Part shown: one piece after another, positions 1 through 64,000 of the stretch
Layout of the letters: each line of letters begins with the position of its first letter
Position numbering within the stretch: position 1 is the stretch's first letter
Assembly (NCBI GenBank): GCA_024275575.1
Contig: JAJRYV010000075.1
Span: 1 to 64,000 of the forward strand
Direction: 5' to 3'
DNA from: a bacterium
GTDB taxonomy: Bacteria; Zhuqueibacterota; Zhuqueibacteria; Zhuqueibacterales; Geothermadaptataceae
DNA: 64,000 nucleotides
Made by a program: the position numbers and the translations under genes
The notes under the pieces: model-generated
Seen by the model: only the letters and a program-made list of their open reading frames with translations
Told to the model about the DNA's origin: nothing
Databases searched by the model: none

Positions 1-786
1 ATTTCCATCGCGCAGCTCATCCAGCCATTGGCCAACGGCGCCCTGACCCTTTCCCTTGAAACGGATTTTGACGGCTGCATGGCGCTGGTGAAAAAACTGA
101 CCGAACACAAAGATATTTATCTCGCCAATTCGATGAATTCTCTGCGTGTGGAAGGACAAAAAAGCATTTCCGTCGAAATCGTTCAGCAACTGCAATGGCA
201 GGTTCCGGATTGGGTCATCGTGCCGGGCGGCAATTTGGGGAATATTTCCGCCATCGGCGCCGGCTTTCAGATGGCACACGAACTTGGCATTATTGAAAAA
301 TTACCGCGACTGGTTTGTGCCCAGGCGCAAAATGCTAACCCGCTTTATCGCAGTTTCAAAAATAATTTTACTGATTTTCAAGCGCAGCAGGCCGGGCAAA
401 CTCTCGCCAGCGCTATTCAAATCGGCAATCCGGTCAGTGTGCATAAAGCCATAAAAACACTACAAAAATTCGATGGCCTGGTTGAACAGGCAAGTGAAGA
501 AGAACTGGCGAATGCGGCGGCATTGGGTGATCTGGCCGGCCTGTTCACCTGTCCGCATACGGGTGTTGCTCTTGCCGCGCTACGGAAATTGCGGGATCGT
601 GGTGATATTAAGAAGAGCGAGACAGTCGTCGTTATCTCCACGGCGCACGGTCTGAAGTTTACCGGGTTCAAACAAAAATATCACCAAAACGCTTTGGCTG
701 ATTTTTCTGCGAAATTTGCCAATTTTCCCGTTTCACTACCGGCGACAATCGATGCAGTACTTGAGGCTGTGGAGCAAAAATTTTAG
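1..786 (+). CDS. thrC: Threonine synthase, C-terminal part (5' truncated by window edge)
   Basis: Frame open from base 1; VPGGNLGNISAIGAGF PLP-phosphate loop and CPHTGVALAAL typical of threonine synthase. Confidence 0.9.
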   Translation: MSIAQLIQPLANGALTLSLETDFDGCMALVKKLTEHKDIYLANSMNSLRVEGQKSISVEIVQQLQWQVPDWVIVPGGNLGNISAIGAGFQMAHELGIIEKLPRLVCAQAQNANPLYRSFKNNFTDFQAQQAGQTLASAIQIGNPVSVHKAIKTLQKFDGLVEQASEEELANAAALGDLAGLFTCPHTGVALAALRKLRDRGDIKKSETVVVISTAHGLKFTGFKQKYHQNALADFSAKFANFPVSLPATIDAVLEAVEQKF

Positions 787-1058
787 TCTTTACTTCGATC
801 ATTGTAGTTGAAATTTTCGCCGCAGCTTTTCCCGTTCAACTCCGGCATTATTGTTCCGGTTTGTTTTCTTCTTGGAAATAGTTAAAAATTTAATATTTTT
901 TATTAGCATTATTTGTTGCATGTTGGGCAATCACCCCGGTTTCGTTCAATTCAAATCAAAACTGCCTGGCCATATCCGCCCAGCAGGATTTTCTTCCTGC
1001 TTTTCAATCGTAGAATCCCGCCATTCATACAAACAGTGAGAGTTTCGCTTAGGGGGAT

Positions 1059-1790
1059 TTGAAAAAATTAATCCGGAAAGGATGGAGATTTATGGCTGGA
1101 AAAACCAATACCATCGAGATTATATCCAAATTATTGCTACCGTTGGTGATCGCTGTACTCGGCATCGTTTACAATATCGTTCAGGAACGACATAATCAGG
1201 AACAGCTTGCAGCAAACCGCGCCACCAGCCTGATGAAACATCTCGTGAGTAAAAACCCTGAAGAACGCAAACTGGCGATCGTTGTTATCACACACCTTGC
1301 AGCGAAAAAACAGGTGTCGCCGGAGCTTGCAGCATCCCTTATCACGATGGTAACGGATTCTGATACGACGGTCGCAAAGCTGGCATCCGGAGCGCTGAAC
1401 AAGGTAACCGATGCTGACACTTCACTAAGAAGGTCGATTTCAGAGACGGTGAATGCTGTCAAGGCCGCTTTTATTAAATCGGATTCAAATTTTGTGACAT
1501 GCCGGGATGTCGACAAACATGAACCTGTCGACAAAGCTACATATTTTGATCAGGGAAAAGTTTGGGTGTGGGCAAAGGTAAACGCCCCGCGCGATGAAGT
1601 CATTAAGTTGCAATGGGTTGATAAAGAAAATGAGCAAATTTTGGCGGAAAGAAGTATCCGCATAAAGAAAAACCCCACAGGGTACCGGACTTATTGGTGG
1701 AAAAACTTCACCAAACCGGGGACCTACGAAGTGCAATTGTACAACAGCTTTAACCAGTCGATCGGACGGCAGGAGTTTGCGGTGAAATGA
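1059..1790 (+). CDS. Membrane-anchored protein with HEAT-like helical repeat and C-terminal DUF2914-like domain
   Basis: 243 aa ORF; one N-terminal TM helix; C-term 'GYRTYWWKNFTKPGTYEVQLYNSFNQSIGRQEFAVK' resembles DUF2914; start could be the later ATG at 1092. Confidence 0.6.
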   Translation: MKKLIRKGWRFMAGKTNTIEIISKLLLPLVIAVLGIVYNIVQERHNQEQLAANRATSLMKHLVSKNPEERKLAIVVITHLAAKKQVSPELAASLITMVTDSDTTVAKLASGALNKVTDADTSLRRSISETVNAVKAAFIKSDSNFVTCRDVDKHEPVDKATYFDQGKVWVWAKVNAPRDEVIKLQWVDKENEQILAERSIRIKKNPTGYRTYWWKNFTKPGTYEVQLYNSFNQSIGRQEFAVK

Positions 1791-2152
1791 CAGAAATAAA
1801 AATGCCCTTGGAAAACCGGCTGAATTTTGCGCAACATCAGTTGGTGGAAACCGGTTTGATATTTGTCGGTGACGATTAAAATTTTGTATTCATCTTTCTT
1901 AAATATTGCCGGATTCTGCAGAATTCCGGTTTATTTCGGACGATATGATCATAAAAACAGGATTGCCAGAAAAAACCGGCATCGATTTTCCGGGCGTTCA
2001 CGGTTACAATACGTTTATATTGATTGACGATAATCCCCAATGTGCCGGTTTTCCATTTAACGTTTTTACCGCCTGTTTGTAGCCGGAAATTCGGTCTGTC
2101 ATCGCCGTTGTTTCGGTTTCGTTATCCGTAGAGGCGCCCAAATTGAGCGTCT

Positions 2153-3238
2153 CTACCGGTTCTTCCCCCTGATTTTTTTCATATTTTTGATCGCCCGATG
2201 TAAGATTTTGTCCTGCCTTTTGGCCTCCAGCCGGCTTTGAAGTTGCTGTTTTTCTTTAAGTTGCTGTAATTCATCCTGCATTTTCTGAAAATTTTTATAG
2301 CGCGCCATCTGTATTTCGCCGCTTTTTACGGCCTGTCGCACCGCACAGCCCGGTTCCTGCCGGTGTCGACAATCGCGAAAGTGGCAATTTTCTGCCGTGG
2401 TGGTAATTTCCTCAAAAGCCTCGGCTATACCGCGATCGGCATCCCAGAGCTGAATTTCACGCATGCCGGGCGTATCGATGAGCAGGCCGCCGCCGGGCAA
2501 AATGATCAGCTCCCGCTGGGTTGTGGTGTGCCGCCCTTTTTCTACTGAAGAACGTAGCGTATCCACCCGTTGGCGCTCCTCACCGATGATTTTGTTGATA
2601 ATCGTGGACTTACCAACGCCGGAGGAGCCGATCATCGCACAGGTTTTATTGTTTTTAAAATAAGGTTGCAATTGCTCGAGTCCATCCCGGTTCGATGCAC
2701 TTAAAAAATGTACCGGTACGCCAAAAGCAATTTCTGCTGTTTGTTCAACAAAGTATTCCGGGTTGTCACACAAGTCAGCTTTGTTGAGTAAAATCACCGG
2801 GCCGGCGCCACTGTCCCAGGCGAGTGTCAGGTAGCGTTCGAGGCGACGCACATTAAAATCAAAATTAAGTGAAGTGACGATAAAAAGAAAATCGACATTC
2901 GCAGCGATGATCTGTTCCTGGGTGTGTTGCCCTGCTACTTTTCGTGAAATTTTGCTTTTTCGTGGTAAAATCGCCTGTACGATACCTTTGTTTTCATCCG
3001 CAAGGCGGCGAAAGACGATCCAGTCCCCCACGGTTGGGAACTCACCTTGCGAACGTGCTTCGTGGCGGAATTTGCCTGAAATTTCGCAAGTGATCTGGCC
3101 GAATTCACTGTACAGCCGGAGATATTGTTTGTGTTCGACCGCGACTTTTCCAACAGCGAAACCTTGCTCTGCATAAGACTTGAAGTGGGCTGAAAAAAAA
3201 TCATTCCATCCGAGGGATTGTAAATTCATTCTAGCCAC
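2153..3238 (-). CDS. rsgA: Ribosome small-subunit-dependent GTPase A
   Basis: Circularly permuted GTPase motifs (LLNKADL, GSSGVGKSTIIN, DTPGMRE) and C-terminal Cys/His zinc motif (CHFRDCRHRQEPGC). Confidence 0.95.
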   Translation of the reverse strand: MARMNLQSLGWNDFFSAHFKSYAEQGFAVGKVAVEHKQYLRLYSEFGQITCEISGKFRHEARSQGEFPTVGDWIVFRRLADENKGIVQAILPRKSKISRKVAGQHTQEQIIAANVDFLFIVTSLNFDFNVRRLERYLTLAWDSGAGPVILLNKADLCDNPEYFVEQTAEIAFGVPVHFLSASNRDGLEQLQPYFKNNKTCAMIGSSGVGKSTIINKIIGEERQRVDTLRSSVEKGRHTTTQRELIILPGGGLLIDTPGMREIQLWDADRGIAEAFEEITTTAENCHFRDCRHRQEPGCAVRQAVKSGEIQMARYKNFQKMQDELQQLKEKQQLQSRLEAKRQDKILHRAIKNMKKIRGKNR

Positions 3239-3290
3239 AGTTCTGCTATTTTAAAAGTATGATTTGAGACAAAATCTTGCATTTATCGCC

Positions 3291-6200
3291 TCAATTGGTC
3301 AAAAGTTTTTGCATGCCGGTTTTACCATGTGTGAGAGCTTTTTGCACTAATATCTTGTAATCTTCGAGAATATAATAAAGTGTGGGCACCAGTACCATGG
3401 TGATAAAAGTACCGAACATAACGCCGAATCCCAGTGAAACGGCCATGGGAATCAGGAATTGCGCTTGCACTGATTTTTCCAGCAAAAGCGGCGTCAAACC
3501 GAGGAATGTGGTTAAAGATGTCAGTAAAATCGGTCGGAAACGGCTGACGCCCGCATCGCGAATAGCTTGTGCCAGCGGCACACCTGTCTGCCGTGCCTGA
3601 TTGATAAAATCGACCATGATCAGGCTGTCATTGACGACGACGCCGGTTAACGCGACGATGCCGAAGGCCGAAAGGATGGTCAATTCCATTCCCATCAGCA
3701 CATGCCCCCACACAGCGCCGACGATGCCGAAGGGGATGGCGCTCATGACGATCAGTGGTTGCAGGTAGGAGCGGAAGGGAATCGCCAGCAGGCCGTAAAT
3801 CATGATCATGGCGATGAAGAAACCACGTTTCAGGCCGGCGATTGTCCGTCGCTGTTCCCGTTGTTCTCCTTCGAATGTGTAAGCGATGCTGGGGTGGTCG
3901 GCCACCAGTTGCGGCAAATAATTTTGCCGCAGGTCGGCGAGAATTTCGTTGGGAACGGCGATTTTCAAATCGACATCGGCGGTGACGGAAATTGTGCGTT
4001 GACGGTCGGTACGGTTGATTGTGGCATAACCGCGGCCAAGTCGGGCATTTGCCGCCGTTGAAAACGGCACTTCTCCGCCGCCGGTTACGCGTATGCGCAT
4101 GTTTTCGAGATCACCGAGGCTGCGCCTTTCTGCTGCAGGATAACGAACCATCACCCGGATATCGTCACGGCCGCGCTGAATGCGCTGGGCTTCGGCGCCG
4201 TAAAAAGCCTGGCGTACCTGGTTGCCGAGGTCGAATAATGAAAGCCCGAGGTTTTCCGCTTCCGGGGTGATGCTGAGCTCAATTTCCTGTTTACCCGCCC
4301 GATATGAATCTGAAATATCATAGACGCCGTTATACTGCCGCAATTTCGCCTTCAGTTTCTCTGCAGCCGCGGTCAGCTCCTGATAATTGACGCCGGACAA
4401 CTGCACGTTGATCGGTTCACCCGAGCTCATCAGGGAAGCTGTGAAAGTCAGTTCAACGGCATCGGGAATTGGGCCGTTGAGCTTGCGCCAGCGCCGGGCA
4501 ATTTCCGGACTGGAATATTGGCGGATTTCCGAGGGCGCCAGTTCGATATTGACTTCGCCAAGGTGCGCTTCGGAGAATGTGGCGTCTACCGCACCGTTGT
4601 GACGGCTGCTGCGCACCCGAAACGGCTGCTGGCCGACGGAGGCGAGGATGTGATTAAAAATCGGTGCCTCATCTGTACCATTTCCCTGCTCAATTTCTTT
4701 GCGGAGCTGCAACGCCGATTGCTCTAATTGCTTCACTGCTGCTGCGGTGGCTTCAGCGGGCGTGCCCCGGGGCATGGTCAACAAGGCTACGACATTGTCG
4801 GCGTCAACAGCCGGGAAAAAGATAAACTTGATCCAGCCTCCCGCGATCAGCCCGAATGTTAAAAGAAGTGTGCCCACACCGACGGCAACGCTGGTGTAGC
4901 GAAAATCTAACGCCCATTCAAGCGTCGGTTTGTATAGTTTGTGAATAAAATCCTGCAAACGATCTGAAAAATAGCGCTGAAACCGCGCCCATAAGCCCGG
5001 GTTTTTTTTCTCCGTCATAAAGCTGGAATGACCGAGGTGGGCCGGCAAGATAAACAAGGCTTCGATCAGTGAAAAAGTCAAGGTGGAGATCACCACGATG
5101 GGAATCACTTTCATCACTTTTCCCATGGTGCCCTCGACGTTCAGCAGTGGCCAGAATGCGGCAATCGTTGTCAGTATTGCGAAAACAACCGGCACGGCAA
5201 CCTGTTTTGTCCCTTCGATGGCAGCATCGAGAGGTTTTGCCCCTTTTTCGAGAAATGAATAGACATTTTCCCCGACGACGATGGCATCATCAACGACGAT
5301 GCCCAGCACGACGATAAAGGCAAAAAGGGAAATCAGGTTAATGGAGACATCGTAAATGGGCATCAGCCAGAAAGCGCCGAAAAAGGAAATGACCAGCCCC
5401 ACGGAAACCCATATCGCCAGGCGCAAGCGTAGGAAAAGCGCCAATGAAATAAAGACCAGAATTAGCCCCATGCGACCATTGCGCAGGAGTAAATCGAGAC
5501 GGCTTTTGAGGATTTTAGTATCATCCTGCCAGGTCGTCAGGCTGATGCCCCCGGGCACGCGCAAGCGCGCCTCGACAAGGTATTCCTGCACCGCGGCTGC
5601 GACTTCGAGGGCGCTTTCCTCGCCGACGCGAAATACTTTTAATATCGCCGTGGGTTTGCCGTCGAATCGTGCTGATTGATCGGTATCGGCAAAACCATCA
5701 CGAACAGCCGCCACATTACCGAGATAAAGGCGTGTGCCGTCGGGTGCTGTGCGCAGTAAAATTTTGTCAAATTCAGTGCCATGATAGGCCTGCCCCTTTG
5801 TGCGGATGAGAATTTCTCCACCTCCCGTTTTGACCGAGCCGCCGGGCAAATCGAGAGATGAACGCCGTACGGCACGCACAACTTCATCAAAGGTTAGGCC
5901 GTAGCGCCGCAAATCAGCCTCGGAAACTTCGATGGATATTTCATAAGGGCGAACGTTGGTGAGTTCAACCTGGGTGATATTGGGGTAAACCAGCAGCTCA
6001 TTGCGCATGCGCTCACCGATGGCCTTTAGCGAGCGTTCATCCGTATCACCCGAGATCGCGATATTGATGACCTGATTGCGCATGATAAATTCTTTAATCA
6101 CCGGTTTTTCCGTTTCCAGGGGAAAAGTCTCGATTCCATCGACGCGCATTTTGATTTCATCGAGAACGTCCTGCACCGCGTATCCGTGCTCCACCTCGGC

Positions 6201-6479
6201 GGTGACGGTGCCGAGATTTTCCGCCGCTGTCGAACGAATGCGCTCGATGCCTTCGATATCCTGAATGGCTTCTTCAATTTTAACACAAACCCCTTCTTCC
6301 ACCTCAGTCGGAGCAGCGCCGCGATAAGCGACGCTGATGGTGATACTATCGGTGTTTAATTCCGGAAAAACTTCTTTCTTGATGCCACTGATTGAAATGA
6401 GGCCTGCCGTGATGATGCCGAACATCAGCAAATTGGCGGTGACGGAATTGCGGGCAAACCAATCTATCGCACGGTACAT
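3291..6479 (-). CDS. RND efflux transporter (AcrB/MdtB family permease)
   Basis: 1062 aa, 12-TM RND pattern; GIVVDDAIVVGENV and ALTGVVVNDSLIMVDFIN motifs. Confidence 0.95.
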   Translation of the reverse strand: MYRAIDWFARNSVTANLLMFGIITAGLISISGIKKEVFPELNTDSITISVAYRGAAPTEVEEGVCVKIEEAIQDIEGIERIRSTAAENLGTVTAEVEHGYAVQDVLDEIKMRVDGIETFPLETEKPVIKEFIMRNQVINIAISGDTDERSLKAIGERMRNELLVYPNITQVELTNVRPYEISIEVSEADLRRYGLTFDEVVRAVRRSSLDLPGGSVKTGGGEILIRTKGQAYHGTEFDKILLRTAPDGTRLYLGNVAAVRDGFADTDQSARFDGKPTAILKVFRVGEESALEVAAAVQEYLVEARLRVPGGISLTTWQDDTKILKSRLDLLLRNGRMGLILVFISLALFLRLRLAIWVSVGLVISFFGAFWLMPIYDVSINLISLFAFIVVLGIVVDDAIVVGENVYSFLEKGAKPLDAAIEGTKQVAVPVVFAILTTIAAFWPLLNVEGTMGKVMKVIPIVVISTLTFSLIEALFILPAHLGHSSFMTEKKNPGLWARFQRYFSDRLQDFIHKLYKPTLEWALDFRYTSVAVGVGTLLLTFGLIAGGWIKFIFFPAVDADNVVALLTMPRGTPAEATAAAVKQLEQSALQLRKEIEQGNGTDEAPIFNHILASVGQQPFRVRSSRHNGAVDATFSEAHLGEVNIELAPSEIRQYSSPEIARRWRKLNGPIPDAVELTFTASLMSSGEPINVQLSGVNYQELTAAAEKLKAKLRQYNGVYDISDSYRAGKQEIELSITPEAENLGLSLFDLGNQVRQAFYGAEAQRIQRGRDDIRVMVRYPAAERRSLGDLENMRIRVTGGGEVPFSTAANARLGRGYATINRTDRQRTISVTADVDLKIAVPNEILADLRQNYLPQLVADHPSIAYTFEGEQREQRRTIAGLKRGFFIAMIMIYGLLAIPFRSYLQPLIVMSAIPFGIVGAVWGHVLMGMELTILSAFGIVALTGVVVNDSLIMVDFINQARQTGVPLAQAIRDAGVSRFRPILLTSLTTFLGLTPLLLEKSVQAQFLIPMAVSLGFGVMFGTFITMVLVPTLYYILEDYKILVQKALTHGKTGMQKLLTN

Positions 6480-6518
6480 TTTATCTCCTGCATGGATTTA
6501 AAAATATCGGTGAAACTT

Positions 6519-7682
6519 TTAATTATACACACGCACCTGCATGCCGTTGACAAACGCTTCCAGTGGCGAAATACAAATTTCGTCACCGTCCGACAGACCT
6601 CGGGTAACAATCGCAGTTTCATCGTAAATCCGGGCGATCTCAACAGGACGATAGTGCAAGGTTTGATCTTTATTGACGATTAAAACCTGGTCACCGTCGC
6701 GCAGGGCGATGCGGGGAATGGCCGCAATATTTTTAAAAATTTTACCATGAATCTGCGCTTTTACAAAAAAACCTACAGCGAGAGGCGGGCTGTTGGGGTT
6801 CGTTTTATGGCCGTAGGGGTCTACAATTCGTGCAACAGCATGCAGCATGCGGCTGCGCGCGTCGATTTCGCCTTCCATGCGCACGATGCGCGCCGGCCAG
6901 CTATGTGTTTTCCCGGCAAAATTTGCCGTCAGGGTGACTTTCGGACCGGCGATTTTTCCGCTTTCGCCGCGATAGTTTAACGGCAAATCGAGATAGGCGA
7001 GCTGCTTGTCCGGAATCGGCAGGCGAATTTCCGCATAGTCAACAGCATAGATGACCGCCAGGGCTATGCCCGGATTGACATACTGACCGACATCGACGTT
7101 TTTTTTACGCACACGTCCGCTGAAAGGGGCACGGATTTTTGTCCGCTGCCTATTGAGCTCGGCCTGCTGCAAGCGGGCTTTCCCAGCATTGAGCGAGGCC
7201 AGCGCTTCTTTCAGTTGCGGTTCGCGCAGCACCAGCTTTGAAGGTTCACCTTTGCCCAGCCGCTGCCATTCATCTTTGGCAATGCGCGCCTCTTCCTGTT
7301 CACGGCGATAACGTAATTCAGCCTGGGCAACCTGTGCTTCAGCCTGGATTTTTGCCAGTTTATAATCACGGTCATCGATCCTGACGAGGATTTCATTTTT
7401 CTCAAAAAAGCCGCCGGCCGCGAACGCTCGGGCAACGAAAGTCACCTGCCCGGAAACCTGGGCGATGAGGGCGCTTTCCGTACGCGGTGCAACCGTCCCC
7501 TGAGAGCGCACGATCATTTGCATGTCTTTCTTTTCAACTTTAAATGTACGAATCAATGGTCGTGTAAGCTCCGCCGGCCTGTATGCAACTTTGGGTCGTG
7601 TGAAAAATAAAATTGCGGAAATGGCAACAGCGCCAAAGATGATCAGAATCGGCAGAATTATTTTTAATGTATATGTTCGCAT
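6519..7682 (-). CDS. RND efflux periplasmic adaptor (membrane fusion protein)
   Basis: N-terminal TM, biotin-lipoyl-like hairpin, RAPFSGRV motif; operon with RND pump. Confidence 0.93.
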   Translation of the reverse strand: MRTYTLKIILPILIIFGAVAISAILFFTRPKVAYRPAELTRPLIRTFKVEKKDMQMIVRSQGTVAPRTESALIAQVSGQVTFVARAFAAGGFFEKNEILVRIDDRDYKLAKIQAEAQVAQAELRYRREQEEARIAKDEWQRLGKGEPSKLVLREPQLKEALASLNAGKARLQQAELNRQRTKIRAPFSGRVRKKNVDVGQYVNPGIALAVIYAVDYAEIRLPIPDKQLAYLDLPLNYRGESGKIAGPKVTLTANFAGKTHSWPARIVRMEGEIDARSRMLHAVARIVDPYGHKTNPNSPPLAVGFFVKAQIHGKIFKNIAAIPRIALRDGDQVLIVNKDQTLHYRPVEIARIYDETAIVTRGLSDGDEICISPLEAFVNGMQVRVYN

Positions 7683-7749
7683 CGATTACTCCGGTAATTT
7701 GAATCAGCCGCCGGCAAGTGCAATGCTGATCTGCGTCGTTAAGTTAATA

Positions 7750-9165
7750 TCAGTTTATTGCCTCGCCGCTAAACCCGCCGCCCAATGCTAAATATAAGCT
7801 AACCCGGGCTTCAAGGCGCATGCGTTGTACGTTGAGCAACTGGCTCTCGGCATCAAATGCCCGGCGCTGCGCTTCGAGCACGGTGATCAGATCGCTGACC
7901 CCGGAATAATAACGGGATTCGGCCAGGCTGCGGGAAGCGAGCGCCTGGTTGGTCGCCAGCCGTAAAGTTTCTTCCTGCCGGCTGAGATATTTTTCGGCCG
8001 CCAGGGCGTTTTCTACCTCGGCAAAAGCCGTGAGCACTTTATCGGCATAAGCGGCGAGGGCTTGCTGATTTTGCGCTTTCGCAAGTTTGACCGCTGCCCA
8101 TAATCGACCTCCCTGAAAAATCGGCTGAACGATATTTCCGGCGATATTCCAGACGAGAAAATCCTGGTTGAGCAATTCGTTGTATTCGATGGGGCTGGTA
8201 CCACGGCTGCCGCTGATCGCAAGGCGTGGCAAAAAAGCCAATTTCGCCTGTTTAATGCTGATTTTGCTGGCGGCGAGCATGCGCTCCGCTGTGTATAAAT
8301 CAGGGCGTCGGAATAATAATTCAGCCGGTAAACCGACCGGAACTGCTGCCGAAATCTCCGGCAGTTCCGGTGAAATCTCGAGGGTCGCTGCAGGATAATT
8401 GCCCATCAACACCTCTAACTGCCGCAGCGCTTGCTCGGCAAGCATTTGTCGCTGCACGAGAAAGGATTCAGCCGTGGAAACGTTGGTCTCCGCGAGCATG
8501 AGATCGATCGACGGACGTAGTCCTTTTTTATAACGTTGTTTAATTTGATCGCGTGTGGCGGTAAAGTTCTTCAGCGTCGAGGCAGCCAGTTGCACTTGTT
8601 TTTTCCCCTCTACCGCCGCCAGCCAGGTTTTTACCGCCAGGCCGCTGATGGACAAGCGAGCGGCATGATAGTCAGCCCCCGTGGCCTGGATTTGCGCATT
8701 GGCCGCTGATTTTGCCGCGCGAACACGGCCCCACAAATCGATTTCCCAACTGACATCGGCCGAGAGACCGTAAACGATCGATTTTGATTCTAAAATGGCA
8801 TTGGGCGGCGCGTTGGGTATTGGCAGACCAACATATATCTGTTTTCGTTTGGCGCCGAAATTATTTGCTGAAACAGAGGGATAAAGCGGCGCGCCGGCAA
8901 TTGTCGCCTGCGCTCTGGCGGCGTCGATATTGGCTGCGGCAATTTTCAGATTGTAGTTGTTTTTTAATGTCGTCTTTAAAATTTTTGTCAGGCTGGAATC
9001 GGCAAAATTTGTCCACCACTGCGATTCGACTTCTCCGGTGAATTGATTTTCATTTTCCCATTTTTCACGAGTTATATTTTCGATTTTCGGATGATCAATT
9101 TTTGGAGGATGGGCGCAGGAAAAAAGGATGAGCAGGTATCCGCAATAGAAACTCGGTTTAAACAT
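7750..9165 (-). CDS. TolC/NodT-family outer-membrane efflux lipoprotein
   Basis: Lipobox-like N-terminus (ILFSCAH), RRPDLYTAERML and GGRLWAAVKLAKAQNQQALAAY motifs; first gene of efflux operon. Confidence 0.93.
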   Translation of the reverse strand: MFKPSFYCGYLLILFSCAHPPKIDHPKIENITREKWENENQFTGEVESQWWTNFADSSLTKILKTTLKNNYNLKIAAANIDAARAQATIAGAPLYPSVSANNFGAKRKQIYVGLPIPNAPPNAILESKSIVYGLSADVSWEIDLWGRVRAAKSAANAQIQATGADYHAARLSISGLAVKTWLAAVEGKKQVQLAASTLKNFTATRDQIKQRYKKGLRPSIDLMLAETNVSTAESFLVQRQMLAEQALRQLEVLMGNYPAATLEISPELPEISAAVPVGLPAELLFRRPDLYTAERMLAASKISIKQAKLAFLPRLAISGSRGTSPIEYNELLNQDFLVWNIAGNIVQPIFQGGRLWAAVKLAKAQNQQALAAYADKVLTAFAEVENALAAEKYLSRQEETLRLATNQALASRSLAESRYYSGVSDLITVLEAQRRAFDAESQLLNVQRMRLEARVSLYLALGGGFSGEAIN

Positions 9166-9260
9166 TGGTTATTAGCTTTTCTGATTCTGATGTTAACAAT
9201 ATTTTTGAACTCAAAACAACGCCCTATTTACAAAAATTATTTCTGATTTCCTATACAATT

Positions 9261-12200
9261 TTAGGTTAGAAGTCGCCGGCAGGCCTCGCGGACAAAGTTT
9301 GTGTGCCGATGAATATCGCGCTGTAAATCTTTCAGCGAGTCATAACCCATGCGCCGGGCGAGAAATGCAAATTGCTCAGTACCGGCTACAGGCACAGTAA
9401 GGTCTCTCGCATTGCCGCGCACCATACGCAGTGCTTCGATGATTTTGCGCATGAAAACATGTGCCGCGCTGAGCTGTTCAAAATCTGTTTTTGTGAGAAT
9501 TTTATGCTCAAAAAGCGCTTGCATCGCATCTCGCGTATTAGCGACGCGCAAGGCAGCATTCTGTGCGCCATGGGTGATCTGTAATCCTTGCACTAAAAAT
9601 TCAATATCGACAAGGGCGCCTGAACTGAATTTTGCATTCATCGTGCCGCCGGCAACAAGCTGGCGGATCTGCCTTTCTCGCATAGCCCGCATCGATTGGC
9701 TGTCGAAAGGCTTGCCGCTATAAAGACAGTGGTCACGAACCTGCAAAACTTGCCGGCCAAACTGTGTATCGCCGGCGATATGGCGCATTTTAACCAGCGC
9801 CTGGCGTTCATAATTCCACGCGGCACCCTCGGCGGTGAAATATTTCTCAAAAGCAGCGAGGGGTACGGCATAGCTGCCGGCTTTGCCGTATGGGCGCAGC
9901 CGTAAATCGATCTCAAAAATTCCCTTACGTTTAGCGATGATCGATTGCGAAACGGCGATGACGAGCTTGTTATAAAACTCAGCATTTGAGATGATTCGTT
10001 CGCCATTGGTTTTGCCTTCACCGGAATAAATAAATATCAGCTCGATATCCGACCCAAATCCGATTTCGCGACCGCCGAATTTTCCCAGCGCGCAAATAGA
10101 TAATTTACACGGGGTGCCCTCTGCCAGCAAGGGCAGGCCGTGTTTGGCAAAGAGCTCGTCAAAAGTTATTGAATAGGCCGCAGTGAGCACAACCTCGCCC
10201 AAATCCGACAATTCACTGGAAAACCGGTGGAAATTTGGGGTGATATTCTGGATATAGCGCATATCGATGCGGAACATTTCGCGGTCTTTAAATTCGTTGA
10301 GCACTTTGCGCTTGTCTGCCGGGTTCTGTCTCGTCATCAGAGCGAAGCGCAGGTCTTTTTCCAATTTTTCCCGCGGCACCGGTTGTTCCAGTTCCCCGAC
10401 ATTCGTGAGCACCGGAAAGATATTTTGATGCTGCATGCGCAGAAAATCCTGCCATAAAAATTCGCTCACCCCGAGCAGATTTGCCAGAGCCTGCAAAACT
10501 TCAGGGCGCTCGAGGCTGGCGAGTTCGAAAGGCCAGTCTTCCAGGGTGAACAGTTGGGCAAGAAATTCACGAAAATGCAGCATCGCCGATTCAGGATTGG
10601 GTGATTGTGGTAACAAATGGGTAAAATGCTTCACCAGCACCGCAGCAGCACGCAACTGGTTTTGTTTGCGCTCATCGGTAATTTTGTTGCCTTCGGTATC
10701 GCACATGAAAATGGTATCATGCACCCGGCCGTCGAGGGAACTGACATTGACGCGTGAAATATACACGCCATTCAGCGCCAAAGCGTTGGTGAATTCATAT
10801 AAAAAACCCACAGTGTCCGGCGCATCGAGGCGCATCACGGTGTAATTTTCCGACGAACTGTTATCGATGGCAATTTCAATGGGCAGCAACGTTGCCGTTG
10901 GCATTTCGATTTTTTTCAGCGCCAGTGCGACTTTTTTCGCCAGCTCACCCTGTGATTTGCCCTGCATTCCGGCTTGTAACTCGGTCAATAAAGCATTGAG
11001 TTCCTGATGGTACTGCGGCCAAACGGCGGCCTTGAGTGGCGCTACCAGGCAGCGCACGGTGAAAACATCGATAATTTTCCGCCGGCCATTTTTAACAGCG
11101 ATATTCTGCGGGCGAAAACGCCTGTTTCGTGAAACAGGTCGGCGTTTTTGCTGCGGTTTGTTTTCCTGTCCGGGTTCATAAGTGAAGATTTCACCATTCT
11201 CAATATCCAGTCCGAAAACAAAAAGCAAACCGCAAATCAGCGAAAGCTCGCCGGGGAAATCGAAAGCAGCGACAGTGAGCCGCCAGCGATGCTCATCGAG
11301 TGCATAAGCGGAAATTTCAACGAGATTATCGCTTTTTACACGAGCTAAAAGAGCGGCGTGCCCGGCTATCTCTTCCCTTGAAAATGTTTGCAGGTAGGTG
11401 GTATCCAGCCGGTTGAGGTGTTCATGCAACGGCGTATCGCCGGAGAATTTGTTTTGCCTTCGAATTATCCGGCCCGCTGTTTCAGCGGTGGAACAAATAT
11501 AATGGTCATAGAGGCTGCGAATTGCCTGACTGTGTTGATGATAACGGTCGACAAAATTTTTACCGGCTTTTTTACCGGCGAAACCCAGTCGCAGTGCGAG
11601 AAAATGCAGTTCCCGCTCATCTTCGGGAAGTTTGTGAACCTGCTGATTATGCATAATTTGCAGATAATGTTCAGCTGTGCGCAAAAAGCGATAGCCCTCG
11701 GAAAGCGTATTAAAATCCTGTGCCGGCAAAAAATTACTTACCGCCAGGCGCGCCAGGCCATCGAGCGTATTGCGGCTGCGGATTTCGGGGTGCATTCTGC
11801 CGTGTGCTATTTGCAAAAATTGTGTGATGAATTCCACATCACGAATCGAACCTTTGCCTCCTTTAACCTCACCCCATTTTTGCCCTTTGTTTTTCAGGTT
11901 GGCTTCGATTTCCTGTTTCATCTGCTGGATTTCCCGGCGCACGTCCTGCTGCGGCAGCTTGAAGATTTCAGGCCTGATTTTATCAAAAACAGCCGCGCTC
12001 ACTGTTTCGTCTCCGGCGATACGCCGGCTTTTTAACCAGGCCTGCTTTTCCCAGATGCGCGCATGCCTGGCAAAGTATTGCAGCATTTCCCCGATGCCGG
12101 GAACCAGTACACCCGAGCGGCCCCAGGGACGCAGCCGCATATCCACGCGAAAGAGAAAACCCTCGGCAGTTGTTTTGCTTAAAATTTCGATCAGTTTTTG

Positions 12201-12971
12201 TCCAAGCCGCTGAAATTGCGGTTGATTTTCACTCGCGAGGAAAATCAGATCGATATCGGAGCTGTAATTGAGCTCGCGGCCGCCGAGTTTTCCCAGGGCG
12301 ATAACACAAAAGTTTTCCGCTGGAATTTGCAGCTCATTTGAGGCTAAATATAGCGAGGCGCTGACGATTCTGCGGGCCAGCAGCGAAAGCTGGGAAATGA
12401 TAAATTCCAGATCGAGCAGACCAAACAAATCACAGGCGCCAATGCGCAGCAACTCGCGTTTCTGATAAATCCGCAGGGCATTCAGCGATTCGCTGTAATT
12501 TGTGCAGCGCTGCAGTTTTTCACGAATTTCTGCATCGATATGCGCCCGGCTTTTTGGTTGTGCCAGTGTTTTGGGATTTTTTAACTTTTCAAAAAACCGC
12601 GGCCGGCTAAGCAAAACTTCGCTGAGAAACTGGCTGCCGGCGAACAGCTGGATGAGCATTTCGAGGCTGCGTGGCTCCTCAGCTAGCGCTTTGTAGAGCT
12701 GCACGGCTTCGCTATAACGCTCGGTAAAATGTTCAAAATTGAGCATCGCCTGATCGGGATTAGCCGAGTTTTGCAGGTTGAAAAGCATGACGGGAAGAAT
12801 TTCCAGCAGGGCGATTTGTCTATCGGCGCTGCTGCCAAGCCGTTGCAAACAGCTCCGCGCTTTTTGCCAATCGGTAAAACCAGTAGCCTGCAGAAGGGCT
12901 TTACTTTCGGATAGATATTCATCCCTGCCAGAAAACAGGATATGGGCATTTTTGTAAATCGATGTCGGCAT
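9261..12971 (-). CDS. glnE: GlnE-like bifunctional glutamine synthetase adenylyltransferase/deadenylase with two internal ACT domains
   Basis: 1236 aa; N-term nucleotidyltransferase motif ALGKLGGRELNYSSDIDLIFL and C-term ALGKFGGREIGFGSDIELIFIY; two GlnD-like ACT segments between the halves. Confidence 0.88.
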   Translation of the reverse strand: MPTSIYKNAHILFSGRDEYLSESKALLQATGFTDWQKARSCLQRLGSSADRQIALLEILPVMLFNLQNSANPDQAMLNFEHFTERYSEAVQLYKALAEEPRSLEMLIQLFAGSQFLSEVLLSRPRFFEKLKNPKTLAQPKSRAHIDAEIREKLQRCTNYSESLNALRIYQKRELLRIGACDLFGLLDLEFIISQLSLLARRIVSASLYLASNELQIPAENFCVIALGKLGGRELNYSSDIDLIFLASENQPQFQRLGQKLIEILSKTTAEGFLFRVDMRLRPWGRSGVLVPGIGEMLQYFARHARIWEKQAWLKSRRIAGDETVSAAVFDKIRPEIFKLPQQDVRREIQQMKQEIEANLKNKGQKWGEVKGGKGSIRDVEFITQFLQIAHGRMHPEIRSRNTLDGLARLAVSNFLPAQDFNTLSEGYRFLRTAEHYLQIMHNQQVHKLPEDERELHFLALRLGFAGKKAGKNFVDRYHQHSQAIRSLYDHYICSTAETAGRIIRRQNKFSGDTPLHEHLNRLDTTYLQTFSREEIAGHAALLARVKSDNLVEISAYALDEHRWRLTVAAFDFPGELSLICGLLFVFGLDIENGEIFTYEPGQENKPQQKRRPVSRNRRFRPQNIAVKNGRRKIIDVFTVRCLVAPLKAAVWPQYHQELNALLTELQAGMQGKSQGELAKKVALALKKIEMPTATLLPIEIAIDNSSSENYTVMRLDAPDTVGFLYEFTNALALNGVYISRVNVSSLDGRVHDTIFMCDTEGNKITDERKQNQLRAAAVLVKHFTHLLPQSPNPESAMLHFREFLAQLFTLEDWPFELASLERPEVLQALANLLGVSEFLWQDFLRMQHQNIFPVLTNVGELEQPVPREKLEKDLRFALMTRQNPADKRKVLNEFKDREMFRIDMRYIQNITPNFHRFSSELSDLGEVVLTAAYSITFDELFAKHGLPLLAEGTPCKLSICALGKFGGREIGFGSDIELIFIYSGEGKTNGERIISNAEFYNKLVIAVSQSIIAKRKGIFEIDLRLRPYGKAGSYAVPLAAFEKYFTAEGAAWNYERQALVKMRHIAGDTQFGRQVLQVRDHCLYSGKPFDSQSMRAMRERQIRQLVAGGTMNAKFSSGALVDIEFLVQGLQITHGAQNAALRVANTRDAMQALFEHKILTKTDFEQLSAAHVFMRKIIEALRMVRGNARDLTVPVAGTEQFAFLARRMGYDSLKDLQRDIHRHTNFVREACRRLLT

Positions 12972-13028
12972 GTTTTTATGTGCCCCAATTGAGCTATTTT
13001 CTATTGGTCGCCGGTTTTTAACCTTGGT

Positions 13029-13625
13029 TTAAATGAAATCATGTTCGCTTAAAAATCGTTGGACCAACTCAGCAAGATTTTTGCGGCTGCCATCATTTTT
13101 GATGACGATATCCGCCCGCTCGACTTTTTCTTCGTCTGAAAGCTGGTGCAGCAGCCGAGCTTTAATCTGTTCAATTGCTAATCCACTGCGTTTTTGAACA
13201 CGCGCGATGCGAATTTTTTCCGGCGCGCTGACCGTGACCATCATGTCGACCCTGGTATCCCAGCCGGTTTCAAAAAAAAGCGCTGCCTCGATAAACACGA
13301 CCTCATGTCCCCTGGCTTTAAATCCGGCGATAAGTTCATCGACCTGTTCGAAAACCCGCGGATGCACAATGCGGTTCAGAACTTCAACTTTTTTGATCTC
13401 GCCGAAAACCAGCTGCGCCAAAACAGCAGGGATGAGCCGGCTGTCTGCATCATACACCTCCTTGCCGAAAGTCGAAGAAATGCGTTCGATGGTCAACGGA
13501 TCATTATTGATTATTTCCTTTGCCAGCGTGTCTGCATCGATGGTTGCCAAACCGTGATCTGACAACAGTTTACGCACGGTCGATTTGCCACTGCCCATAC
13601 TGCCTGTAAGTCCTATTTTCAGCAA
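13029..13625 (-). CDS. coaE: Dephospho-CoA kinase
   Basis: IGLTGSMGSGKSTV P-loop, DADTLAKEI, 198 aa. Confidence 0.95.
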   Translation of the reverse strand: MLKIGLTGSMGSGKSTVRKLLSDHGLATIDADTLAKEIINNDPLTIERISSTFGKEVYDADSRLIPAVLAQLVFGEIKKVEVLNRIVHPRVFEQVDELIAGFKARGHEVVFIEAALFFETGWDTRVDMMVTVSAPEKIRIARVQKRSGLAIEQIKARLLHQLSDEEKVERADIVIKNDGSRKNLAELVQRFLSEHDFI

Positions 13626-13848
13626 ATTGATATCCCGTTGCTAAATTTTTCACTTGCCTTCTGTCCTTTAAAAACCATATTCCTGCCTTTTGCCCGGAAA
13701 AATACACAGAATATTGGCAGATGCAATGTATTTTTACAGTGATTTTAAACGCGATAAAATACACATTTTCCGGCATTGATAAAATAGAATTTTAAGCAAG
13801 AAATACAGGAGGATTTCAATGATTAAAAACAGCGGTGAGAACAAGGCG

Positions 13849-14463
13849 TCATTTATTTGTGATATTCTCCGGTTCCGGGCGGATTTGTGAATCGACGAAA
13901 ACGAACAGATTGTCAAAACGGACCTCGCCGGCTGAGGCGATACCGGCGATAAAATAAGCGCGTATGGCGTCATCTGGAAAAGTGAGCCGCTTGCTTAGAA
14001 AATGATAATCACTTCGATCAGCCGACCATTCGAGTTTTTCGTTAAAAATCGTCTGCCCGCTGTGCGCTACGGCGGTTTCATATTCGATAGCGATACGCAC
14101 CCTAGTGCCGGGGCTAGCGGCTGCCCAGCCTCCGAAAATGACGGTTTTGCCCCCCGGAACGTGTTGCATCTGTTGTGTAAATGCATGAATGACCAGTTCG
14201 CCTTTTTTTCCGGGCAATCGCTGCAAACGTATCAATCCACAGCGGCGGCCGGACCGGCAGAAGGTTTCGTCCGTTTTGATTTGCCCGTAATAGTTATAAT
14301 TAGGCGGCGCTGAAATCGACCAGCTTCCTTGCTGTTCAAATCCACTGTTTTGAATCAGCAAATGTACTATTGGCCGACGATTAACCTGAGCTGTTTTTTC
14401 GCTACAGGCCAAAAGAAGAAAAAGCACGCATAGAGTTTTAAGAATGTTGTTTCTCTTTTTCAT
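13849..14463 (-). CDS. Putative lipoprotein with carbohydrate-binding-module-like fold
   Basis: Signal peptide with lipobox (FLLLACSEK); 'NSGFEQQGSWSI...' and 'VRFDNLFVFV' reminiscent of CBM-type beta-sandwich domains. Confidence 0.5.
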   Translation of the reverse strand: MKKRNNILKTLCVLFLLLACSEKTAQVNRRPIVHLLIQNSGFEQQGSWSISAPPNYNYYGQIKTDETFCRSGRRCGLIRLQRLPGKKGELVIHAFTQQMQHVPGGKTVIFGGWAAASPGTRVRIAIEYETAVAHSGQTIFNEKLEWSADRSDYHFLSKRLTFPDDAIRAYFIAGIASAGEVRFDNLFVFVDSQIRPEPENITNK

Positions 14464-14563
14464 TTTATCAAATTAGTTTAGCACTGCCGGGGAGATATCT
14501 GTTCACACAGCGCCGGAGAAACGCGCCTTGAGCTTGTCAAAGCGCTGTCCCGAGTTTACAAAA

Positions 14564-14658
14564 AGGGTACATTTCGGAGAGCTCGAGAGGATGCTCCCGC
14601 TTCAAACCATCGACAGATTCAATACAGACACGCTCAGTATCCACTCGGCGGACTGAAC
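14564..14658 (+). repeat. Degenerate member of interspersed intergenic repeat family (copy A)
   Basis: AGGGTACATTTCGGAGAGCTCGAGAGGATGCTCCCGCTT...CTCAGTATCCACTCGGCGGACTGAAC aligns by eye with copy D at 47.3 kb. Confidence 0.45.
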
Positions 14659-14815
14659 ACGATACAATATAAGCATAAAATATTGCAAGAGAAAAAGATA
14701 TCGTCTTCTTTTCATGCAGGCAATACAGAGATAATATGATATTGTGAATGGCAGATTTTCTACTTATGTTATACTTTTTTTAATTCGGGAATTTTGAAGA
14801 AGAAACTTTACATAA

Positions 14816-15748
14816 ATGGCTGTCAAACCGCCCCAAAATATGCCACTGGTCTACTGTATCGTACTCAATTTAAATGGCCGTAAGGTGATCATCGAAGCGC
14901 TGGTGTCGATTTTGAAAATGAACTACGACAATTTTCGCGTACTCGTCGTCGATAATGGTTCCGGCGATGGCTCACTGGCGCTTGTTAAAGAAAATTTCCC
15001 GGAAATCGAAACTATCGAAAACAGCGAGAATCTCGGTTTTGGCGGCGGCAACAATATCGGCATGCGCCATGCACTCGCCAAAGGCGCGGAATGGATTTTC
15101 CTGCTCAACAACGATATCGTCGTCGATGAAAACCTGCTCACCGAACTTATGTACGAGGCCGTGAAAGATGTACATGCCGGCGCGCTTGGAGGAAAAATTT
15201 ATTATCATGACGAACCCAACAAAATATGGTTCGCCGGCGGTGGTATTAATTTTTTTACCGGGTTGACCTATCACCGCCATCTGCGAAAGATAGATACCAG
15301 GCAGGCGGAAAGGGTTACGACTTCGGATTACCTCACCGGCTGCGCCTTTCTCGTTCGTGCTTCGGCGCTAAACAAAGTCGGACTTTTTGATGTGGCATTT
15401 TTTCCGAGTTATGTCGAAGATGCGGATTTATCACTGCGCCTGCGCACAGCGGGTTATAAGCTGTTGTATGTACCGGCGGGCAAACTCTGGCACAAGGTTT
15501 CATCCTTTAGTGGCGGCGGCCTCACGCCGTTGAAAACACGGCTGAAAACAGCGCACAGTCTGATATTTTTCAGCCGGTACGCGCGTTGGTATCACTGGCT
15601 GACGATGCCGTTTTTTATTCTGCTCGGCAGTGTGGTTTTCATCCTGCAGCAACTGGCAAAAGGGAATTGGGATTTGGTAAAAGCCCTACTGACGGGTTTT
15701 GTTGAAGGGATAAAAAAACTGAATCGACAACACAGGCAGGCACGATGA
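14816..15748 (+). CDS. Family 2 glycosyltransferase (rhamnosyltransferase-like)
   Basis: VDNGSGDGSL, LLNNDIVVDENLL, DYLTGCAFLVRASAL motifs; C-terminal TM. Confidence 0.9.
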   Translation: MAVKPPQNMPLVYCIVLNLNGRKVIIEALVSILKMNYDNFRVLVVDNGSGDGSLALVKENFPEIETIENSENLGFGGGNNIGMRHALAKGAEWIFLLNNDIVVDENLLTELMYEAVKDVHAGALGGKIYYHDEPNKIWFAGGGINFFTGLTYHRHLRKIDTRQAERVTTSDYLTGCAFLVRASALNKVGLFDVAFFPSYVEDADLSLRLRTAGYKLLYVPAGKLWHKVSSFSGGGLTPLKTRLKTAHSLIFFSRYARWYHWLTMPFFILLGSVVFILQQLAKGNWDLVKALLTGFVEGIKKLNRQHRQAR

Positions 15749-16332
15749 GCCGGCAAATCATTCTCGCTTCAGGCTCACAATTTCGCGCCGACCTGCTATC
15801 CCGGTTTTCCTTACCTTTTTCCTGTGTTGCGCCGGAAATTGAGGAGAGAGAAAGGGCCGGAGAACCGCCGGAAAAAATGGCTGGGCGGCTGGCCGGAGAA
15901 AAAGCTGAAGCGGTCACGGTGCGATTCCCACACGCCGTGGTCATCGGTTCCGATCAGGTTGCCGTGTGTGGTGATGAAATTCTACGAAAACCGGGAACAG
16001 CCGAACGCGCTTGCCGGCAACTTTCTAAACTGCGGGGGCGGGAACATCGATTATGCACCGCTGTGCACATCATCGCAGGCGGTGAAAGACAAACGTACAC
16101 TTTTTTAAACATAGCGCGTCTGCTTGTTCGTGCAGACCTGACAGAGGCGCAAATTGCAAAATACGTGCAGCAAGAAAACCCGATTGCCTGCGCCGGCGCC
16201 TACAAAATTGAAGGCAGCGGTATTGCTCTTTTCGATGAAATTACTTGTGATGACTGGACCGCAATTGTCGGATTACCGCTTATCCGGCTGGCAAAAATAT
16301 TGCGAAAACTGGATATTGAACTCTTTGGATAG
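15745..16332 (+). CDS. maf: Maf family nucleotide pyrophosphatase
   Basis: ILASGSQFRADLL motif; VVIGSDQVAV; overlaps upstream GT by ATGA. Confidence 0.9.
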   Translation: MSRQIILASGSQFRADLLSRFSLPFSCVAPEIEERERAGEPPEKMAGRLAGEKAEAVTVRFPHAVVIGSDQVAVCGDEILRKPGTAERACRQLSKLRGREHRLCTAVHIIAGGERQTYTFLNIARLLVRADLTEAQIAKYVQQENPIACAGAYKIEGSGIALFDEITCDDWTAIVGLPLIRLAKILRKLDIELFG

Positions 16333-16808
16333 TGATGAATTTTGAGAATTATTTAACACCAGAAAATTTGTATATTTCAATATTTGTTCTTTGTTTTATC
16401 AGCGGTTTTGTGCCTCTTGTTAACGCTGAAGCTGTTGTCATCGGCGCAGCGGCGCTTTCAGGGGAAGACGTGATCTGGCAAATCGCTGTCGTTTCCGCGT
16501 TCGGGCAAATGGCGGCCAAAGGCATGCTCTATTTTGCCGGTCGCGGCGCATTGAACATTCCCATGGGCAAATACGAACAAAAACTGGCCGATGTGGAAAG
16601 AAAGTTTGAGAAGTGGCGCGGCAAGTCTGATCTGTTTATTTTTCTCAGCGCCTCTGTCGGTTTTCCCCCTTTTTATGTTGTCAGTATTCTCGCTGGTGTT
16701 GTGAAACATAATTTTTACAGATTTTTTTTATCCGGTATGATCGGGCGCACTATTCGCTTTGGTCTGCTGGCCTTGTTTCCGCATCTTTTGCGCAGCAGCT
16801 TCTTCTGA
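16332..16808 (+). CDS. DedA/VTT-domain-like membrane protein
   Basis: 158 aa hydrophobic; VTT-like arrangement (GRGAL...KYEQKL...SVGFPPFYVVSILAGVVK). Confidence 0.6.
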   Translation: MMNFENYLTPENLYISIFVLCFISGFVPLVNAEAVVIGAAALSGEDVIWQIAVVSAFGQMAAKGMLYFAGRGALNIPMGKYEQKLADVERKFEKWRGKSDLFIFLSASVGFPPFYVVSILAGVVKHNFYRFFLSGMIGRTIRFGLLALFPHLLRSSFF

Positions 16809-16914
16809 TTTTTTTCTCCGGAAGACGCTATCAATGTGGAGTACTTTGGGCTGTGTATTCTTTGCTTTTTAAAAAAAGTCGTAAAACCAAACTCAATTAA
16901 AAAGTTAATCGCTT

Positions 16915-17568
16915 ATGTTTGATATCAGAAAATTTCACAAATATGACCACCTGATCTGGGATTGGAACGGCACGCTCATCGATGATGTAAAAATGAATTT
17001 GGGCATCATGAACGAGCAGCTTGCCGGCCATGGTTTAGCGGAACTATCCGATGAACGGCACCGGGAAATATTCGGATTTCCGCTGCGCAAATTTTACAAG
17101 CAATTGGGGTTTGATGCCAGCGATCATAGTTTTGAACAGGTCAGCCGGGAATTTATGGAAATTTATGAGCAGCGTAAAAACCGCTGCCGCTTGCACCCGC
17201 AGTGTTTTGCATTGTTAAAATCGTGGCGGCGCAGCGGGAAAAAACAATCTATTTTATCAGCCTATCCACAAGTAAATTTATTGGCTTCATTGCAGTTTTT
17301 CCAGATTGAAGATTATTTTCAGTTCATCGTCGGGGCAGCAAACCACCACGGTGAGAGCAAAATTGAAGTGGGAAAACAATTATTGCACGATATCAGACTA
17401 CCGCAAAAATCAATCGCGCTGATCGGTGATACGGTGCATGATTATGAGGTTGCAGCGGCCATGGGGGTGGATTGTTTTCTGGTGACCAGCGGCAATCAGT
17501 CGATGTGCCGCCTGCGCGCGACCGGGGCGACGATTCTCAAACTTGAAAACGTGGAAATGGAAGAATGA
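16915..17568 (+). CDS. HAD-superfamily hydrolase (phosphoglycolate phosphatase-like)
   Basis: DWNGTLIDD motif I, LSAYPQ motif II, IGDTVHDYEVAAAMG motif IV. Confidence 0.88.
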   Translation: MFDIRKFHKYDHLIWDWNGTLIDDVKMNLGIMNEQLAGHGLAELSDERHREIFGFPLRKFYKQLGFDASDHSFEQVSREFMEIYEQRKNRCRLHPQCFALLKSWRRSGKKQSILSAYPQVNLLASLQFFQIEDYFQFIVGAANHHGESKIEVGKQLLHDIRLPQKSIALIGDTVHDYEVAAAMGVDCFLVTSGNQSMCRLRATGATILKLENVEMEE

Positions 17569-17632
17569 AAAAAAGCGCATTTAATCTTTATTATTCTAGC
17601 CAAGATCGCAGTGGTGCAGAAAAAAAGTATCT

Positions 17633-17752
17633 GTTCAGCGCACCAGACGGACGCTGAGCTTGCGGAAGGGGGAGCATCCGTCTCATCTTGTCCGAAACGC
17701 GCTTTCCTTTAAGCTCAGAGAACGCTTCTCGCGCGCACGCTGAATGAGATAC
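17633..17752 (-). repeat. Interspersed intergenic repeat family (copy B, inverted relative to D)
   Basis: GTTCAGCGCACCAGACGGACGCTGAGCTTGCGG...CATCTTGTCCGAAACGCG...AGAACGCTTCTCGCGCGCACGCTGAATGAGATAC is reverse complement of copy D with substitutions. Confidence 0.7.
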
Positions 17753-17883
17753 ATATCGTTAAAACCTTTAGTTAAAAAAAATATCTCACGCAAAGCCGCA
17801 GAGAGCGCAAAGTTTTCTTTATTTAAATTTTTATGTTGCGCGCTTTGTGACTGCATGAGAATTATTCATGAAAAAACAGCACT

Positions 17884-18594
17884 TTGCGACTCAATGAGAT
17901 GATTTTTTCTGCAAACCGGCCGGAGTATTTTCCGGGTTTTTATTTCTGGGCAAAAATGATTCGTGCAAATTCGATGCTCATCGCAGATGATTTGCAATTC
18001 ACTTCCAAATCCGGACTGAACCGCTGCGCCATCAAAACCGGTGCTGGGGAAAAATGGCTGACGATTCCGTTGCTGAGCAAAGGAAAGGCGCAGCAAAAAA
18101 TCTGCGAAGTCCGCATCAATAATGCCCAGAACTGGCGCCAAAAACACTGGAAATCGCTGCTGGTCAATTATAAAAATGCCGCATATTTTGAAAAGTATGA
18201 TTTGGCACTGGAGCGTCTGTTCACCAAAAACTGGACCTTTCTCATCGATTTCAACCTCGAAATCATACAGCTCCTGCAAAAAGAGCTGGCAATTTCCTGC
18301 GTACTCAAATTGAGTTCAGAGCTGGCTTGCGCAGAAAAAGGCGCTGCACTGAATCGGGCATGGGCAAAAGAACTCGGGGCCGGGGTCTATTTGGCCGAAG
18401 AAAAGATGCGGATGTACTTAGAGAAAAACAGCGGGAAATTACAAGGGGTTGATTTGCAGTTTTTAAAGTTGCAGCAAAAAATATATTATCAGCAATTTCA
18501 GGGGTTTATTCCATCACTTTCGGTGATTGATCTGCTTTTTAACGAGGGCGATAACGCACGTACGATCATTGAAAAAATGATCATTATTGCCTAA
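17884..18594 (+). CDS. WbqC-like family protein
   Basis: FxPxxFPGFYFWAKM..., DDLQFTSKSGLNRC, WRQKHWKSLLVNYKNAAYF typical of WbqC family. Confidence 0.8.
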   Translation: MRLNEMIFSANRPEYFPGFYFWAKMIRANSMLIADDLQFTSKSGLNRCAIKTGAGEKWLTIPLLSKGKAQQKICEVRINNAQNWRQKHWKSLLVNYKNAAYFEKYDLALERLFTKNWTFLIDFNLEIIQLLQKELAISCVLKLSSELACAEKGAALNRAWAKELGAGVYLAEEKMRMYLEKNSGKLQGVDLQFLKLQQKIYYQQFQGFIPSLSVIDLLFNEGDNARTIIEKMIIIA

Positions 18595-19418
18595 GCACGA
18601 TCGATCTTGCGTAAGTAGCGCTGTGCAGTTGCCAGAACCGATTGCCGTTCCTTTGTCTCGAGTACGCGCATAAATTCATCACCGGCCAAAACGTTTTTGC
18701 CCGCCCGGAAAAGTGCGATGCCAACCATCAACCTGGCTTCACCCGCTTTTGGTGTTCGCGGAAACATGGCAACTTTTTCATATTCGACAACAGCCTGCCA
18801 ATAGGCGCCCATGGCGAAATACGCATCCCCGATCCAGTGCTGTGCCTGGCCGGCCAGCGGATGTCGTTGATTGAACTGTAAAAGTGACCGTAATATTTTA
18901 ATCGCTTCACTGTAATGCTGCCGGTAATATAATGCGACGGCTTTTTTATAAAGTGGATCAAATTGCAAAACCGGCGGGCGTTTGGCGCGGCGAAACGTTT
19001 TTTTTACACGCAGCTTTCGTGATGCCCGATTTTCATTATTTTTCAATTTTGCCTGTTTGCGGGCAGCCGGTTTAAACTTGTTTGCGGGATTGATTCGCCT
19101 CAGTGTGCCGTTATTTACAGATAAATAATCAACGCTTGCCAGTGAGCGATCCCCTGCGAGCTGGGCTGTTTGCAACATTTCTTTCTGCATTATTTTGCTC
19201 AGGCGTGCTATATTTGACAGGTTATCAGCAGTATCCTCATCGTGTGCTACCATTTCGGAAAATTGATAAAAATCCTGACTATCAACGCTTTTCTTTGCCA
19301 TGTCTTCGCTAAAGTAGGCTTTTCTCGTCAGATGCATGCTACAACGCGGGAATATGGTTAATGCCATCAAACTCAGGCTCATGAGTAAGCCGGTAATCTT
19401 TTTTTGTGATGCAGTCAT
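18591..19418 (-). CDS. Tetratricopeptide protein, YbgF/CpoB-like C-terminus
   Basis: YKKAVALYYRQHYSEAIKILRSLLQFNQRHPLAGQAQHWIGDAYFAMGAYWQAVVEYEKV TPR pattern. Confidence 0.7.
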   Translation of the reverse strand: MTASQKKITGLLMSLSLMALTIFPRCSMHLTRKAYFSEDMAKKSVDSQDFYQFSEMVAHDEDTADNLSNIARLSKIMQKEMLQTAQLAGDRSLASVDYLSVNNGTLRRINPANKFKPAARKQAKLKNNENRASRKLRVKKTFRRAKRPPVLQFDPLYKKAVALYYRQHYSEAIKILRSLLQFNQRHPLAGQAQHWIGDAYFAMGAYWQAVVEYEKVAMFPRTPKAGEARLMVGIALFRAGKNVLAGDEFMRVLETKERQSVLATAQRYLRKIDRA

Positions 19419-19681
19419 TTTATCGATCCATGATTAACATACTCTAAAAGTTGCGCAGGGAAGCGTTATTATTTTCAAAATTGAACAGGCAATTAAAATG
19501 CCAAATAAATTAGGTGTTATGGCACATGAAAAAAAGCTGAAATAATTCCGGATCGTTGCTCAAACCGGATGGTGATTTTACTATTTTCAGAATGTTATAA
19601 ATCGACTGGGGAATCTCGGTAGTTGCTATTTCGAAATTCAGAGACAAACTGGTTACAGTCTCGTATTTTCCTGTCTGATCT

Positions 19682-21151
19682 TTATTTTAATAAAAACCTA
19701 AAAATAATCGGGGCGAGGAAATAGACCAGGGCAGTTACGAGAAAGATAAAAAGGATATTCAGCGAGATGCCGGCACGCATCATCTGGTTGATGGAAAATT
19801 TACCCCCGGCGTAAACGATGGCATTGGGAGGTGTTGCTACCGGCAACATGAAAGCGCAACTGGCCGAAATAGCGGCAGGTATGGCAAGGAGTAGTGGGTT
19901 TTGCTGCAGGCCAATGGCGACTGAGGCCATGATCGGTAAAAATGCAGCGGTTGTTGCCGTGTTGCTGGTGAGTTCCGTTAAAAAAATGATCACCGTTGTG
20001 ACGAGAAGAATAAACAGAATGATGGGTAAAAAATGGAGAAATTGCAACTGATTGCCAATCCAGTCGGCAAGCCCGGTTTCTTTGATAGCGCCGGCGAGAG
20101 ACAAACCACCGCCGAAAAGAATCAGAACACCCCAGGGCAGATCGCGCATGCTCGACCATTGCAGTAAAAATCTGTTTTGTTTCAGGTTTACCGGAATGAC
20201 AAAGAGCACGATTGCGCCCGCCATTGCGATGCCGGTATCGGAAACAAGCGGCAAAACATGATTAATCGCCGGACGGCTGATCCAGGCCAGGGCGACAAGC
20301 GAAAACACAAGGGCAATAATTTTTTCTTCCCGTGCGATCGGGCCAAGTTTTTCCAGCTCCTCGTCGATAACGGTCTGGCCGACTCCGAGATCGGTGATTT
20401 CAATTTTGAAAACAAATTTTGTTAACAAGACAAAAACCAGCGGCAGACCGAGGAGAACCACCGGCACGCCGATCAGCATCCATTGACCAAAGCCGATTTG
20501 CATGTTGTATGATTCGTTCATGAAGCCGGCGAGCAATGCGTTCGGTGGTGTGCCGATCAGCGTGCCGATACCACCGATGCTGCAGGCATAAGCAATGCCG
20601 AGTAACAAAGCAACGGCAAAATTATCGAAATTCTTGCTGCTCTGAGAATTACTACGACTTGCCGTGAGTTCGATTACCGGCAATGCGATCGGTAACATCA
20701 TCATCGCTGTGGCTGTATTGCTCACCCACATGCTCAAAAAGCCAGCAGCAATCATAAATCCCGCAATAATCTGTCGCGGACTTGTACCGATTTTACGGAT
20801 GATGAACAAAGCGATACGTTTATGCAGATTCCATTCCCGCATGGCCAGGGCCAGAATAAATCCGCCAAGAAACAGGTAAATCAACGGGTGGGCATAGGGT
20901 TGCGTGGCGGCTTTAATCGATCGCACACCGAAAAGCGGCAGCAAAACGATGGGTAAAATAGCGGTAACCGGAATGGGGATGGGTTCTGTCATCCACCAGA
21001 TTGCCATAAATATGGCGATTGCCGCAGTGCGCCACGCTTCCGGGCTCATGCCTTGTGGTGTCGGCAAAATCAGCAGGATGATGAATACGAGAGGGCCGGC
21101 TGCCAGGCCGGCTGTTTTACGATTGCCGAATATCGTTTTACTTTTTCCCAT
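19682..21151 (-). CDS. DASS/SLC13-family sodium:anion (dicarboxylate/sulfate) symporter
   Basis: MWVSNTATAMMMLPIALPVI, TELTSNTATTAAFLPIM duplicated SNT motifs. Confidence 0.93.
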   Translation of the reverse strand: MGKSKTIFGNRKTAGLAAGPLVFIILLILPTPQGMSPEAWRTAAIAIFMAIWWMTEPIPIPVTAILPIVLLPLFGVRSIKAATQPYAHPLIYLFLGGFILALAMREWNLHKRIALFIIRKIGTSPRQIIAGFMIAAGFLSMWVSNTATAMMMLPIALPVIELTASRSNSQSSKNFDNFAVALLLGIAYACSIGGIGTLIGTPPNALLAGFMNESYNMQIGFGQWMLIGVPVVLLGLPLVFVLLTKFVFKIEITDLGVGQTVIDEELEKLGPIAREEKIIALVFSLVALAWISRPAINHVLPLVSDTGIAMAGAIVLFVIPVNLKQNRFLLQWSSMRDLPWGVLILFGGGLSLAGAIKETGLADWIGNQLQFLHFLPIILFILLVTTVIIFLTELTSNTATTAAFLPIMASVAIGLQQNPLLLAIPAAISASCAFMLPVATPPNAIVYAGGKFSINQMMRAGISLNILFIFLVTALVYFLAPIIFRFLLK

Positions 21152-21465
21152 TTTATCCTTCTTCCAGTTGTTGCTGCAAAAAGCTTCTGCGCGTATTGCT
21201 GCGCGGGCACATAACTCGATTTAAATAATAATTGTAAATACTGAAGATTGCAAGATGGAAATGATAAACCTGTTAATTGTCAGTTCACCCCACAAGTCGT
21301 TGCCAGCAACGTATGATTTTCCGGCACTGCATTTGCCAGAAACACTGTTCTTTTTACTGTGATGGGTCGATATCCAGCATTAAATCCATCAAACCGGCAT
21401 ATCGATTACACATCCGAAAGTAAAAATTGTAAGCAAGCATCTCATTTTTAAAAAGGCGGGGAAAG

Positions 21466-24009
21466 ATGATTCCCAAAAAGATACAAAAGGCATTGATTAT
21501 TTTTTTATGGCTTTGCACGGGCAGCATCAATGGCGGCACGACGATAACAATGTTCAAAGCTGATTTGCAACGCACGGGATACACTGACGCATGGATACCA
21601 ACGAGCAACGTGCATGAAAAATGGCAGGTGAAAATCGTTGAGCCGGGCGAGGAAAATCATGGTGAAACTTTGGGCACCTCACAGGTTATCGTCGCCAATA
21701 ATGTGGTTTATGTACGCTGGATCGATCGCGTTTATGCTTTTAATAAGAGCGACGGCAGCGCCTATTGGCCTGCACACTATCAGAACACAGCTCTCGCCGC
21801 CGGAGATTTGGGATTAACCTATGCGGACGGCATGCTCTTTTTGCCCGGCGCCAACGGCAAATTGATCGCCATCAGCGCTGTTGACAAATCGGAAATCTGG
21901 CAATACTCAGGTTCCGGTGGTGGTAAATCGTGGAGCGCCATCGTCGAGGGTGAAAACCTTTTTTATGTTGCGGGCAAAAGCCTGTTCTGTTTGGATAAAT
22001 CTACCGGGCAAAAAAAATGGGTCTACTCAAACGATCAAACCGGCGTGTTGGCACATGTGGCAAAACAGGGCAATACGCTGGTCTATCCAACCGCTGCTTC
22101 CTATGTCGAATCCAATCCCGTCGCCACAACGCTGGTTGCTGTCGATGCAAATAGCGGCAAGCTCCTGTGGCAAAAAAATGCTGTTGATATTCGCATGACC
22201 ATCGCTCTTGCCGGCAACTACGTGCTCACCGGCACCCTCGGGCAGACACATGCTTACAACCTTGCCGACGGCAGTCCGGCGTGGTCCAGCTTCGGCTCGC
22301 GCAAAATTGAACCCAATCAGGGGGGGGGCGGCATTGCTGTTTCAGCGCAGGATCAGATTTACGTTGCCTTGAGCGACGGTGTGAAAGAAGAGCGTGGCGG
22401 CGCTTACGGTTTTTCGACAAATAATGAAATCTGGTGGGCGACATTCAGCCGGGAATTTATGACGAAATACGGCAACCGCACCGACCCCTGGGCCTGTGCA
22501 CCGGTGATCGGCAAAACCGCTGATAAAAAACTGGTCTGCGGCATCGATAAATACGGCGCGCTGATTTTCAATAACCTGGAAACCGGCAATACCGTCCTCG
22601 AATATCATTTTTACCGTGGCGATCAGGAAAGGATTTCACGTTATGGTTATAAAACCTATTGCTCCCCCGCCCTCGTCGATGGTGAAATTTTCATCGCTCT
22701 TGGTGACGGAAAAGTATACTGTCTTGCCGGTGATATCCAAAAATCCAGCTTGTCGGGCTCAGGAACCTGGACAAAGCAGCCCATACCGCAAGGCATGGAA
22801 ACCCTCTTCGATGTGAGTTTTACAAACGTTAAAAATGGTTTGGCCTCGGCAAAAGGCAGGGTTTTGCGCACAACTGACGGCGGTGTTTCGTGGAGCGAAG
22901 TGAAAACCAGCGGCATGAAGAACTGGATTTACGGCCTGACTCACAAACCCGGTGGGAGCGCCGTAGCCGTTGGACAATACGGCGCATTTCTCAACAGCAG
23001 CAGCGGGATTTCGTGGAATGCCGGGGCGACTAACGCAGAAAAACATGCAGGCCGTGCTATCTTTTTCCTCGATGACGATTTCGGCTGGTTTGTCGGCCAT
23101 AATGGCTATATTTTCAAATCGGAAAATGGCGGTGCGAGCTGGCAAAAAATCCAGGGTACCGGTGATGATAATGACCTGGTATTTGCGATGGATTACGAAG
23201 ACATCGCTTTTGCCGGTAGCCAAACCGGTCTTGCAGTCGGTATGCGCGGCTTAATTTCCCGCTCGGAAAACGGTGGCAATACGTGGAAGACTATTGATGC
23301 CGGTTGGGCTGTCAGTGAAACAAATGACGATTTTTTCGCTGTCGATTTCGCCGATCAGAATACGGCTGTGGCCGTCGGTGCGCTAGGCCTTATTCGCAAA
23401 AGCACGGACACAGGAAAAACATGGCGCACGATCAATTCTCCGGTTTCATTTACTTTGTATGATATTGAATTTATCGATACTAAACAGGCTTATATCGCCG
23501 GGACGTTCGGTACAATTTTGTTCACTACTGATGGCGGAGAAACCTGGAATATCCAGCCAACCGGCACGGTAGACCCGTTTTTTCGTCTCGCTTTTACCGA
23601 CGCTTCCCATGGCTGGGCGGTGGGCGCCGTAGGCGCTGAAGGTTTTATCATGCGGACCTCCCAATCCGGACAAACAGCGGTGGGTGAGCTGCTGCTGCCG
23701 GATAAACAGGAATACCATCTTTCAAATGCTTACCCAAACCCATTTTCACTACGGACGCCGGGCAATGCTGTAAAACAAATTCAGATCGAATTTGAATTAC
23801 CGCAGCCGACAGAAGTCAGGATTGCGGTTTTTAATATTTTAGGGCAACGAATCAGGACACTTTTACATGGGCAGAGAACAAATGGCTCACATAAGATTTT
23901 CTGGGATGGCCGCGATGATCAACTGCAATTGGTGAGTCCGGGGATTTATTTTTTTCAAATGGCTGTGGGCAATGCAACACGGGTACAACGTGTTTTACTG
24001 CTCGATTAA
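21466..24009 (+). CDS. Secreted PQQ-like beta-propeller / Ycf48-BNR-like protein with T9SS type A sorting domain
   Basis: Signal peptide; PQQ-like repeats (VYAFNKSDGSAYW, LFCLDKSTGQKKWVY); repeated SxDGGxTW (ENGGASWQK, ENGGNTWKT, TDGGETWNI); C-terminal LSNAYPNPF...VFNILGQRIRTL...SPGIYFFQM. Confidence 0.88.
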   Translation: MIPKKIQKALIIFLWLCTGSINGGTTITMFKADLQRTGYTDAWIPTSNVHEKWQVKIVEPGEENHGETLGTSQVIVANNVVYVRWIDRVYAFNKSDGSAYWPAHYQNTALAAGDLGLTYADGMLFLPGANGKLIAISAVDKSEIWQYSGSGGGKSWSAIVEGENLFYVAGKSLFCLDKSTGQKKWVYSNDQTGVLAHVAKQGNTLVYPTAASYVESNPVATTLVAVDANSGKLLWQKNAVDIRMTIALAGNYVLTGTLGQTHAYNLADGSPAWSSFGSRKIEPNQGGGGIAVSAQDQIYVALSDGVKEERGGAYGFSTNNEIWWATFSREFMTKYGNRTDPWACAPVIGKTADKKLVCGIDKYGALIFNNLETGNTVLEYHFYRGDQERISRYGYKTYCSPALVDGEIFIALGDGKVYCLAGDIQKSSLSGSGTWTKQPIPQGMETLFDVSFTNVKNGLASAKGRVLRTTDGGVSWSEVKTSGMKNWIYGLTHKPGGSAVAVGQYGAFLNSSSGISWNAGATNAEKHAGRAIFFLDDDFGWFVGHNGYIFKSENGGASWQKIQGTGDDNDLVFAMDYEDIAFAGSQTGLAVGMRGLISRSENGGNTWKTIDAGWAVSETNDDFFAVDFADQNTAVAVGALGLIRKSTDTGKTWRTINSPVSFTLYDIEFIDTKQAYIAGTFGTILFTTDGGETWNIQPTGTVDPFFRLAFTDASHGWAVGAVGAEGFIMRTSQSGQTAVGELLLPDKQEYHLSNAYPNPFSLRTPGNAVKQIQIEFELPQPTEVRIAVFNILGQRIRTLLHGQRTNGSHKIFWDGRDDQLQLVSPGIYFFQMAVGNATRVQRVLLLD

Positions 24010-24034
24010 AAAGCATTTTATCTGTTGAAGCGCA

Positions 24035-24079
24035 GAGCGGGATGGACGTTAGATTTTTGTTCATCTCGCTCTTTTTTTT
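24035..24079 (+). terminator. Rho-independent terminator
   Basis: GAGCGGGATG...CATCTCGCTC stem followed by T8, 26 bp after stop of the upstream CDS. Confidence 0.65.
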
Positions 24080-24106
24080 GGGGGAAACAATATCGCAGAA
24101 TTAAAT

Positions 24107-24589
24107 TCAGCGAAAGAGGTGTCTTGCCAGTTCATAAGCGGCGATGCCAAAAGCCACACTCACGTTGAGGCTCACTTTTTCACCACGCATCGGCAAATCC
24201 CGGACTTCATCGCAGGAGTCTAAAATTTCATCATCGAGACCGTAAAACTCATTACCGATGACCAACGCCGTTTTCTTCCCCGGCATAAAATCCGCCAGTG
24301 GTTCGCTGCTTTCGTTGCATTCGAGGGCAATAATTCGATAGCCGTGCCGGCGCAATTCCGCAATGACCTGCAGCGTATTTTCTTCATATTTCCAGGGTAC
24401 GGATTCTTCGGCGCCGAGCGCGGATTTACGAATTTCCGCCCGTGGTGGCCGCGCGGTGATACCGCACAAAATCAGCCCCCCAAATCCGGCACCATCAGCC
24501 GCGCGAAAAATAGCACCAACATTATGCAGGCTGCGAATATTATCAACGACACCGACGAGCGGCGGGTTTTTTGTCGGCCAGGATTTCAC
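24107..24589 (-). CDS. SpoU/TrmH-family RNA 2'-O-methyltransferase
   Basis: VVDNIRSLHNVGAIFRAADGAGF, ALVIGNEFYGLDDEIL, LPMRGEKVSLNVSVAFGIAAYEL motifs. Confidence 0.93.
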   Translation of the reverse strand: MKSWPTKNPPLVGVVDNIRSLHNVGAIFRAADGAGFGGLILCGITARPPRAEIRKSALGAEESVPWKYEENTLQVIAELRRHGYRIIALECNESSEPLADFMPGKKTALVIGNEFYGLDDEILDSCDEVRDLPMRGEKVSLNVSVAFGIAAYELARHLFR

Positions 24590-24677
24590 TTTTTATCTCG
24601 AAATGACAATGTGAAAGTTGGGGTGTAGGAGATAATTGATTTGTCTTTCTGTTTTCTACCATCAACTATTTAATAAT

Positions 24678-24884
24678 TCAGATTTCACTTGTTTGTTTTG
24701 GGATAGTTTTATTTATATCGTGTCCCTTCTTATCTGCACCGTCGTCAGTGCTATTCGAAGGATTCAGAGCACAGTCACAACAAAATGATTTATCCTGTTT
24801 GTTGAAAAGAGGATAGATCATTTTAATGAAAAAATAATAAACAGCCCATGCAAAAATCAGAAATGTGATAATTGTCTGTATCAT
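24678..24884 (-). CDS. Small FeoB-associated Cys-rich-like membrane protein
   Basis: N-terminal TM followed by CCDCAL cluster; immediately downstream of feoB. Confidence 0.6.
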   Translation of the reverse strand: MIQTIITFLIFAWAVYYFFIKMIYPLFNKQDKSFCCDCALNPSNSTDDGADKKGHDINKTIPKQTSEI

Positions 24885-24892
24885 AAAAACCT

Positions 24893-26902
24893 CTACGTAA
24901 AACCAAGAAGCGTTCCGAGTTGAAAGACGATAAATGACCCGCTATACGCCAGGATGAGCATGTAAAAGAAAAGCGCGACCGGCCACCGCCAGGTATTTGT
25001 CTCGCGTCGAATGATGGCCAGAGTGGAGACGCACTGGCAGGCGAGCACAAAAAAGACCATCAGTGAAATTGCCGTCAGTGGCGTAAATACCGGTTTTCCG
25101 GTCTCGGGATTAATGTCCTGCTGCATCGCCTGTCGCAGACCGATCGAGGTCCCATCGGCATCCTGAATATTATAAAGGGTGCCGAGCGTGCTCACCATCA
25201 CCTCCCTTGCCGCAAACGAGGTGACCAGGCCGACACCGATTTTCCAGTCAAATCCCAATGGTTTTATAACCGGTTCAATAAAATGTCCGATCTGCCCGGC
25301 ATAGGATTGATCTATCCTGTGTGAGTTCGGGTGTTTTTCATCACGCGGATAAGTTGCAAGAAACCATAAAATAACGGTGATGGAAAGAATGATTTTACCG
25401 GCATTTTTTACAAAAGTGCGGCCGGCTTCATAAACACGTAAAAAAATAAAACGCCATACCGGTATTCGGTAAGGCGGCAATTCCATGATGAAATTCGAGA
25501 TCTGTCCTTTTACAACAAATTTCCCCAAAATCATGGCAGAGAAAATGCTGATGACCACACCGAGCATGTACAGGCATAAAAGTGTAAAGGCCGGCAGGTA
25601 AAAAATTCCGCCAAACCAGATCGGTGGAATAAACGCGCCGATCATCAGGGTGTAAACCGGCAACCGGGCACTACAGCTCATAAACGGCGCCACGAGTATG
25701 GTGATCAGGCGGTCGCGGGTATTGTGAATAGTTCTCGCCGCCATAATTCCCGGAATAGCACAGGCGAACGAACTCAGCAAAGGAATCACCGACTGACCGC
25801 TCAGCCCGATGCGTGCCATTGCCCGATCTAAAATAAAAGCCACTCGCGACAGGTAACCACTGTCTTCAAGCACGGAAACAAACAGAAAGAGTAGCATGAT
25901 CTGAGGCAGAAAAACCAGCACTGCTCCCACGCCGGCGATAACGCCGTCAACCAGTAAATCTCGTAACATACCCACTGCCATGTTTTGCCGCACCAGTTCA
26001 CCCAATCCTGTGATCATATTTTCAATCCAGATCATCGGGAGCTCTGACCATGAGTAAACCGTCTGAAATATTGCACTCAAAACCACAAACATGATGACCG
26101 GACCGAGAAATCTATGGGTCAGAAACCGGTCGATCTTGTCGTTGAGAGAACTTTTCGTCGAAGCAGGATAGCTGATAATCAGGTTGACGATTTTATCGAT
26201 GGCTGCGTAACGAGCCTGAATTGCGAGTTGTTCCTGTGGTTTATCACTCTCCGAATTATTTTCGTTTATCGACCGGGCGAGAGGGGTGAGTACGTCATTT
26301 GCCGTTGTTTCATGGATAGGAATAAGGGGACGGCCGGGTTTAATTTCCTTTTTCGCCAGTTGAACCAGAGCATCGCGCAATTCAGCAATTCCGATATCAT
26401 TTTTGGCAACCGCCGGAATGACGGGAATATTCAGCGTTTCCACCAGCAAATCGATGTCGATTTTTATCCCTTCTTTGTGGGCGACATCCATCATATTGAG
26501 CACTAAAATTGTCGGAAGGCCTGTTTCGATAACCTGACTGCATAAATAAAGACCGCGCCCCAGATTGGTCGCATCAGCAGCAACGATGATAACATCGAGC
26601 GCCGGTTCGTGCTCAGATTTGCCCAGGATGATATCGGCTGCTATTTTTTCATCGAGGGAACGGGAGGTGAGGCTATATAAACCCGGGAGGTCCATTAACC
26701 GATAAACAGTGCCGGCGGTATCGATCAATTTCCCGGATTTGCGTTCCACGGTCACACCGGGATAGTTGGCGACTTTCTGATGTAGTCCGGTAAGCGCATT
26801 AAAAAGCGTGGTTTTCCCGCAGTTGGGATTTCCCACAAGAGCGGCGTTCAGTATTTTTTTTTCAGTATTGGCATGCTGTCTTTTATCAAATACTACGGCC
26901 AT
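24893..26902 (-). CDS. feoB: Ferrous iron transport protein B
   Basis: ALVGNPNCGKTTLFNALTG G1, VDLPGLYSL-like G3 (MDLPGLYSL), NMMD G4; FeoB TM domain (SCSARLPVYTLM, GFDWKIGVGLVTSFAAREVMVSTLGTLY). Confidence 0.97.
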   Translation of the reverse strand: MAVVFDKRQHANTEKKILNAALVGNPNCGKTTLFNALTGLHQKVANYPGVTVERKSGKLIDTAGTVYRLMDLPGLYSLTSRSLDEKIAADIILGKSEHEPALDVIIVAADATNLGRGLYLCSQVIETGLPTILVLNMMDVAHKEGIKIDIDLLVETLNIPVIPAVAKNDIGIAELRDALVQLAKKEIKPGRPLIPIHETTANDVLTPLARSINENNSESDKPQEQLAIQARYAAIDKIVNLIISYPASTKSSLNDKIDRFLTHRFLGPVIMFVVLSAIFQTVYSWSELPMIWIENMITGLGELVRQNMAVGMLRDLLVDGVIAGVGAVLVFLPQIMLLFLFVSVLEDSGYLSRVAFILDRAMARIGLSGQSVIPLLSSFACAIPGIMAARTIHNTRDRLITILVAPFMSCSARLPVYTLMIGAFIPPIWFGGIFYLPAFTLLCLYMLGVVISIFSAMILGKFVVKGQISNFIMELPPYRIPVWRFIFLRVYEAGRTFVKNAGKIILSITVILWFLATYPRDEKHPNSHRIDQSYAGQIGHFIEPVIKPLGFDWKIGVGLVTSFAAREVMVSTLGTLYNIQDADGTSIGLRQAMQQDINPETGKPVFTPLTAISLMVFFVLACQCVSTLAIIRRETNTWRWPVALFFYMLILAYSGSFIVFQLGTLLGFT

Positions 26903-26907
26903 AAAAT

Positions 26908-27144
26908 CTAACTCGTGGAAACAGGTTCGGAAAGCAAAATTCGCCTGGCGAGGTTGCGGCGAAGCGAGAGATCGTAGCCGCGCAAACGAATTTGAATCGG
27001 GTCACCAAAAGGTGCGTTTTTGATAAATTTTATTCTGCTGCCGACGATTAATCCCATTTCAAGAAGGCGAATTTCATCTTCTATTTCATTTGCATAGCCA
27101 CAGATCACGGCTTCGTCTCCGGGGTTGAGATCATCCAGTGTCAT
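26908..27144 (-). CDS. feoA: Ferrous iron transport protein A
   Basis: 78 aa SH3-like FeoA; LLEMGLIVGSRIKFIKNAPFGDPIQIRLRGYDLSLRRNLARRI. Confidence 0.93.
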   Translation of the reverse strand: MTLDDLNPGDEAVICGYANEIEDEIRLLEMGLIVGSRIKFIKNAPFGDPIQIRLRGYDLSLRRNLARRILLSEPVSTS

Positions 27145-27206
27145 CTTGTTTCCTCATTTTCAATGATCGGTTCAGAATACATTGAGGTGCGATCCGGTTT
27201 ATATTT

Positions 27207-27746
27207 TCATTTAAAAATATTGCCAATTAGTTTCTTATCGGCTAAAAGGCAGTCGATTTCACAAATTTCACAGCTTTCAGTTTCATCACACCGCATGCGA
27301 AAGCCGGCAAATTCTTCGAGCAAATTTTTCGATTTTTTTGGATCATTCAGAAGAAAATTCATGAACGAGAGCAATTTTTCTCCGGTTTTCGTGCTGATGA
27401 GATGTTCAATTTTGCAGGCATCGATGTTCGCTGTTTCTTCCGGCACGTTTAAAATATCTTTGAAAAACTTGGTCAAGACCCGCCGCTTCAGGTGAATCAC
27501 CTGAGTGATCGACAATCCTGTTTCGGAAAGTTTGAGAAATTTATTCTCATCTTCCATCACCAGACCACGCTCCTTCAGTGTTTTCAAGGTAATCGAAGCG
27601 CTGCCGCGGGTAATTTTGAGTTTTCGGGCGACATCGGTAACGCGGGCATAACCATTTTGCACCAAAAGGTCACTGATGGCTGTTAAATGGTGGGCAGCGG
27701 AATGCGTGATAATGTTTTGCTCAAATTCTTTCCAAACGTCTTGCAT
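27207..27746 (-). CDS. DtxR/MntR-family metal-dependent transcriptional regulator with Cys-rich C-terminus
   Basis: wHTH 'VTDVARKLKITRGSASITLKTLKERGLV', dimerisation/metal domain 'IDACKIEHLIS'; upstream of feoAB. Confidence 0.88.
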   Translation of the reverse strand: MQDVWKEFEQNIITHSAAHHLTAISDLLVQNGYARVTDVARKLKITRGSASITLKTLKERGLVMEDENKFLKLSETGLSITQVIHLKRRVLTKFFKDILNVPEETANIDACKIEHLISTKTGEKLLSFMNFLLNDPKKSKNLLEEFAGFRMRCDETESCEICEIDCLLADKKLIGNIFK

Positions 27747-27797
27747 GATTATTCCGGTTTTGTTATGGCACGCATATATTAACCTGATTAACTTTTG

Positions 27798-27812
27798 TTT
27801 AGGTTGCCAAAC
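27798..27812. promoter_or_regulatory. Candidate DtxR/MntR-like operator half-site upstream of regulator/feo operon
   Basis: TTTAGGTTGCCAAAC about 50 bp upstream of the regulator start; resembles one half of the DtxR/MntR consensus TTAGGTTAGCC; AACCT inverted copy at 27781. Confidence 0.25.
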
Positions 27813-28023
27813 ACATGGATTGTACGCAATATTTTACTGTTTGTCAATATTAAGTTTTTAATTCAGCGCTTTGCTCCGCAATACCAGTGAAATACCCTTT
27901 GAAAAATGGTATTTAGCCTGAATAACTCTCACCCGCAGTCGCAAAACACGAAAAAAATTTCAACACTAAGAAAGCAAAACTTTGCGCACTCTGCGGCTTT
28001 GCTTGATTAAAAAAAAATCAAAC

Positions 28024-28067
28024 CACGAATTCAACAAATTGATTGTATTTAATTTGTGAAATTCGTG
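28024..28067. repeat. Imperfect inverted repeat (CACGAATTcAACAAATT ... AATTTGTGAAATTCGTG)
   Basis: Near-complementary ~17 bp arms visible in the intergenic region. Confidence 0.6.
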
Positions 28068-28288
28068 TAATTTCGCGATTTTGGCTTTCTGCCTGAAAAC
28101 GGCAGAAAATAATTTGTTTAATATTCGTTTCTTTAACCCGCTGTGCTCAAACAGAAGAAAGTCAATATATTATTACCTCATTTTTCCTCAGATAGCCAAT
28201 CAAGATGTGGGACCAGGGGCTAATCAATTAAAAATAGCCTGAAATGATTCAGATATGGGATAACTTCTCTCAAAATGAAAACATGAGC

Positions 28289-30298
28289 TCAGATAATTTC
28301 CAAAGCTTTTGCAGCGATATTTTCCGCCGTGAAACCATATTCTTTAAACAGGATGCCGGCCGGGCTCGAAGTGCCAAAGCGATTATCGATCGTTACCGTA
28401 GTGCCATGTTCACCGATATATTTATGCCAGCCCTGTGCGATACCCGCCTCGATAGCAATTCTGTTTTTAACCGAAACCGGCAAAACGGACTCTCGATAGT
28501 CTGCTGATTGCTGTTCAAAGATTTCCATACATGGCATGCTAACGACGCGGGTAGCAATGTTTTTCTCTTCCAGAATTTCAGCTGCCAACAAGGTTGGATG
28601 AATTTCACTGCCCGATGAAATGAGGACAAATTCCGGTTTGCCGCCGGCTGCTTCTTTTAGGATATAACCACCGTTTTTCACGCCGGAAGCCGGCGTGTAT
28701 TTGGACCGGTCAAGTGTTGGCAGGTTTTGCCGTGTTAAAGCCAGTGCAACCGGATTGTTTTTCAAATTCAGGATGATTTTCCAGGCTTCTGCGACTTCGT
28801 TTGCATCGCAAGGACGCATGAAGATAAGGTTGGGAATGGCGCGTAAAGCAGCAAAATGTTCCACCGGCTGGTGCGTCGGGCCATCCTCTCCCACGCCGAT
28901 ACTGTCATGAGTTAAAATATAAATGACCGGCTGGCGCATTAATGCGGAAAGGCGCAGCGAAGGGCGCAGGTAGTCTGAAAAAATGAGAAAAGTGCTGCAG
29001 TATGGCCGTACCATTTTTGTCAATGCCATGCCGTTGCAAATGCCGGCCATGGCACTTTCCCGCACGCCGAAATGCATGTTGCGGTTTTCATACGCACCCG
29101 GGAAAAAATGACCGCTGCAATTCAGAATTGTTTTTGTGCTCGGTGCTAAATCAGCTGAGCCGCCCATGAGTTCGGGCATTTTTTCAGCAATGCTGTTCAG
29201 CACTTTTGCACCTGATGCACGCGTGGCCATGCCTTTCTCATCGGCAGGAAAAATCGGGATGCTATTTTCGATATTTTTCGGTAAAATACCGACGTTACGG
29301 CGTTCAAACTCCTCAGCTAATGCCGGATGGGCTTTTTTGTATTCAGTGAAAAGCATATCCCATTGTTGCTGCATTTCGGCGCCGCGTTGCAGGGCTTTGC
29401 GAAAGTGAGAACGCACATCATCAGCGACATGAAAATCTCTATCCGCGCTCACACCGAGTGCTTTTTTCGTTGCGATGATTTCCTCCGTGCCCAGCGGCTC
29501 GCCGTGGGCTGAGGCGGTGCCCGCTTTGTTGGGAGAACCAAAACCGATCATCGTGCGCGCTGCGATAATTGAAGGTTTGTCTGTTATCTTTTTCGCATTG
29601 ATTATGGCTTCAATATATGCTGCCGCATTATTACCGTCTTCGATTGCTTGCGTGTGCCAGCCATACGATTCGAAACGCGCCAGTCGATCTTCACGAAAAG
29701 TGATGTCGGTATCTCCCTCAATACTGATGTGGTTATCATCGTAAAGGCAGATGAGTTTTCCGAGTTCGAGCGTGCCGGCGAGGGAAGCGGCTTCCGCAGT
29801 TAAACCTTCCATCAAATCACCGTCGCCCACGATAGCGTAAGTGTGAAAATTGACGATTTCGAATCCTGGTCGGTTAAAAACCGCCGCGAGATGGGCCGCG
29901 GCAATAGCCATACCGACACTATTGGCAAATCCCTGGCCCAGCGGCCCTGTCGTCGTTTCAACGCCGGGTGTATGGTTAACCTCGGGATGTCCCGGGGTTT
30001 TGCTGCCCCATTGACGGAAATTTTTAATGTCTTCAAGGGAGAGTTCATAACCATAGAGATGCAGCAGACTATAAAGCAGCATCGAACCATGTCCGCCGGA
30101 AAGAACAAAGCGGTCGCGGTTTTGCCAGTTGGGATTGGCCGGATTATGCCGTAGAAAACGATCCCACAGCACATAAGCCATCGGTGCGGCGCCGAGAGGC
30201 AAACCCGGATGACCTGAGTTGGCTTTTTCAATGGCATCGATGGACAGGCTACGGATGGTGTTGATGCACTGTATATCAAGAACTGTTATTTCTTTCAT
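28289..30298 (-). CDS. tkt: Transketolase
   Basis: [88 protein letters not shown]; start chosen at MKEITV. Confidence 0.97.
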
Positions 30299-30596
30299 TT
30301 TTGCAGACCTTTCGAATTCAGAAAACCAGATGCTAAGCGTGGCAATCAAAATGAGCGGCCTCAGTTCAGCCGGCAGGAAGCAAGGCCGGACTGTGGCCGT
30401 GGATGAAATGAGTTTGAAGCATTACAAGGATCGATTATACGATATGTCGAAATAAGTATCAAGTGAAATGAATACTCCAATTTACAACCTTGGAGAATGG
30501 TCGGTGAAAAATAATGTGCGAGCAGGAGAATCATTGCATTTACAGAGCAAATTTAATATACTCAGCGATCTTTTGTTGAAATTGAAAAGGACAACT

Positions 30597-31685
30597 ATGA
30601 AAATTGAGATACTCATCGATTCGCCGCTTTTCTGGGCTGATTTGAAAAAAGAAATCTTGGCGGCAAAACACTGTGTTTACGGACAAACGATGTCTTTTGA
30701 GGGAGATACAGTGGGAAAAATGTTTTCCAAAATCCTTCGTCAATCGCAGGCGAAAGACAAACGGCTGCTGCTCGATTCCTACATTCGCGCCATCATTAAC
30801 GACAAGTTTTTATACACGCTTAAAAACCGCCGCGACAAAGAGCTCATGCACGAAGTTCGCGAGACGGCAAAACTTATCGAAGAAAACAGAGAAGCCGGCA
30901 TTCGCAGCAAATTTACCAACCCGTTGGGGTTTCTTTTTCACAAAATTTCCATGCGCAATCATAAAAAGCTGGTGATCATCGATGAGCGTATCGCGTATAT
31001 CGGTGGCATCAATTTTTGCGATCATAATTTTTACTGGCATGATATGATGCTGCGCATCGAAGAACCGCAAATCGTCGAATATTTGAAAGCGGATTTTCTC
31101 GCAACTTGGCGAGGCAAAAATATTGGCACAGTAAAAGAAATCGGTGACTTTACGCTGATCACCCTCGACAAGCGCAATAATGAAAAACTCTTCCTGCCGG
31201 TATTTGAGCTTATCGATACAGCAAAGACTTCAATTTTTGTTGAGAGTCCCTATCTCACCTTCCCTTTTTGCGATCATCTGCGGCAGGCTGTGGCGCGCGG
31301 TGTCGAAGTGACGATCTGTAGCCCGGACGCCAATAACTGGGGCCTGATGCGCGATTACATGCTCTGGGAAGCAGGGCGTTCCGGCTTCAATTTGCAGCTC
31401 TATCAAGGAAAAATGTCGCATTTGAAAGGCATGCTCATCGATAGTGAGAACCTGATCGTCGGTTCGAGCAATTATGATTTTCTCAGCTATCGGGCGCATA
31501 TCGAAAACATCGCAATTATTCGGGATGCCGGTGTCGTGCGCCAGTTCGTTGAACGAGTCATCGAAGCAGACTTGAAAAATTCGCGGCCGGCAACAGCCGA
31601 AGAGCTCGCAACCGATGGCCGGAAGGCAAAACGAAGCATGCAAATTCTGGAGAATATCTGCCGAATTTTAAAATATGTGCCGTAA
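30597..31685 (+). CDS. Phospholipase D-like / cardiolipin synthase-like protein
   Basis: Two HKD-type motifs: HKKLVIIDERIAYIGGINFCDHNF and HLKGMLIDSENLIVGSSNYD; start at MKIEIL preferred over ORF start 30468. Confidence 0.85.
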   Translation: MKIEILIDSPLFWADLKKEILAAKHCVYGQTMSFEGDTVGKMFSKILRQSQAKDKRLLLDSYIRAIINDKFLYTLKNRRDKELMHEVRETAKLIEENREAGIRSKFTNPLGFLFHKISMRNHKKLVIIDERIAYIGGINFCDHNFYWHDMMLRIEEPQIVEYLKADFLATWRGKNIGTVKEIGDFTLITLDKRNNEKLFLPVFELIDTAKTSIFVESPYLTFPFCDHLRQAVARGVEVTICSPDANNWGLMRDYMLWEAGRSGFNLQLYQGKMSHLKGMLIDSENLIVGSSNYDFLSYRAHIENIAIIRDAGVVRQFVERVIEADLKNSRPATAEELATDGRKAKRSMQILENICRILKYVP

Positions 31686-31852
31686 TATTTTCGCCGATTT
31701 GTATTCTCACAAGATCGTGGAGGCGTTGAGCATGGAAAGGCTAAGAGCCGGTCAATCTTATAAAATACGACTGGGGTAAATTTAAAAAAGCGGTGAGAAA
31801 AATTTGTTTGAATCATCCTGCATTATGTATGAATAAATAATTTGTCAACGCC

Positions 31853-31907
31853 GGAGTGCAGCTCTTTTATGAGCTGCAACTCACATTGCATAAAGGCGAT
31901 GCACTCC
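31853..31907. repeat. Structured intergenic element (nested inverted repeats)
   Basis: GGAGTGCA/TGCACTCC outer arms, GCAGCTC-ttttat-GAGCTGC hairpin, TGCAT-aaaggcg-ATGCA hairpin. Confidence 0.55.
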
Positions 31908-32127
31908 CAAAGCAAACAATAAAGTTTATGAATGGAACAGGTTAAAAAAAATTTAATGCGCATTTCAAATTTATGCTCGTACTCTTTCAACGACAAAAAA
32001 ATCGGCAAGCATTGCACTGCATCTTTGTTTTTATTCACTCGCTTGCCAATTTGTAAATGGAGAAACTCCGCCCTGTATTGAATTTCAACATGCACGACAC
32101 CGCAGGGTGGTGGACTCCTGCTACAGC

Positions 32128-33381
32128 TTACACGCGAATCTGCCCGTTTCCCCGCACAACATATTTCCAACTCGTTAAAGCTTGCAGGCCCATGGGGCCG
32201 CGTGCATGTAATTTCTGTGTCGAAATACCGATTTCGGCACCATAACCAAACTCAAAACCATCCGTAAACCGCGTGCTTGCGTTCACATACACCGCCGCCG
32301 CATCGGTTTCAGCGAGAAACTTTTCAGCCGCTGCGATGTTTTGCGTGACGATCGCTTCGCTATGTTTTGAGCTGAACCGACGAATATGTTCGATCGCCGC
32401 CTCCAGCGAGGGCACGATTTTTACCGATAGAATCAGGCTGAGAAACTCTTCTTGCCAATCGTTTTGCTGCGCTTTTTTTGCCGGCAGAAAAACAGCACAG
32501 GTTTGTTCACAGCCGCGTATTTCAACTCCTTTTTCACTCATCGTTTGGAGAATTTGCGGTAATAAACCCTGTGCATGAGCCTGATGAACCAGCAAAGTTT
32601 CCATGGCATTGCAAACACCGGGGCGTTGGGTTTTCGCATTTACGGCAATATCATGTGCCATCTGCGCTTGTGCGCTTTCATCGATATAAACATGGCAATT
32701 TCCCACACCCGTTTCGATCACCGGCACCGTGGCATTTTTTACTACAGATTGAATCAACGAGGCGCCGCCACGGGGTATCAAAACGTCGATCAGGCCGTTG
32801 GCCTGCATCATATCCTGCGCTTGCGCCCGATCGGTACTTTCAATGAGTTGAATACAATCACGCGGCAGACCGGCCTCTTCAACCGCTGAAGCGATCACCG
32901 AAACGAGTTCCATATTGGAATGGAAAGCAGCCTTGCCGCCGCGCAAAATCACCGCATTGCCGGCTTTTAAACAAAGCGCTGCGGCATCGACGGTAACGTT
33001 GGGGCGGGCTTCATAAATAATGCCGATGACACCCAGCGGTACCTGTATTTTTGCAACGTGCAGTCCGTTCGGACGAATATCACCACCGAGCACAATACCG
33101 ACAGGATCGGGCAAGGCGATAATCTGCTCCACCGCCGCCGCGATTGAATCGATGCGCGGCCCGGTCAGCAGCAAACGGTCGAACAGCGATTCTTTCAGCC
33201 CATCGCGTTTACCGGTTTGCATATCCACCTCGTTCGCGGCCATTATTTTTTTACTGTTCCGGCGCAAAGCATCGGCAATTTTTTGCAAAGCTCTATTTTT
33301 AGCCGCTGTGGAGGCGGTTGCGAGTCCGTTTGCCGCAGACTGTGCTTTCACCCCTTTAATTTGGATTTCATTTGAACTCAT
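32128..33381 (-). CDS. proA: Gamma-glutamyl phosphate reductase
   Basis: GVIGIIYEARPNVTVDAAALCLKAGNAVILRGG; VGNCHVYID; GFEFGYGAEIGISTQKLHARGPMGLQALTSWKYVV. Confidence 0.97.
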   Translation of the reverse strand: MSSNEIQIKGVKAQSAANGLATASTAAKNRALQKIADALRRNSKKIMAANEVDMQTGKRDGLKESLFDRLLLTGPRIDSIAAAVEQIIALPDPVGIVLGGDIRPNGLHVAKIQVPLGVIGIIYEARPNVTVDAAALCLKAGNAVILRGGKAAFHSNMELVSVIASAVEEAGLPRDCIQLIESTDRAQAQDMMQANGLIDVLIPRGGASLIQSVVKNATVPVIETGVGNCHVYIDESAQAQMAHDIAVNAKTQRPGVCNAMETLLVHQAHAQGLLPQILQTMSEKGVEIRGCEQTCAVFLPAKKAQQNDWQEEFLSLILSVKIVPSLEAAIEHIRRFSSKHSEAIVTQNIAAAEKFLAETDAAAVYVNASTRFTDGFEFGYGAEIGISTQKLHARGPMGLQALTSWKYVVRGNGQIRV

Positions 33382-34504
33382 GTACGCCCTCCTTTCGATG
33401 GCGAAAAATAAAAAGATTATCGCGGTGAACGATTTCTGGATTACCCTGGTAGCCTAAAATTTGCAGAAAAAGCCGGCTGTGAATGCCTTTGAGTTTTTCG
33501 ATTTCAACAGCGTTGTAATTCACCAGTCCGCGGGCAATTTCCTCACCCTTTAAATTGGTCACAGCCACGATATCGCCGGCCTGAAATTGCCCCAACGCCC
33601 TGACGATGCCTGCCGCGAGCAAACTTTTTTTCCGCCCCATCAGGGCATTAAACGCCCCGTCATCAACGATGATATTGCCGTTGACCGCGCTGCTCATGCC
33701 GATCCAGCGTTTGCGGCTATCACGCCAATCAGCTTGCGGCAGGAAATGCGTGCCGACATCATCGTTTGCCAGCAATCGGGCAAGGATGTTTTCCTCCCGA
33801 CCGTTGGCAATAAAAACATGCGCTCCTCCCTCGGTGGCGATGCGCGCACCATCAATTTTTGTGGTCATGCCGCCGCGGCTGTGCGCCGAAATAGATTTGC
33901 CGGCCAGCTCACCAATTTCCGGGGTGATCATTTTGATTTCGCTAATGCGTTCGCCCAGTTCGTGGCCCTCTCTCTTGTGCAGGCCAGCGACATCGGAGAG
34001 GAATATAAGTGTGCCGGCGTTCACCAGCCCGGTCACTTGCGCGGCGAGATTATCATTATCCCCAAATTTAATTTCCTCGGCGGAAATCGTATCATTTTCA
34101 TTGATGATGGGGATGACTTTTTTTTCGAACAAAGTGAAAAGCGTATTGCGGGCATTGAGGTAGCGGCTGCGAACACGAAAATCATCGGCCACCAGCAAAA
34201 TCTGCGCAATGGTGATTTTTTCTTGCTGAAAAAGATGATTATAAATATCGATCAGCAAACCCTGACCCACCGCAGCCGCTGCCTGGGATTCACGCAGGCT
34301 GCGAACTTTTTTCAAACCCAGGCGTGCCATGCCGACACGCACTGCACCCGAACTCACAAGCACGACTTCATGTCCCGAATGAGCGAGCGCTGCCAACTGC
34401 TTGGTAAATTCACGCAGGTATTGCTTGTCCAGCAGGCCGGATTTATCAGTGAGTGTATTGGTGCCGACTTTTACGACGAGCCGTTTCGTGCTCCCCATTT
34501 TCAT
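33368..34504 (-). CDS. proB: Glutamate 5-kinase
   Basis: VVKVGTNTLT, NENDTISAEEIKFGDNDNLAAQV, C-terminal PUA domain; overlaps proA by 14 bp. Confidence 0.97.
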   Translation of the reverse strand: MKMGSTKRLVVKVGTNTLTDKSGLLDKQYLREFTKQLAALAHSGHEVVLVSSGAVRVGMARLGLKKVRSLRESQAAAAVGQGLLIDIYNHLFQQEKITIAQILLVADDFRVRSRYLNARNTLFTLFEKKVIPIINENDTISAEEIKFGDNDNLAAQVTGLVNAGTLIFLSDVAGLHKREGHELGERISEIKMITPEIGELAGKSISAHSRGGMTTKIDGARIATEGGAHVFIANGREENILARLLANDDVGTHFLPQADWRDSRKRWIGMSSAVNGNIIVDDGAFNALMGRKKSLLAAGIVRALGQFQAGDIVAVTNLKGEEIARGLVNYNAVEIEKLKGIHSRLFLQILGYQGNPEIVHRDNLFIFRHRKEGVHEFK

Positions 34505-34825
34505 TGAAATTCTCCTAAGGATTCAAATTAAAATGATGGAAAATACAGGTTTTTGCATAAACATGCAAAACTTATGTCCGGCACAATAAATTTCACAAAC
34601 AATCGATATGCAATTGAGCGAAAGTGAGATAAACCGGAACGGCCGGGGTATCAAAGAAATCGACCGTTACAGCGATTCTTAAGAGAAGAAAATACAAACT
34701 TTATTTATCGGTAGTTTATTGCTCCGGTGTTGTTTATTTTGGAATTTTTCAGCCCTATGGCAGAAGACATTTTTCTTTCCGAAAATACGGTTTTTCATCG
34801 CCAGATGCTTTCATCTCTGTAACTC

Positions 34826-34858
34826 GTCAGCGCACCAGGCGGACGCTGAACGAGATAC
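34826..34858 (-). repeat. Interspersed intergenic repeat family (copy C, internally deleted)
   Basis: GTCAGCGCACCAGGCGGACGCTGAACGAGATAC: the two ends of copy B joined. Confidence 0.55.
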
Positions 34859-35107
34859 TAATCCCTGGTTGAATAGCGCTGCTTGGTCATGTAAATGTTT
34901 GTGCCCCTTTACTAAAAATCTGGTCGGAACCTCCTGTATTCATTAGAATCTTGCACTCTCCGGAAAATCTGAGTATATTTAGAACAATCAAATATTTTGT
35001 CATACCGGTCATACACAAGCGATCTTGAGACGAATGCAAAAGACAGAACATCTTGTTGAGCATAATGATTGCCGGTTCATCCATTTCAAAAAAAGTGAGT
35101 AGGGGAA

Positions 35108-35701
35108 ATGTCTGCAAAAAAAACATCATCAAAAAGTATCTACCAGATCAAAGTAACCCTGCAATACAGCAATCCGCCAATCTGGAGAAGGCTGTTGGTT
35201 GCCGGCAATGCTACGTTATTAGATTTACATAAAATCATTCAGGTTGCGATGGGATGGACCAATAGCCATCTGCACCAGTTTATTATAGACGGTGAGTATT
35301 ACAGTATACCGAGTGAAGATTATTGGGAACCAGTCATCGATGAGCGCAAGTATCAAATTGCGAATATTGCACCAGGGGAAGGCAGTAAATTTATTTATGA
35401 ATATGACTTTGGTGATAGCTGGGAACATGTGATCATTGTCGAGAAAATCCAGCCTATAGATCCCGAAAAAAAATATCCATTCTGCATGGCAGGGGAAAGA
35501 GTTTGTCCGCCGGAGGATGTTGGTGGAATAGGAGGTTTTACAGTGTTTTTAGATGCAATGAAAAACCCCAAACATGAAGAACACGAATCATATATGGAGT
35601 GGCATGGTGGACCATATGACCCAGAAGCGATAGACCTGGATAAGATAAATAAAACGTTGCAGGCGATTGATCAAATCGATTGGTGGATTGAAGATGAATG
35701 A
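35108..35701 (+). CDS. Plasmid pRiA4b ORF-3 family protein
   Basis: YQIKVTLQYSNPPIWRRLLVAGNATLLDLHKIIQVAMGWTNSHLHQF and YDFGDSWEHVIIVE motifs. Confidence 0.88.
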   Translation: MSAKKTSSKSIYQIKVTLQYSNPPIWRRLLVAGNATLLDLHKIIQVAMGWTNSHLHQFIIDGEYYSIPSEDYWEPVIDERKYQIANIAPGEGSKFIYEYDFGDSWEHVIIVEKIQPIDPEKKYPFCMAGERVCPPEDVGGIGGFTVFLDAMKNPKHEEHESYMEWHGGPYDPEAIDLDKINKTLQAIDQIDWWIEDE

Positions 35702-35813
35702 ATCCCCTCATCAGAAGTATTGTTTATTGCCGCATTTCTCAACCCTTTCACGCTTGGCATGGTGTTGCTCATTTTTGCGGTATTGAAATATGGATGGTAC
35801 ATCGAGGAAATAA

Positions 35814-36173
35814 TTGCAAGTCGCTGCATGGTTCAGTATTATGGATGTCAGGAGTATCACCGGCCATTTAATCGAAACGGGAGGAAAAGTGGGGAAAAAT
35901 CTGTTTGTCATCTTGCTCGGTTCATTCCTTTTTCTCATCGTTATCGATTTTTTTACGGCATGGTATCGTAAATATCTGGCGAGAAACAATCTGCCGCACC
36001 ATGTGGTGCGCACGATTATTCAACTCAAATGGGTAGTGCTCGCTTTTCTTTTCTGGAATGCGCTCTATCGTTATTTTTTGCCTGAAGAATTCACCTATTC
36101 CTACTTGTTGTTCGCCCTTTTCGTCTATTCGCTGCGCGGCCTGGCGGCGGAAATTTTTCGCCGCGATAAATGA
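35814..36173 (+). CDS. Small membrane protein of unknown function
   Basis: ORF with about three hydrophobic segments; start uncertain; convergent overlap with next gene. Confidence 0.5.
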   Translation: MQVAAWFSIMDVRSITGHLIETGGKVGKNLFVILLGSFLFLIVIDFFTAWYRKYLARNNLPHHVVRTIIQLKWVVLAFLFWNALYRYFLPEEFTYSYLLFALFVYSLRGLAAEIFRRDK

Positions 36174-37258
36174 AGCGGTCGATCTTTCAGAAAATCATTG
36201 ATTTTCTGTGCCGCAACACGATCACCATCAGTAACCAATTGCTGGTCGGGCCAGGGGGTCTCGTGCAAAACCTCAAATGCATGTCGCCAGTTTCCCCCAT
36301 AAAAATCTTTTTGTTCGAGAAAATAACTGTTGGAAAAAGCCTGCAAACCGGCGATTAAAACATCGCATTCGCGAAAATCTGTACGATCGGTGTAGAGCAG
36401 CGGCGTGGTGTTGGCGATGCAATCGGAGACGACGCCGTAACCGGGTTTCGAAACGACGAAATCGACAGCGTTGATCAGGTCTTCAAAAGACAGGCTGTCG
36501 CCATCGATCGAATGAAAATTCGGCTGTCTTTCAATCGCACCTGAAAAAATAAAATGCTTATCTCTGATTTGTGCGATGTGCTGCAAATCGAGCTGTTTAC
36601 GGTCTTCTTCGCGCAGCGCGATCAAAACGAGCTGATCATCCGGATGGCAGCTCAGCATGCGGCGGATATCATTGCGTTTTCTGCGCGCCTTACGACAAAC
36701 GAGCGGAATTTCAACGAAATTCTCAAAAGCCGGCATGTTGCCGTGAAACGGTAATTTGAGTAGCAAATCAGCATAATGGTAATAGCGCTTGATTTTGCGA
36801 ATGTATTTTTCAAAAGCTGGATATTCGCGGCAATAGGGTGTATAAATCCAGTCCCAGGAAAAATTGCCGATGGCAATCGCCGGAATTTTGGCGCGATGGG
36901 CGGCCGCGAAGGCCACAGGAGGGATATCACCGATGACCAGCTGAATCTGGTTTTTTTGTAGAAAGGCAACCTCTTGGCTGATGAGTTGTTTTTCTGTAGC
37001 GAAAAACAAATCCAAAGCGTTAAGTGTTGCCGGAATATCGACGTTTGCAAAAGTCGGGTTCACGGTGCCGACGTCATTCTGCACCGCATAATAGAAAAAA
37101 TTGCTGTGCAACGATAATTTAAACAGCCATTCCGGAGCGGTTGTCCGGAGATGAAAAAACAAAAAAGGATTGAGGCGTGCGCACGCCCCGATAATCGCGC
37201 CCGAACGCACCGCGTGGCCGTAACCATGTCCTGAAATATAAAATGCAATGTGTTGCAT
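36125..37258 (-). CDS. GT-B-fold glycosyltransferase-like protein (MurG/MJ1255-like)
   Basis: YISGHGYGHAVRSGAI N-terminal motif and DFVVSKPGYGVVSDCIANTTPLLYTDR C-terminal motif. Confidence 0.75.
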   Translation of the reverse strand: MQHIAFYISGHGYGHAVRSGAIIGACARLNPFLFFHLRTTAPEWLFKLSLHSNFFYYAVQNDVGTVNPTFANVDIPATLNALDLFFATEKQLISQEVAFLQKNQIQLVIGDIPPVAFAAAHRAKIPAIAIGNFSWDWIYTPYCREYPAFEKYIRKIKRYYHYADLLLKLPFHGNMPAFENFVEIPLVCRKARRKRNDIRRMLSCHPDDQLVLIALREEDRKQLDLQHIAQIRDKHFIFSGAIERQPNFHSIDGDSLSFEDLINAVDFVVSKPGYGVVSDCIANTTPLLYTDRTDFRECDVLIAGLQAFSNSYFLEQKDFYGGNWRHAFEVLHETPWPDQQLVTDGDRVAAQKINDFLKDRPLHLSRRKISAARPRSE

Positions 37259-37459
37259 GAAAAATCTTTCGTTTCCTTGAGTTCAATTTGTGTTAAAAAA
37301 TAGTAAAAAAAATATGTTTTTCAAACGGCGCTTTTTTATTTTTTTCTTCAAATAAAATTATCATTTTCAAACTGCGATCTCGTGCAAATCTTGCATTTGC
37401 TCAAGTTGATTTATATATTGGAAAAGCACACTAACAACAAACGGACATCCAGACAAAAT

Positions 37460-38293
37460 ATGAGCAAAACAATCATCGCTTTTCAGGGTGAAGTTGGCGC
37501 CTACAGCGAACAGGCTGCCCATGCATTTTTTCAACAGGATATCGATTTATCACCGCAACCGTCTTTTAAGGCATTATTTCAATCCCTTGCCAAAGGCCAG
37601 GCCAATTTCGCCGTTGTGCCCATTGAGAATTCACTTGCAGGAAGCGTCCATGAAAATTACGACTATCTACTCGAGCATGAATTACCTATTATCGGCGAAA
37701 TAATTTTACACATTTCCCATCATCTCATGGTTTATCCGGGCGTAAAAAAAGAGGATATTCGCCGGGTCATTTCTCACCCACAGGCTCTGGGGCAATGCCG
37801 CCATTTCCTTGAAGAGTGGGATGACTTACTCATCGAATCGGGATACGACACCGCCGGCAGCGCAAAAATGGTGCGTGAAAAAGAGCTGCGCGATACAGCA
37901 GCTATCGCCAGCAGGCAGGCCGCCGGTGATTACGGCCTGGAAATCATCGCCAGTACCATCGAAAGCAATCGGCAAAATTATACGCGCTTTCTGGTTTTAT
38001 CGCGCACGGCCCAAACGCCGGAAAGCGGTGGCAAAACCTCAATCGTTTTTGCCACCAAAGATATTCCCGGTGCGTTGTTCAAATCGCTCGCTGTTTTCGC
38101 CCTGCGCGATATTAACCTGCTGAAAATCGAATCACGACCTTTGCACGGCAAACCGTTTCGCTATTATTTCTATCTCGATTTTGAGGGCAGCGTCAAAGAT
38201 GAAGCACAAGCCAATGCTATCAATCATCTGCAAGAAATCACTGCTTTTTTACACATTCTCGGTTCCTTTAAAAGTGGAAAAACTATTGAGTAA
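37460..38293 (+). CDS. pheA: Prephenate dehydratase
   Basis: IAFQGEVGAYSEQAA, VVPIENSLAGSVHENYD, SHPQALGQC, ACT domain with LLKIESRPL; start at MSKTIIAFQG preferred. Confidence 0.95.
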   Translation: MSKTIIAFQGEVGAYSEQAAHAFFQQDIDLSPQPSFKALFQSLAKGQANFAVVPIENSLAGSVHENYDYLLEHELPIIGEIILHISHHLMVYPGVKKEDIRRVISHPQALGQCRHFLEEWDDLLIESGYDTAGSAKMVREKELRDTAAIASRQAAGDYGLEIIASTIESNRQNYTRFLVLSRTAQTPESGGKTSIVFATKDIPGALFKSLAVFALRDINLLKIESRPLHGKPFRYYFYLDFEGSVKDEAQANAINHLQEITAFLHILGSFKSGKTIE

Positions 38294-38297
38294 ACAA

Positions 38298-39521
38298 ATG
38301 AATATTATAAAACTTACCCGGGTTCTGGTTTTATTTTTCATCGCATTAAACCCGCTTTACAGTCAATCGAAGGTGGTATGGGCAACAGCCGATAAATGCG
38401 GCTTCGACCCTATGCATGCTGCACGCACCTTTGATGCGCTGGGCCATGCCTGGGGTTACGGTTACGATACTTTGCAAATCGATCTGCAAAAATGGACGCA
38501 AAGCCCTTTTGCACAAATCGACTCCATCGGCGCTTCGACGCTGAACCGCGCTTTGTGGATGCTGACGATCACCGATTCGACGGCGGCCATCGTGCCACGG
38601 ATTCGAATTTCAATTCATGCCCGGACACATCCGGGAGAAGTGCAGTCGACCTGGGTGACGAATGAATTGATCAATCAGCTTCTTGGCGATAGTGGGCTCG
38701 CTCGTCTTTTGCGAAGAAATTGTATTTTCAACATCCTGCCGATGTATAATCCGGACGGTGTCGAGCTGGGTTTTGCCCGGGGAAATGCCAATGGTATCGA
38801 TATCGAAAGTAACTGGTACGCTGCGCAATCGGAGCAGGAGGTGCTGATGCTGCGGCAATTTTTTAAAGGCAAAATGAACACGGCAAACCCTATTGAAATT
38901 GCGCTCAACATGCACTCGGCTTATGCCTGCAAACGCTATTTTGTTTTTCACGATGCCGCCGGAACCTCGACTGAATATGAAGAATTGGAACGCGATTTTG
39001 TTGACAAAATCCACAATCAATGGCCGGAAGAAATCGAACCCTGGTCTTACATGATCACCTGGACCAACGGTACACCGTTGCGCTATCCCGAAAGCTGGTT
39101 TTGGCTCAACCACGGCGCAGCAGTGATGGCCTTAACTTATGAAGATAAAAACTGTGATACCGCAGCCGATTTCGACCGTGTTGCCAATGCCCTGCTCACA
39201 GGTATTGGTGAATATCTCGGCTTGCAATCAGAACCCACATCTGTCACTGAAAACCGCAGTATATCTGCAGCAAATACAGTTGTGCGCCTCTATCCCAACC
39301 CCGTTGCGGCCGGCGGCATTTTTCAGGTCGCCATAAGCAGTAACAAAGAAATGGATGCGATGTATTTATTTGACATTCTCGGTCGCCGGGTCGGTTCATT
39401 CATGAGACCAGGCCGGGAAGCAGCCTTCCGTTTGCCCAATCTGCCGGCAGGCAAATATTTTTTAACTACCATATTTAAAAACTCCCGGGTGGTCACCCCG
39501 ATAACTATTTTACAAAACTAA
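38298..39521 (+). CDS. M14-family zinc carboxypeptidase with T9SS type A sorting domain
   Basis: HARTHPGEVQSTW (HxxE), LNMHSAYACKRYF, C-terminal LYPNP...LFDILGRRVG...LPAGKYFLT; start at MNIIKLTR after pheA stop. Confidence 0.85.
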   Translation: MNIIKLTRVLVLFFIALNPLYSQSKVVWATADKCGFDPMHAARTFDALGHAWGYGYDTLQIDLQKWTQSPFAQIDSIGASTLNRALWMLTITDSTAAIVPRIRISIHARTHPGEVQSTWVTNELINQLLGDSGLARLLRRNCIFNILPMYNPDGVELGFARGNANGIDIESNWYAAQSEQEVLMLRQFFKGKMNTANPIEIALNMHSAYACKRYFVFHDAAGTSTEYEELERDFVDKIHNQWPEEIEPWSYMITWTNGTPLRYPESWFWLNHGAAVMALTYEDKNCDTAADFDRVANALLTGIGEYLGLQSEPTSVTENRSISAANTVVRLYPNPVAAGGIFQVAISSNKEMDAMYLFDILGRRVGSFMRPGREAAFRLPNLPAGKYFLTTIFKNSRVVTPITILQN

Positions 39522-39739
39522 AACGGTATCAGGATTTCCCGTCACTAAACCTGAATTATGCAAAGGTCACAGGAACACAGAAAACATCAGAGTCGCGGTT
39601 TGACTAACCAATGGGTTCAACACTCAATCTCCGGGTTCATGCATCGAACTTGATCTCACTCGATACCCCAATCTGAAGCAGGAATGCACACAGCAAATGC
39701 ACCCGGAGTAACCGGCTTTCAATGAATTAACCGTACAAG

Positions 39740-41410
39740 ATGATGGTATATTTCGGTTTAAAAAGATCACTACAGCAAAACTCGTCTTACATGTCCTGGC
39801 GCTTGCGTTTCAGACGGGCGTTGTTTCTTTCCCTTGCAGCGCATGGGGTCATTCTCTCTGTGTTTACCGGGATTGTTGCGTTATATTTTAATACAGAAAC
39901 CGGAAGCGATCCCCAATGCCTTAACTTTGTTTTCATGCCGGCTGAGGAAGCTGAATTACAATCGATCAATTATGCTGAGGATGAAATACCGAATCAAAAC
40001 ACAAAGCCTGTCGGACATGCTGTGACAATACCACAACAAACGGCCTGCGCCCCCAATGCAGTTCCGCCTGCAGAACGTGCATCCTTAAATATGCAGCCGG
40101 CAGCGCTACCGGCCGGTGAATTAACCAACCAGCCCATGCCCCCGGTTTCGCCCTTTGCCGATGAAATACCGATAGCGCCGGAAGAATCTGATCTGCAAAG
40201 CGCTGTCGATTTTGCACCGGTCTTCCGCGACTGCAGCCCACAACCGGAAATATTTGACCCGAACTATTGTCTGTCGGCGGCAACCCTGGCCATAGCCAGA
40301 CAGGAAAAAGAAAAAATCGACGATAAAGTGGAGAAAATCATTGAGGATTTGAGCTACGTCGACAATAAAGACACGACGATCGTCTGGCAATGGCAGGAAA
40401 ATAAATACACCATCAAAATCAGATATCAGCCGGCGGACAGCGCCATGAGTTTTGATGAAATCATCGTGAATATTTTACGGGAGCGCGATGGATTGACGAT
40501 GTCGACAGAGAAACGCATGCGCCGCACAGCTTTTTCGGATTATGCAAAATTTATCGACTACTGGAATCCCCACATCGCGCTGCACGATGATGAGTTTGAC
40601 GGGCGTTTTCATTCCAATTCGGTGTTCAATATTATGAACATTGGCAAGCGCCCGAAATTCCGCGGTAAAGTGACGACGGCTGCGCATAAAATTAAAACCG
40701 CAGGCATGCCTTATTTTTCCTTTATTGCGCAAAAAGATAGCGTCTTCACCAAAGGCCTGGAAACCGGCACCGCGAAAATCAAACTCCCCGGGCAAACAGG
40801 GATTAAACCGGCTGCAAAAAATGATTCATTGGCGATATCATTTTGGCAAGAAACCTGGCTGACTTTTACGGCAGATGGTTATTTTTCCTGCTATTCAAAA
40901 GAAGAAAGAACACCATGCCGGGTAAAAATACCGCAACAGCCGTTTATCATCAGTGGATTTAAAAAAGGACGGCTGCATATTCGCGGTGTCATCCATGGGA
41001 AAATCCTGGTTTTTTCACAGAATGATATCATCATCGACGGTTCAATCACTTGCAAGGTAAATCCGCGCCTGCTTACGAATTCACAGGATTACCTCGGTGT
41101 CGTTTCGGAAAAAGATATCATCATTGCCGAACCGAAAGTTACTGGTCGCGGTGACCTTCATCTCTACGGTGCATATTTTGCTAAAAAACGATTCCGCATA
41201 CGCAAGTTCTGGTATAAAAATGATGGTGCCAAGCTCTATATTTTCGGATCTCTTACAGCCGGTTCAGCCGGCGCCACAGAACCCCGCTACGGCACGCGGA
41301 TAAAATTTGACCCGCGTCTTAGGAGAAAACGGCCACCGTTTTTTCCGATGACCGATCAATATGAGGTAACGCATTGGGACAAGAAATGGCATACTCAATC
41401 AGGCAATTGA
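39740..41410 (+). CDS. TonB-like N-terminus with DUF4900-like C-terminal domain; function unknown
   Basis: RALFLSLAAHGVILSVF TonB-like TM, Pro-rich linker, C-terminal 'DYLGVVSEKDIIIAEP...LYIFGSLTAGSAGATEPRYGTRIKFDPRLRRKRPPFFPMTDQYEVTHWDKKW'. Confidence 0.6.
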   Translation: MMVYFGLKRSLQQNSSYMSWRLRFRRALFLSLAAHGVILSVFTGIVALYFNTETGSDPQCLNFVFMPAEEAELQSINYAEDEIPNQNTKPVGHAVTIPQQTACAPNAVPPAERASLNMQPAALPAGELTNQPMPPVSPFADEIPIAPEESDLQSAVDFAPVFRDCSPQPEIFDPNYCLSAATLAIARQEKEKIDDKVEKIIEDLSYVDNKDTTIVWQWQENKYTIKIRYQPADSAMSFDEIIVNILRERDGLTMSTEKRMRRTAFSDYAKFIDYWNPHIALHDDEFDGRFHSNSVFNIMNIGKRPKFRGKVTTAAHKIKTAGMPYFSFIAQKDSVFTKGLETGTAKIKLPGQTGIKPAAKNDSLAISFWQETWLTFTADGYFSCYSKEERTPCRVKIPQQPFIISGFKKGRLHIRGVIHGKILVFSQNDIIIDGSITCKVNPRLLTNSQDYLGVVSEKDIIIAEPKVTGRGDLHLYGAYFAKKRFRIRKFWYKNDGAKLYIFGSLTAGSAGATEPRYGTRIKFDPRLRRKRPPFFPMTDQYEVTHWDKKWHTQSGN

Positions 41411-41449
41411 TTTACAGAAGAATGATCAACGTGCACATTTCTGAGAATT

Positions 41450-42466
41450 CTATCCCTGGCTGAGCAAATCTCGTAAATCGATTATCCCGGAGTTGGCGCG
41501 GGAAATATAGGAGGACATAACGAGAGAATAATTGGCGAAAAATCCAAAATCCGAGCCGTTGAGCACCATCGGGCTCCAGACGTTGCGTTGAGTCGCTTCG
41601 AGTTCGCGAATGATTTGCTGAACACTGCGAGTTGCGTTTTTCTTTTTCAATACGTCGGCAAAATCAACCTCGATCGCCCGCAGCAGATGAATCAGCGCCC
41701 AGCACGTACCGCGTGCTTCGTAAAAGACATCGTCGATTTCCACCCAGGGCGTTTTGATATCGAGAATTGCCGGCTCATAAGTCGATTGCTGCGCCTCAGC
41801 ATCACCGGCCAAATTGGTATTGATGCGTCTCTGGCCGACACTAGCGCTGAGGCGCTGCGAAAGACTGCCGAGGCGGTTTGCAGCAGTGCGCAGCCAATCC
41901 CGAAGATTATCGGCCCGGGCAAAGAACTGGGTATTCGCGTCAGCGTCGTCAGTGAGCTGCATCAGATATTTTTCCAATGCTTCGATGCCCTCTTCATATT
42001 CATTTTCAGCCGCTGGAAAAATCCAGGAACCGTTGTCGACATTGAACTGCGGCTCGGCTTTTGCAAGAAATTGATTTTCTACGGATTGCGTCTGTGCCCG
42101 GCTGATATCGTTGCGTAAAGTTTTGGAAAAATCCCTGACCTGCACCAATACGCCAAATTCCCAACGGGGGATGTTATCCATAAAAACGCCCGGAGGCAGA
42201 ATGTCATTGCTGATGTATCCGCCTCGCTTGTCGAGCAATGTGCGGCAAATTTCTATGAGTGTATTGGTGGTGACGTAGCCAGTGACAAGATGAGTATTCC
42301 GGCGGTCGGCTTTTATTTTTGCGGTCTCATAAACATCGAACAAACCAGGTTCCGTACTCCAGTAAATATTCAAGATGAGCATAAAGACGAGCAACGAACA
42401 TATGATGACAATTATCAGCCATTTCAGGCTGCCTTTTGAACGGGTTGTTTGGATATCGTCAGACAT
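41450..42466 (-). CDS. DUF2333 family protein
   Basis: TM anchor then GYVTTNTLIEICRTLLDKRGGYISNDILPPGVFMDNIPRWEFGVLVQVRDF, typical of DUF2333; start at MSDDIQ preferred. Confidence 0.8.
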   Translation of the reverse strand: MSDDIQTTRSKGSLKWLIIVIICSLLVFMLILNIYWSTEPGLFDVYETAKIKADRRNTHLVTGYVTTNTLIEICRTLLDKRGGYISNDILPPGVFMDNIPRWEFGVLVQVRDFSKTLRNDISRAQTQSVENQFLAKAEPQFNVDNGSWIFPAAENEYEEGIEALEKYLMQLTDDADANTQFFARADNLRDWLRTAANRLGSLSQRLSASVGQRRINTNLAGDAEAQQSTYEPAILDIKTPWVEIDDVFYEARGTCWALIHLLRAIEVDFADVLKKKNATRSVQQIIRELEATQRNVWSPMVLNGSDFGFFANYSLVMSSYISRANSGIIDLRDLLSQG

Positions 42467-42645
42467 CGAACAAGCTCCTTCCGTTGACTTTATTTTAAAA
42501 AGACTTGAGATTTTTTTCTGATTGAACGACACCCTTCGGCCTTTGTTTCGTGTACCCGGGTTTAATTATTTTTTCATTCTCGTACATTTTTTTTGCACAT
42601 AAGGCAAAATCAGTTTACATTGCAGCAATCACAATAATTATTTTA

Positions 42646-43728
42646 ATGGAGAACTTCGCAATGCCCGCAACCGCAGAAAAAATCGCAGCCGCCCACGGGT
42701 ACTGTGAAACGATCATTAAAAGTGTATCCCGTACTTTTGCCCTCAATATTGCTTTCTTGCGCGGGGATCTGTCCAGAAGCGTTCTGTATGCCTATCTTTT
42801 TTGCCGCATTGCCGACACCATCGAAGATACGGTATTTCACAATTATTACGATCAAAAAAAGCTTCTTGAAAATTTTCGTGCATTGTTCAGCAGACCGATA
42901 ATCGACTGGGTTGCGCTGCAAAACTGGATATCCGATTTCCGGACAAGTCCTAAAACAGCATCCGAATCATCGGCAGATATCCAGCTTGTTTTTAATACTA
43001 ACCGCGTCGTTACGGCATATTCACAATTACCGGAAAAATATCAGGCTGCCATTCGGGATTGCATCACTGAAATGTCCGGCGGCATGGTGGAGGTTCTTGC
43101 AAGAAAATCAGCCGTCAAACAGCGGCTTTATTTTTCAAAATCGATCGAGGATTTAAACAAATATTGCTATTATGTCGCCGGTACGGTCGGCATTTTGCTG
43201 ACGCGACTCTTCGTGGAATCATCGAAAGTCATCCACACATCGATCCAGCAGATTTTGAAAACGCATTCCGTTTCCTTCGGTCTGGGCTTGCAGATTACAA
43301 ATATTATCAAAGATTGTTGGGGAGATTATCGCCGGGGCTGGTGTTACATTCCGCAGGAAATGATGCGAAAAAATGGTTTCGAACCAGAGGGATTGTTTCT
43401 ACCGCAGAACAGGGAAAATGCTCAGAAAACACTGAATGCCCTGATTTTAAAAGCCGCCAACCATCTCGACGATGCACTTTCATACAGCCTTGCTATTCCC
43501 CGACGGCTGTTTCGCATTCGTATTTTCTGCCTGTTGACACTGTTTCTGGCGATTGCAACTTTAACCGAAGCCAAAGATAATCCGGGGATTCTGCACGGGA
43601 AAGGCGTAAAAATTTCGCGACAGATGGTGCAGCAAATCGTGAAAAAAATCATGTTCCTCAGTTTCAGCAATCGTGCTTTAAAAAATTACTACTCACAGTT
43701 TCGCCTCAACATTGGAGATGCGGGATGA
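42646..43728 (+). CDS. Squalene/phytoene synthase family protein
   Basis: SRTFALNIAFL, YLFCRIADTIEDT (DxxxD region), LGLQITNIIKDCWGDYRRGWCYIPQEMM. Confidence 0.9.
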   Translation: MENFAMPATAEKIAAAHGYCETIIKSVSRTFALNIAFLRGDLSRSVLYAYLFCRIADTIEDTVFHNYYDQKKLLENFRALFSRPIIDWVALQNWISDFRTSPKTASESSADIQLVFNTNRVVTAYSQLPEKYQAAIRDCITEMSGGMVEVLARKSAVKQRLYFSKSIEDLNKYCYYVAGTVGILLTRLFVESSKVIHTSIQQILKTHSVSFGLGLQITNIIKDCWGDYRRGWCYIPQEMMRKNGFEPEGLFLPQNRENAQKTLNALILKAANHLDDALSYSLAIPRRLFRIRIFCLLTLFLAIATLTEAKDNPGILHGKGVKISRQMVQQIVKKIMFLSFSNRALKNYYSQFRLNIGDAG

Positions 43729-43749
43729 CCGGCAAGAATTTGACTCGAA

Positions 43750-44301
43750 TTATTCGTAATAAAAACTGAAATCTATTCTGCTGACGAAGCCGTTTTTGAT
43801 ATGGCAAATCAATGCTGCAGGCGCATCAGTAGCAGAATCCTCCCAGGTTAACATGCCGTTTTCCACAAATACGGGCTCCCCTAAGATCATCCGCAATTCC
43901 TTTTCAGAAATCCCCGGTTTTATGCCCCACAAAGCCTCCCGCTGGTTCGTTAATAACGAAAAATGCGTCACAAACTCATTTTTCGATTGCTCCACCCGGT
44001 ACAAACGAAAGACATAGTGCTGATAAAATAGCACGGTGATATAATCTCTATTTTGCGAATCGTACCTGTTTTCGTGCACGGTAGAATGGATGCGCAATGG
44101 TTGTCCAAATTGATTTTCAATTTCAGCAAGAGATAAATTTGCGGTAAATGCCTGCCCCTGCTCAATCACATTCGAGAAGCGCTTGCGCTGTTCCACAGTA
44201 TAATTTGAATTGGAATCCCCGGCAGGATCGGCAGCGAAAATCACTCCATTGCCGCAGAGTGAAATCAAAACGGCAGGTAATATGAGAATCATCTTCTTCA
44301 T
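43750..44301 (-). CDS. Secreted hypothetical protein, SmpA/OmlA-like repeat fold
   Basis: Signal peptide; 'LSLAEIENQFGQPLRI' and 'ISEKELRMILGEPVFVENGMLTW' internal duplication typical of SmpA/OmlA-like modules. Confidence 0.5.
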   Translation of the reverse strand: MKKMILILPAVLISLCGNGVIFAADPAGDSNSNYTVEQRKRFSNVIEQGQAFTANLSLAEIENQFGQPLRIHSTVHENRYDSQNRDYITVLFYQHYVFRLYRVEQSKNEFVTHFSLLTNQREALWGIKPGISEKELRMILGEPVFVENGMLTWEDSATDAPAALICHIKNGFVSRIDFSFYYE

Positions 44302-44660
44302 TTTCCATTCCTTTTCAACTTTTGATAATCCGAAAATTTTTACGCAATTTAAATGCCAAATATTTGAGGTGTAAAATTTCGACTATTTGAACGCAGGTTG
44401 GGGCAATAACAGGAGCTCGTCGAAAAGGTATGGATGAAAATTATTCAAATCGTTGAACAAGTTGTGTATTTATTACACATTTAGGGATGAGTTGTTGACA
44501 CAATTCCGTCGATTGCAGCAACTTTTCGAATATGTGAAATTAAAATTCAGGCAGCGAGATTTGTAAAACTTTATTTTAAAAATTGGAAGACGGGATCAGT
44601 GCATGCAAGAGGCGGTCGTGCCGGTCACGGGTCAATCGGTACATAATGATCGAAATTGGC

Positions 44661-45125
44661 TTACAATTCGATGACTGTCAGGTTAAATTCACTCGTCGTA
44701 TCAAAAATAATATTTTTGTTCAATGGTTCAATGCTGACCGTATGCGACCCGGGGTTGAATCGACTGGTGATAGTCATGTTGGCAAAAAATGCTTTCGCCT
44801 GTCCGGCCGACCACGTAAGCGCCCGGGAAAGGTAGCGCCCATCGATGCGCAAGATAATCCCTGTCGGCATGAGATTGTAATACTCACAGGGGCAAATCCC
44901 TGAAAAATACACCGCCAGGTCACGCGCTTCAGTAAAAAAATTTCGTTCAAGTACTAAAGGGCCGCGCCGCCGGTTGAAAATTTGATGAATTTGTGTGCCC
45001 GGTTCCGCGATGAGAGATTGCACAGAGCGTAGGTTGGCAGCATCAGCGACGCAATAATCCGCTGTCTGCGCTGAAAGTTTTAAGAGTTGTGAATACCATG
45101 ATTTCGGTGAGTGTGGCATGTTCAA
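44661..45125 (-). CDS. Hypothetical protein
   Basis: 154 aa ORF with no recognised motif. Confidence 0.35.
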   Translation of the reverse strand: MNMPHSPKSWYSQLLKLSAQTADYCVADAANLRSVQSLIAEPGTQIHQIFNRRRGPLVLERNFFTEARDLAVYFSGICPCEYYNLMPTGIILRIDGRYLSRALTWSAGQAKAFFANMTITSRFNPGSHTVSIEPLNKNIIFDTTSEFNLTVIEL

Positions 45126-45387
45126 ATTGCTCCAAAATTCGATTCCGGCTCTGTGATATGCAATAGCGTAAAAAGCCCGCGAAAGCAGAAAACAAAAGCA
45201 AAAATTTATCGTGCTGTACCCAAGTCCAAAGTGCTAAAATCAAGTTATTCATCGAAAGCTTTACCCGATGATTCAATGTATGTGAAAAAAATAAAAGAAT
45301 TTTACATAAAACTTGATAATTAAGTGGATATATTGTTATTTCTCACGATTAAAAACCAATGTTTTAATTCATATTTAAGGAGTAGAA

Positions 45388-47259
45388 ATGGCCAGGAAAA
45401 CAAAAAAAACAAGCCAGGAGTTTGAGTACAAAGCAGAGATGAAGCAAATGCTGCATCTGATCATCCACTCCTTGTATACGAACAAAGAAATTTTTTTACG
45501 TGAACTCATTTCTAACGCATCGGATGCATTGAACAGAATCCGCTTTCGCATGCTGACCGATAAAGACGTACTCGATGCGGATGCCGAACTGTGCATCAGG
45601 ATCAAAGTTGACAAGGACAAACACATCCTTTCAATCAGTGACAGTGGTGCGGGTATGACACGGGAAGATTTGATCGAGAGAATCGGTACGGTGGCAAGCT
45701 CGGGGACACTTGAATTTGTCAAGCAACTGCAGGACCAGGGCAGTCAAATCAATGCGGAAATGATCGGCCAGTTCGGTGTCGGGTTTTACTCGGTTTTTAT
45801 GGTGACGGATGAGGTGGTTTTGGAAACCCGCGCTGCTGATAAAGATTCACAGGCATACCGCTGGAAATCTGACGGCGGTGGTAAATTTACCATCGAAGAA
45901 ATCGAAAAGGCTGAGCGCGGCACCACGATTTCGTTCAAATTGAAAAAAGAGGCCTGGGAATTCGCAGAAGATTACCGCGTTAAACACATCATCAACAAAT
46001 ACTCCAATTTTGTTGATTTCCCGGTTTATATCGGCGAAGAAAAGGCGAACACCGTCGAGGCGCTGTGGCATAAACCGAAAGATGATATCAAAGAAGAAGA
46101 CCTGAATGAGTTCTATAAATTTATTTCTAACGATTATCAGGAACCATTAGCGCACCTGCAATTAAATCTCGAAGGGGCGGTTAATTTTAAAGCGCTGCTG
46201 TTCATTCCGGGAACAGCGCCGCTCACTTTTTACCGCAACCCGGATGACTTTGATTCTGTGCATTTGTATTCAAACAAAATTTTTATTCAGGATAATTGCA
46301 AAGAACTGCTTCCTGAATACCTACGCTTTTTTAAAGGCGTTGTGGACACCGAGGATTTGCCGCTGAACGTATCCCGGGAGGTGACGCAATCCAGCCCGGT
46401 GATGGCAAAAATCAAAAATACACTCACCAGCAAAATACTGGCTTTCCTCAAAGACCTGGGGAAAAAAGAGCCGGAAAAGTTCGAAAAATTCAGCAAGAAT
46501 TTTGGCCCCCTGTTTAAGTCCGGCGTGAACAGCGATTTCAACAACCGGGATAAAATTATCGAACTGCTGCGTTTTGAATCGACCAAAACCGAGCCCGGCA
46601 AATCGATTTCACTGAAAGAATACGTCAGACGTATGGGCGAAGAGCAGAAGGAAATTTATTTTATTTCCGGCGATCACCGCGAGGCATTGGAAAAAAATCC
46701 GAAGCTCGAATATTTTAAGAAAAATGATATCGAAGTATTGCTGCTCTCGGAACCCATCGACGTTTTCATCGTGCCCTCTATCAATGAATATGATAAAAAA
46801 GCGCTAAAATCCATCGATAAAGCCGATCTCGATTTAAGCGCCGACAACAGCAAAGACAGCGGCGAGGAACTCAACGAAGATCTGGCAAAATCGCTGATCG
46901 AAGTTTTTAAAGAAACGCTGGGTGATAAAGTCGAAGATGTCGTGGCCTCAAAAAGACTGGTGGGTTCGGCGGTGACGCTGGTTTCCGGTAAGGACGGTAT
47001 GGATTCGCAGATGGAAAAAATGATGAAAATGATGAATCAGGGTTTTTCCGGTTCGAAACGCATTCTCGAAGTCAACCTCAGGCATGGCGTCATCAAAAAT
47101 TTGTCGCGCCTGAACCTGGCCGGCAGCACCGATCCGCTGCTGCGTAAAACCATTCTGCAACTTTACGAAAGCGCCGAACTGCTCGAGGGCAATCTCCAAT
47201 CACCCAACGATTTCGTTGCCCGCATGACCGAATTGCTGCAGGAGGCCACGAAAGCATAA
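45388..47259 (+). CDS. htpG: Molecular chaperone HtpG (Hsp90)
   Basis: KEIFLRELISNASDALNRIRF, GQFGVGFYSVFMV, GVVDTEDLPLNVSRE. Confidence 0.98.
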   Translation: MARKTKKTSQEFEYKAEMKQMLHLIIHSLYTNKEIFLRELISNASDALNRIRFRMLTDKDVLDADAELCIRIKVDKDKHILSISDSGAGMTREDLIERIGTVASSGTLEFVKQLQDQGSQINAEMIGQFGVGFYSVFMVTDEVVLETRAADKDSQAYRWKSDGGGKFTIEEIEKAERGTTISFKLKKEAWEFAEDYRVKHIINKYSNFVDFPVYIGEEKANTVEALWHKPKDDIKEEDLNEFYKFISNDYQEPLAHLQLNLEGAVNFKALLFIPGTAPLTFYRNPDDFDSVHLYSNKIFIQDNCKELLPEYLRFFKGVVDTEDLPLNVSREVTQSSPVMAKIKNTLTSKILAFLKDLGKKEPEKFEKFSKNFGPLFKSGVNSDFNNRDKIIELLRFESTKTEPGKSISLKEYVRRMGEEQKEIYFISGDHREALEKNPKLEYFKKNDIEVLLLSEPIDVFIVPSINEYDKKALKSIDKADLDLSADNSKDSGEELNEDLAKSLIEVFKETLGDKVEDVVASKRLVGSAVTLVSGKDGMDSQMEKMMKMMNQGFSGSKRILEVNLRHGVIKNLSRLNLAGSTDPLLRKTILQLYESAELLEGNLQSPNDFVARMTELLQEATKA

Positions 47260-47298
47260 TTTCTTCTCATGCAGAGTCGCAAAGTACGCAAAGAAAAG

Positions 47299-47417
47299 TA
47301 TCTCATCCAGCGTGTGCGCGAGAAGCGCTTCCTGAGCCTGAAGGAGGGTGCGTTTCGGACAAGATGAGAGGAGGCTCCCGCTTTCGGCAGGCTCAGCGTC
47401 CGCCTCGTACGCTGAAC
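47299..47417 (+). repeat. Interspersed intergenic repeat family (copy D)
   Basis: GTATCTCATCCAGCGTGTGCGCGAGAAGCGCTTCCTGAGCC...GTTTCGGACAAGATGAGAGGAGGCTCCCGC...CTCAGCGTCCGCCTCGTACGCTGAAC. Confidence 0.7.
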
Positions 47418-47438
47418 AGAAAGACAGGCATTTCCTGG

Positions 47439-47507
47439 CGTGCTCTGTGGCTTTGCGTGAAATAAATGATTTTAAATCGATAATAAACTAAAAAATGTGG
47501 GACATTC
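47439..47507 (+). repeat. Second intergenic repeat motif, copy 1 (paired with 62040-62103)
   Basis: GCGTGCTCTGTGGCTTTGCGTGAAATAAATGATTTTAAATCGATAATAAACTAAAAAATGTGGGACATTC. Confidence 0.65.
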
Positions 47508-47573
47508 AGTGCAAGAAAAATCGTCCTTGCATCAGGAGCAGCTTTTCGATATATTTTACGGCGATTATTCCCC

Positions 47574-47928
47574 GGGGACGACATGGTTTCGACGGGGGAA
47601 TGAAAATCGTGGATTGCATGTCGAGGTTGCCTGGCCCCTCGTTAAATAGCCTGCACTAAATCTTTAAATGCAGATGATTATTCATATGCTATGGCTGCCT
47701 AGTAAGTAGCCACGGTCTCACTGGGTGCTGCCACCGCAGCCTTTGAGAACGACGATAAGGGTGGCTGGTCTCTCCCATTGCCTGCATGGGAGAGATGAGA
47801 CTTTGCAGGCTGGCTGAGAAGCGGATTTGTCTGCTGAACCGCGATCAGCGAGATTGATCAACAGACTAAACATGTAGATGTCTGCGGCGTTTGTCCTTCG
47901 GACGCGGGTTCGATTCCCGCCGTCTCCA
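47574..47928 (+). ncRNA. ssrA: Transfer-messenger RNA (tmRNA); 3' CCA not encoded
   Basis: 5' GGGGACGACATGGTTTCGACGGGG; tag ORF 47670-47702 GCAGATGATTATTCATATGCTATGGCTGCCTAG = ADDYSYAMAA*; 3' T-arm GCGGGTTCGATTCCCGC and acceptor CGTCTCC-A. Confidence 0.97.
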
Positions 47929-47934
47929 TTTTAA

Positions 47935-47962
47935 AGCCTGGATTCATTTCAGGCTTTTTTTT
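47935..47962 (+). terminator. Rho-independent terminator of ssrA
   Basis: AGCCTG-gattcattt-CAGGCT followed by T-run, directly after tmRNA. Confidence 0.8.
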
Positions 47963-48006
47963 AAACTGAATGTGTAAATTATTACAAACCACGCCGACCA
48001 ACCCAC

Positions 48007-49326
48007 ATGCCAGGCGATAAAATGAAACGTAATATCCTGGTTTTATTGATACTTATCCTATTTTTTTCCTGCCACCGGAAGATGATAAAACCACCGATGC
48101 AGCCGGCATTCAGCTATAAGTCGCTCGGTTTTTTTATGATTAAAAACATGCCGCCCGAGAATGTGAGTGCCGGCCAAAAAAATAATTTCACTAATCTGGG
48201 GATCGAAAAGATTGCTTTTCGCACCCTGGCGGTCAACCCGCAGAAGATTCTTCCCGGAACCGTACTTTTTATCCCTGCAACTTACGGTCGCATCCTGCCC
48301 TCCGGAGAAGTTCACGATGGTTTTTTCCTCGCTGATGAAATAAACACCTCACAAAGTAAAAATGAACTCTTGCTCTTTGCAGATTTAAAACCGACGAAAA
48401 AGGCAAAACTTTTTCCGGCAGCAGGAAAACGCGTCGAAGTATTTTACGTGTCCGAACCCATTCGCGCCTCGGTTCAGCAGCGTTATAAATTCCGCAAGGT
48501 GAAAAAACAGCGAAAATCGCTTGCTGATTTGACGGCTACTGAATTCGATACACTTTTGCGACGGCAGCATAAATCACCTTTATCCCCGCAACAGAGAATT
48601 CAGTTTTATTCGCAAAAAGGCAAGGGTATCCCCTATGAAATATTCTTGTTGGGCGAAGGGCCGCTGGCAAAATATGATCAGGACCCGTTGATGGATTTCG
48701 CCCGTTTTGATTGCATGACGTTTTGTGAACATATCCTGGCAGCCACTATTTCAGATTCTTACACATCCCTTTTTAAAAACTTGCAGCACATCCGCTATAA
48801 AAACGGAAAGATTGAATTTCTCAGCAGAAATCACTACACCATCGCCGACTGGCTGCCCAACAACGACTGGTTGTTGCACGATGTGACAACTAAGGTGGGT
48901 GGAGAACAATGCAAATCGATGACGAAAATTATCGACCGCAGAGCTTTTTTTTCCCGAAACGGTGTTGCCGAAAACGAACTTTAAAAAATCGCAGCACCTG
49001 AAACACTGACGGTTAACTACATTCCCGCAACTGCGCTCCCGGCGATAAAAAAGAATCTGCATGGCGGCGAAATCGTCAGCATCGTCACTTCATTTCCCGG
49101 AATTATATCCGCACACATGGGCATTATCGTGCGCGATGAATATGGCAATCTGCTCTTCCGGCATGCCTCAAGCTCACGCGAAAATCGTGCTGTTGTCGAT
49201 GAGTACTTTGATGAATATGCAGCTAAACTGGAACATTCAAAAAGTCGGCTGGGCATGGTTTTCATGCGAATTCATGAAAATGTACGGGTTCCGCGAACGC
49301 CATTGCACACGGCTCAAAAGGAGTAA
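48007..49326 (+). pseudogene. DUF1460-type (N-acetylmuramoyl-L-alanine amidase-like) lipoprotein gene interrupted by one in-frame TAA (48982-48984)
   Basis: ORF 48007-48984 has FDCMTFCEHILAA and NDWLLHDVT; same frame resumes after TAA with KIAAPETLTVNYIPATALPAIKKNLHGGEIVSIVTSFPGIISAHMGIIVRDEYGNLLFRHASSS. Confidence 0.75.
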
Positions 49327-49330
49327 GTCA

Positions 49331-50926
49331 ATGTGGCGGAAAACAGTTTTTTTAAATATTTCAGCCATCATTCTCTTCACACATCTATTCGCAAACCCAC
49401 CTCAGCAGTACGGCATAGACATCGATCATTACGCCATTCAAATCGTTTTATCAGATTCCAGCGATGACATTGCCGCAAAAACGATCATCGACTTTTTCCG
49501 CTCGCCGGAAGTACGGACACTGCGGCTCGATTTTGCCGAATTTGCCATCGATAGTGTTTTGCTTAACGGTAAAATCGCCGATAGCAAGTTTGAAAATAGC
49601 AAACTCGATATCACTTTGCCTGTAGTTCGAGACACAACGATAAGCCAGGTTGAAATAACCTACCACGGCAAGCCAGCCGATGGTCTAATTGGCAAAAACA
49701 ATAAATTTGGCCGGCGTACATTTTTTGTCGACAACTGGCCCAACCGGGCGCATTTCTGGTTTCCCTGCATCGACCACCCGCGCGACAAGGCGAGTGTGAG
49801 CATGCGCATCACCGCGCCGGAACGCTTTAAAATCGTAGCAAATGGACCGCTGACCACGAAACAAAACAACAGGGATGGCAACAGTACCTGGTTTTTTTCA
49901 TCCAAGCAAACGATGCCGGTGTATTGCATGGTTTTCGGGGCTGCAGAATTTTCCACCATGCAGCAAACAGCGGCCGGGCAACTGCTGTTGAGTTACTGGT
50001 TTTTCCCCAAAGATTCTGCTGCTGTCCGCAACTTCAGAAATACCCCGCAAATGCTTGCCTATTACAGCAACAGATTTGGTGTATTTCCATTTGAAAAACT
50101 GGCGCTGGTGCAGGCTAATACGCGATTTGGCGGCATGGAAAACGCCGGCGCGATATTTTTTAATGAGAAAAATTTTGGCGGCAGGTTATCTTTTGAAGTC
50201 ACCGTGGCACATGAAATCGTACACCAGTGGTTTGGCAACTGGATCACGCCTGCGGCATGGAATCATCTGTGGTTAAGTGAGGGATTCGCTTCTTATTTTG
50301 GCATTCAATTTTTTGAGAAATACGATAAATCCAGATTTTGGAAATTGTTGGAAAACAGCCGCGACCGCTATCTCCGGCAACAAAAATGGCACGAACAGGC
50401 GCTTACACAAACTGAACCGGCTAATTTGTTCGATATGCTCAATGCCAACAATTACACCAAAGGGCTATGGGTTGTACACATGCTGCGCAATGAACTTGGC
50501 GACAGCTTTTTCTGGCAATCAATGCAGGCGGTCGGAGAAAAATTCGGCGGGAAAAACTGGACTACTGAAGATTTACAAATGATTTGTGAAGCACAATCCG
50601 GACGCCAGCTGGGCTGGTTTTTCGACCAGTGGGTGCACCGTGGTAGCATCCCGCGAATTGTGGTGCGTTATTTTCAGGACGACTCTGCCGGCCTACAGGT
50701 ACAAATCGAGCAAAAACAATCACCGGCAACCATGCGCTTGCCAGTCGATATCACAATAATCGAGGATGGAGAACAGCATGATTACCGCGTTGTTTGCCGG
50801 CGCCGGGTTGAGTTTTTTTCCTGGCCCCTGCGCAGCAGCAATATCAAAATTGTGGTCGACAGAAATATTCAACTCTTAGCTGGAATAAAGCTGGTGCGCC
50901 AAAAGTTTACCAGCAAAAACAATTAA
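49331..50926 (+). CDS. M1-family metallopeptidase (aminopeptidase)
   Basis: GGMENAGAIFF and HEIVHQWFGNWITPAAWNHLWLSEGFASY (HExxH-x18-E); signal peptide MWRKTVFLNISAIILFTHLFA. Confidence 0.93.
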   Translation: MWRKTVFLNISAIILFTHLFANPPQQYGIDIDHYAIQIVLSDSSDDIAAKTIIDFFRSPEVRTLRLDFAEFAIDSVLLNGKIADSKFENSKLDITLPVVRDTTISQVEITYHGKPADGLIGKNNKFGRRTFFVDNWPNRAHFWFPCIDHPRDKASVSMRITAPERFKIVANGPLTTKQNNRDGNSTWFFSSKQTMPVYCMVFGAAEFSTMQQTAAGQLLLSYWFFPKDSAAVRNFRNTPQMLAYYSNRFGVFPFEKLALVQANTRFGGMENAGAIFFNEKNFGGRLSFEVTVAHEIVHQWFGNWITPAAWNHLWLSEGFASYFGIQFFEKYDKSRFWKLLENSRDRYLRQQKWHEQALTQTEPANLFDMLNANNYTKGLWVVHMLRNELGDSFFWQSMQAVGEKFGGKNWTTEDLQMICEAQSGRQLGWFFDQWVHRGSIPRIVVRYFQDDSAGLQVQIEQKQSPATMRLPVDITIIEDGEQHDYRVVCRRRVEFFSWPLRSSNIKIVVDRNIQLLAGIKLVRQKFTSKNN

Positions 50927-50940
50927 CCAAAATTTAAACC

Positions 50941-51429
50941 GTGAATAGCCGTCAGACGGAAATATTTATGTTTAGTTTATTCTCAAACCCCCTGTCATTT
51001 CACGATGAAACGCGCACTATCGATGGACTGAAAATTTATGCTTTACAAGAGTTATTGGACAACAGTAGCGCGACAGAAACTTTCAAAGATACGCTACGTG
51101 ATTTTTTTTCCAGGCCGCAACCCAATAACCGCATCTGTTATCCCTCTGGCACACCGGCTTTAAAAATCGTGCGAACGATTATGAAGTTATTGCAGGAATT
51201 CCCGCAAATCCCTTTTGATTCGGTACACATCAACGCCCGATCCGGTTGCGCTACCTTTAAAGGAGAAATTGCGATCGAACCACAGAACAGGAAATTCAAA
51301 TTTTTATGGGATTGCCAATGGCGGGCACAGGAAAGTGGTCTGACCAATGCCTGGGGTATGCCGGATCAGGTCAAAGCCGCGCAGGATTTTGGTTATCAGT
51401 GTTTCCAATATTTTGAGGAAAATTTATGA
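50941..51429 (+). CDS. Hypothetical protein, translationally coupled to downstream Ogt-like gene
   Basis: 162 aa; ATGA overlap with next CDS; start may be 50968. Confidence 0.6.
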   Translation: MNSRQTEIFMFSLFSNPLSFHDETRTIDGLKIYALQELLDNSSATETFKDTLRDFFSRPQPNNRICYPSGTPALKIVRTIMKLLQEFPQIPFDSVHINARSGCATFKGEIAIEPQNRKFKFLWDCQWRAQESGLTNAWGMPDQVKAAQDFGYQCFQYFEENL

Positions 51430-52208
51430 CCATGGCGGTAATTGATCACCTTGCTGAAGAAGATTATATCGCGTTTTTATGCGGAGAAATGCAACTTGCT
51501 GTGCAAAATGATGTTCAGCAGCACCTCAACTCATGCCAAACATGCACTGGAGATTTCCAAATTTACCGGCATATTCTCGGGGGCTTACAGGCCATTTTTC
51601 AAAAACAGGGTAAACGCGTTTTACCGGCACAACTGCACGTGCTTTTATTGGCGGAAGCCGAAAAAGAGAAAATTTATTTTAGCCGCTGCCTTTTCCCGGG
51701 TTTTTTCTCTATCGCCGCCGCACGGACACACAGGGGCATTGTTAAAATCTTTCTCGGTGAAATCGATTTATTCAAGCTCGATGAAAAACTGGGACAGCTC
51801 TTTCCCGGTAAATGGCTCATTCATTCGGATGAAAAACTCGATGAATTATTCGACCAGCTTAAAGAATATTTTAGCGGTAAACGAACGACATTTGATATCG
51901 CTATCGACAAATCGCTGATCAAAGGCGATTTCCAACAAAAAGTACTTGCCGAGCTGATGCACATAAAGTTTGGTGAATTCACGACTTATGGTGAGCTTTC
52001 CCGACGGATTCATCAACCGCGGGCGAGCCGGGCTGTGGGCAACGCACTCGGTCGCAACCCGTTGCCGATCATCATTCCCTGCCATCGGATTCTCGCCGGT
52101 AATCGCCAGTTGGGTGGATTCACCGGCGGTATCGAAATCAAAAAAGAGCTGCTTCACCTCGAAAACATCGATCATGCTTCCCTCGATAGGCAAATGTCAT
52201 TATTCTGA
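51426..52208 (+). CDS. Methylated-DNA-[protein]-cysteine S-methyltransferase (Ogt/MGMT) with N-terminal zf-HC2/anti-sigma-like zinc finger
   Basis: C-term LGRNPLPIIIPCHRILAGNRQLGGFTGGIEIKKELL (PCHR active site); N-term YIAFLCGEMQLAVQNDVQQHLNSCQTCTGDFQIYR (HxxxCxxC). Confidence 0.88.
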   Translation: MTMAVIDHLAEEDYIAFLCGEMQLAVQNDVQQHLNSCQTCTGDFQIYRHILGGLQAIFQKQGKRVLPAQLHVLLLAEAEKEKIYFSRCLFPGFFSIAAARTHRGIVKIFLGEIDLFKLDEKLGQLFPGKWLIHSDEKLDELFDQLKEYFSGKRTTFDIAIDKSLIKGDFQQKVLAELMHIKFGEFTTYGELSRRIHQPRASRAVGNALGRNPLPIIIPCHRILAGNRQLGGFTGGIEIKKELLHLENIDHASLDRQMSLF

Positions 52209-52431
52209 AATTTTATTTCAAACAGAATTGCACCCGCCTGTTTCCTGCCCGACAAAGAAACGAGTGACATCATTTTAAAATGAATCTTTTGTATAATTGC
52301 AGAAATTATTGCTTGTCTGCCGATACACAGTTTGAACTTCAGAATGCATCGTAATGATGGCGATAAACCCTTTTAAACAATTGTTCAAAAAGCTTTAAAA
52401 TGCCAATATTTAAGTTGACGCGGAGAAAAGA

Positions 52432-53286
52432 ATGAATTGGGAAAATTTAATAGTTAATTTAGAATGCGTTGATACACTACCAACATTACCCACTGTTTTT
52501 ACAAAAGTTAGTGAATTAATCGCAAAGCCGAATGTGACTGCGAAACAGCTCGCAGAGGTCATTCAGACTGATCAGGCGATATCCATGAAACTATTAAAAA
52601 TCGTTAACTCCCCGTTTTTTGGATTCAGTCGAAAAATTATGACGGTGCAGGATGCCGTCGTGCTGCTGGGATTTAACGCCACACGTAATACGGTGATGAG
52701 TATTTCAATTTTCCGGGCGTTGAATAATGGCAGTACCGCGAGTGGTTTTAATATGAAAGATTTCTGGAAACATTCCATCGCAACCGGTATGATTGCCCGC
52801 TACCTGGCGCGCAAGCTGCACGTCGATGCTGAAAAAGCTTTTTCCGCCGGCATTGTCCACGATATTGGCAAGATAATTTTACAACAATATTTCCAGGAAG
52901 AACTGGAAAAAGTGCTCGAAGTGATCAATGATAAAAATATTTCTTTTTATGAATCTGAACTGCAGGTTTATCGTGGTACGCACTGCGATCTCGGCAGCTA
53001 TCTCGCCGATAAATGGAACCTGCCGATTCCGTTAATCGAGGTTATCGATTTGCACCACACCCCGGGAGAAGCGACGGAAGACCCGCGCCTTGTTTCAATC
53101 GTTCACATCGCCAACTTACTCTGCAAAGGTATGGGCATAGATTTCGTTGCTTCATCGAAAAAACAGGATGTTGATCCCTATGCGTTCGCCCGGCTCGATC
53201 TCTCAGCCGCTGATATCGAACAATGGCTCGAGGAAATCCAGGCGGAGGTTGATCAGGCTGAGGAAATGTTTAACAATATTCAGTGA
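52432..53286 (+). CDS. HDOD domain protein
   Basis: LPTLPTVFTKVSELI..., KLLKIVNSPFFGFSRKIMTVQDAVVLLGFNATRNTVMSISIFR, AGIVHDIGKIIL. Confidence 0.93.
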   Translation: MNWENLIVNLECVDTLPTLPTVFTKVSELIAKPNVTAKQLAEVIQTDQAISMKLLKIVNSPFFGFSRKIMTVQDAVVLLGFNATRNTVMSISIFRALNNGSTASGFNMKDFWKHSIATGMIARYLARKLHVDAEKAFSAGIVHDIGKIILQQYFQEELEKVLEVINDKNISFYESELQVYRGTHCDLGSYLADKWNLPIPLIEVIDLHHTPGEATEDPRLVSIVHIANLLCKGMGIDFVASSKKQDVDPYAFARLDLSAADIEQWLEEIQAEVDQAEEMFNNIQ

Positions 53287-53306
53287 TCATAAAATATTTT
53301 GATAAA

Positions 53307-53340
53307 GCATGTGGGCCGCAAAACCACATGCTTTTTTTTT
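53307..53340 (+). terminator. Rho-independent terminator
   Basis: GCATGTGG-gccgcaaaa-CCACATGC followed by T9. Confidence 0.85.
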
Positions 53341-53446
53341 GTAGAAAAATTATAACCAGGAATAAAAAAAATAGCTGGATTATTAACAGATTCCTGTTAA
53401 CTTTTGAAAGTTAATTTGATTAAAAAACTTACGTTTTATTAAACTT

Positions 53447-55153
53447 ATGCCCATCGACCTGCATTCTGTTTCGCAAATCTTCAACCCGTTGGCGAAGTAT
53501 CAGACCCTGGAAAACAATGAAATCGAAATCGCACAAGATATTTTTTGGCGGCGTGTCCGCATGCGATTGCACGAGAAAAAAACCGCCGTCGGGCTGGCAT
53601 TCAACCTCATTTCCTTTGAAGCGCAAAATTTCGATGTGCTCGCCATGCACAGCAACGATGAAAACGCGCCTGATGAAACAATTCAGGCCGCCATTGCCAA
53701 CGCTTACTGGCAAACGGTCTGGGCTGGTGATGCTGTTCGTCGATCGCAGGGCGAGGTGTATCCTGTGGCATTTTTCCCATGCCGCCGCTGTGTGCCGGAT
53801 GAAGATGAAACTGCCGCCTGTGAAATAAAAGCACTCAATGATAATCAGTATTTGATTGGCGGGGAAAGTATTTTAACCAGAGAAATTCTGCAGGCGGTTG
53901 CCGATGAACGCGTGACATTTTCGCAAGCCGGTTTTTCTATCGACGGCAATGAGAGATTAAGCAACTGGCTCAACCGCTATGCTTTTGCTGACCGGTTTGT
54001 CGGGGCGAACAGGACAAACCAGGGCAGCGGTTTGATTCAAAAATTTATCACTGTGGCCAACAGTCATCTCATCTCGAAAACAGTCACAGAAATGATTTCC
54101 CGCAATTTCCGCGGAAATCCCCTATCCGTTGCTGCATTGTGCAATGCCGGTTATTTCCTTAATTTCCCGGAAGAATATATGAACCCCTTTGCAGCGATGA
54201 ACGATCCCATCGGATTAATCATTCAAAACGGTCGAATATTGCAACTACCGCTGCTCAGCCGCGGTACGATTCTGGTTGACGAACAAAACCGGTGTAAAAT
54301 CACCGACGTTTCCATGTCTGATATCAGCATAAAAATCCCCTGGCAGAATCGTTGGCTTTCCCGCACCGAAGAAGAATTCTTTATTAACGATCCGACCCGC
54401 AGTGGTGAGGATATTGTCATTTATACACCGAGCTTTCTCGCGGAGAAACCACCGCAGCAACAGCACACACCCAGGGGTGATGTCATCGATCTCACCATCG
54501 TATTTGGACGATGTGTGGAAATGACAATCGAAGGTCGGAGTGAGATTCCGGAAAGCGGTTTTATCTTATCCATTCCCAAAAGTGAAAATGCAGCACGAAT
54601 TCTGCGCCATTTTAAAGATGCGGGCAATATTTTTTTATTTAGACTTTTAAACGAAAAATTTGGTTTAAAGCCGATTCGAACCGGACTATCTGCCGGACCG
54701 ATTTTACTGCACAGTGAACGACAGATTGCTGATTCATTTTTCGAATCAGGCTATGCTAACGAAGAGTTTATGGCAATGATGCAAAATGGTGCTATCCGGC
54801 AAAAGGGCATTGCACCCACCCGTTTTCCTTTCGATACTTCCATCACCCGGGCGCCGCGCAGTTTTCTCGCCATCGATAAAAACGATCGCCTCGTTTGCGG
54901 TATTATCGATGGCCGGGCTGTAGACCACAGTGCCGGCGCCTGCCTCAGAGAAGTTGCCGGATTTTGTCATGTTTTGGGATACAAATCGGTTTTGAACCTC
55001 GATGGTGGCGGATCGAGCGTATTGACACTCACAGATTTCTCGAAAGCAGGTGCCGGGCTGGCAGATCATTTAGCACGTGGTATCGTAAATTTACCTTCGG
55101 ATGAAGGCAACAGCGACCGTCTGATGCCGGTATCTATCATTATTAAAAAATAA
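53447..55153 (+). CDS. Phosphodiester glycosidase (NAGPA/DUF2233-like) domain protein
   Basis: C-terminal SFLAIDKNDRLVCGIIDGRA...LREVAGFCHVLGYKSVLNLDGGGSSVLTL; N-terminal ~350 aa not recognised. Confidence 0.8.
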   Translation: MPIDLHSVSQIFNPLAKYQTLENNEIEIAQDIFWRRVRMRLHEKKTAVGLAFNLISFEAQNFDVLAMHSNDENAPDETIQAAIANAYWQTVWAGDAVRRSQGEVYPVAFFPCRRCVPDEDETAACEIKALNDNQYLIGGESILTREILQAVADERVTFSQAGFSIDGNERLSNWLNRYAFADRFVGANRTNQGSGLIQKFITVANSHLISKTVTEMISRNFRGNPLSVAALCNAGYFLNFPEEYMNPFAAMNDPIGLIIQNGRILQLPLLSRGTILVDEQNRCKITDVSMSDISIKIPWQNRWLSRTEEEFFINDPTRSGEDIVIYTPSFLAEKPPQQQHTPRGDVIDLTIVFGRCVEMTIEGRSEIPESGFILSIPKSENAARILRHFKDAGNIFLFRLLNEKFGLKPIRTGLSAGPILLHSERQIADSFFESGYANEEFMAMMQNGAIRQKGIAPTRFPFDTSITRAPRSFLAIDKNDRLVCGIIDGRAVDHSAGACLREVAGFCHVLGYKSVLNLDGGGSSVLTLTDFSKAGAGLADHLARGIVNLPSDEGNSDRLMPVSIIIKK

Positions 55154-55215
55154 AATTTTATACCGCTTTTTACGGACGATAATTTCTTGCGTATCAACCC
55201 TTTGAGGACAGGACC

Positions 55216-56706
55216 GTGACAGATTTTAGTTTTATCATCCCATATTATGAAACCGGGCAGAAAATTACAGCACAAATTGAATCAATTCAATCACTTGCCG
55301 TAGATTCAGAAATCATCATTTTTGACGAACGCAGCGCAGCGATCAACTCATCGCTTGCATTTGAAAACTTGCCAGTAAAATTTGTACAACGCAGCCACCG
55401 CAACCGGGCAGCACTTTTTAATGATGGTTGCGATCTGGCCAAAGGTAAATTCGTGGTTGTGTTACCACCCGATATCGAAATTATCCCTGCTCACTGGGAA
55501 TTTGTCACACAAACCTTTGCTGCTGCAAATACGGCAATCGTTTACAGCGATTATCGCACTATTTCTCAGGGGGGAAATGAAGAAGAGGAAAAGCTTTGGC
55601 CATTCCAGAATAATATCGATGAACGCTTTTCTCTTGGATTTTTCAGGATTTACAGCAAGGAGATACTGCAGCGGTTTAACGGTTTTGACGAGCATTTGTT
55701 TTATGCGGAAGAATATGATTTGCGCTTGCGAATTCAGGATCAATTCTCTGTCAAGCATATCGATAAACCACTGTATAAAGTCATCTTGCGGGAAGCCGGG
55801 GAAGCCGATCCCGTGCTCAGTAAATTGCATGCTCCCGGGCAGGGAGCAAAGGGCGGCTTTAGTTATCTTTTTTATACTCCGGAAATGGAACGAGAATTTG
55901 AGCATGTTTTCACCGACTATTTGAAACGCATCGGAGCCTACCTGGACCATCGTAATAGTGAGGTCACCTATTCCGGCAGCGAGAATTTTGCCTGCGCCGT
56001 TTCTATCGTTATCCCGATTTTGAACCGCAAAACTTTTATCCAAAATACGATTCAACGGGTTATCGACGGCACTTTTGATGATTTTGAAATTCTGGTTGTT
56101 GATAACGGCTCAACAGACGGCACGCAAGAGGAAGTTCGCTCGATCAGTGATCCGCGGGTACGCCTTATTGAAAACGATGGTACCTGTATCGCAGAGGCGC
56201 TAAACAGAGGGATAAAAGAAGCTCGGGGAAAATATATTGCTCAACTGGATTCAGACGATGAGTACACCGCGAGTACGCTGGAAGCGATGGTAAATTATAT
56301 GGAGTCGCATCCAAAATGTGGGCTGGCGATCAGCTATTACGACCTCATCGATATCGACAGCAACCCCATTCCGGGGATGGGCATAATCAAACATCTCGAA
56401 TATAACAGGAATAATATTCTGCGCGTCGACGGCGCCGGAGCGCTGCGTTTTTTTCACAAAAAAGTGCTGATGGAATTCGGTTTGTATAACGAAAAGGACT
56501 ACGGAAATTTCGGTGAAGATTATGATATGGTGCTGAAAATTTCCGAAAAATATGATGTCGATCGACTGCATCAGGTGCTCTATCGCTATCGGCGTCATGC
56601 GGATAATACGGATGTGCAACGGCCTGCAGCAATGAAAGTCTATAACAAAAACAATGCTCGTCAGGACGCACTAAAACGACGTATTGCCTTGAATAAAAAC
56701 GTATGA
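55216..56706 (+). CDS. Tandem-domain family 2 glycosyltransferase
   Basis: N-terminal degenerate GT-A-like half (SFIIPYYETGQKI...GFDEHLFYAEEYDLRLRI) and canonical C-terminal GT2 (SIVIPILNRKTFIQNTI, VVDNGSTDGTQEEV, AQLDSDDEYT). Confidence 0.88.
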   Translation: MTDFSFIIPYYETGQKITAQIESIQSLAVDSEIIIFDERSAAINSSLAFENLPVKFVQRSHRNRAALFNDGCDLAKGKFVVVLPPDIEIIPAHWEFVTQTFAAANTAIVYSDYRTISQGGNEEEEKLWPFQNNIDERFSLGFFRIYSKEILQRFNGFDEHLFYAEEYDLRLRIQDQFSVKHIDKPLYKVILREAGEADPVLSKLHAPGQGAKGGFSYLFYTPEMEREFEHVFTDYLKRIGAYLDHRNSEVTYSGSENFACAVSIVIPILNRKTFIQNTIQRVIDGTFDDFEILVVDNGSTDGTQEEVRSISDPRVRLIENDGTCIAEALNRGIKEARGKYIAQLDSDDEYTASTLEAMVNYMESHPKCGLAISYYDLIDIDSNPIPGMGIIKHLEYNRNNILRVDGAGALRFFHKKVLMEFGLYNEKDYGNFGEDYDMVLKISEKYDVDRLHQVLYRYRRHADNTDVQRPAAMKVYNKNNARQDALKRRIALNKNV

Positions 56707-56802
56707 TTTAATTCTTGCATACAGTTTTGCAGATTGCCACCGCGCAATCGATATCACAAACCTGTCAAAAACAGTATCGTGCCATTTTTGCATCGGTGAG
56801 CT

Positions 56803-56837
56803 AAAAAAAAAAGCCCCTTTTAAAGGGGCTTTTTTTA
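56803..56837. terminator. Bidirectional Rho-independent terminator
   Basis: A-run, AGCCCCTTTTAAAGGGGCT palindromic stem, T-run between convergent genes. Confidence 0.92.
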
Positions 56838-56856
56838 TTTGGAACAAAGATACTCG

Positions 56857-57963
56857 TTACTTACCGCTTTTCAATGCTTCTGCTTTTTCAAACGCTTTGG
56901 TGCCTTTTTCAACAAGACCGGCGTTGATATAAGCGACGCCGAGATTGTGCCAAATTGAAGGAACTTCGCCTTTGATTTCCACAGCTTTTTCAAGGTATTG
57001 GATCGCTTTTGTGTATGAATCTTTGGCATGGGCACGTAATTCATCGATTTTCTTCGTACTGGCGCCGTCGGCATCCAGTTTATTGGCGTCATTTTTGAAG
57101 TTTTCCCCGATGCGCAAATAGGAATCACCAACACTCAGGAGTGATTCATAGTCATCCGGCTTATCGGCAACAACTTTTTCGAGAATGGAGATCGCTTTGT
57201 TGTATTCCCCTTTTTGATAGAAAAGACGGGCATAATTGAATAACAAATCGGCATTTTCCGGGTCGTTTCCCAGGGCTGTTTCATAGGCTGCGATAGCTTT
57301 ATCGGCCTGTCCCAGGCGATCATAAGCGAATGCCAGCGTCGAAATGGCTTTTTCATTTGCCGGATCGATGGCGATGACTTTCTTGAAGGTATCAACGGCT
57401 TCTTCATATTTGTTCATTTGAAAATAAGTCATGCCCATATTATTCAAAGTTTCAATATGCTTGTCATCGATAGAGAGAGCTTTTTTGTAAGCTTCGATGG
57501 CCTCATCCATTTTATCCTGACGAACATATGCAACAGCGAGATTGCGGTAGGCTTCCGGCCGTGTGTGGTCGATCATTTCAGCCTGTTTCAGCATTTTAAT
57601 TGCTGCGTCCATGTCGTTTTTGTTAAACTTTGATACGCCTTTATTGAAGCTTTCGACCCAGTATTTATCCCGATAGTATTTGATGTCTTTCTCAAAAGCC
57701 GGATCCAGTTTCAAACTTTCATCAAACGCTTTGCTCATATCGGCCCAGCGCTGCTTTTCACCATAAGCTTCACCCAACAGAAAAAAAGCTTCCGCATTTG
57801 TCGGATAAGCGACAATTGCTTTTTCAAGCTGAACAATCGCATTATCCCAGTCTTTTTGTTGTCTGTAAACTTTCGCGGAAGTGATTTCTTTTGGCTGACA
57901 GCCCACAAGCAAGGCTGCGATGAGAATGAAACTACCCAAAAGTGTATAGATGTTTTTAACCAT
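56857..57963 (-). CDS. TPR-repeat lipoprotein
   Basis: Signal peptide with lipobox (LLVGCQP) starting MVKNIY; many TPRs (AIEAYKKALSIDDKHIETLNNMGMTYFQMNKYEEAVDTFKKVIAIDP). Confidence 0.92.
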   Translation of the reverse strand: MVKNIYTLLGSFILIAALLVGCQPKEITSAKVYRQQKDWDNAIVQLEKAIVAYPTNAEAFFLLGEAYGEKQRWADMSKAFDESLKLDPAFEKDIKYYRDKYWVESFNKGVSKFNKNDMDAAIKMLKQAEMIDHTRPEAYRNLAVAYVRQDKMDEAIEAYKKALSIDDKHIETLNNMGMTYFQMNKYEEAVDTFKKVIAIDPANEKAISTLAFAYDRLGQADKAIAAYETALGNDPENADLLFNYARLFYQKGEYNKAISILEKVVADKPDDYESLLSVGDSYLRIGENFKNDANKLDADGASTKKIDELRAHAKDSYTKAIQYLEKAVEIKGEVPSIWHNLGVAYINAGLVEKGTKAFEKAEALKSGK

Positions 57964-58064
57964 CCCTCTCTCCTTTAAAATAGTATAAGTGCATAAATTG
58001 GATAAATTTCTGCCTGACTGGTCATAAAAAATCGCAAGAAATATATCCGAATTCGGTCTAACAA

Positions 58065-59111
58065 TCAAGGTTTTTTTAGCTGAAGTCGTATCGCAACGGC
58101 AAATGGCGGTCTGATCACCCCTTTCTCTGTGATGATAGCGGTGATTAGCTCAGCAGGTGTGATGTCAAATGCCGGAGAAAAAACTTTGCTGCCCTCAGGG
58201 GTTGTTCTGCGGCCAAAGCCATTGGTGATTTCTTCTGCCCCACGGTTTTCGATAGGAATTTTATCACCTTGGGATAACGTCAAATCAAAAGTGTTCGTCG
58301 GCGCGGCGATGTAAAATGGAATTTGGTGGAATTTTGCCAGCACGGCCAGGGAATAGGTGCCGATTTTATTGGCTGTATCGCCGTTGGCAACAATACGGTC
58401 TGCCCCAACGATACATAAATCAATTTTGTGCTGCGCCATCACAAAAGCCGCCATGTTATCGCAAATCAGTGTGCAGTCGATTCCTTCATTTTGTAATTCC
58501 CACATGTTCAGGCGCGCACCCTGCAGCAAAGGGCGGGTTTCATCGACCCAGAGATGCAGCTTCTTTCCAGCGGCATGGGCTGAAAAAACCGTACCGAGAG
58601 CTGTTCCGTAATCAACGGTTGCCAGCGCCCCGGTATTACAATGGGTGATGATCTGTGCATCATCCGGAATAAGGCTGCTGCCGATTTTGGCGAGTTTTCT
58701 GTTCGCGTTTTGGTCGTCTTGATAAATCTGCTGCGCTTGCTGCAGCATTTTTTCTTTGATTATCGTAATCGATTCCTGTTGATACCTCTGCGCAATTTTG
58801 TTCATACAGTTCAACGCCCATGTGAGATTGATTGCTGTTGGCCGCGTATTTTTAATCCGCCGGATTAACGATTCCAATTCGGTGAAAAACACGGTTCTGC
58901 TGGTCGAGTCATCAAATTGTCGCAACCCGAGAAGTACACCGAAAGCCGCAGCTACGCCAATTGCCGGCGCCCCGCGCACACGCAACTTGACAATGGCTTC
59001 CAGCAGGGTTTCGACCTCATCTATTTCCAGATAGAAGAGTTCGGTGGGTAATCGAGTCTGATCGATAAGGCGAATTTTGTTATCGTGCCATGCAATAGTG
59101 GTAACAGGCAT
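58065..59111 (-). CDS. mtnA: S-methyl-5-thioribose-1-phosphate isomerase
   Basis: RVRGAPAIGVAAAFG, ITHCNTGALATVDYGTALG, VDETRPLLQGARLNMWEL, VGADRIVANGDTANKIGTY. Confidence 0.96.
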   Translation of the reverse strand: MPVTTIAWHDNKIRLIDQTRLPTELFYLEIDEVETLLEAIVKLRVRGAPAIGVAAAFGVLLGLRQFDDSTSRTVFFTELESLIRRIKNTRPTAINLTWALNCMNKIAQRYQQESITIIKEKMLQQAQQIYQDDQNANRKLAKIGSSLIPDDAQIITHCNTGALATVDYGTALGTVFSAHAAGKKLHLWVDETRPLLQGARLNMWELQNEGIDCTLICDNMAAFVMAQHKIDLCIVGADRIVANGDTANKIGTYSLAVLAKFHQIPFYIAAPTNTFDLTLSQGDKIPIENRGAEEITNGFGRRTTPEGSKVFSPAFDITPAELITAIITEKGVIRPPFAVAIRLQLKKP

Positions 59112-59305
59112 GCAACCTCCAGATTAAATTCCGCACAAAATAGCACGGAAATGCAAGCAATGCAAGTACCATTACAGTCTTTGCTATTGATTGTACACTG
59201 GCAGAAATATAATTATCAGCATTATGACAGGAAATGAGCAAAAGATCGATTTACCGCAGGGGAGCAGCCAGGAACTGCGGTTCCTGACTTTCAACATGCC
59301 ATGCT

Positions 59306-60151
59306 TTAGTGGTAGGTAATACGCAGATCGCCGATGCCGGGTTTGACTTTGAGAATAACTGATTTATCATCCTGGCGATAGTTATCGCTCACATAGTATT
59401 TGCCACGTTTGCGCAGGCTGCTCGGAATATCAACCTGGGATAAAAACAGGAATTTATGCACGCTTAGTTTGACGCCAACGTCTTCGGGAATAAAAATATC
59501 GGTAGCGCCAATATCGAGATCAATATCAGCCGTGGCGTCGTTTTGCAAGCCGGAAAAATCGATTTCGAGCTGGCCGATGCCGTTATTAATTTCTGCATGA
59601 TGAAAACGAGCATTGCCCAGTTTGCGCAGGCGCGTTTCGCCAACTTTCGTGTTGAGAACAAGGGAACGCATGGAAATTCTGTTGGGCTCATCGAAGCTTA
59701 TCCGCACATCACCGGCCCAGGTTTTCAGCGCAAATCGTGTCAGCGACAAACCACCGAGTTGCATGTCAACATCACCAGCTTTAATACGGCAATCAAAGTC
59801 AAGCCTGACGAATGCAGGTAACAACACTTCAATTTCCGCTCGCAGGCGGCCGTCGTGTTCTTCCATCCAGCGTTCTTTATCAAAAATCAGTGAAATTCTG
59901 CTGTCCTGCTGGTCATAGTCAATGCGATAATCGAAAGATTCATCAGTGAATTTCAAAAAAACAGATAATTCATCCTCATGTGGATTAGGCTCTATTTTTA
60001 CCTCGGCGGCATCAATTTCTAATTCAAATACCAATCGATCGTCAGGCGAAAATTCATAATTATGCCTTTTGCGAACGATATCGCTCTGTGCCGGCAGTGC
60101 ACTGCCCATGCAAAGAAGAACTATCGTCAACAATATTTTATGTTTCATCAC
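59306..60151 (-). CDS. Secreted 'toast-rack'/adhesin-like (DUF4097/LiaF-like) protein
   Basis: Signal peptide; repeated beta-strand pattern 'EIDAAEVKIEPNPHEDELSVFLKF... TADIDLDIGATDIFIPEDVGVKL'. Confidence 0.6.
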   Translation of the reverse strand: MMKHKILLTIVLLCMGSALPAQSDIVRKRHNYEFSPDDRLVFELEIDAAEVKIEPNPHEDELSVFLKFTDESFDYRIDYDQQDSRISLIFDKERWMEEHDGRLRAEIEVLLPAFVRLDFDCRIKAGDVDMQLGGLSLTRFALKTWAGDVRISFDEPNRISMRSLVLNTKVGETRLRKLGNARFHHAEINNGIGQLEIDFSGLQNDATADIDLDIGATDIFIPEDVGVKLSVHKFLFLSQVDIPSSLRKRGKYYVSDNYRQDDKSVILKVKPGIGDLRITYH

Positions 60152-60208
60152 AGCTTGAAATCCTTATGCAAATTGATGCGATGGCAAAACTCATCTCTTC
60201 AATCATTT

Positions 60209-61906
60209 TTAAAAAGCCCGGTTTATCCGAAACGTCACGATCATGTCCGATGGACCGGGATCTACACTTTTTGCAAAATTCAGGCGTATCCGCCCTTCAT
60301 CATCGGTCAGGGCCACACCGACATTGGAATGTAATTTATTCCATGTCAATTGGCCGAATCCCTCATTATAATATTCATTTTCATCAGCAAACCACGCCAG
60401 TCCGGAATCAAAAAAAAAGATCAAATTCATTGAGTTGAAAAGCCAGTTATTTCTGAAACGCGGTGAATTATCACCAACGCGGTATTCAATATTGGCCAGC
60501 ACCATACGATTGCCGCTAAAATCTTTGAATTCAAATCCGCGCAAAGTGGAAAGCCCACCGAGATAGAAGAAATCCTGTCGGGGCATCGAGCCACGTCCGG
60601 AACCTGCACGCAAGCGAATATCGAAATTTTCCCCATGGCGCAGAGGAATATAACGCCTGATATCGAGGATAAAGCGGTCGTAATTAAAATCGCCGGTCAA
60701 ACCGGTGCGGCTCCACATTCCGCTTCCACGGATCAGCCAGCCGGAAAAGGGGCTGTCCCGATCATCACGGGAATCGAGGGTAAACTGTGCTTTATATGAT
60801 TTCAGCCGTCCGGCATCAATTTCAGGGTTCGGGCGGAAGTGCTTATCGCCGCCAAAAACAGACCAGTTTGTATTCTTTGCCAGGCTGGCATATTTATCTT
60901 CGAAATAGCCGAAACTTGTTTCAAAATAAGAAGTTATGCGCTCGCGTAAATAGAAACCAAAACCTTCACGTTTAAAATAATCCTGAAAATCTTCACGGAT
61001 GAAAAATGCCGCCAGCGAGTTTTCTTCCGTGGGAATGATCCATTCATCCTGCGAGTCCGTGAGGTTGTAAACCGTGGTTCCCAATGCCGGCCCGCTTTTG
61101 TCGAAAAGCCATAACTCGGCGTTGCCTTTAAAGCGCCATTCTTTGGTAGCAAAGCCATAGCCAAAATAGCCGTTTAAGTCAAGATCGACCAGATTTGAAT
61201 TGAAATTATCAGCCGGTGGAACATTTGCTCCCAGGAATAATCCTTCAACCCGGTTGTAGCGATAGAGAAAATGGTCATCATTTGTTAAACTGTTTTGTTT
61301 CGTATTGAGGTTATATGATCTTTTCCATTTTCTACGCTCCCGTTTTTCAGGCCACTGGTAGCTGCGTGTTCGCACCTCGGTTTCATTTTCATAGATTTCG
61401 TCGTCATTAAATTTTTGAATCACAGCAGGTTTTGCCGAAGACAAATTCGCTGGAATCGTAAAAAGTGATCGCGTTTTGATAACCGTTTCGATCATCTCTC
61501 CACGGATTTTTGCCCCTGCCTCACGGTAGATTTTCCCATTGATGCTAATGACATCCTGCCGCAGAGAAGCAGTTGCGAGAATGTGAATATTACCATTGAT
61601 GGCAATAGCTTTACCTTCGACATGCCCGACGATCGTCAAATCTCCATTATTGACCAGAATACTTTCATCGACTGATTGGTCTTTTTTGATCGTTTGGTAC
61701 CCTTCTAAAAAACGGATACTCTCCTTTTTGCTGAGATAGCGGTTTTTGACATGCTGCACCAATGGATTCTGCATTAGCAATTTACTTTGATTGGTTTCAT
61801 TGTCGGCATCAGCAGTTGTACTGTCCGGTTGTTGTTTTTGTGCTACTACCGGGGGTAGCAGGACTAATGCAAAAATTACAGTCAAAAATATTTTTGCCGA
61901 TTTCAT
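60209..61906 (-). CDS. BamA/Omp85-like outer-membrane beta-barrel with N-terminal bactofilin-like segment
   Basis: C-terminal YLGGLSTLRGFEFKDFSGNRMVLANIEYRVGD and terminal aromatic strand (TFRINRAF); N-term 'SILVNNGDLTIVGHVEGKAIAINGNIHILATASLRQDVISINGKIYREAGAKIRGEM'. Confidence 0.78.
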   Translation of the reverse strand: MKSAKIFLTVIFALVLLPPVVAQKQQPDSTTADADNETNQSKLLMQNPLVQHVKNRYLSKKESIRFLEGYQTIKKDQSVDESILVNNGDLTIVGHVEGKAIAINGNIHILATASLRQDVISINGKIYREAGAKIRGEMIETVIKTRSLFTIPANLSSAKPAVIQKFNDDEIYENETEVRTRSYQWPEKRERRKWKRSYNLNTKQNSLTNDDHFLYRYNRVEGLFLGANVPPADNFNSNLVDLDLNGYFGYGFATKEWRFKGNAELWLFDKSGPALGTTVYNLTDSQDEWIIPTEENSLAAFFIREDFQDYFKREGFGFYLRERITSYFETSFGYFEDKYASLAKNTNWSVFGGDKHFRPNPEIDAGRLKSYKAQFTLDSRDDRDSPFSGWLIRGSGMWSRTGLTGDFNYDRFILDIRRYIPLRHGENFDIRLRAGSGRGSMPRQDFFYLGGLSTLRGFEFKDFSGNRMVLANIEYRVGDNSPRFRNNWLFNSMNLIFFFDSGLAWFADENEYYNEGFGQLTWNKLHSNVGVALTDDEGRIRLNFAKSVDPGPSDMIVTFRINRAF

Positions 61907-62039
61907 AGCCTTCCCTGTGAATTAGATTTTCAAATTTGAGCTTACACCGCAATTACGGCAAGCAGCGAAAGAATGTTTCACAGCATTTATCCTTTATTAT
62001 TCTCGCCGCGATACGCAAAGATAAGAGTGGTCTTTTTTT

Positions 62040-62103
62040 GCGTGCTTTGCGTGAAATAAATGATTTTATACCGGTGATCAGCTCAAAAAACGGGGAACAT
62101 TCT
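62040..62103 (+). repeat. Second intergenic repeat motif, copy 2
   Basis: GCGTGCTTTGCGTGAAATAAATGATTTTATACCGGTGATCAGCTCAAAAAACGGGGAACATTC, same orientation and clear by-eye similarity to 47439-47507. Confidence 0.65.
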
Positions 62104-62219
62104 ATTTTTTGGGGGGATGAATTTTAATTGCATTTATGGCATGTTTATATCTATTCTTAATTCTTTCATACAAGTGAAATGAAATGTTCATCATTCCGCA
62201 ATTTAGTGAAAGGTTAATC

Positions 62220-63620
62220 ATGGAAGAAATCAACGATACTTTTCAGAAACTGCAACAAAACTCGCGAGGTATTGCACGCAGCACTGCTGATGAGCGGGTC
62301 ACAAAACTGCGCATGCTGGAACAGGAAATTTTACGTCAAAGCGATAATATTCGAAAAGCGCTCGCGGCCGATCTGCAAAAACCAGAGCTGGAGGCGAATT
62401 TTACGGAAATTTTTATCACACTGCATGAGTTGCGCCATACAGTTAAAAATCTGGCAAAATGGATGCGGCCGATAAAAATCGGCAGAACATTGCTGACTGC
62501 CACAGCTAGAGCTCAAATTCGTATCCAGCCGAAAGGTGTTGTGCTCATCGTCGCGCCGTGGAATTTTCCCATCAATCTTACGCTGACGCCATTCATTTCC
62601 GCCATTGCTGCCGGCAACTGTGTCGTCGTCAAACCTTCGGAATTTGCCCGGCATTCGGCGCAGATTATCGAAGAAATCATCTCTGCTGTTTTTCCTGCAA
62701 ACGAAGCTGTAGTCATTCAGGGCGATAAAACGATCGCAGAGCGTCTTTTGCAACAACCTTTTGATCACATTTTTTTCACCGGCAGCCCGGCAATCGGCAA
62801 ACTCGTGATGAAAGCCGCAGCCGAACAACACGCCTCCGTCACCCTCGAATTAGGCGGCAAATCTCCGGTCATCGTCGATGTGACGGCTGATATCGAAGAT
62901 ACGGCTAAAAAACTCAGCTTCGGCAAATTTCTCAATTGCGGCCAGACCTGCATCGCACCGGATTACGTGCTGGTGCACAGCGCTGTGCATGACCGGCTGG
63001 TCGACGCACTTAAAAAAACAGCCCGATCTGCTTTCGGTGACGATAAAAAAATTCAAAACAGCCAAAGTTATGCACGCCTGATCAATCCGGCGCATTTCGA
63101 ACGTATCAAATCGTTGCTCGATGATGCTCGTGAAAAAGGGGCGCAGGTGGAATTTGGCGGGCAGGCCGATGCGGAAGACTGCTTCATCGCACCGACGCTG
63201 TTGTCACATGTGGGAAAAAACAGCGATGTCTTGCAGCAGGAGATTTTCGGCCCGCTGCTGCCTGTTATCTCCTTCGACACGCTCGACCAGGCCATCGATT
63301 TCATCAACGCGCGACCAAAACCGCTGGCGATGTATATTTTCAGCAAAAACCGGAAAAATGTCGATAGGATTCTTTCTGAAACCAGCGCCGGCGGCACAAC
63401 CGTGAATGATTTCGGCGTCCATTATTTACAGTTTAATTTACCCTTCGGCGGTGTTGGAGCAAGTGGCTTCGGCAGCGCCCACGGTCATAACGGATTTCGC
63501 GCCTTTTCACACGAACGCGCCGTCGCTTATCACCACCGCTGGAGTGCTTTAAAACTCTTTGCCCCCCCGTATACAAAATTTAAAGTCGGGCTAACAAAAC
63601 TGCTGATCAAATATTTATAG
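62220..63620 (+). CDS. NAD(P)-dependent aldehyde dehydrogenase
   Basis: VLIVAPWNFPINLTLTPFISAIAAGNCVVVKPSE, VTLELGGKSPVIVD, FGKFLNCGQTCIAPDY, EIFGPLLPVI. Confidence 0.95.
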   Translation: MEEINDTFQKLQQNSRGIARSTADERVTKLRMLEQEILRQSDNIRKALAADLQKPELEANFTEIFITLHELRHTVKNLAKWMRPIKIGRTLLTATARAQIRIQPKGVVLIVAPWNFPINLTLTPFISAIAAGNCVVVKPSEFARHSAQIIEEIISAVFPANEAVVIQGDKTIAERLLQQPFDHIFFTGSPAIGKLVMKAAAEQHASVTLELGGKSPVIVDVTADIEDTAKKLSFGKFLNCGQTCIAPDYVLVHSAVHDRLVDALKKTARSAFGDDKKIQNSQSYARLINPAHFERIKSLLDDAREKGAQVEFGGQADAEDCFIAPTLLSHVGKNSDVLQQEIFGPLLPVISFDTLDQAIDFINARPKPLAMYIFSKNRKNVDRILSETSAGGTTVNDFGVHYLQFNLPFGGVGASGFGSAHGHNGFRAFSHERAVAYHHRWSALKLFAPPYTKFKVGLTKLLIKYL

Positions 63621-63653
63621 CATGACCATTATCTTAAAAAGAACTCAACAAAA

Positions 63654-64000
63654 ATGACCCTCGACTGGATTCAAATTTTTGGCTATTTCGGTTCCGTGCT
63701 GATCGCTGTTTCGTTGACGATGCGCTCTATTGTTCGCCTGCGCTGGATCAATTTTTTCGGCGCGCTGACTTTTTCAATTTACGGTCTGCTGGTCGCTGCC
63801 ATACCTGTTTTTATGCTCAACGGATTTATCGTGTTCATCGATGTTTATTATCTTTTTCAGATGCACCGGCAACAAAACTACTTTGAAATTTTGGAAAAAA
63901 GCCGTATCAACGCCCGCTATTTATTACGCTTTTTCAGTTTTTATCAGGAAGACATCAAAAAGTTTTTTCCGGAGTTTCATCCCGAAAAGATCACAAAACC
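63654..64000 (+). CDS. YgjV-like membrane protein, 3' truncated by window edge
   Basis: Open frame MTLDWIQIFGYFGSVLIAVSLTMRSIVRLRWINFFGALTFSIYGLLVAAIPVFMLNGFIVFIDVYYLFQM... running off the end. Confidence 0.7.
   Translation, partial: MTLDWIQIFGYFGSVLIAVSLTMRSIVRLRWINFFGALTFSIYGLLVAAIPVFMLNGFIVFIDVYYLFQMHRQQNYFEILEKSRINARYLLRFFSFYQEDIKKFFPEFHPEKITK

Follow-up and report, generated by a model that had tools for sequence, protein, structure and literature searches.

Can an enzyme that modifies glutamine synthetase (GS) sense the nitrogen state through a domain pair of its own, without the proteins that normally inform it? GlnD, PII and GlnE make up a textbook multi-layer signalling cascade. The question is raised by a gene in the window, i.e., the whole stretch of 64,000 nucleotides of bacterial DNA analysed here, which encodes a GlnE-like protein with two ACT domains between its two nucleotidyltransferase halves (henceforth ACT-GlnE). 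The original prediction was that two layers of the cascade may be merged in this protein, possibly bypassing GlnD and PII-UMP. In E. coli, adenylylation by GlnE is stimulated by unmodified PII and glutamine, and removal is stimulated by PII-UMP (PMC6490700). GlnD is the glutamine sensor, presumably via its C-terminal ACT pair (PMC3173338).

Domain anatomy of ACT-GlnE

The gene comprises the following features (window coordinates):

9261..12971, minus strand: ACT-GlnE gene, 1236 residues, a single open reading frame with ATG start (GlnE N-half, GlnD-type ACT module, GlnE C-half)
11505..12971, minus strand: N-terminal half, residues 1-489, equivalent of the E. coli adenylyl-removing (AR) domain
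10647..11435, minus strand: GlnD-derived regulatory module, residues 513-775, with lead-in, ACT1, spacer and ACT2 (TIGR01693, HHalign)
10974..11321, minus strand: ACT1, about residues 551-666 (predicted secondary structure, Foldseek)
11079..11177, minus strand: basic, disordered loop of variable length within ACT1, residues 599-631 (low pLDDT)
10605..10877, minus strand: ACT2, about residues 699-789 (PF24931, AlphaFold2 model, HHalign)
9264..10604, minus strand: C-terminal half, residues 790-1236, equivalent of the E. coli adenylyltransferase (AT) domain
10041..10049, minus strand: D975-I-E977, metal motif of the C-half (alignment)

Both halves proved to be those of a usual GlnE, just as had been predicted. 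For the 1236-residue protein, Pfam returned GlnE and GlnD_UR_UTase twice each (N-half: PF03710 at residues 104-327 and PF08335 at residues 350-489; C-half: PF03710 at 9741-10493 and PF08335 at 9270-9692 in window coordinates), and the NCBIfam GlnE model PRK11072 matched with 500.6 bits, above its cut-off of 487. The N-half matches 1v4a (7.6e-49) and contains the catalytic-type motifs SSDIDLIF (D239, D241) and RVDMRLRP (D277). A structure model of 1200 residues (pLDDT 83) fits E. coli GlnE 1v4a with its AR half (TMt 0.78) and 3k7d with its C-half (TMt 0.75). ACT-GlnE resembles E. coli GlnE in these scores and models, in the order and catalytic-type motifs of the two nucleotidyltransferase halves and also in that a GS with the target tyrosine is encoded in the genome: the main GlnA of the window genome (G000) reads DKDIYDLSPEE at the position of the E. 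coli adenylylation site, and the same tyrosine motif is present in the GlnAs of other carriers that were read.

Acidic metal-binding motifs are found in both halves (AR, D239xD241...D277; AT, D975xE977...D1022). In the C-half, each of the 41 ACT-GlnEs aligned has DxE, whereas E. coli GlnE and the ordinary GlnEs of the window's phylum have DxD. This exchange is conservative and clade-wide, and going by pol-beta-type nucleotidyltransferases in general, DxE would be compatible with activity. The AT half could have an altered activity.

The region between the halves had been read as two ACT-like segments, and this was borne out. Against the GlnD model TIGR01693, the best stretch of the protein is residues 513-775, aligned with model positions 618-843 of 850. 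When a profile of the middle regions of 32 family members was compared with five GlnD C-termini, HHalign returned a probability of 99.8% and an E-value of 5.6e-28 over 236 columns, a span that takes in both ACT domains together with the lead-in and the spacer. The lead-in motif is Y..FSxEEIxxHA in the window protein and Y..F..EIA.H in the GlnD comparison. AlphaFold2, run on the middle region with the family alignment, predicts two beta-alpha-beta-beta-alpha units (mean pLDDT 86.7), i.e., ACT folds, and Foldseek led from this model to ACT domains, among them GL3 ACT (TMt 0.78), the threonine dehydratase regulatory domain and large glutamate dehydrogenase. In Pfam, the ACT-type family PF24931 matches residues 700-774 with 27.5 bits (cut-off 27), and PF01842 gives a weak match; a search for PDB chains matching the module by sequence found none. 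Since TIGR01693, AlphaFold2, Foldseek and HHalign all point to an ACT pair, chance resemblance or a mis-reading of the middle region was rejected.

The beta1-alpha1 loop of ACT1 reads FDFPGELS, with G574 as the invariant glycine. ACT2 contains the motif DAPDTxGFLYEFTNAL, and its final helix continues into the C-half. One detail of the original prediction has to be corrected: the basic stretch QQKRRPVSRNRRFRPQ, taken for a linker joining the two ACT domains, is a disordered, low-pLDDT loop between two strands of ACT1. Among 32 family members this loop has a median length of 31 residues and a median charge of +5 (range -4 to +9). The actual joint between ACT1 and ACT2 is a spacer that is helical for the most part and about 50-70 residues long.

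The middle of ACT-GlnE thus aligns with the C-terminal ACT pair of GlnD (UTase/UR) from the lead-in through to ACT2. Unlike GlnD, the protein lacks an HD domain and a UTase context, has a long basic loop in the ACT1 hairpin and stays far below the TIGR01693 cut-off (87.3 versus 519.4 bits). Compared with ordinary GlnE, it has about 260 extra residues, the GlnD-type module standing in place of the linker. In alignments the module lies opposite the inter-half linker of E. coli GlnE and of two ordinary GlnEs of the phylum, so a replacement fits better than a simple insertion. GlnD-like ACT repeats have been proposed as glutamine sensors in the plant proteins ACR9 and ACR11 (PMC3173338); PF24931, the family that matches ACT2, comes from ACR9. 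The plant ACR proteins differ from ACT-GlnE in being described as ACT-domain repeats, not nucleotidyltransferases.

Spread and descent of the family

When genomes, one for each species, were scanned with the middle region, 317 candidate loci were obtained. The best 80 of these belong to Planctomycetota, Chloroflexota, Calditrichota/KSB1 and one member of the Abditibacteriota; they have the same architecture, and their uncut frames nearly all encode 1185-1420 residues. A chimeric assembly or a lone oddity was discarded as an explanation of the insert, as the same architecture recurs at at least 80 loci in several phyla. In a sample of 151 genomes drawn from the Anaerolineae, the class of genome G081, the PF08335 matches of the two halves lie 2064-2463 bp apart in all 32 GlnE genes whose two halves share a contig (2235 bp in the window). 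For PF03710 the corresponding distance is 2250 bp in the window, and two ordinary GlnEs have 1500 and 1662 bp.

A further difference from ordinary GlnE is that the gene often adjoins glnA. The ACT-glnE loci of Calditrichota/KSB1/Chloroflexota include glnA in 14 of 31 cases, mostly as the immediate neighbour of ACT-glnE, and those of Planctomycetota in 0 of 48 cases. The two genes also adjoin each other in G114, a genome of the window's phylum. In the window genome itself they are on different contigs, and the main glnA adjoins a gene for an NtrC-type regulator.

The phylogeny that had been called for unites all ACT-GlnEs into a single clade (SH-aLRT 98) that excludes the ordinary GlnEs, in a quickly built tree that has SH-aLRT supports rather than bootstrap values and long outgroup branches. 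Within the clade, the Planctomycetota (100) and Calditrichota/KSB1 (99) sequences form one group each, and those from Chloroflexota are spread near the base. ACT-GlnE is an old, widespread family, and the tree agrees with one capture event, in which GlnE acquired the C-terminus of a GlnD, and with later inheritance and perhaps also passage from phylum to phylum. A full-text search, with most subscription papers outside its reach, found no paper describing an ACT-containing GlnE; the architecture may well be listed, without remark, in public domain databases.

GlnD and PII in carrier genomes

The absence of glnD, a further point to be checked, was confirmed for the window genome (97.7% complete): TIGR01693 gave no match above cut-off, and PF08335 matched only in ACT-GlnE. 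A GlnD on another contig was therefore rejected, and an HD-type match on contig C53 looks like a CCA-adding-type enzyme rather than GlnD. A survey of 50 genomes with ACT-GlnE gave a clear division. Full GlnD is encoded in 20 of 21 Planctomycetota carriers and in none of 27 carriers from Calditrichota/KSB1/Chloroflexota, a count that leaves out the Dehalococcoidia genome; in this genome and that of the Abditibacteriota member, GlnD matches stayed below cut-off and covered the protein in pieces. Among 44 Chloroflexota carriers, GlnD absence in 26 is based on the PF08335 search only.

The same division runs through the phylum of the window, where 12 of 82 genomes encode a GlnE. GlnD is encoded in four of these, precisely those with ordinary GlnE, and in none of the eight with ACT-GlnE (Fisher p 0.002, kinship ignored); the ordinary GlnEs of G110 and G112 are cut by contig ends, and for them the lack of the module is based on the remaining part. 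Both states occur within one family, in which G113 has ordinary GlnE plus GlnD and G114 has ACT-GlnE and no GlnD. Since most of the genomes are MAGs, a single absence is weak evidence, but the pattern is consistent.

Canonical PII is also mostly missing from GlnD-less carriers. In Calditrichota/KSB1, PF00543 had no match in seven of the ten carriers searched, one of the seven being only 67% complete. In G001 and G073, the PII-like genes present are all divergent and lack the T-loop tyrosine, and the G001 gene also has an in-frame stop. The window genome contains two PII-like genes adjoining RND pump genes, one of them with an in-frame TAG, and a glnA-linked PII gene that retains the T-loop tyrosine and is frameshifted in this MAG assembly. 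With a threshold of over 80 bits, canonical PII was present in nine of the 44 Chloroflexota carriers and absent in 35, including the complete chromosome of G081 (CP059258.1). All nine genes adjoin amtB, and the T-loop tyrosine (about position 51) is kept in every canonical PII from GlnD-less Chloroflexota whose sequence was read. In Planctomycetota, PII is kept alongside ACT-GlnE and GlnD.

Control genomes, namely Anaerolineae without GlnE, are equally poor in canonical PII (1 of 20). The idea that ACT-GlnE led to the loss of PII is therefore not supported; the loss is rather a trait of the class Anaerolineae, because its GlnE-less members also mostly lack canonical PII. A narrower conclusion is firm: in many genomes ACT-GlnE cannot depend on GlnD or canonical PII. 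It also differs from ordinary GlnE in occurring in genomes with no GlnD and mostly no canonical PII. The merging of layers and the bypass of GlnD and PII that had been envisaged are supported by genome content in the window's lineage and in Chloroflexota. The bypass is not general, because Planctomycetota carry ACT-GlnE together with full GlnD and PII.

Possible direct control of GlnE by glutamine

We consider it probable that ACT-GlnE is a GlnE with a captured GlnD module, in which glutamine acts via the ACT pair on the balance of the two halves and so replaces the relay from GlnD via PII(-UMP) to GlnE. The C-terminal module of GlnD, consisting of lead-in, ACT1, spacer and ACT2, would have been transplanted, probably once, to the inter-half joint of GlnE. 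The GlnD origin of the module suggests that glutamine is the ligand of the ACT pair, and direct allosteric control of both halves by this amino acid would be the most economical reading. At high glutamine, binding would shift the halves towards adenylylation and GS would be turned down; at low glutamine, AMP removal would be favoured and GS turned up. The relay would thereby give way to one protein acting on one target, and in Planctomycetota, where GlnD and PII remain, glutamine would have a second route of input by acting directly on the ACT pair. Compared with the E. coli GlnD-PII-GlnE-GS cascade, the output (GS adenylylation) is the same and the input (glutamine) presumably so, whereas GlnD and, usually, canonical PII are missing, a single polypeptide is both sensor and effector, and no 2-oxoglutarate input is evident. 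With somewhat less assurance, we favour the view that in Chloroflexota and Calditrichota/KSB1 a two-gene, one-cycle device of glnA and ACT-glnE replaces the bicyclic cascade without GlnD or PII, any retained PII serving only AmtB.

The ACT pair could also derive from GlnD and yet bind another small molecule such as an amino acid or a nucleotide, or mediate dimerisation, with glutamine acting elsewhere. ACT domains bind many amino acids, isoleucine-, serine- and threonine-type ACT domains are among the Foldseek matches of the middle region, and E. coli GlnE responds to glutamine without having ACT domains (PMC6490700), so the pair could be redundant or respond to a different ligand. We nevertheless regard this explanation as rather unlikely, because the module is specifically that of GlnD, lead-in and spacer included, and sits on the very enzyme that modifies GS. 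It is more doubtful still that ACT-GlnE functions as an ordinary GlnE with the ACT pair as a neutral or degenerate passenger, regulation being exerted by GS level or feedback. While the members stem mostly from MAGs and the AT half might be less active owing to its DxE, NT-type motifs are kept in both halves, both ACT domains have residues that are invariant across the family, and the module is kept across phyla.

Finally, ACT-GlnE might do both jobs of the cascade, acting on GS and, as a substitute for GlnD, on the T-loop of PII or on another protein. The tyrosine retained in the canonical PIIs read from GlnD-less Chloroflexota and in the frameshifted glnA-linked PII of the window genome would agree with such a role. 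However, most GlnD-less carriers have no canonical PII that could be modified, the Chloroflexota PIIs adjoin amtB and not glnE, the gene companion of ACT-glnE is glnA, and GlnD is present in Planctomycetota, which makes this idea barely credible.

With glutamine acting directly on ACT-GlnE as the preferred reading, and with no GlnD and mostly no PII in two bacterial groups, one protein may do the work of the classic three-protein chain. A lineage that lacks the middle layers and has sensor and effector joined in one protein offers a natural experiment on the contribution of the layers, with 2-oxoglutarate and energy input, amplification and fan-out to AmtB and NtrB as candidate roles. The purpose of the GlnD and PII layers thus becomes testable, and suitable ACT-GlnE proteins occur in cultured planctomycetes, e.g., Planctopirus hydrillae. 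The protein family may also provide parts for compact synthetic nitrogen control, and ACT-GlnE is a candidate mechanism of nitrogen control in Anaerolineae and Calditrichota.

PII genes and the order of nitrogen-regulatory genes

A PII gene linked to glnA lies on another contig (C81) of the genome from which the window derives:
about 1430-1830 of locus L005: glnA-linked PII, flanked by an NtrC-type gene and glnA

In the present assembly this gene is interrupted by a single frameshift, which could reflect either decay or a sequencing error. In the sister genome G001, glnA has no adjoining PII gene. Among the GlnD-bearing relatives of the window's phylum, glnA is adjoined by PII in G111 and G113 (loci L184 and L193), and glnD adjoins the ordinary glnE in G111 and G112 (L142 and L146), the two genes being convergent. 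GlnD was not found in the planctomycete G092 (Planctomyces sp. NAT128, L058), the sole such case among 21 planctomycete carriers of ACT-GlnE, and PII gave only a weak match there; the record comprises 4.3 Mb and may be incomplete.

Efflux genes

Judged from its sequence, a putative efflux set follows immediately downstream of the ACT-glnE gene:
window 3291-9165, (-): tripartite efflux set of RND pump, membrane fusion protein and TolC-like outer membrane protein

On contig C110 of the same genome, two PII-like genes (L003 and L004) each immediately follow a gene for a large RND pump of the CusA/CzcA type. The L003 copy carries an in-frame TAG close to its start.

A separate double nucleotidyltransferase family

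GlnE-less genomes of the window's phylum commonly encode a separate double nucleotidyltransferase family of ~990-1010 aa (L013-L016). Its members possess a GlnE/GlnD-like helical domain, and the one at L014 contains the motif GGHGREQAFDDDYDL; identity to GlnE is just 22-25%. Besides L013-L016, the family is represented by numerous loci from this phylum with open frames of ~1000 aa.
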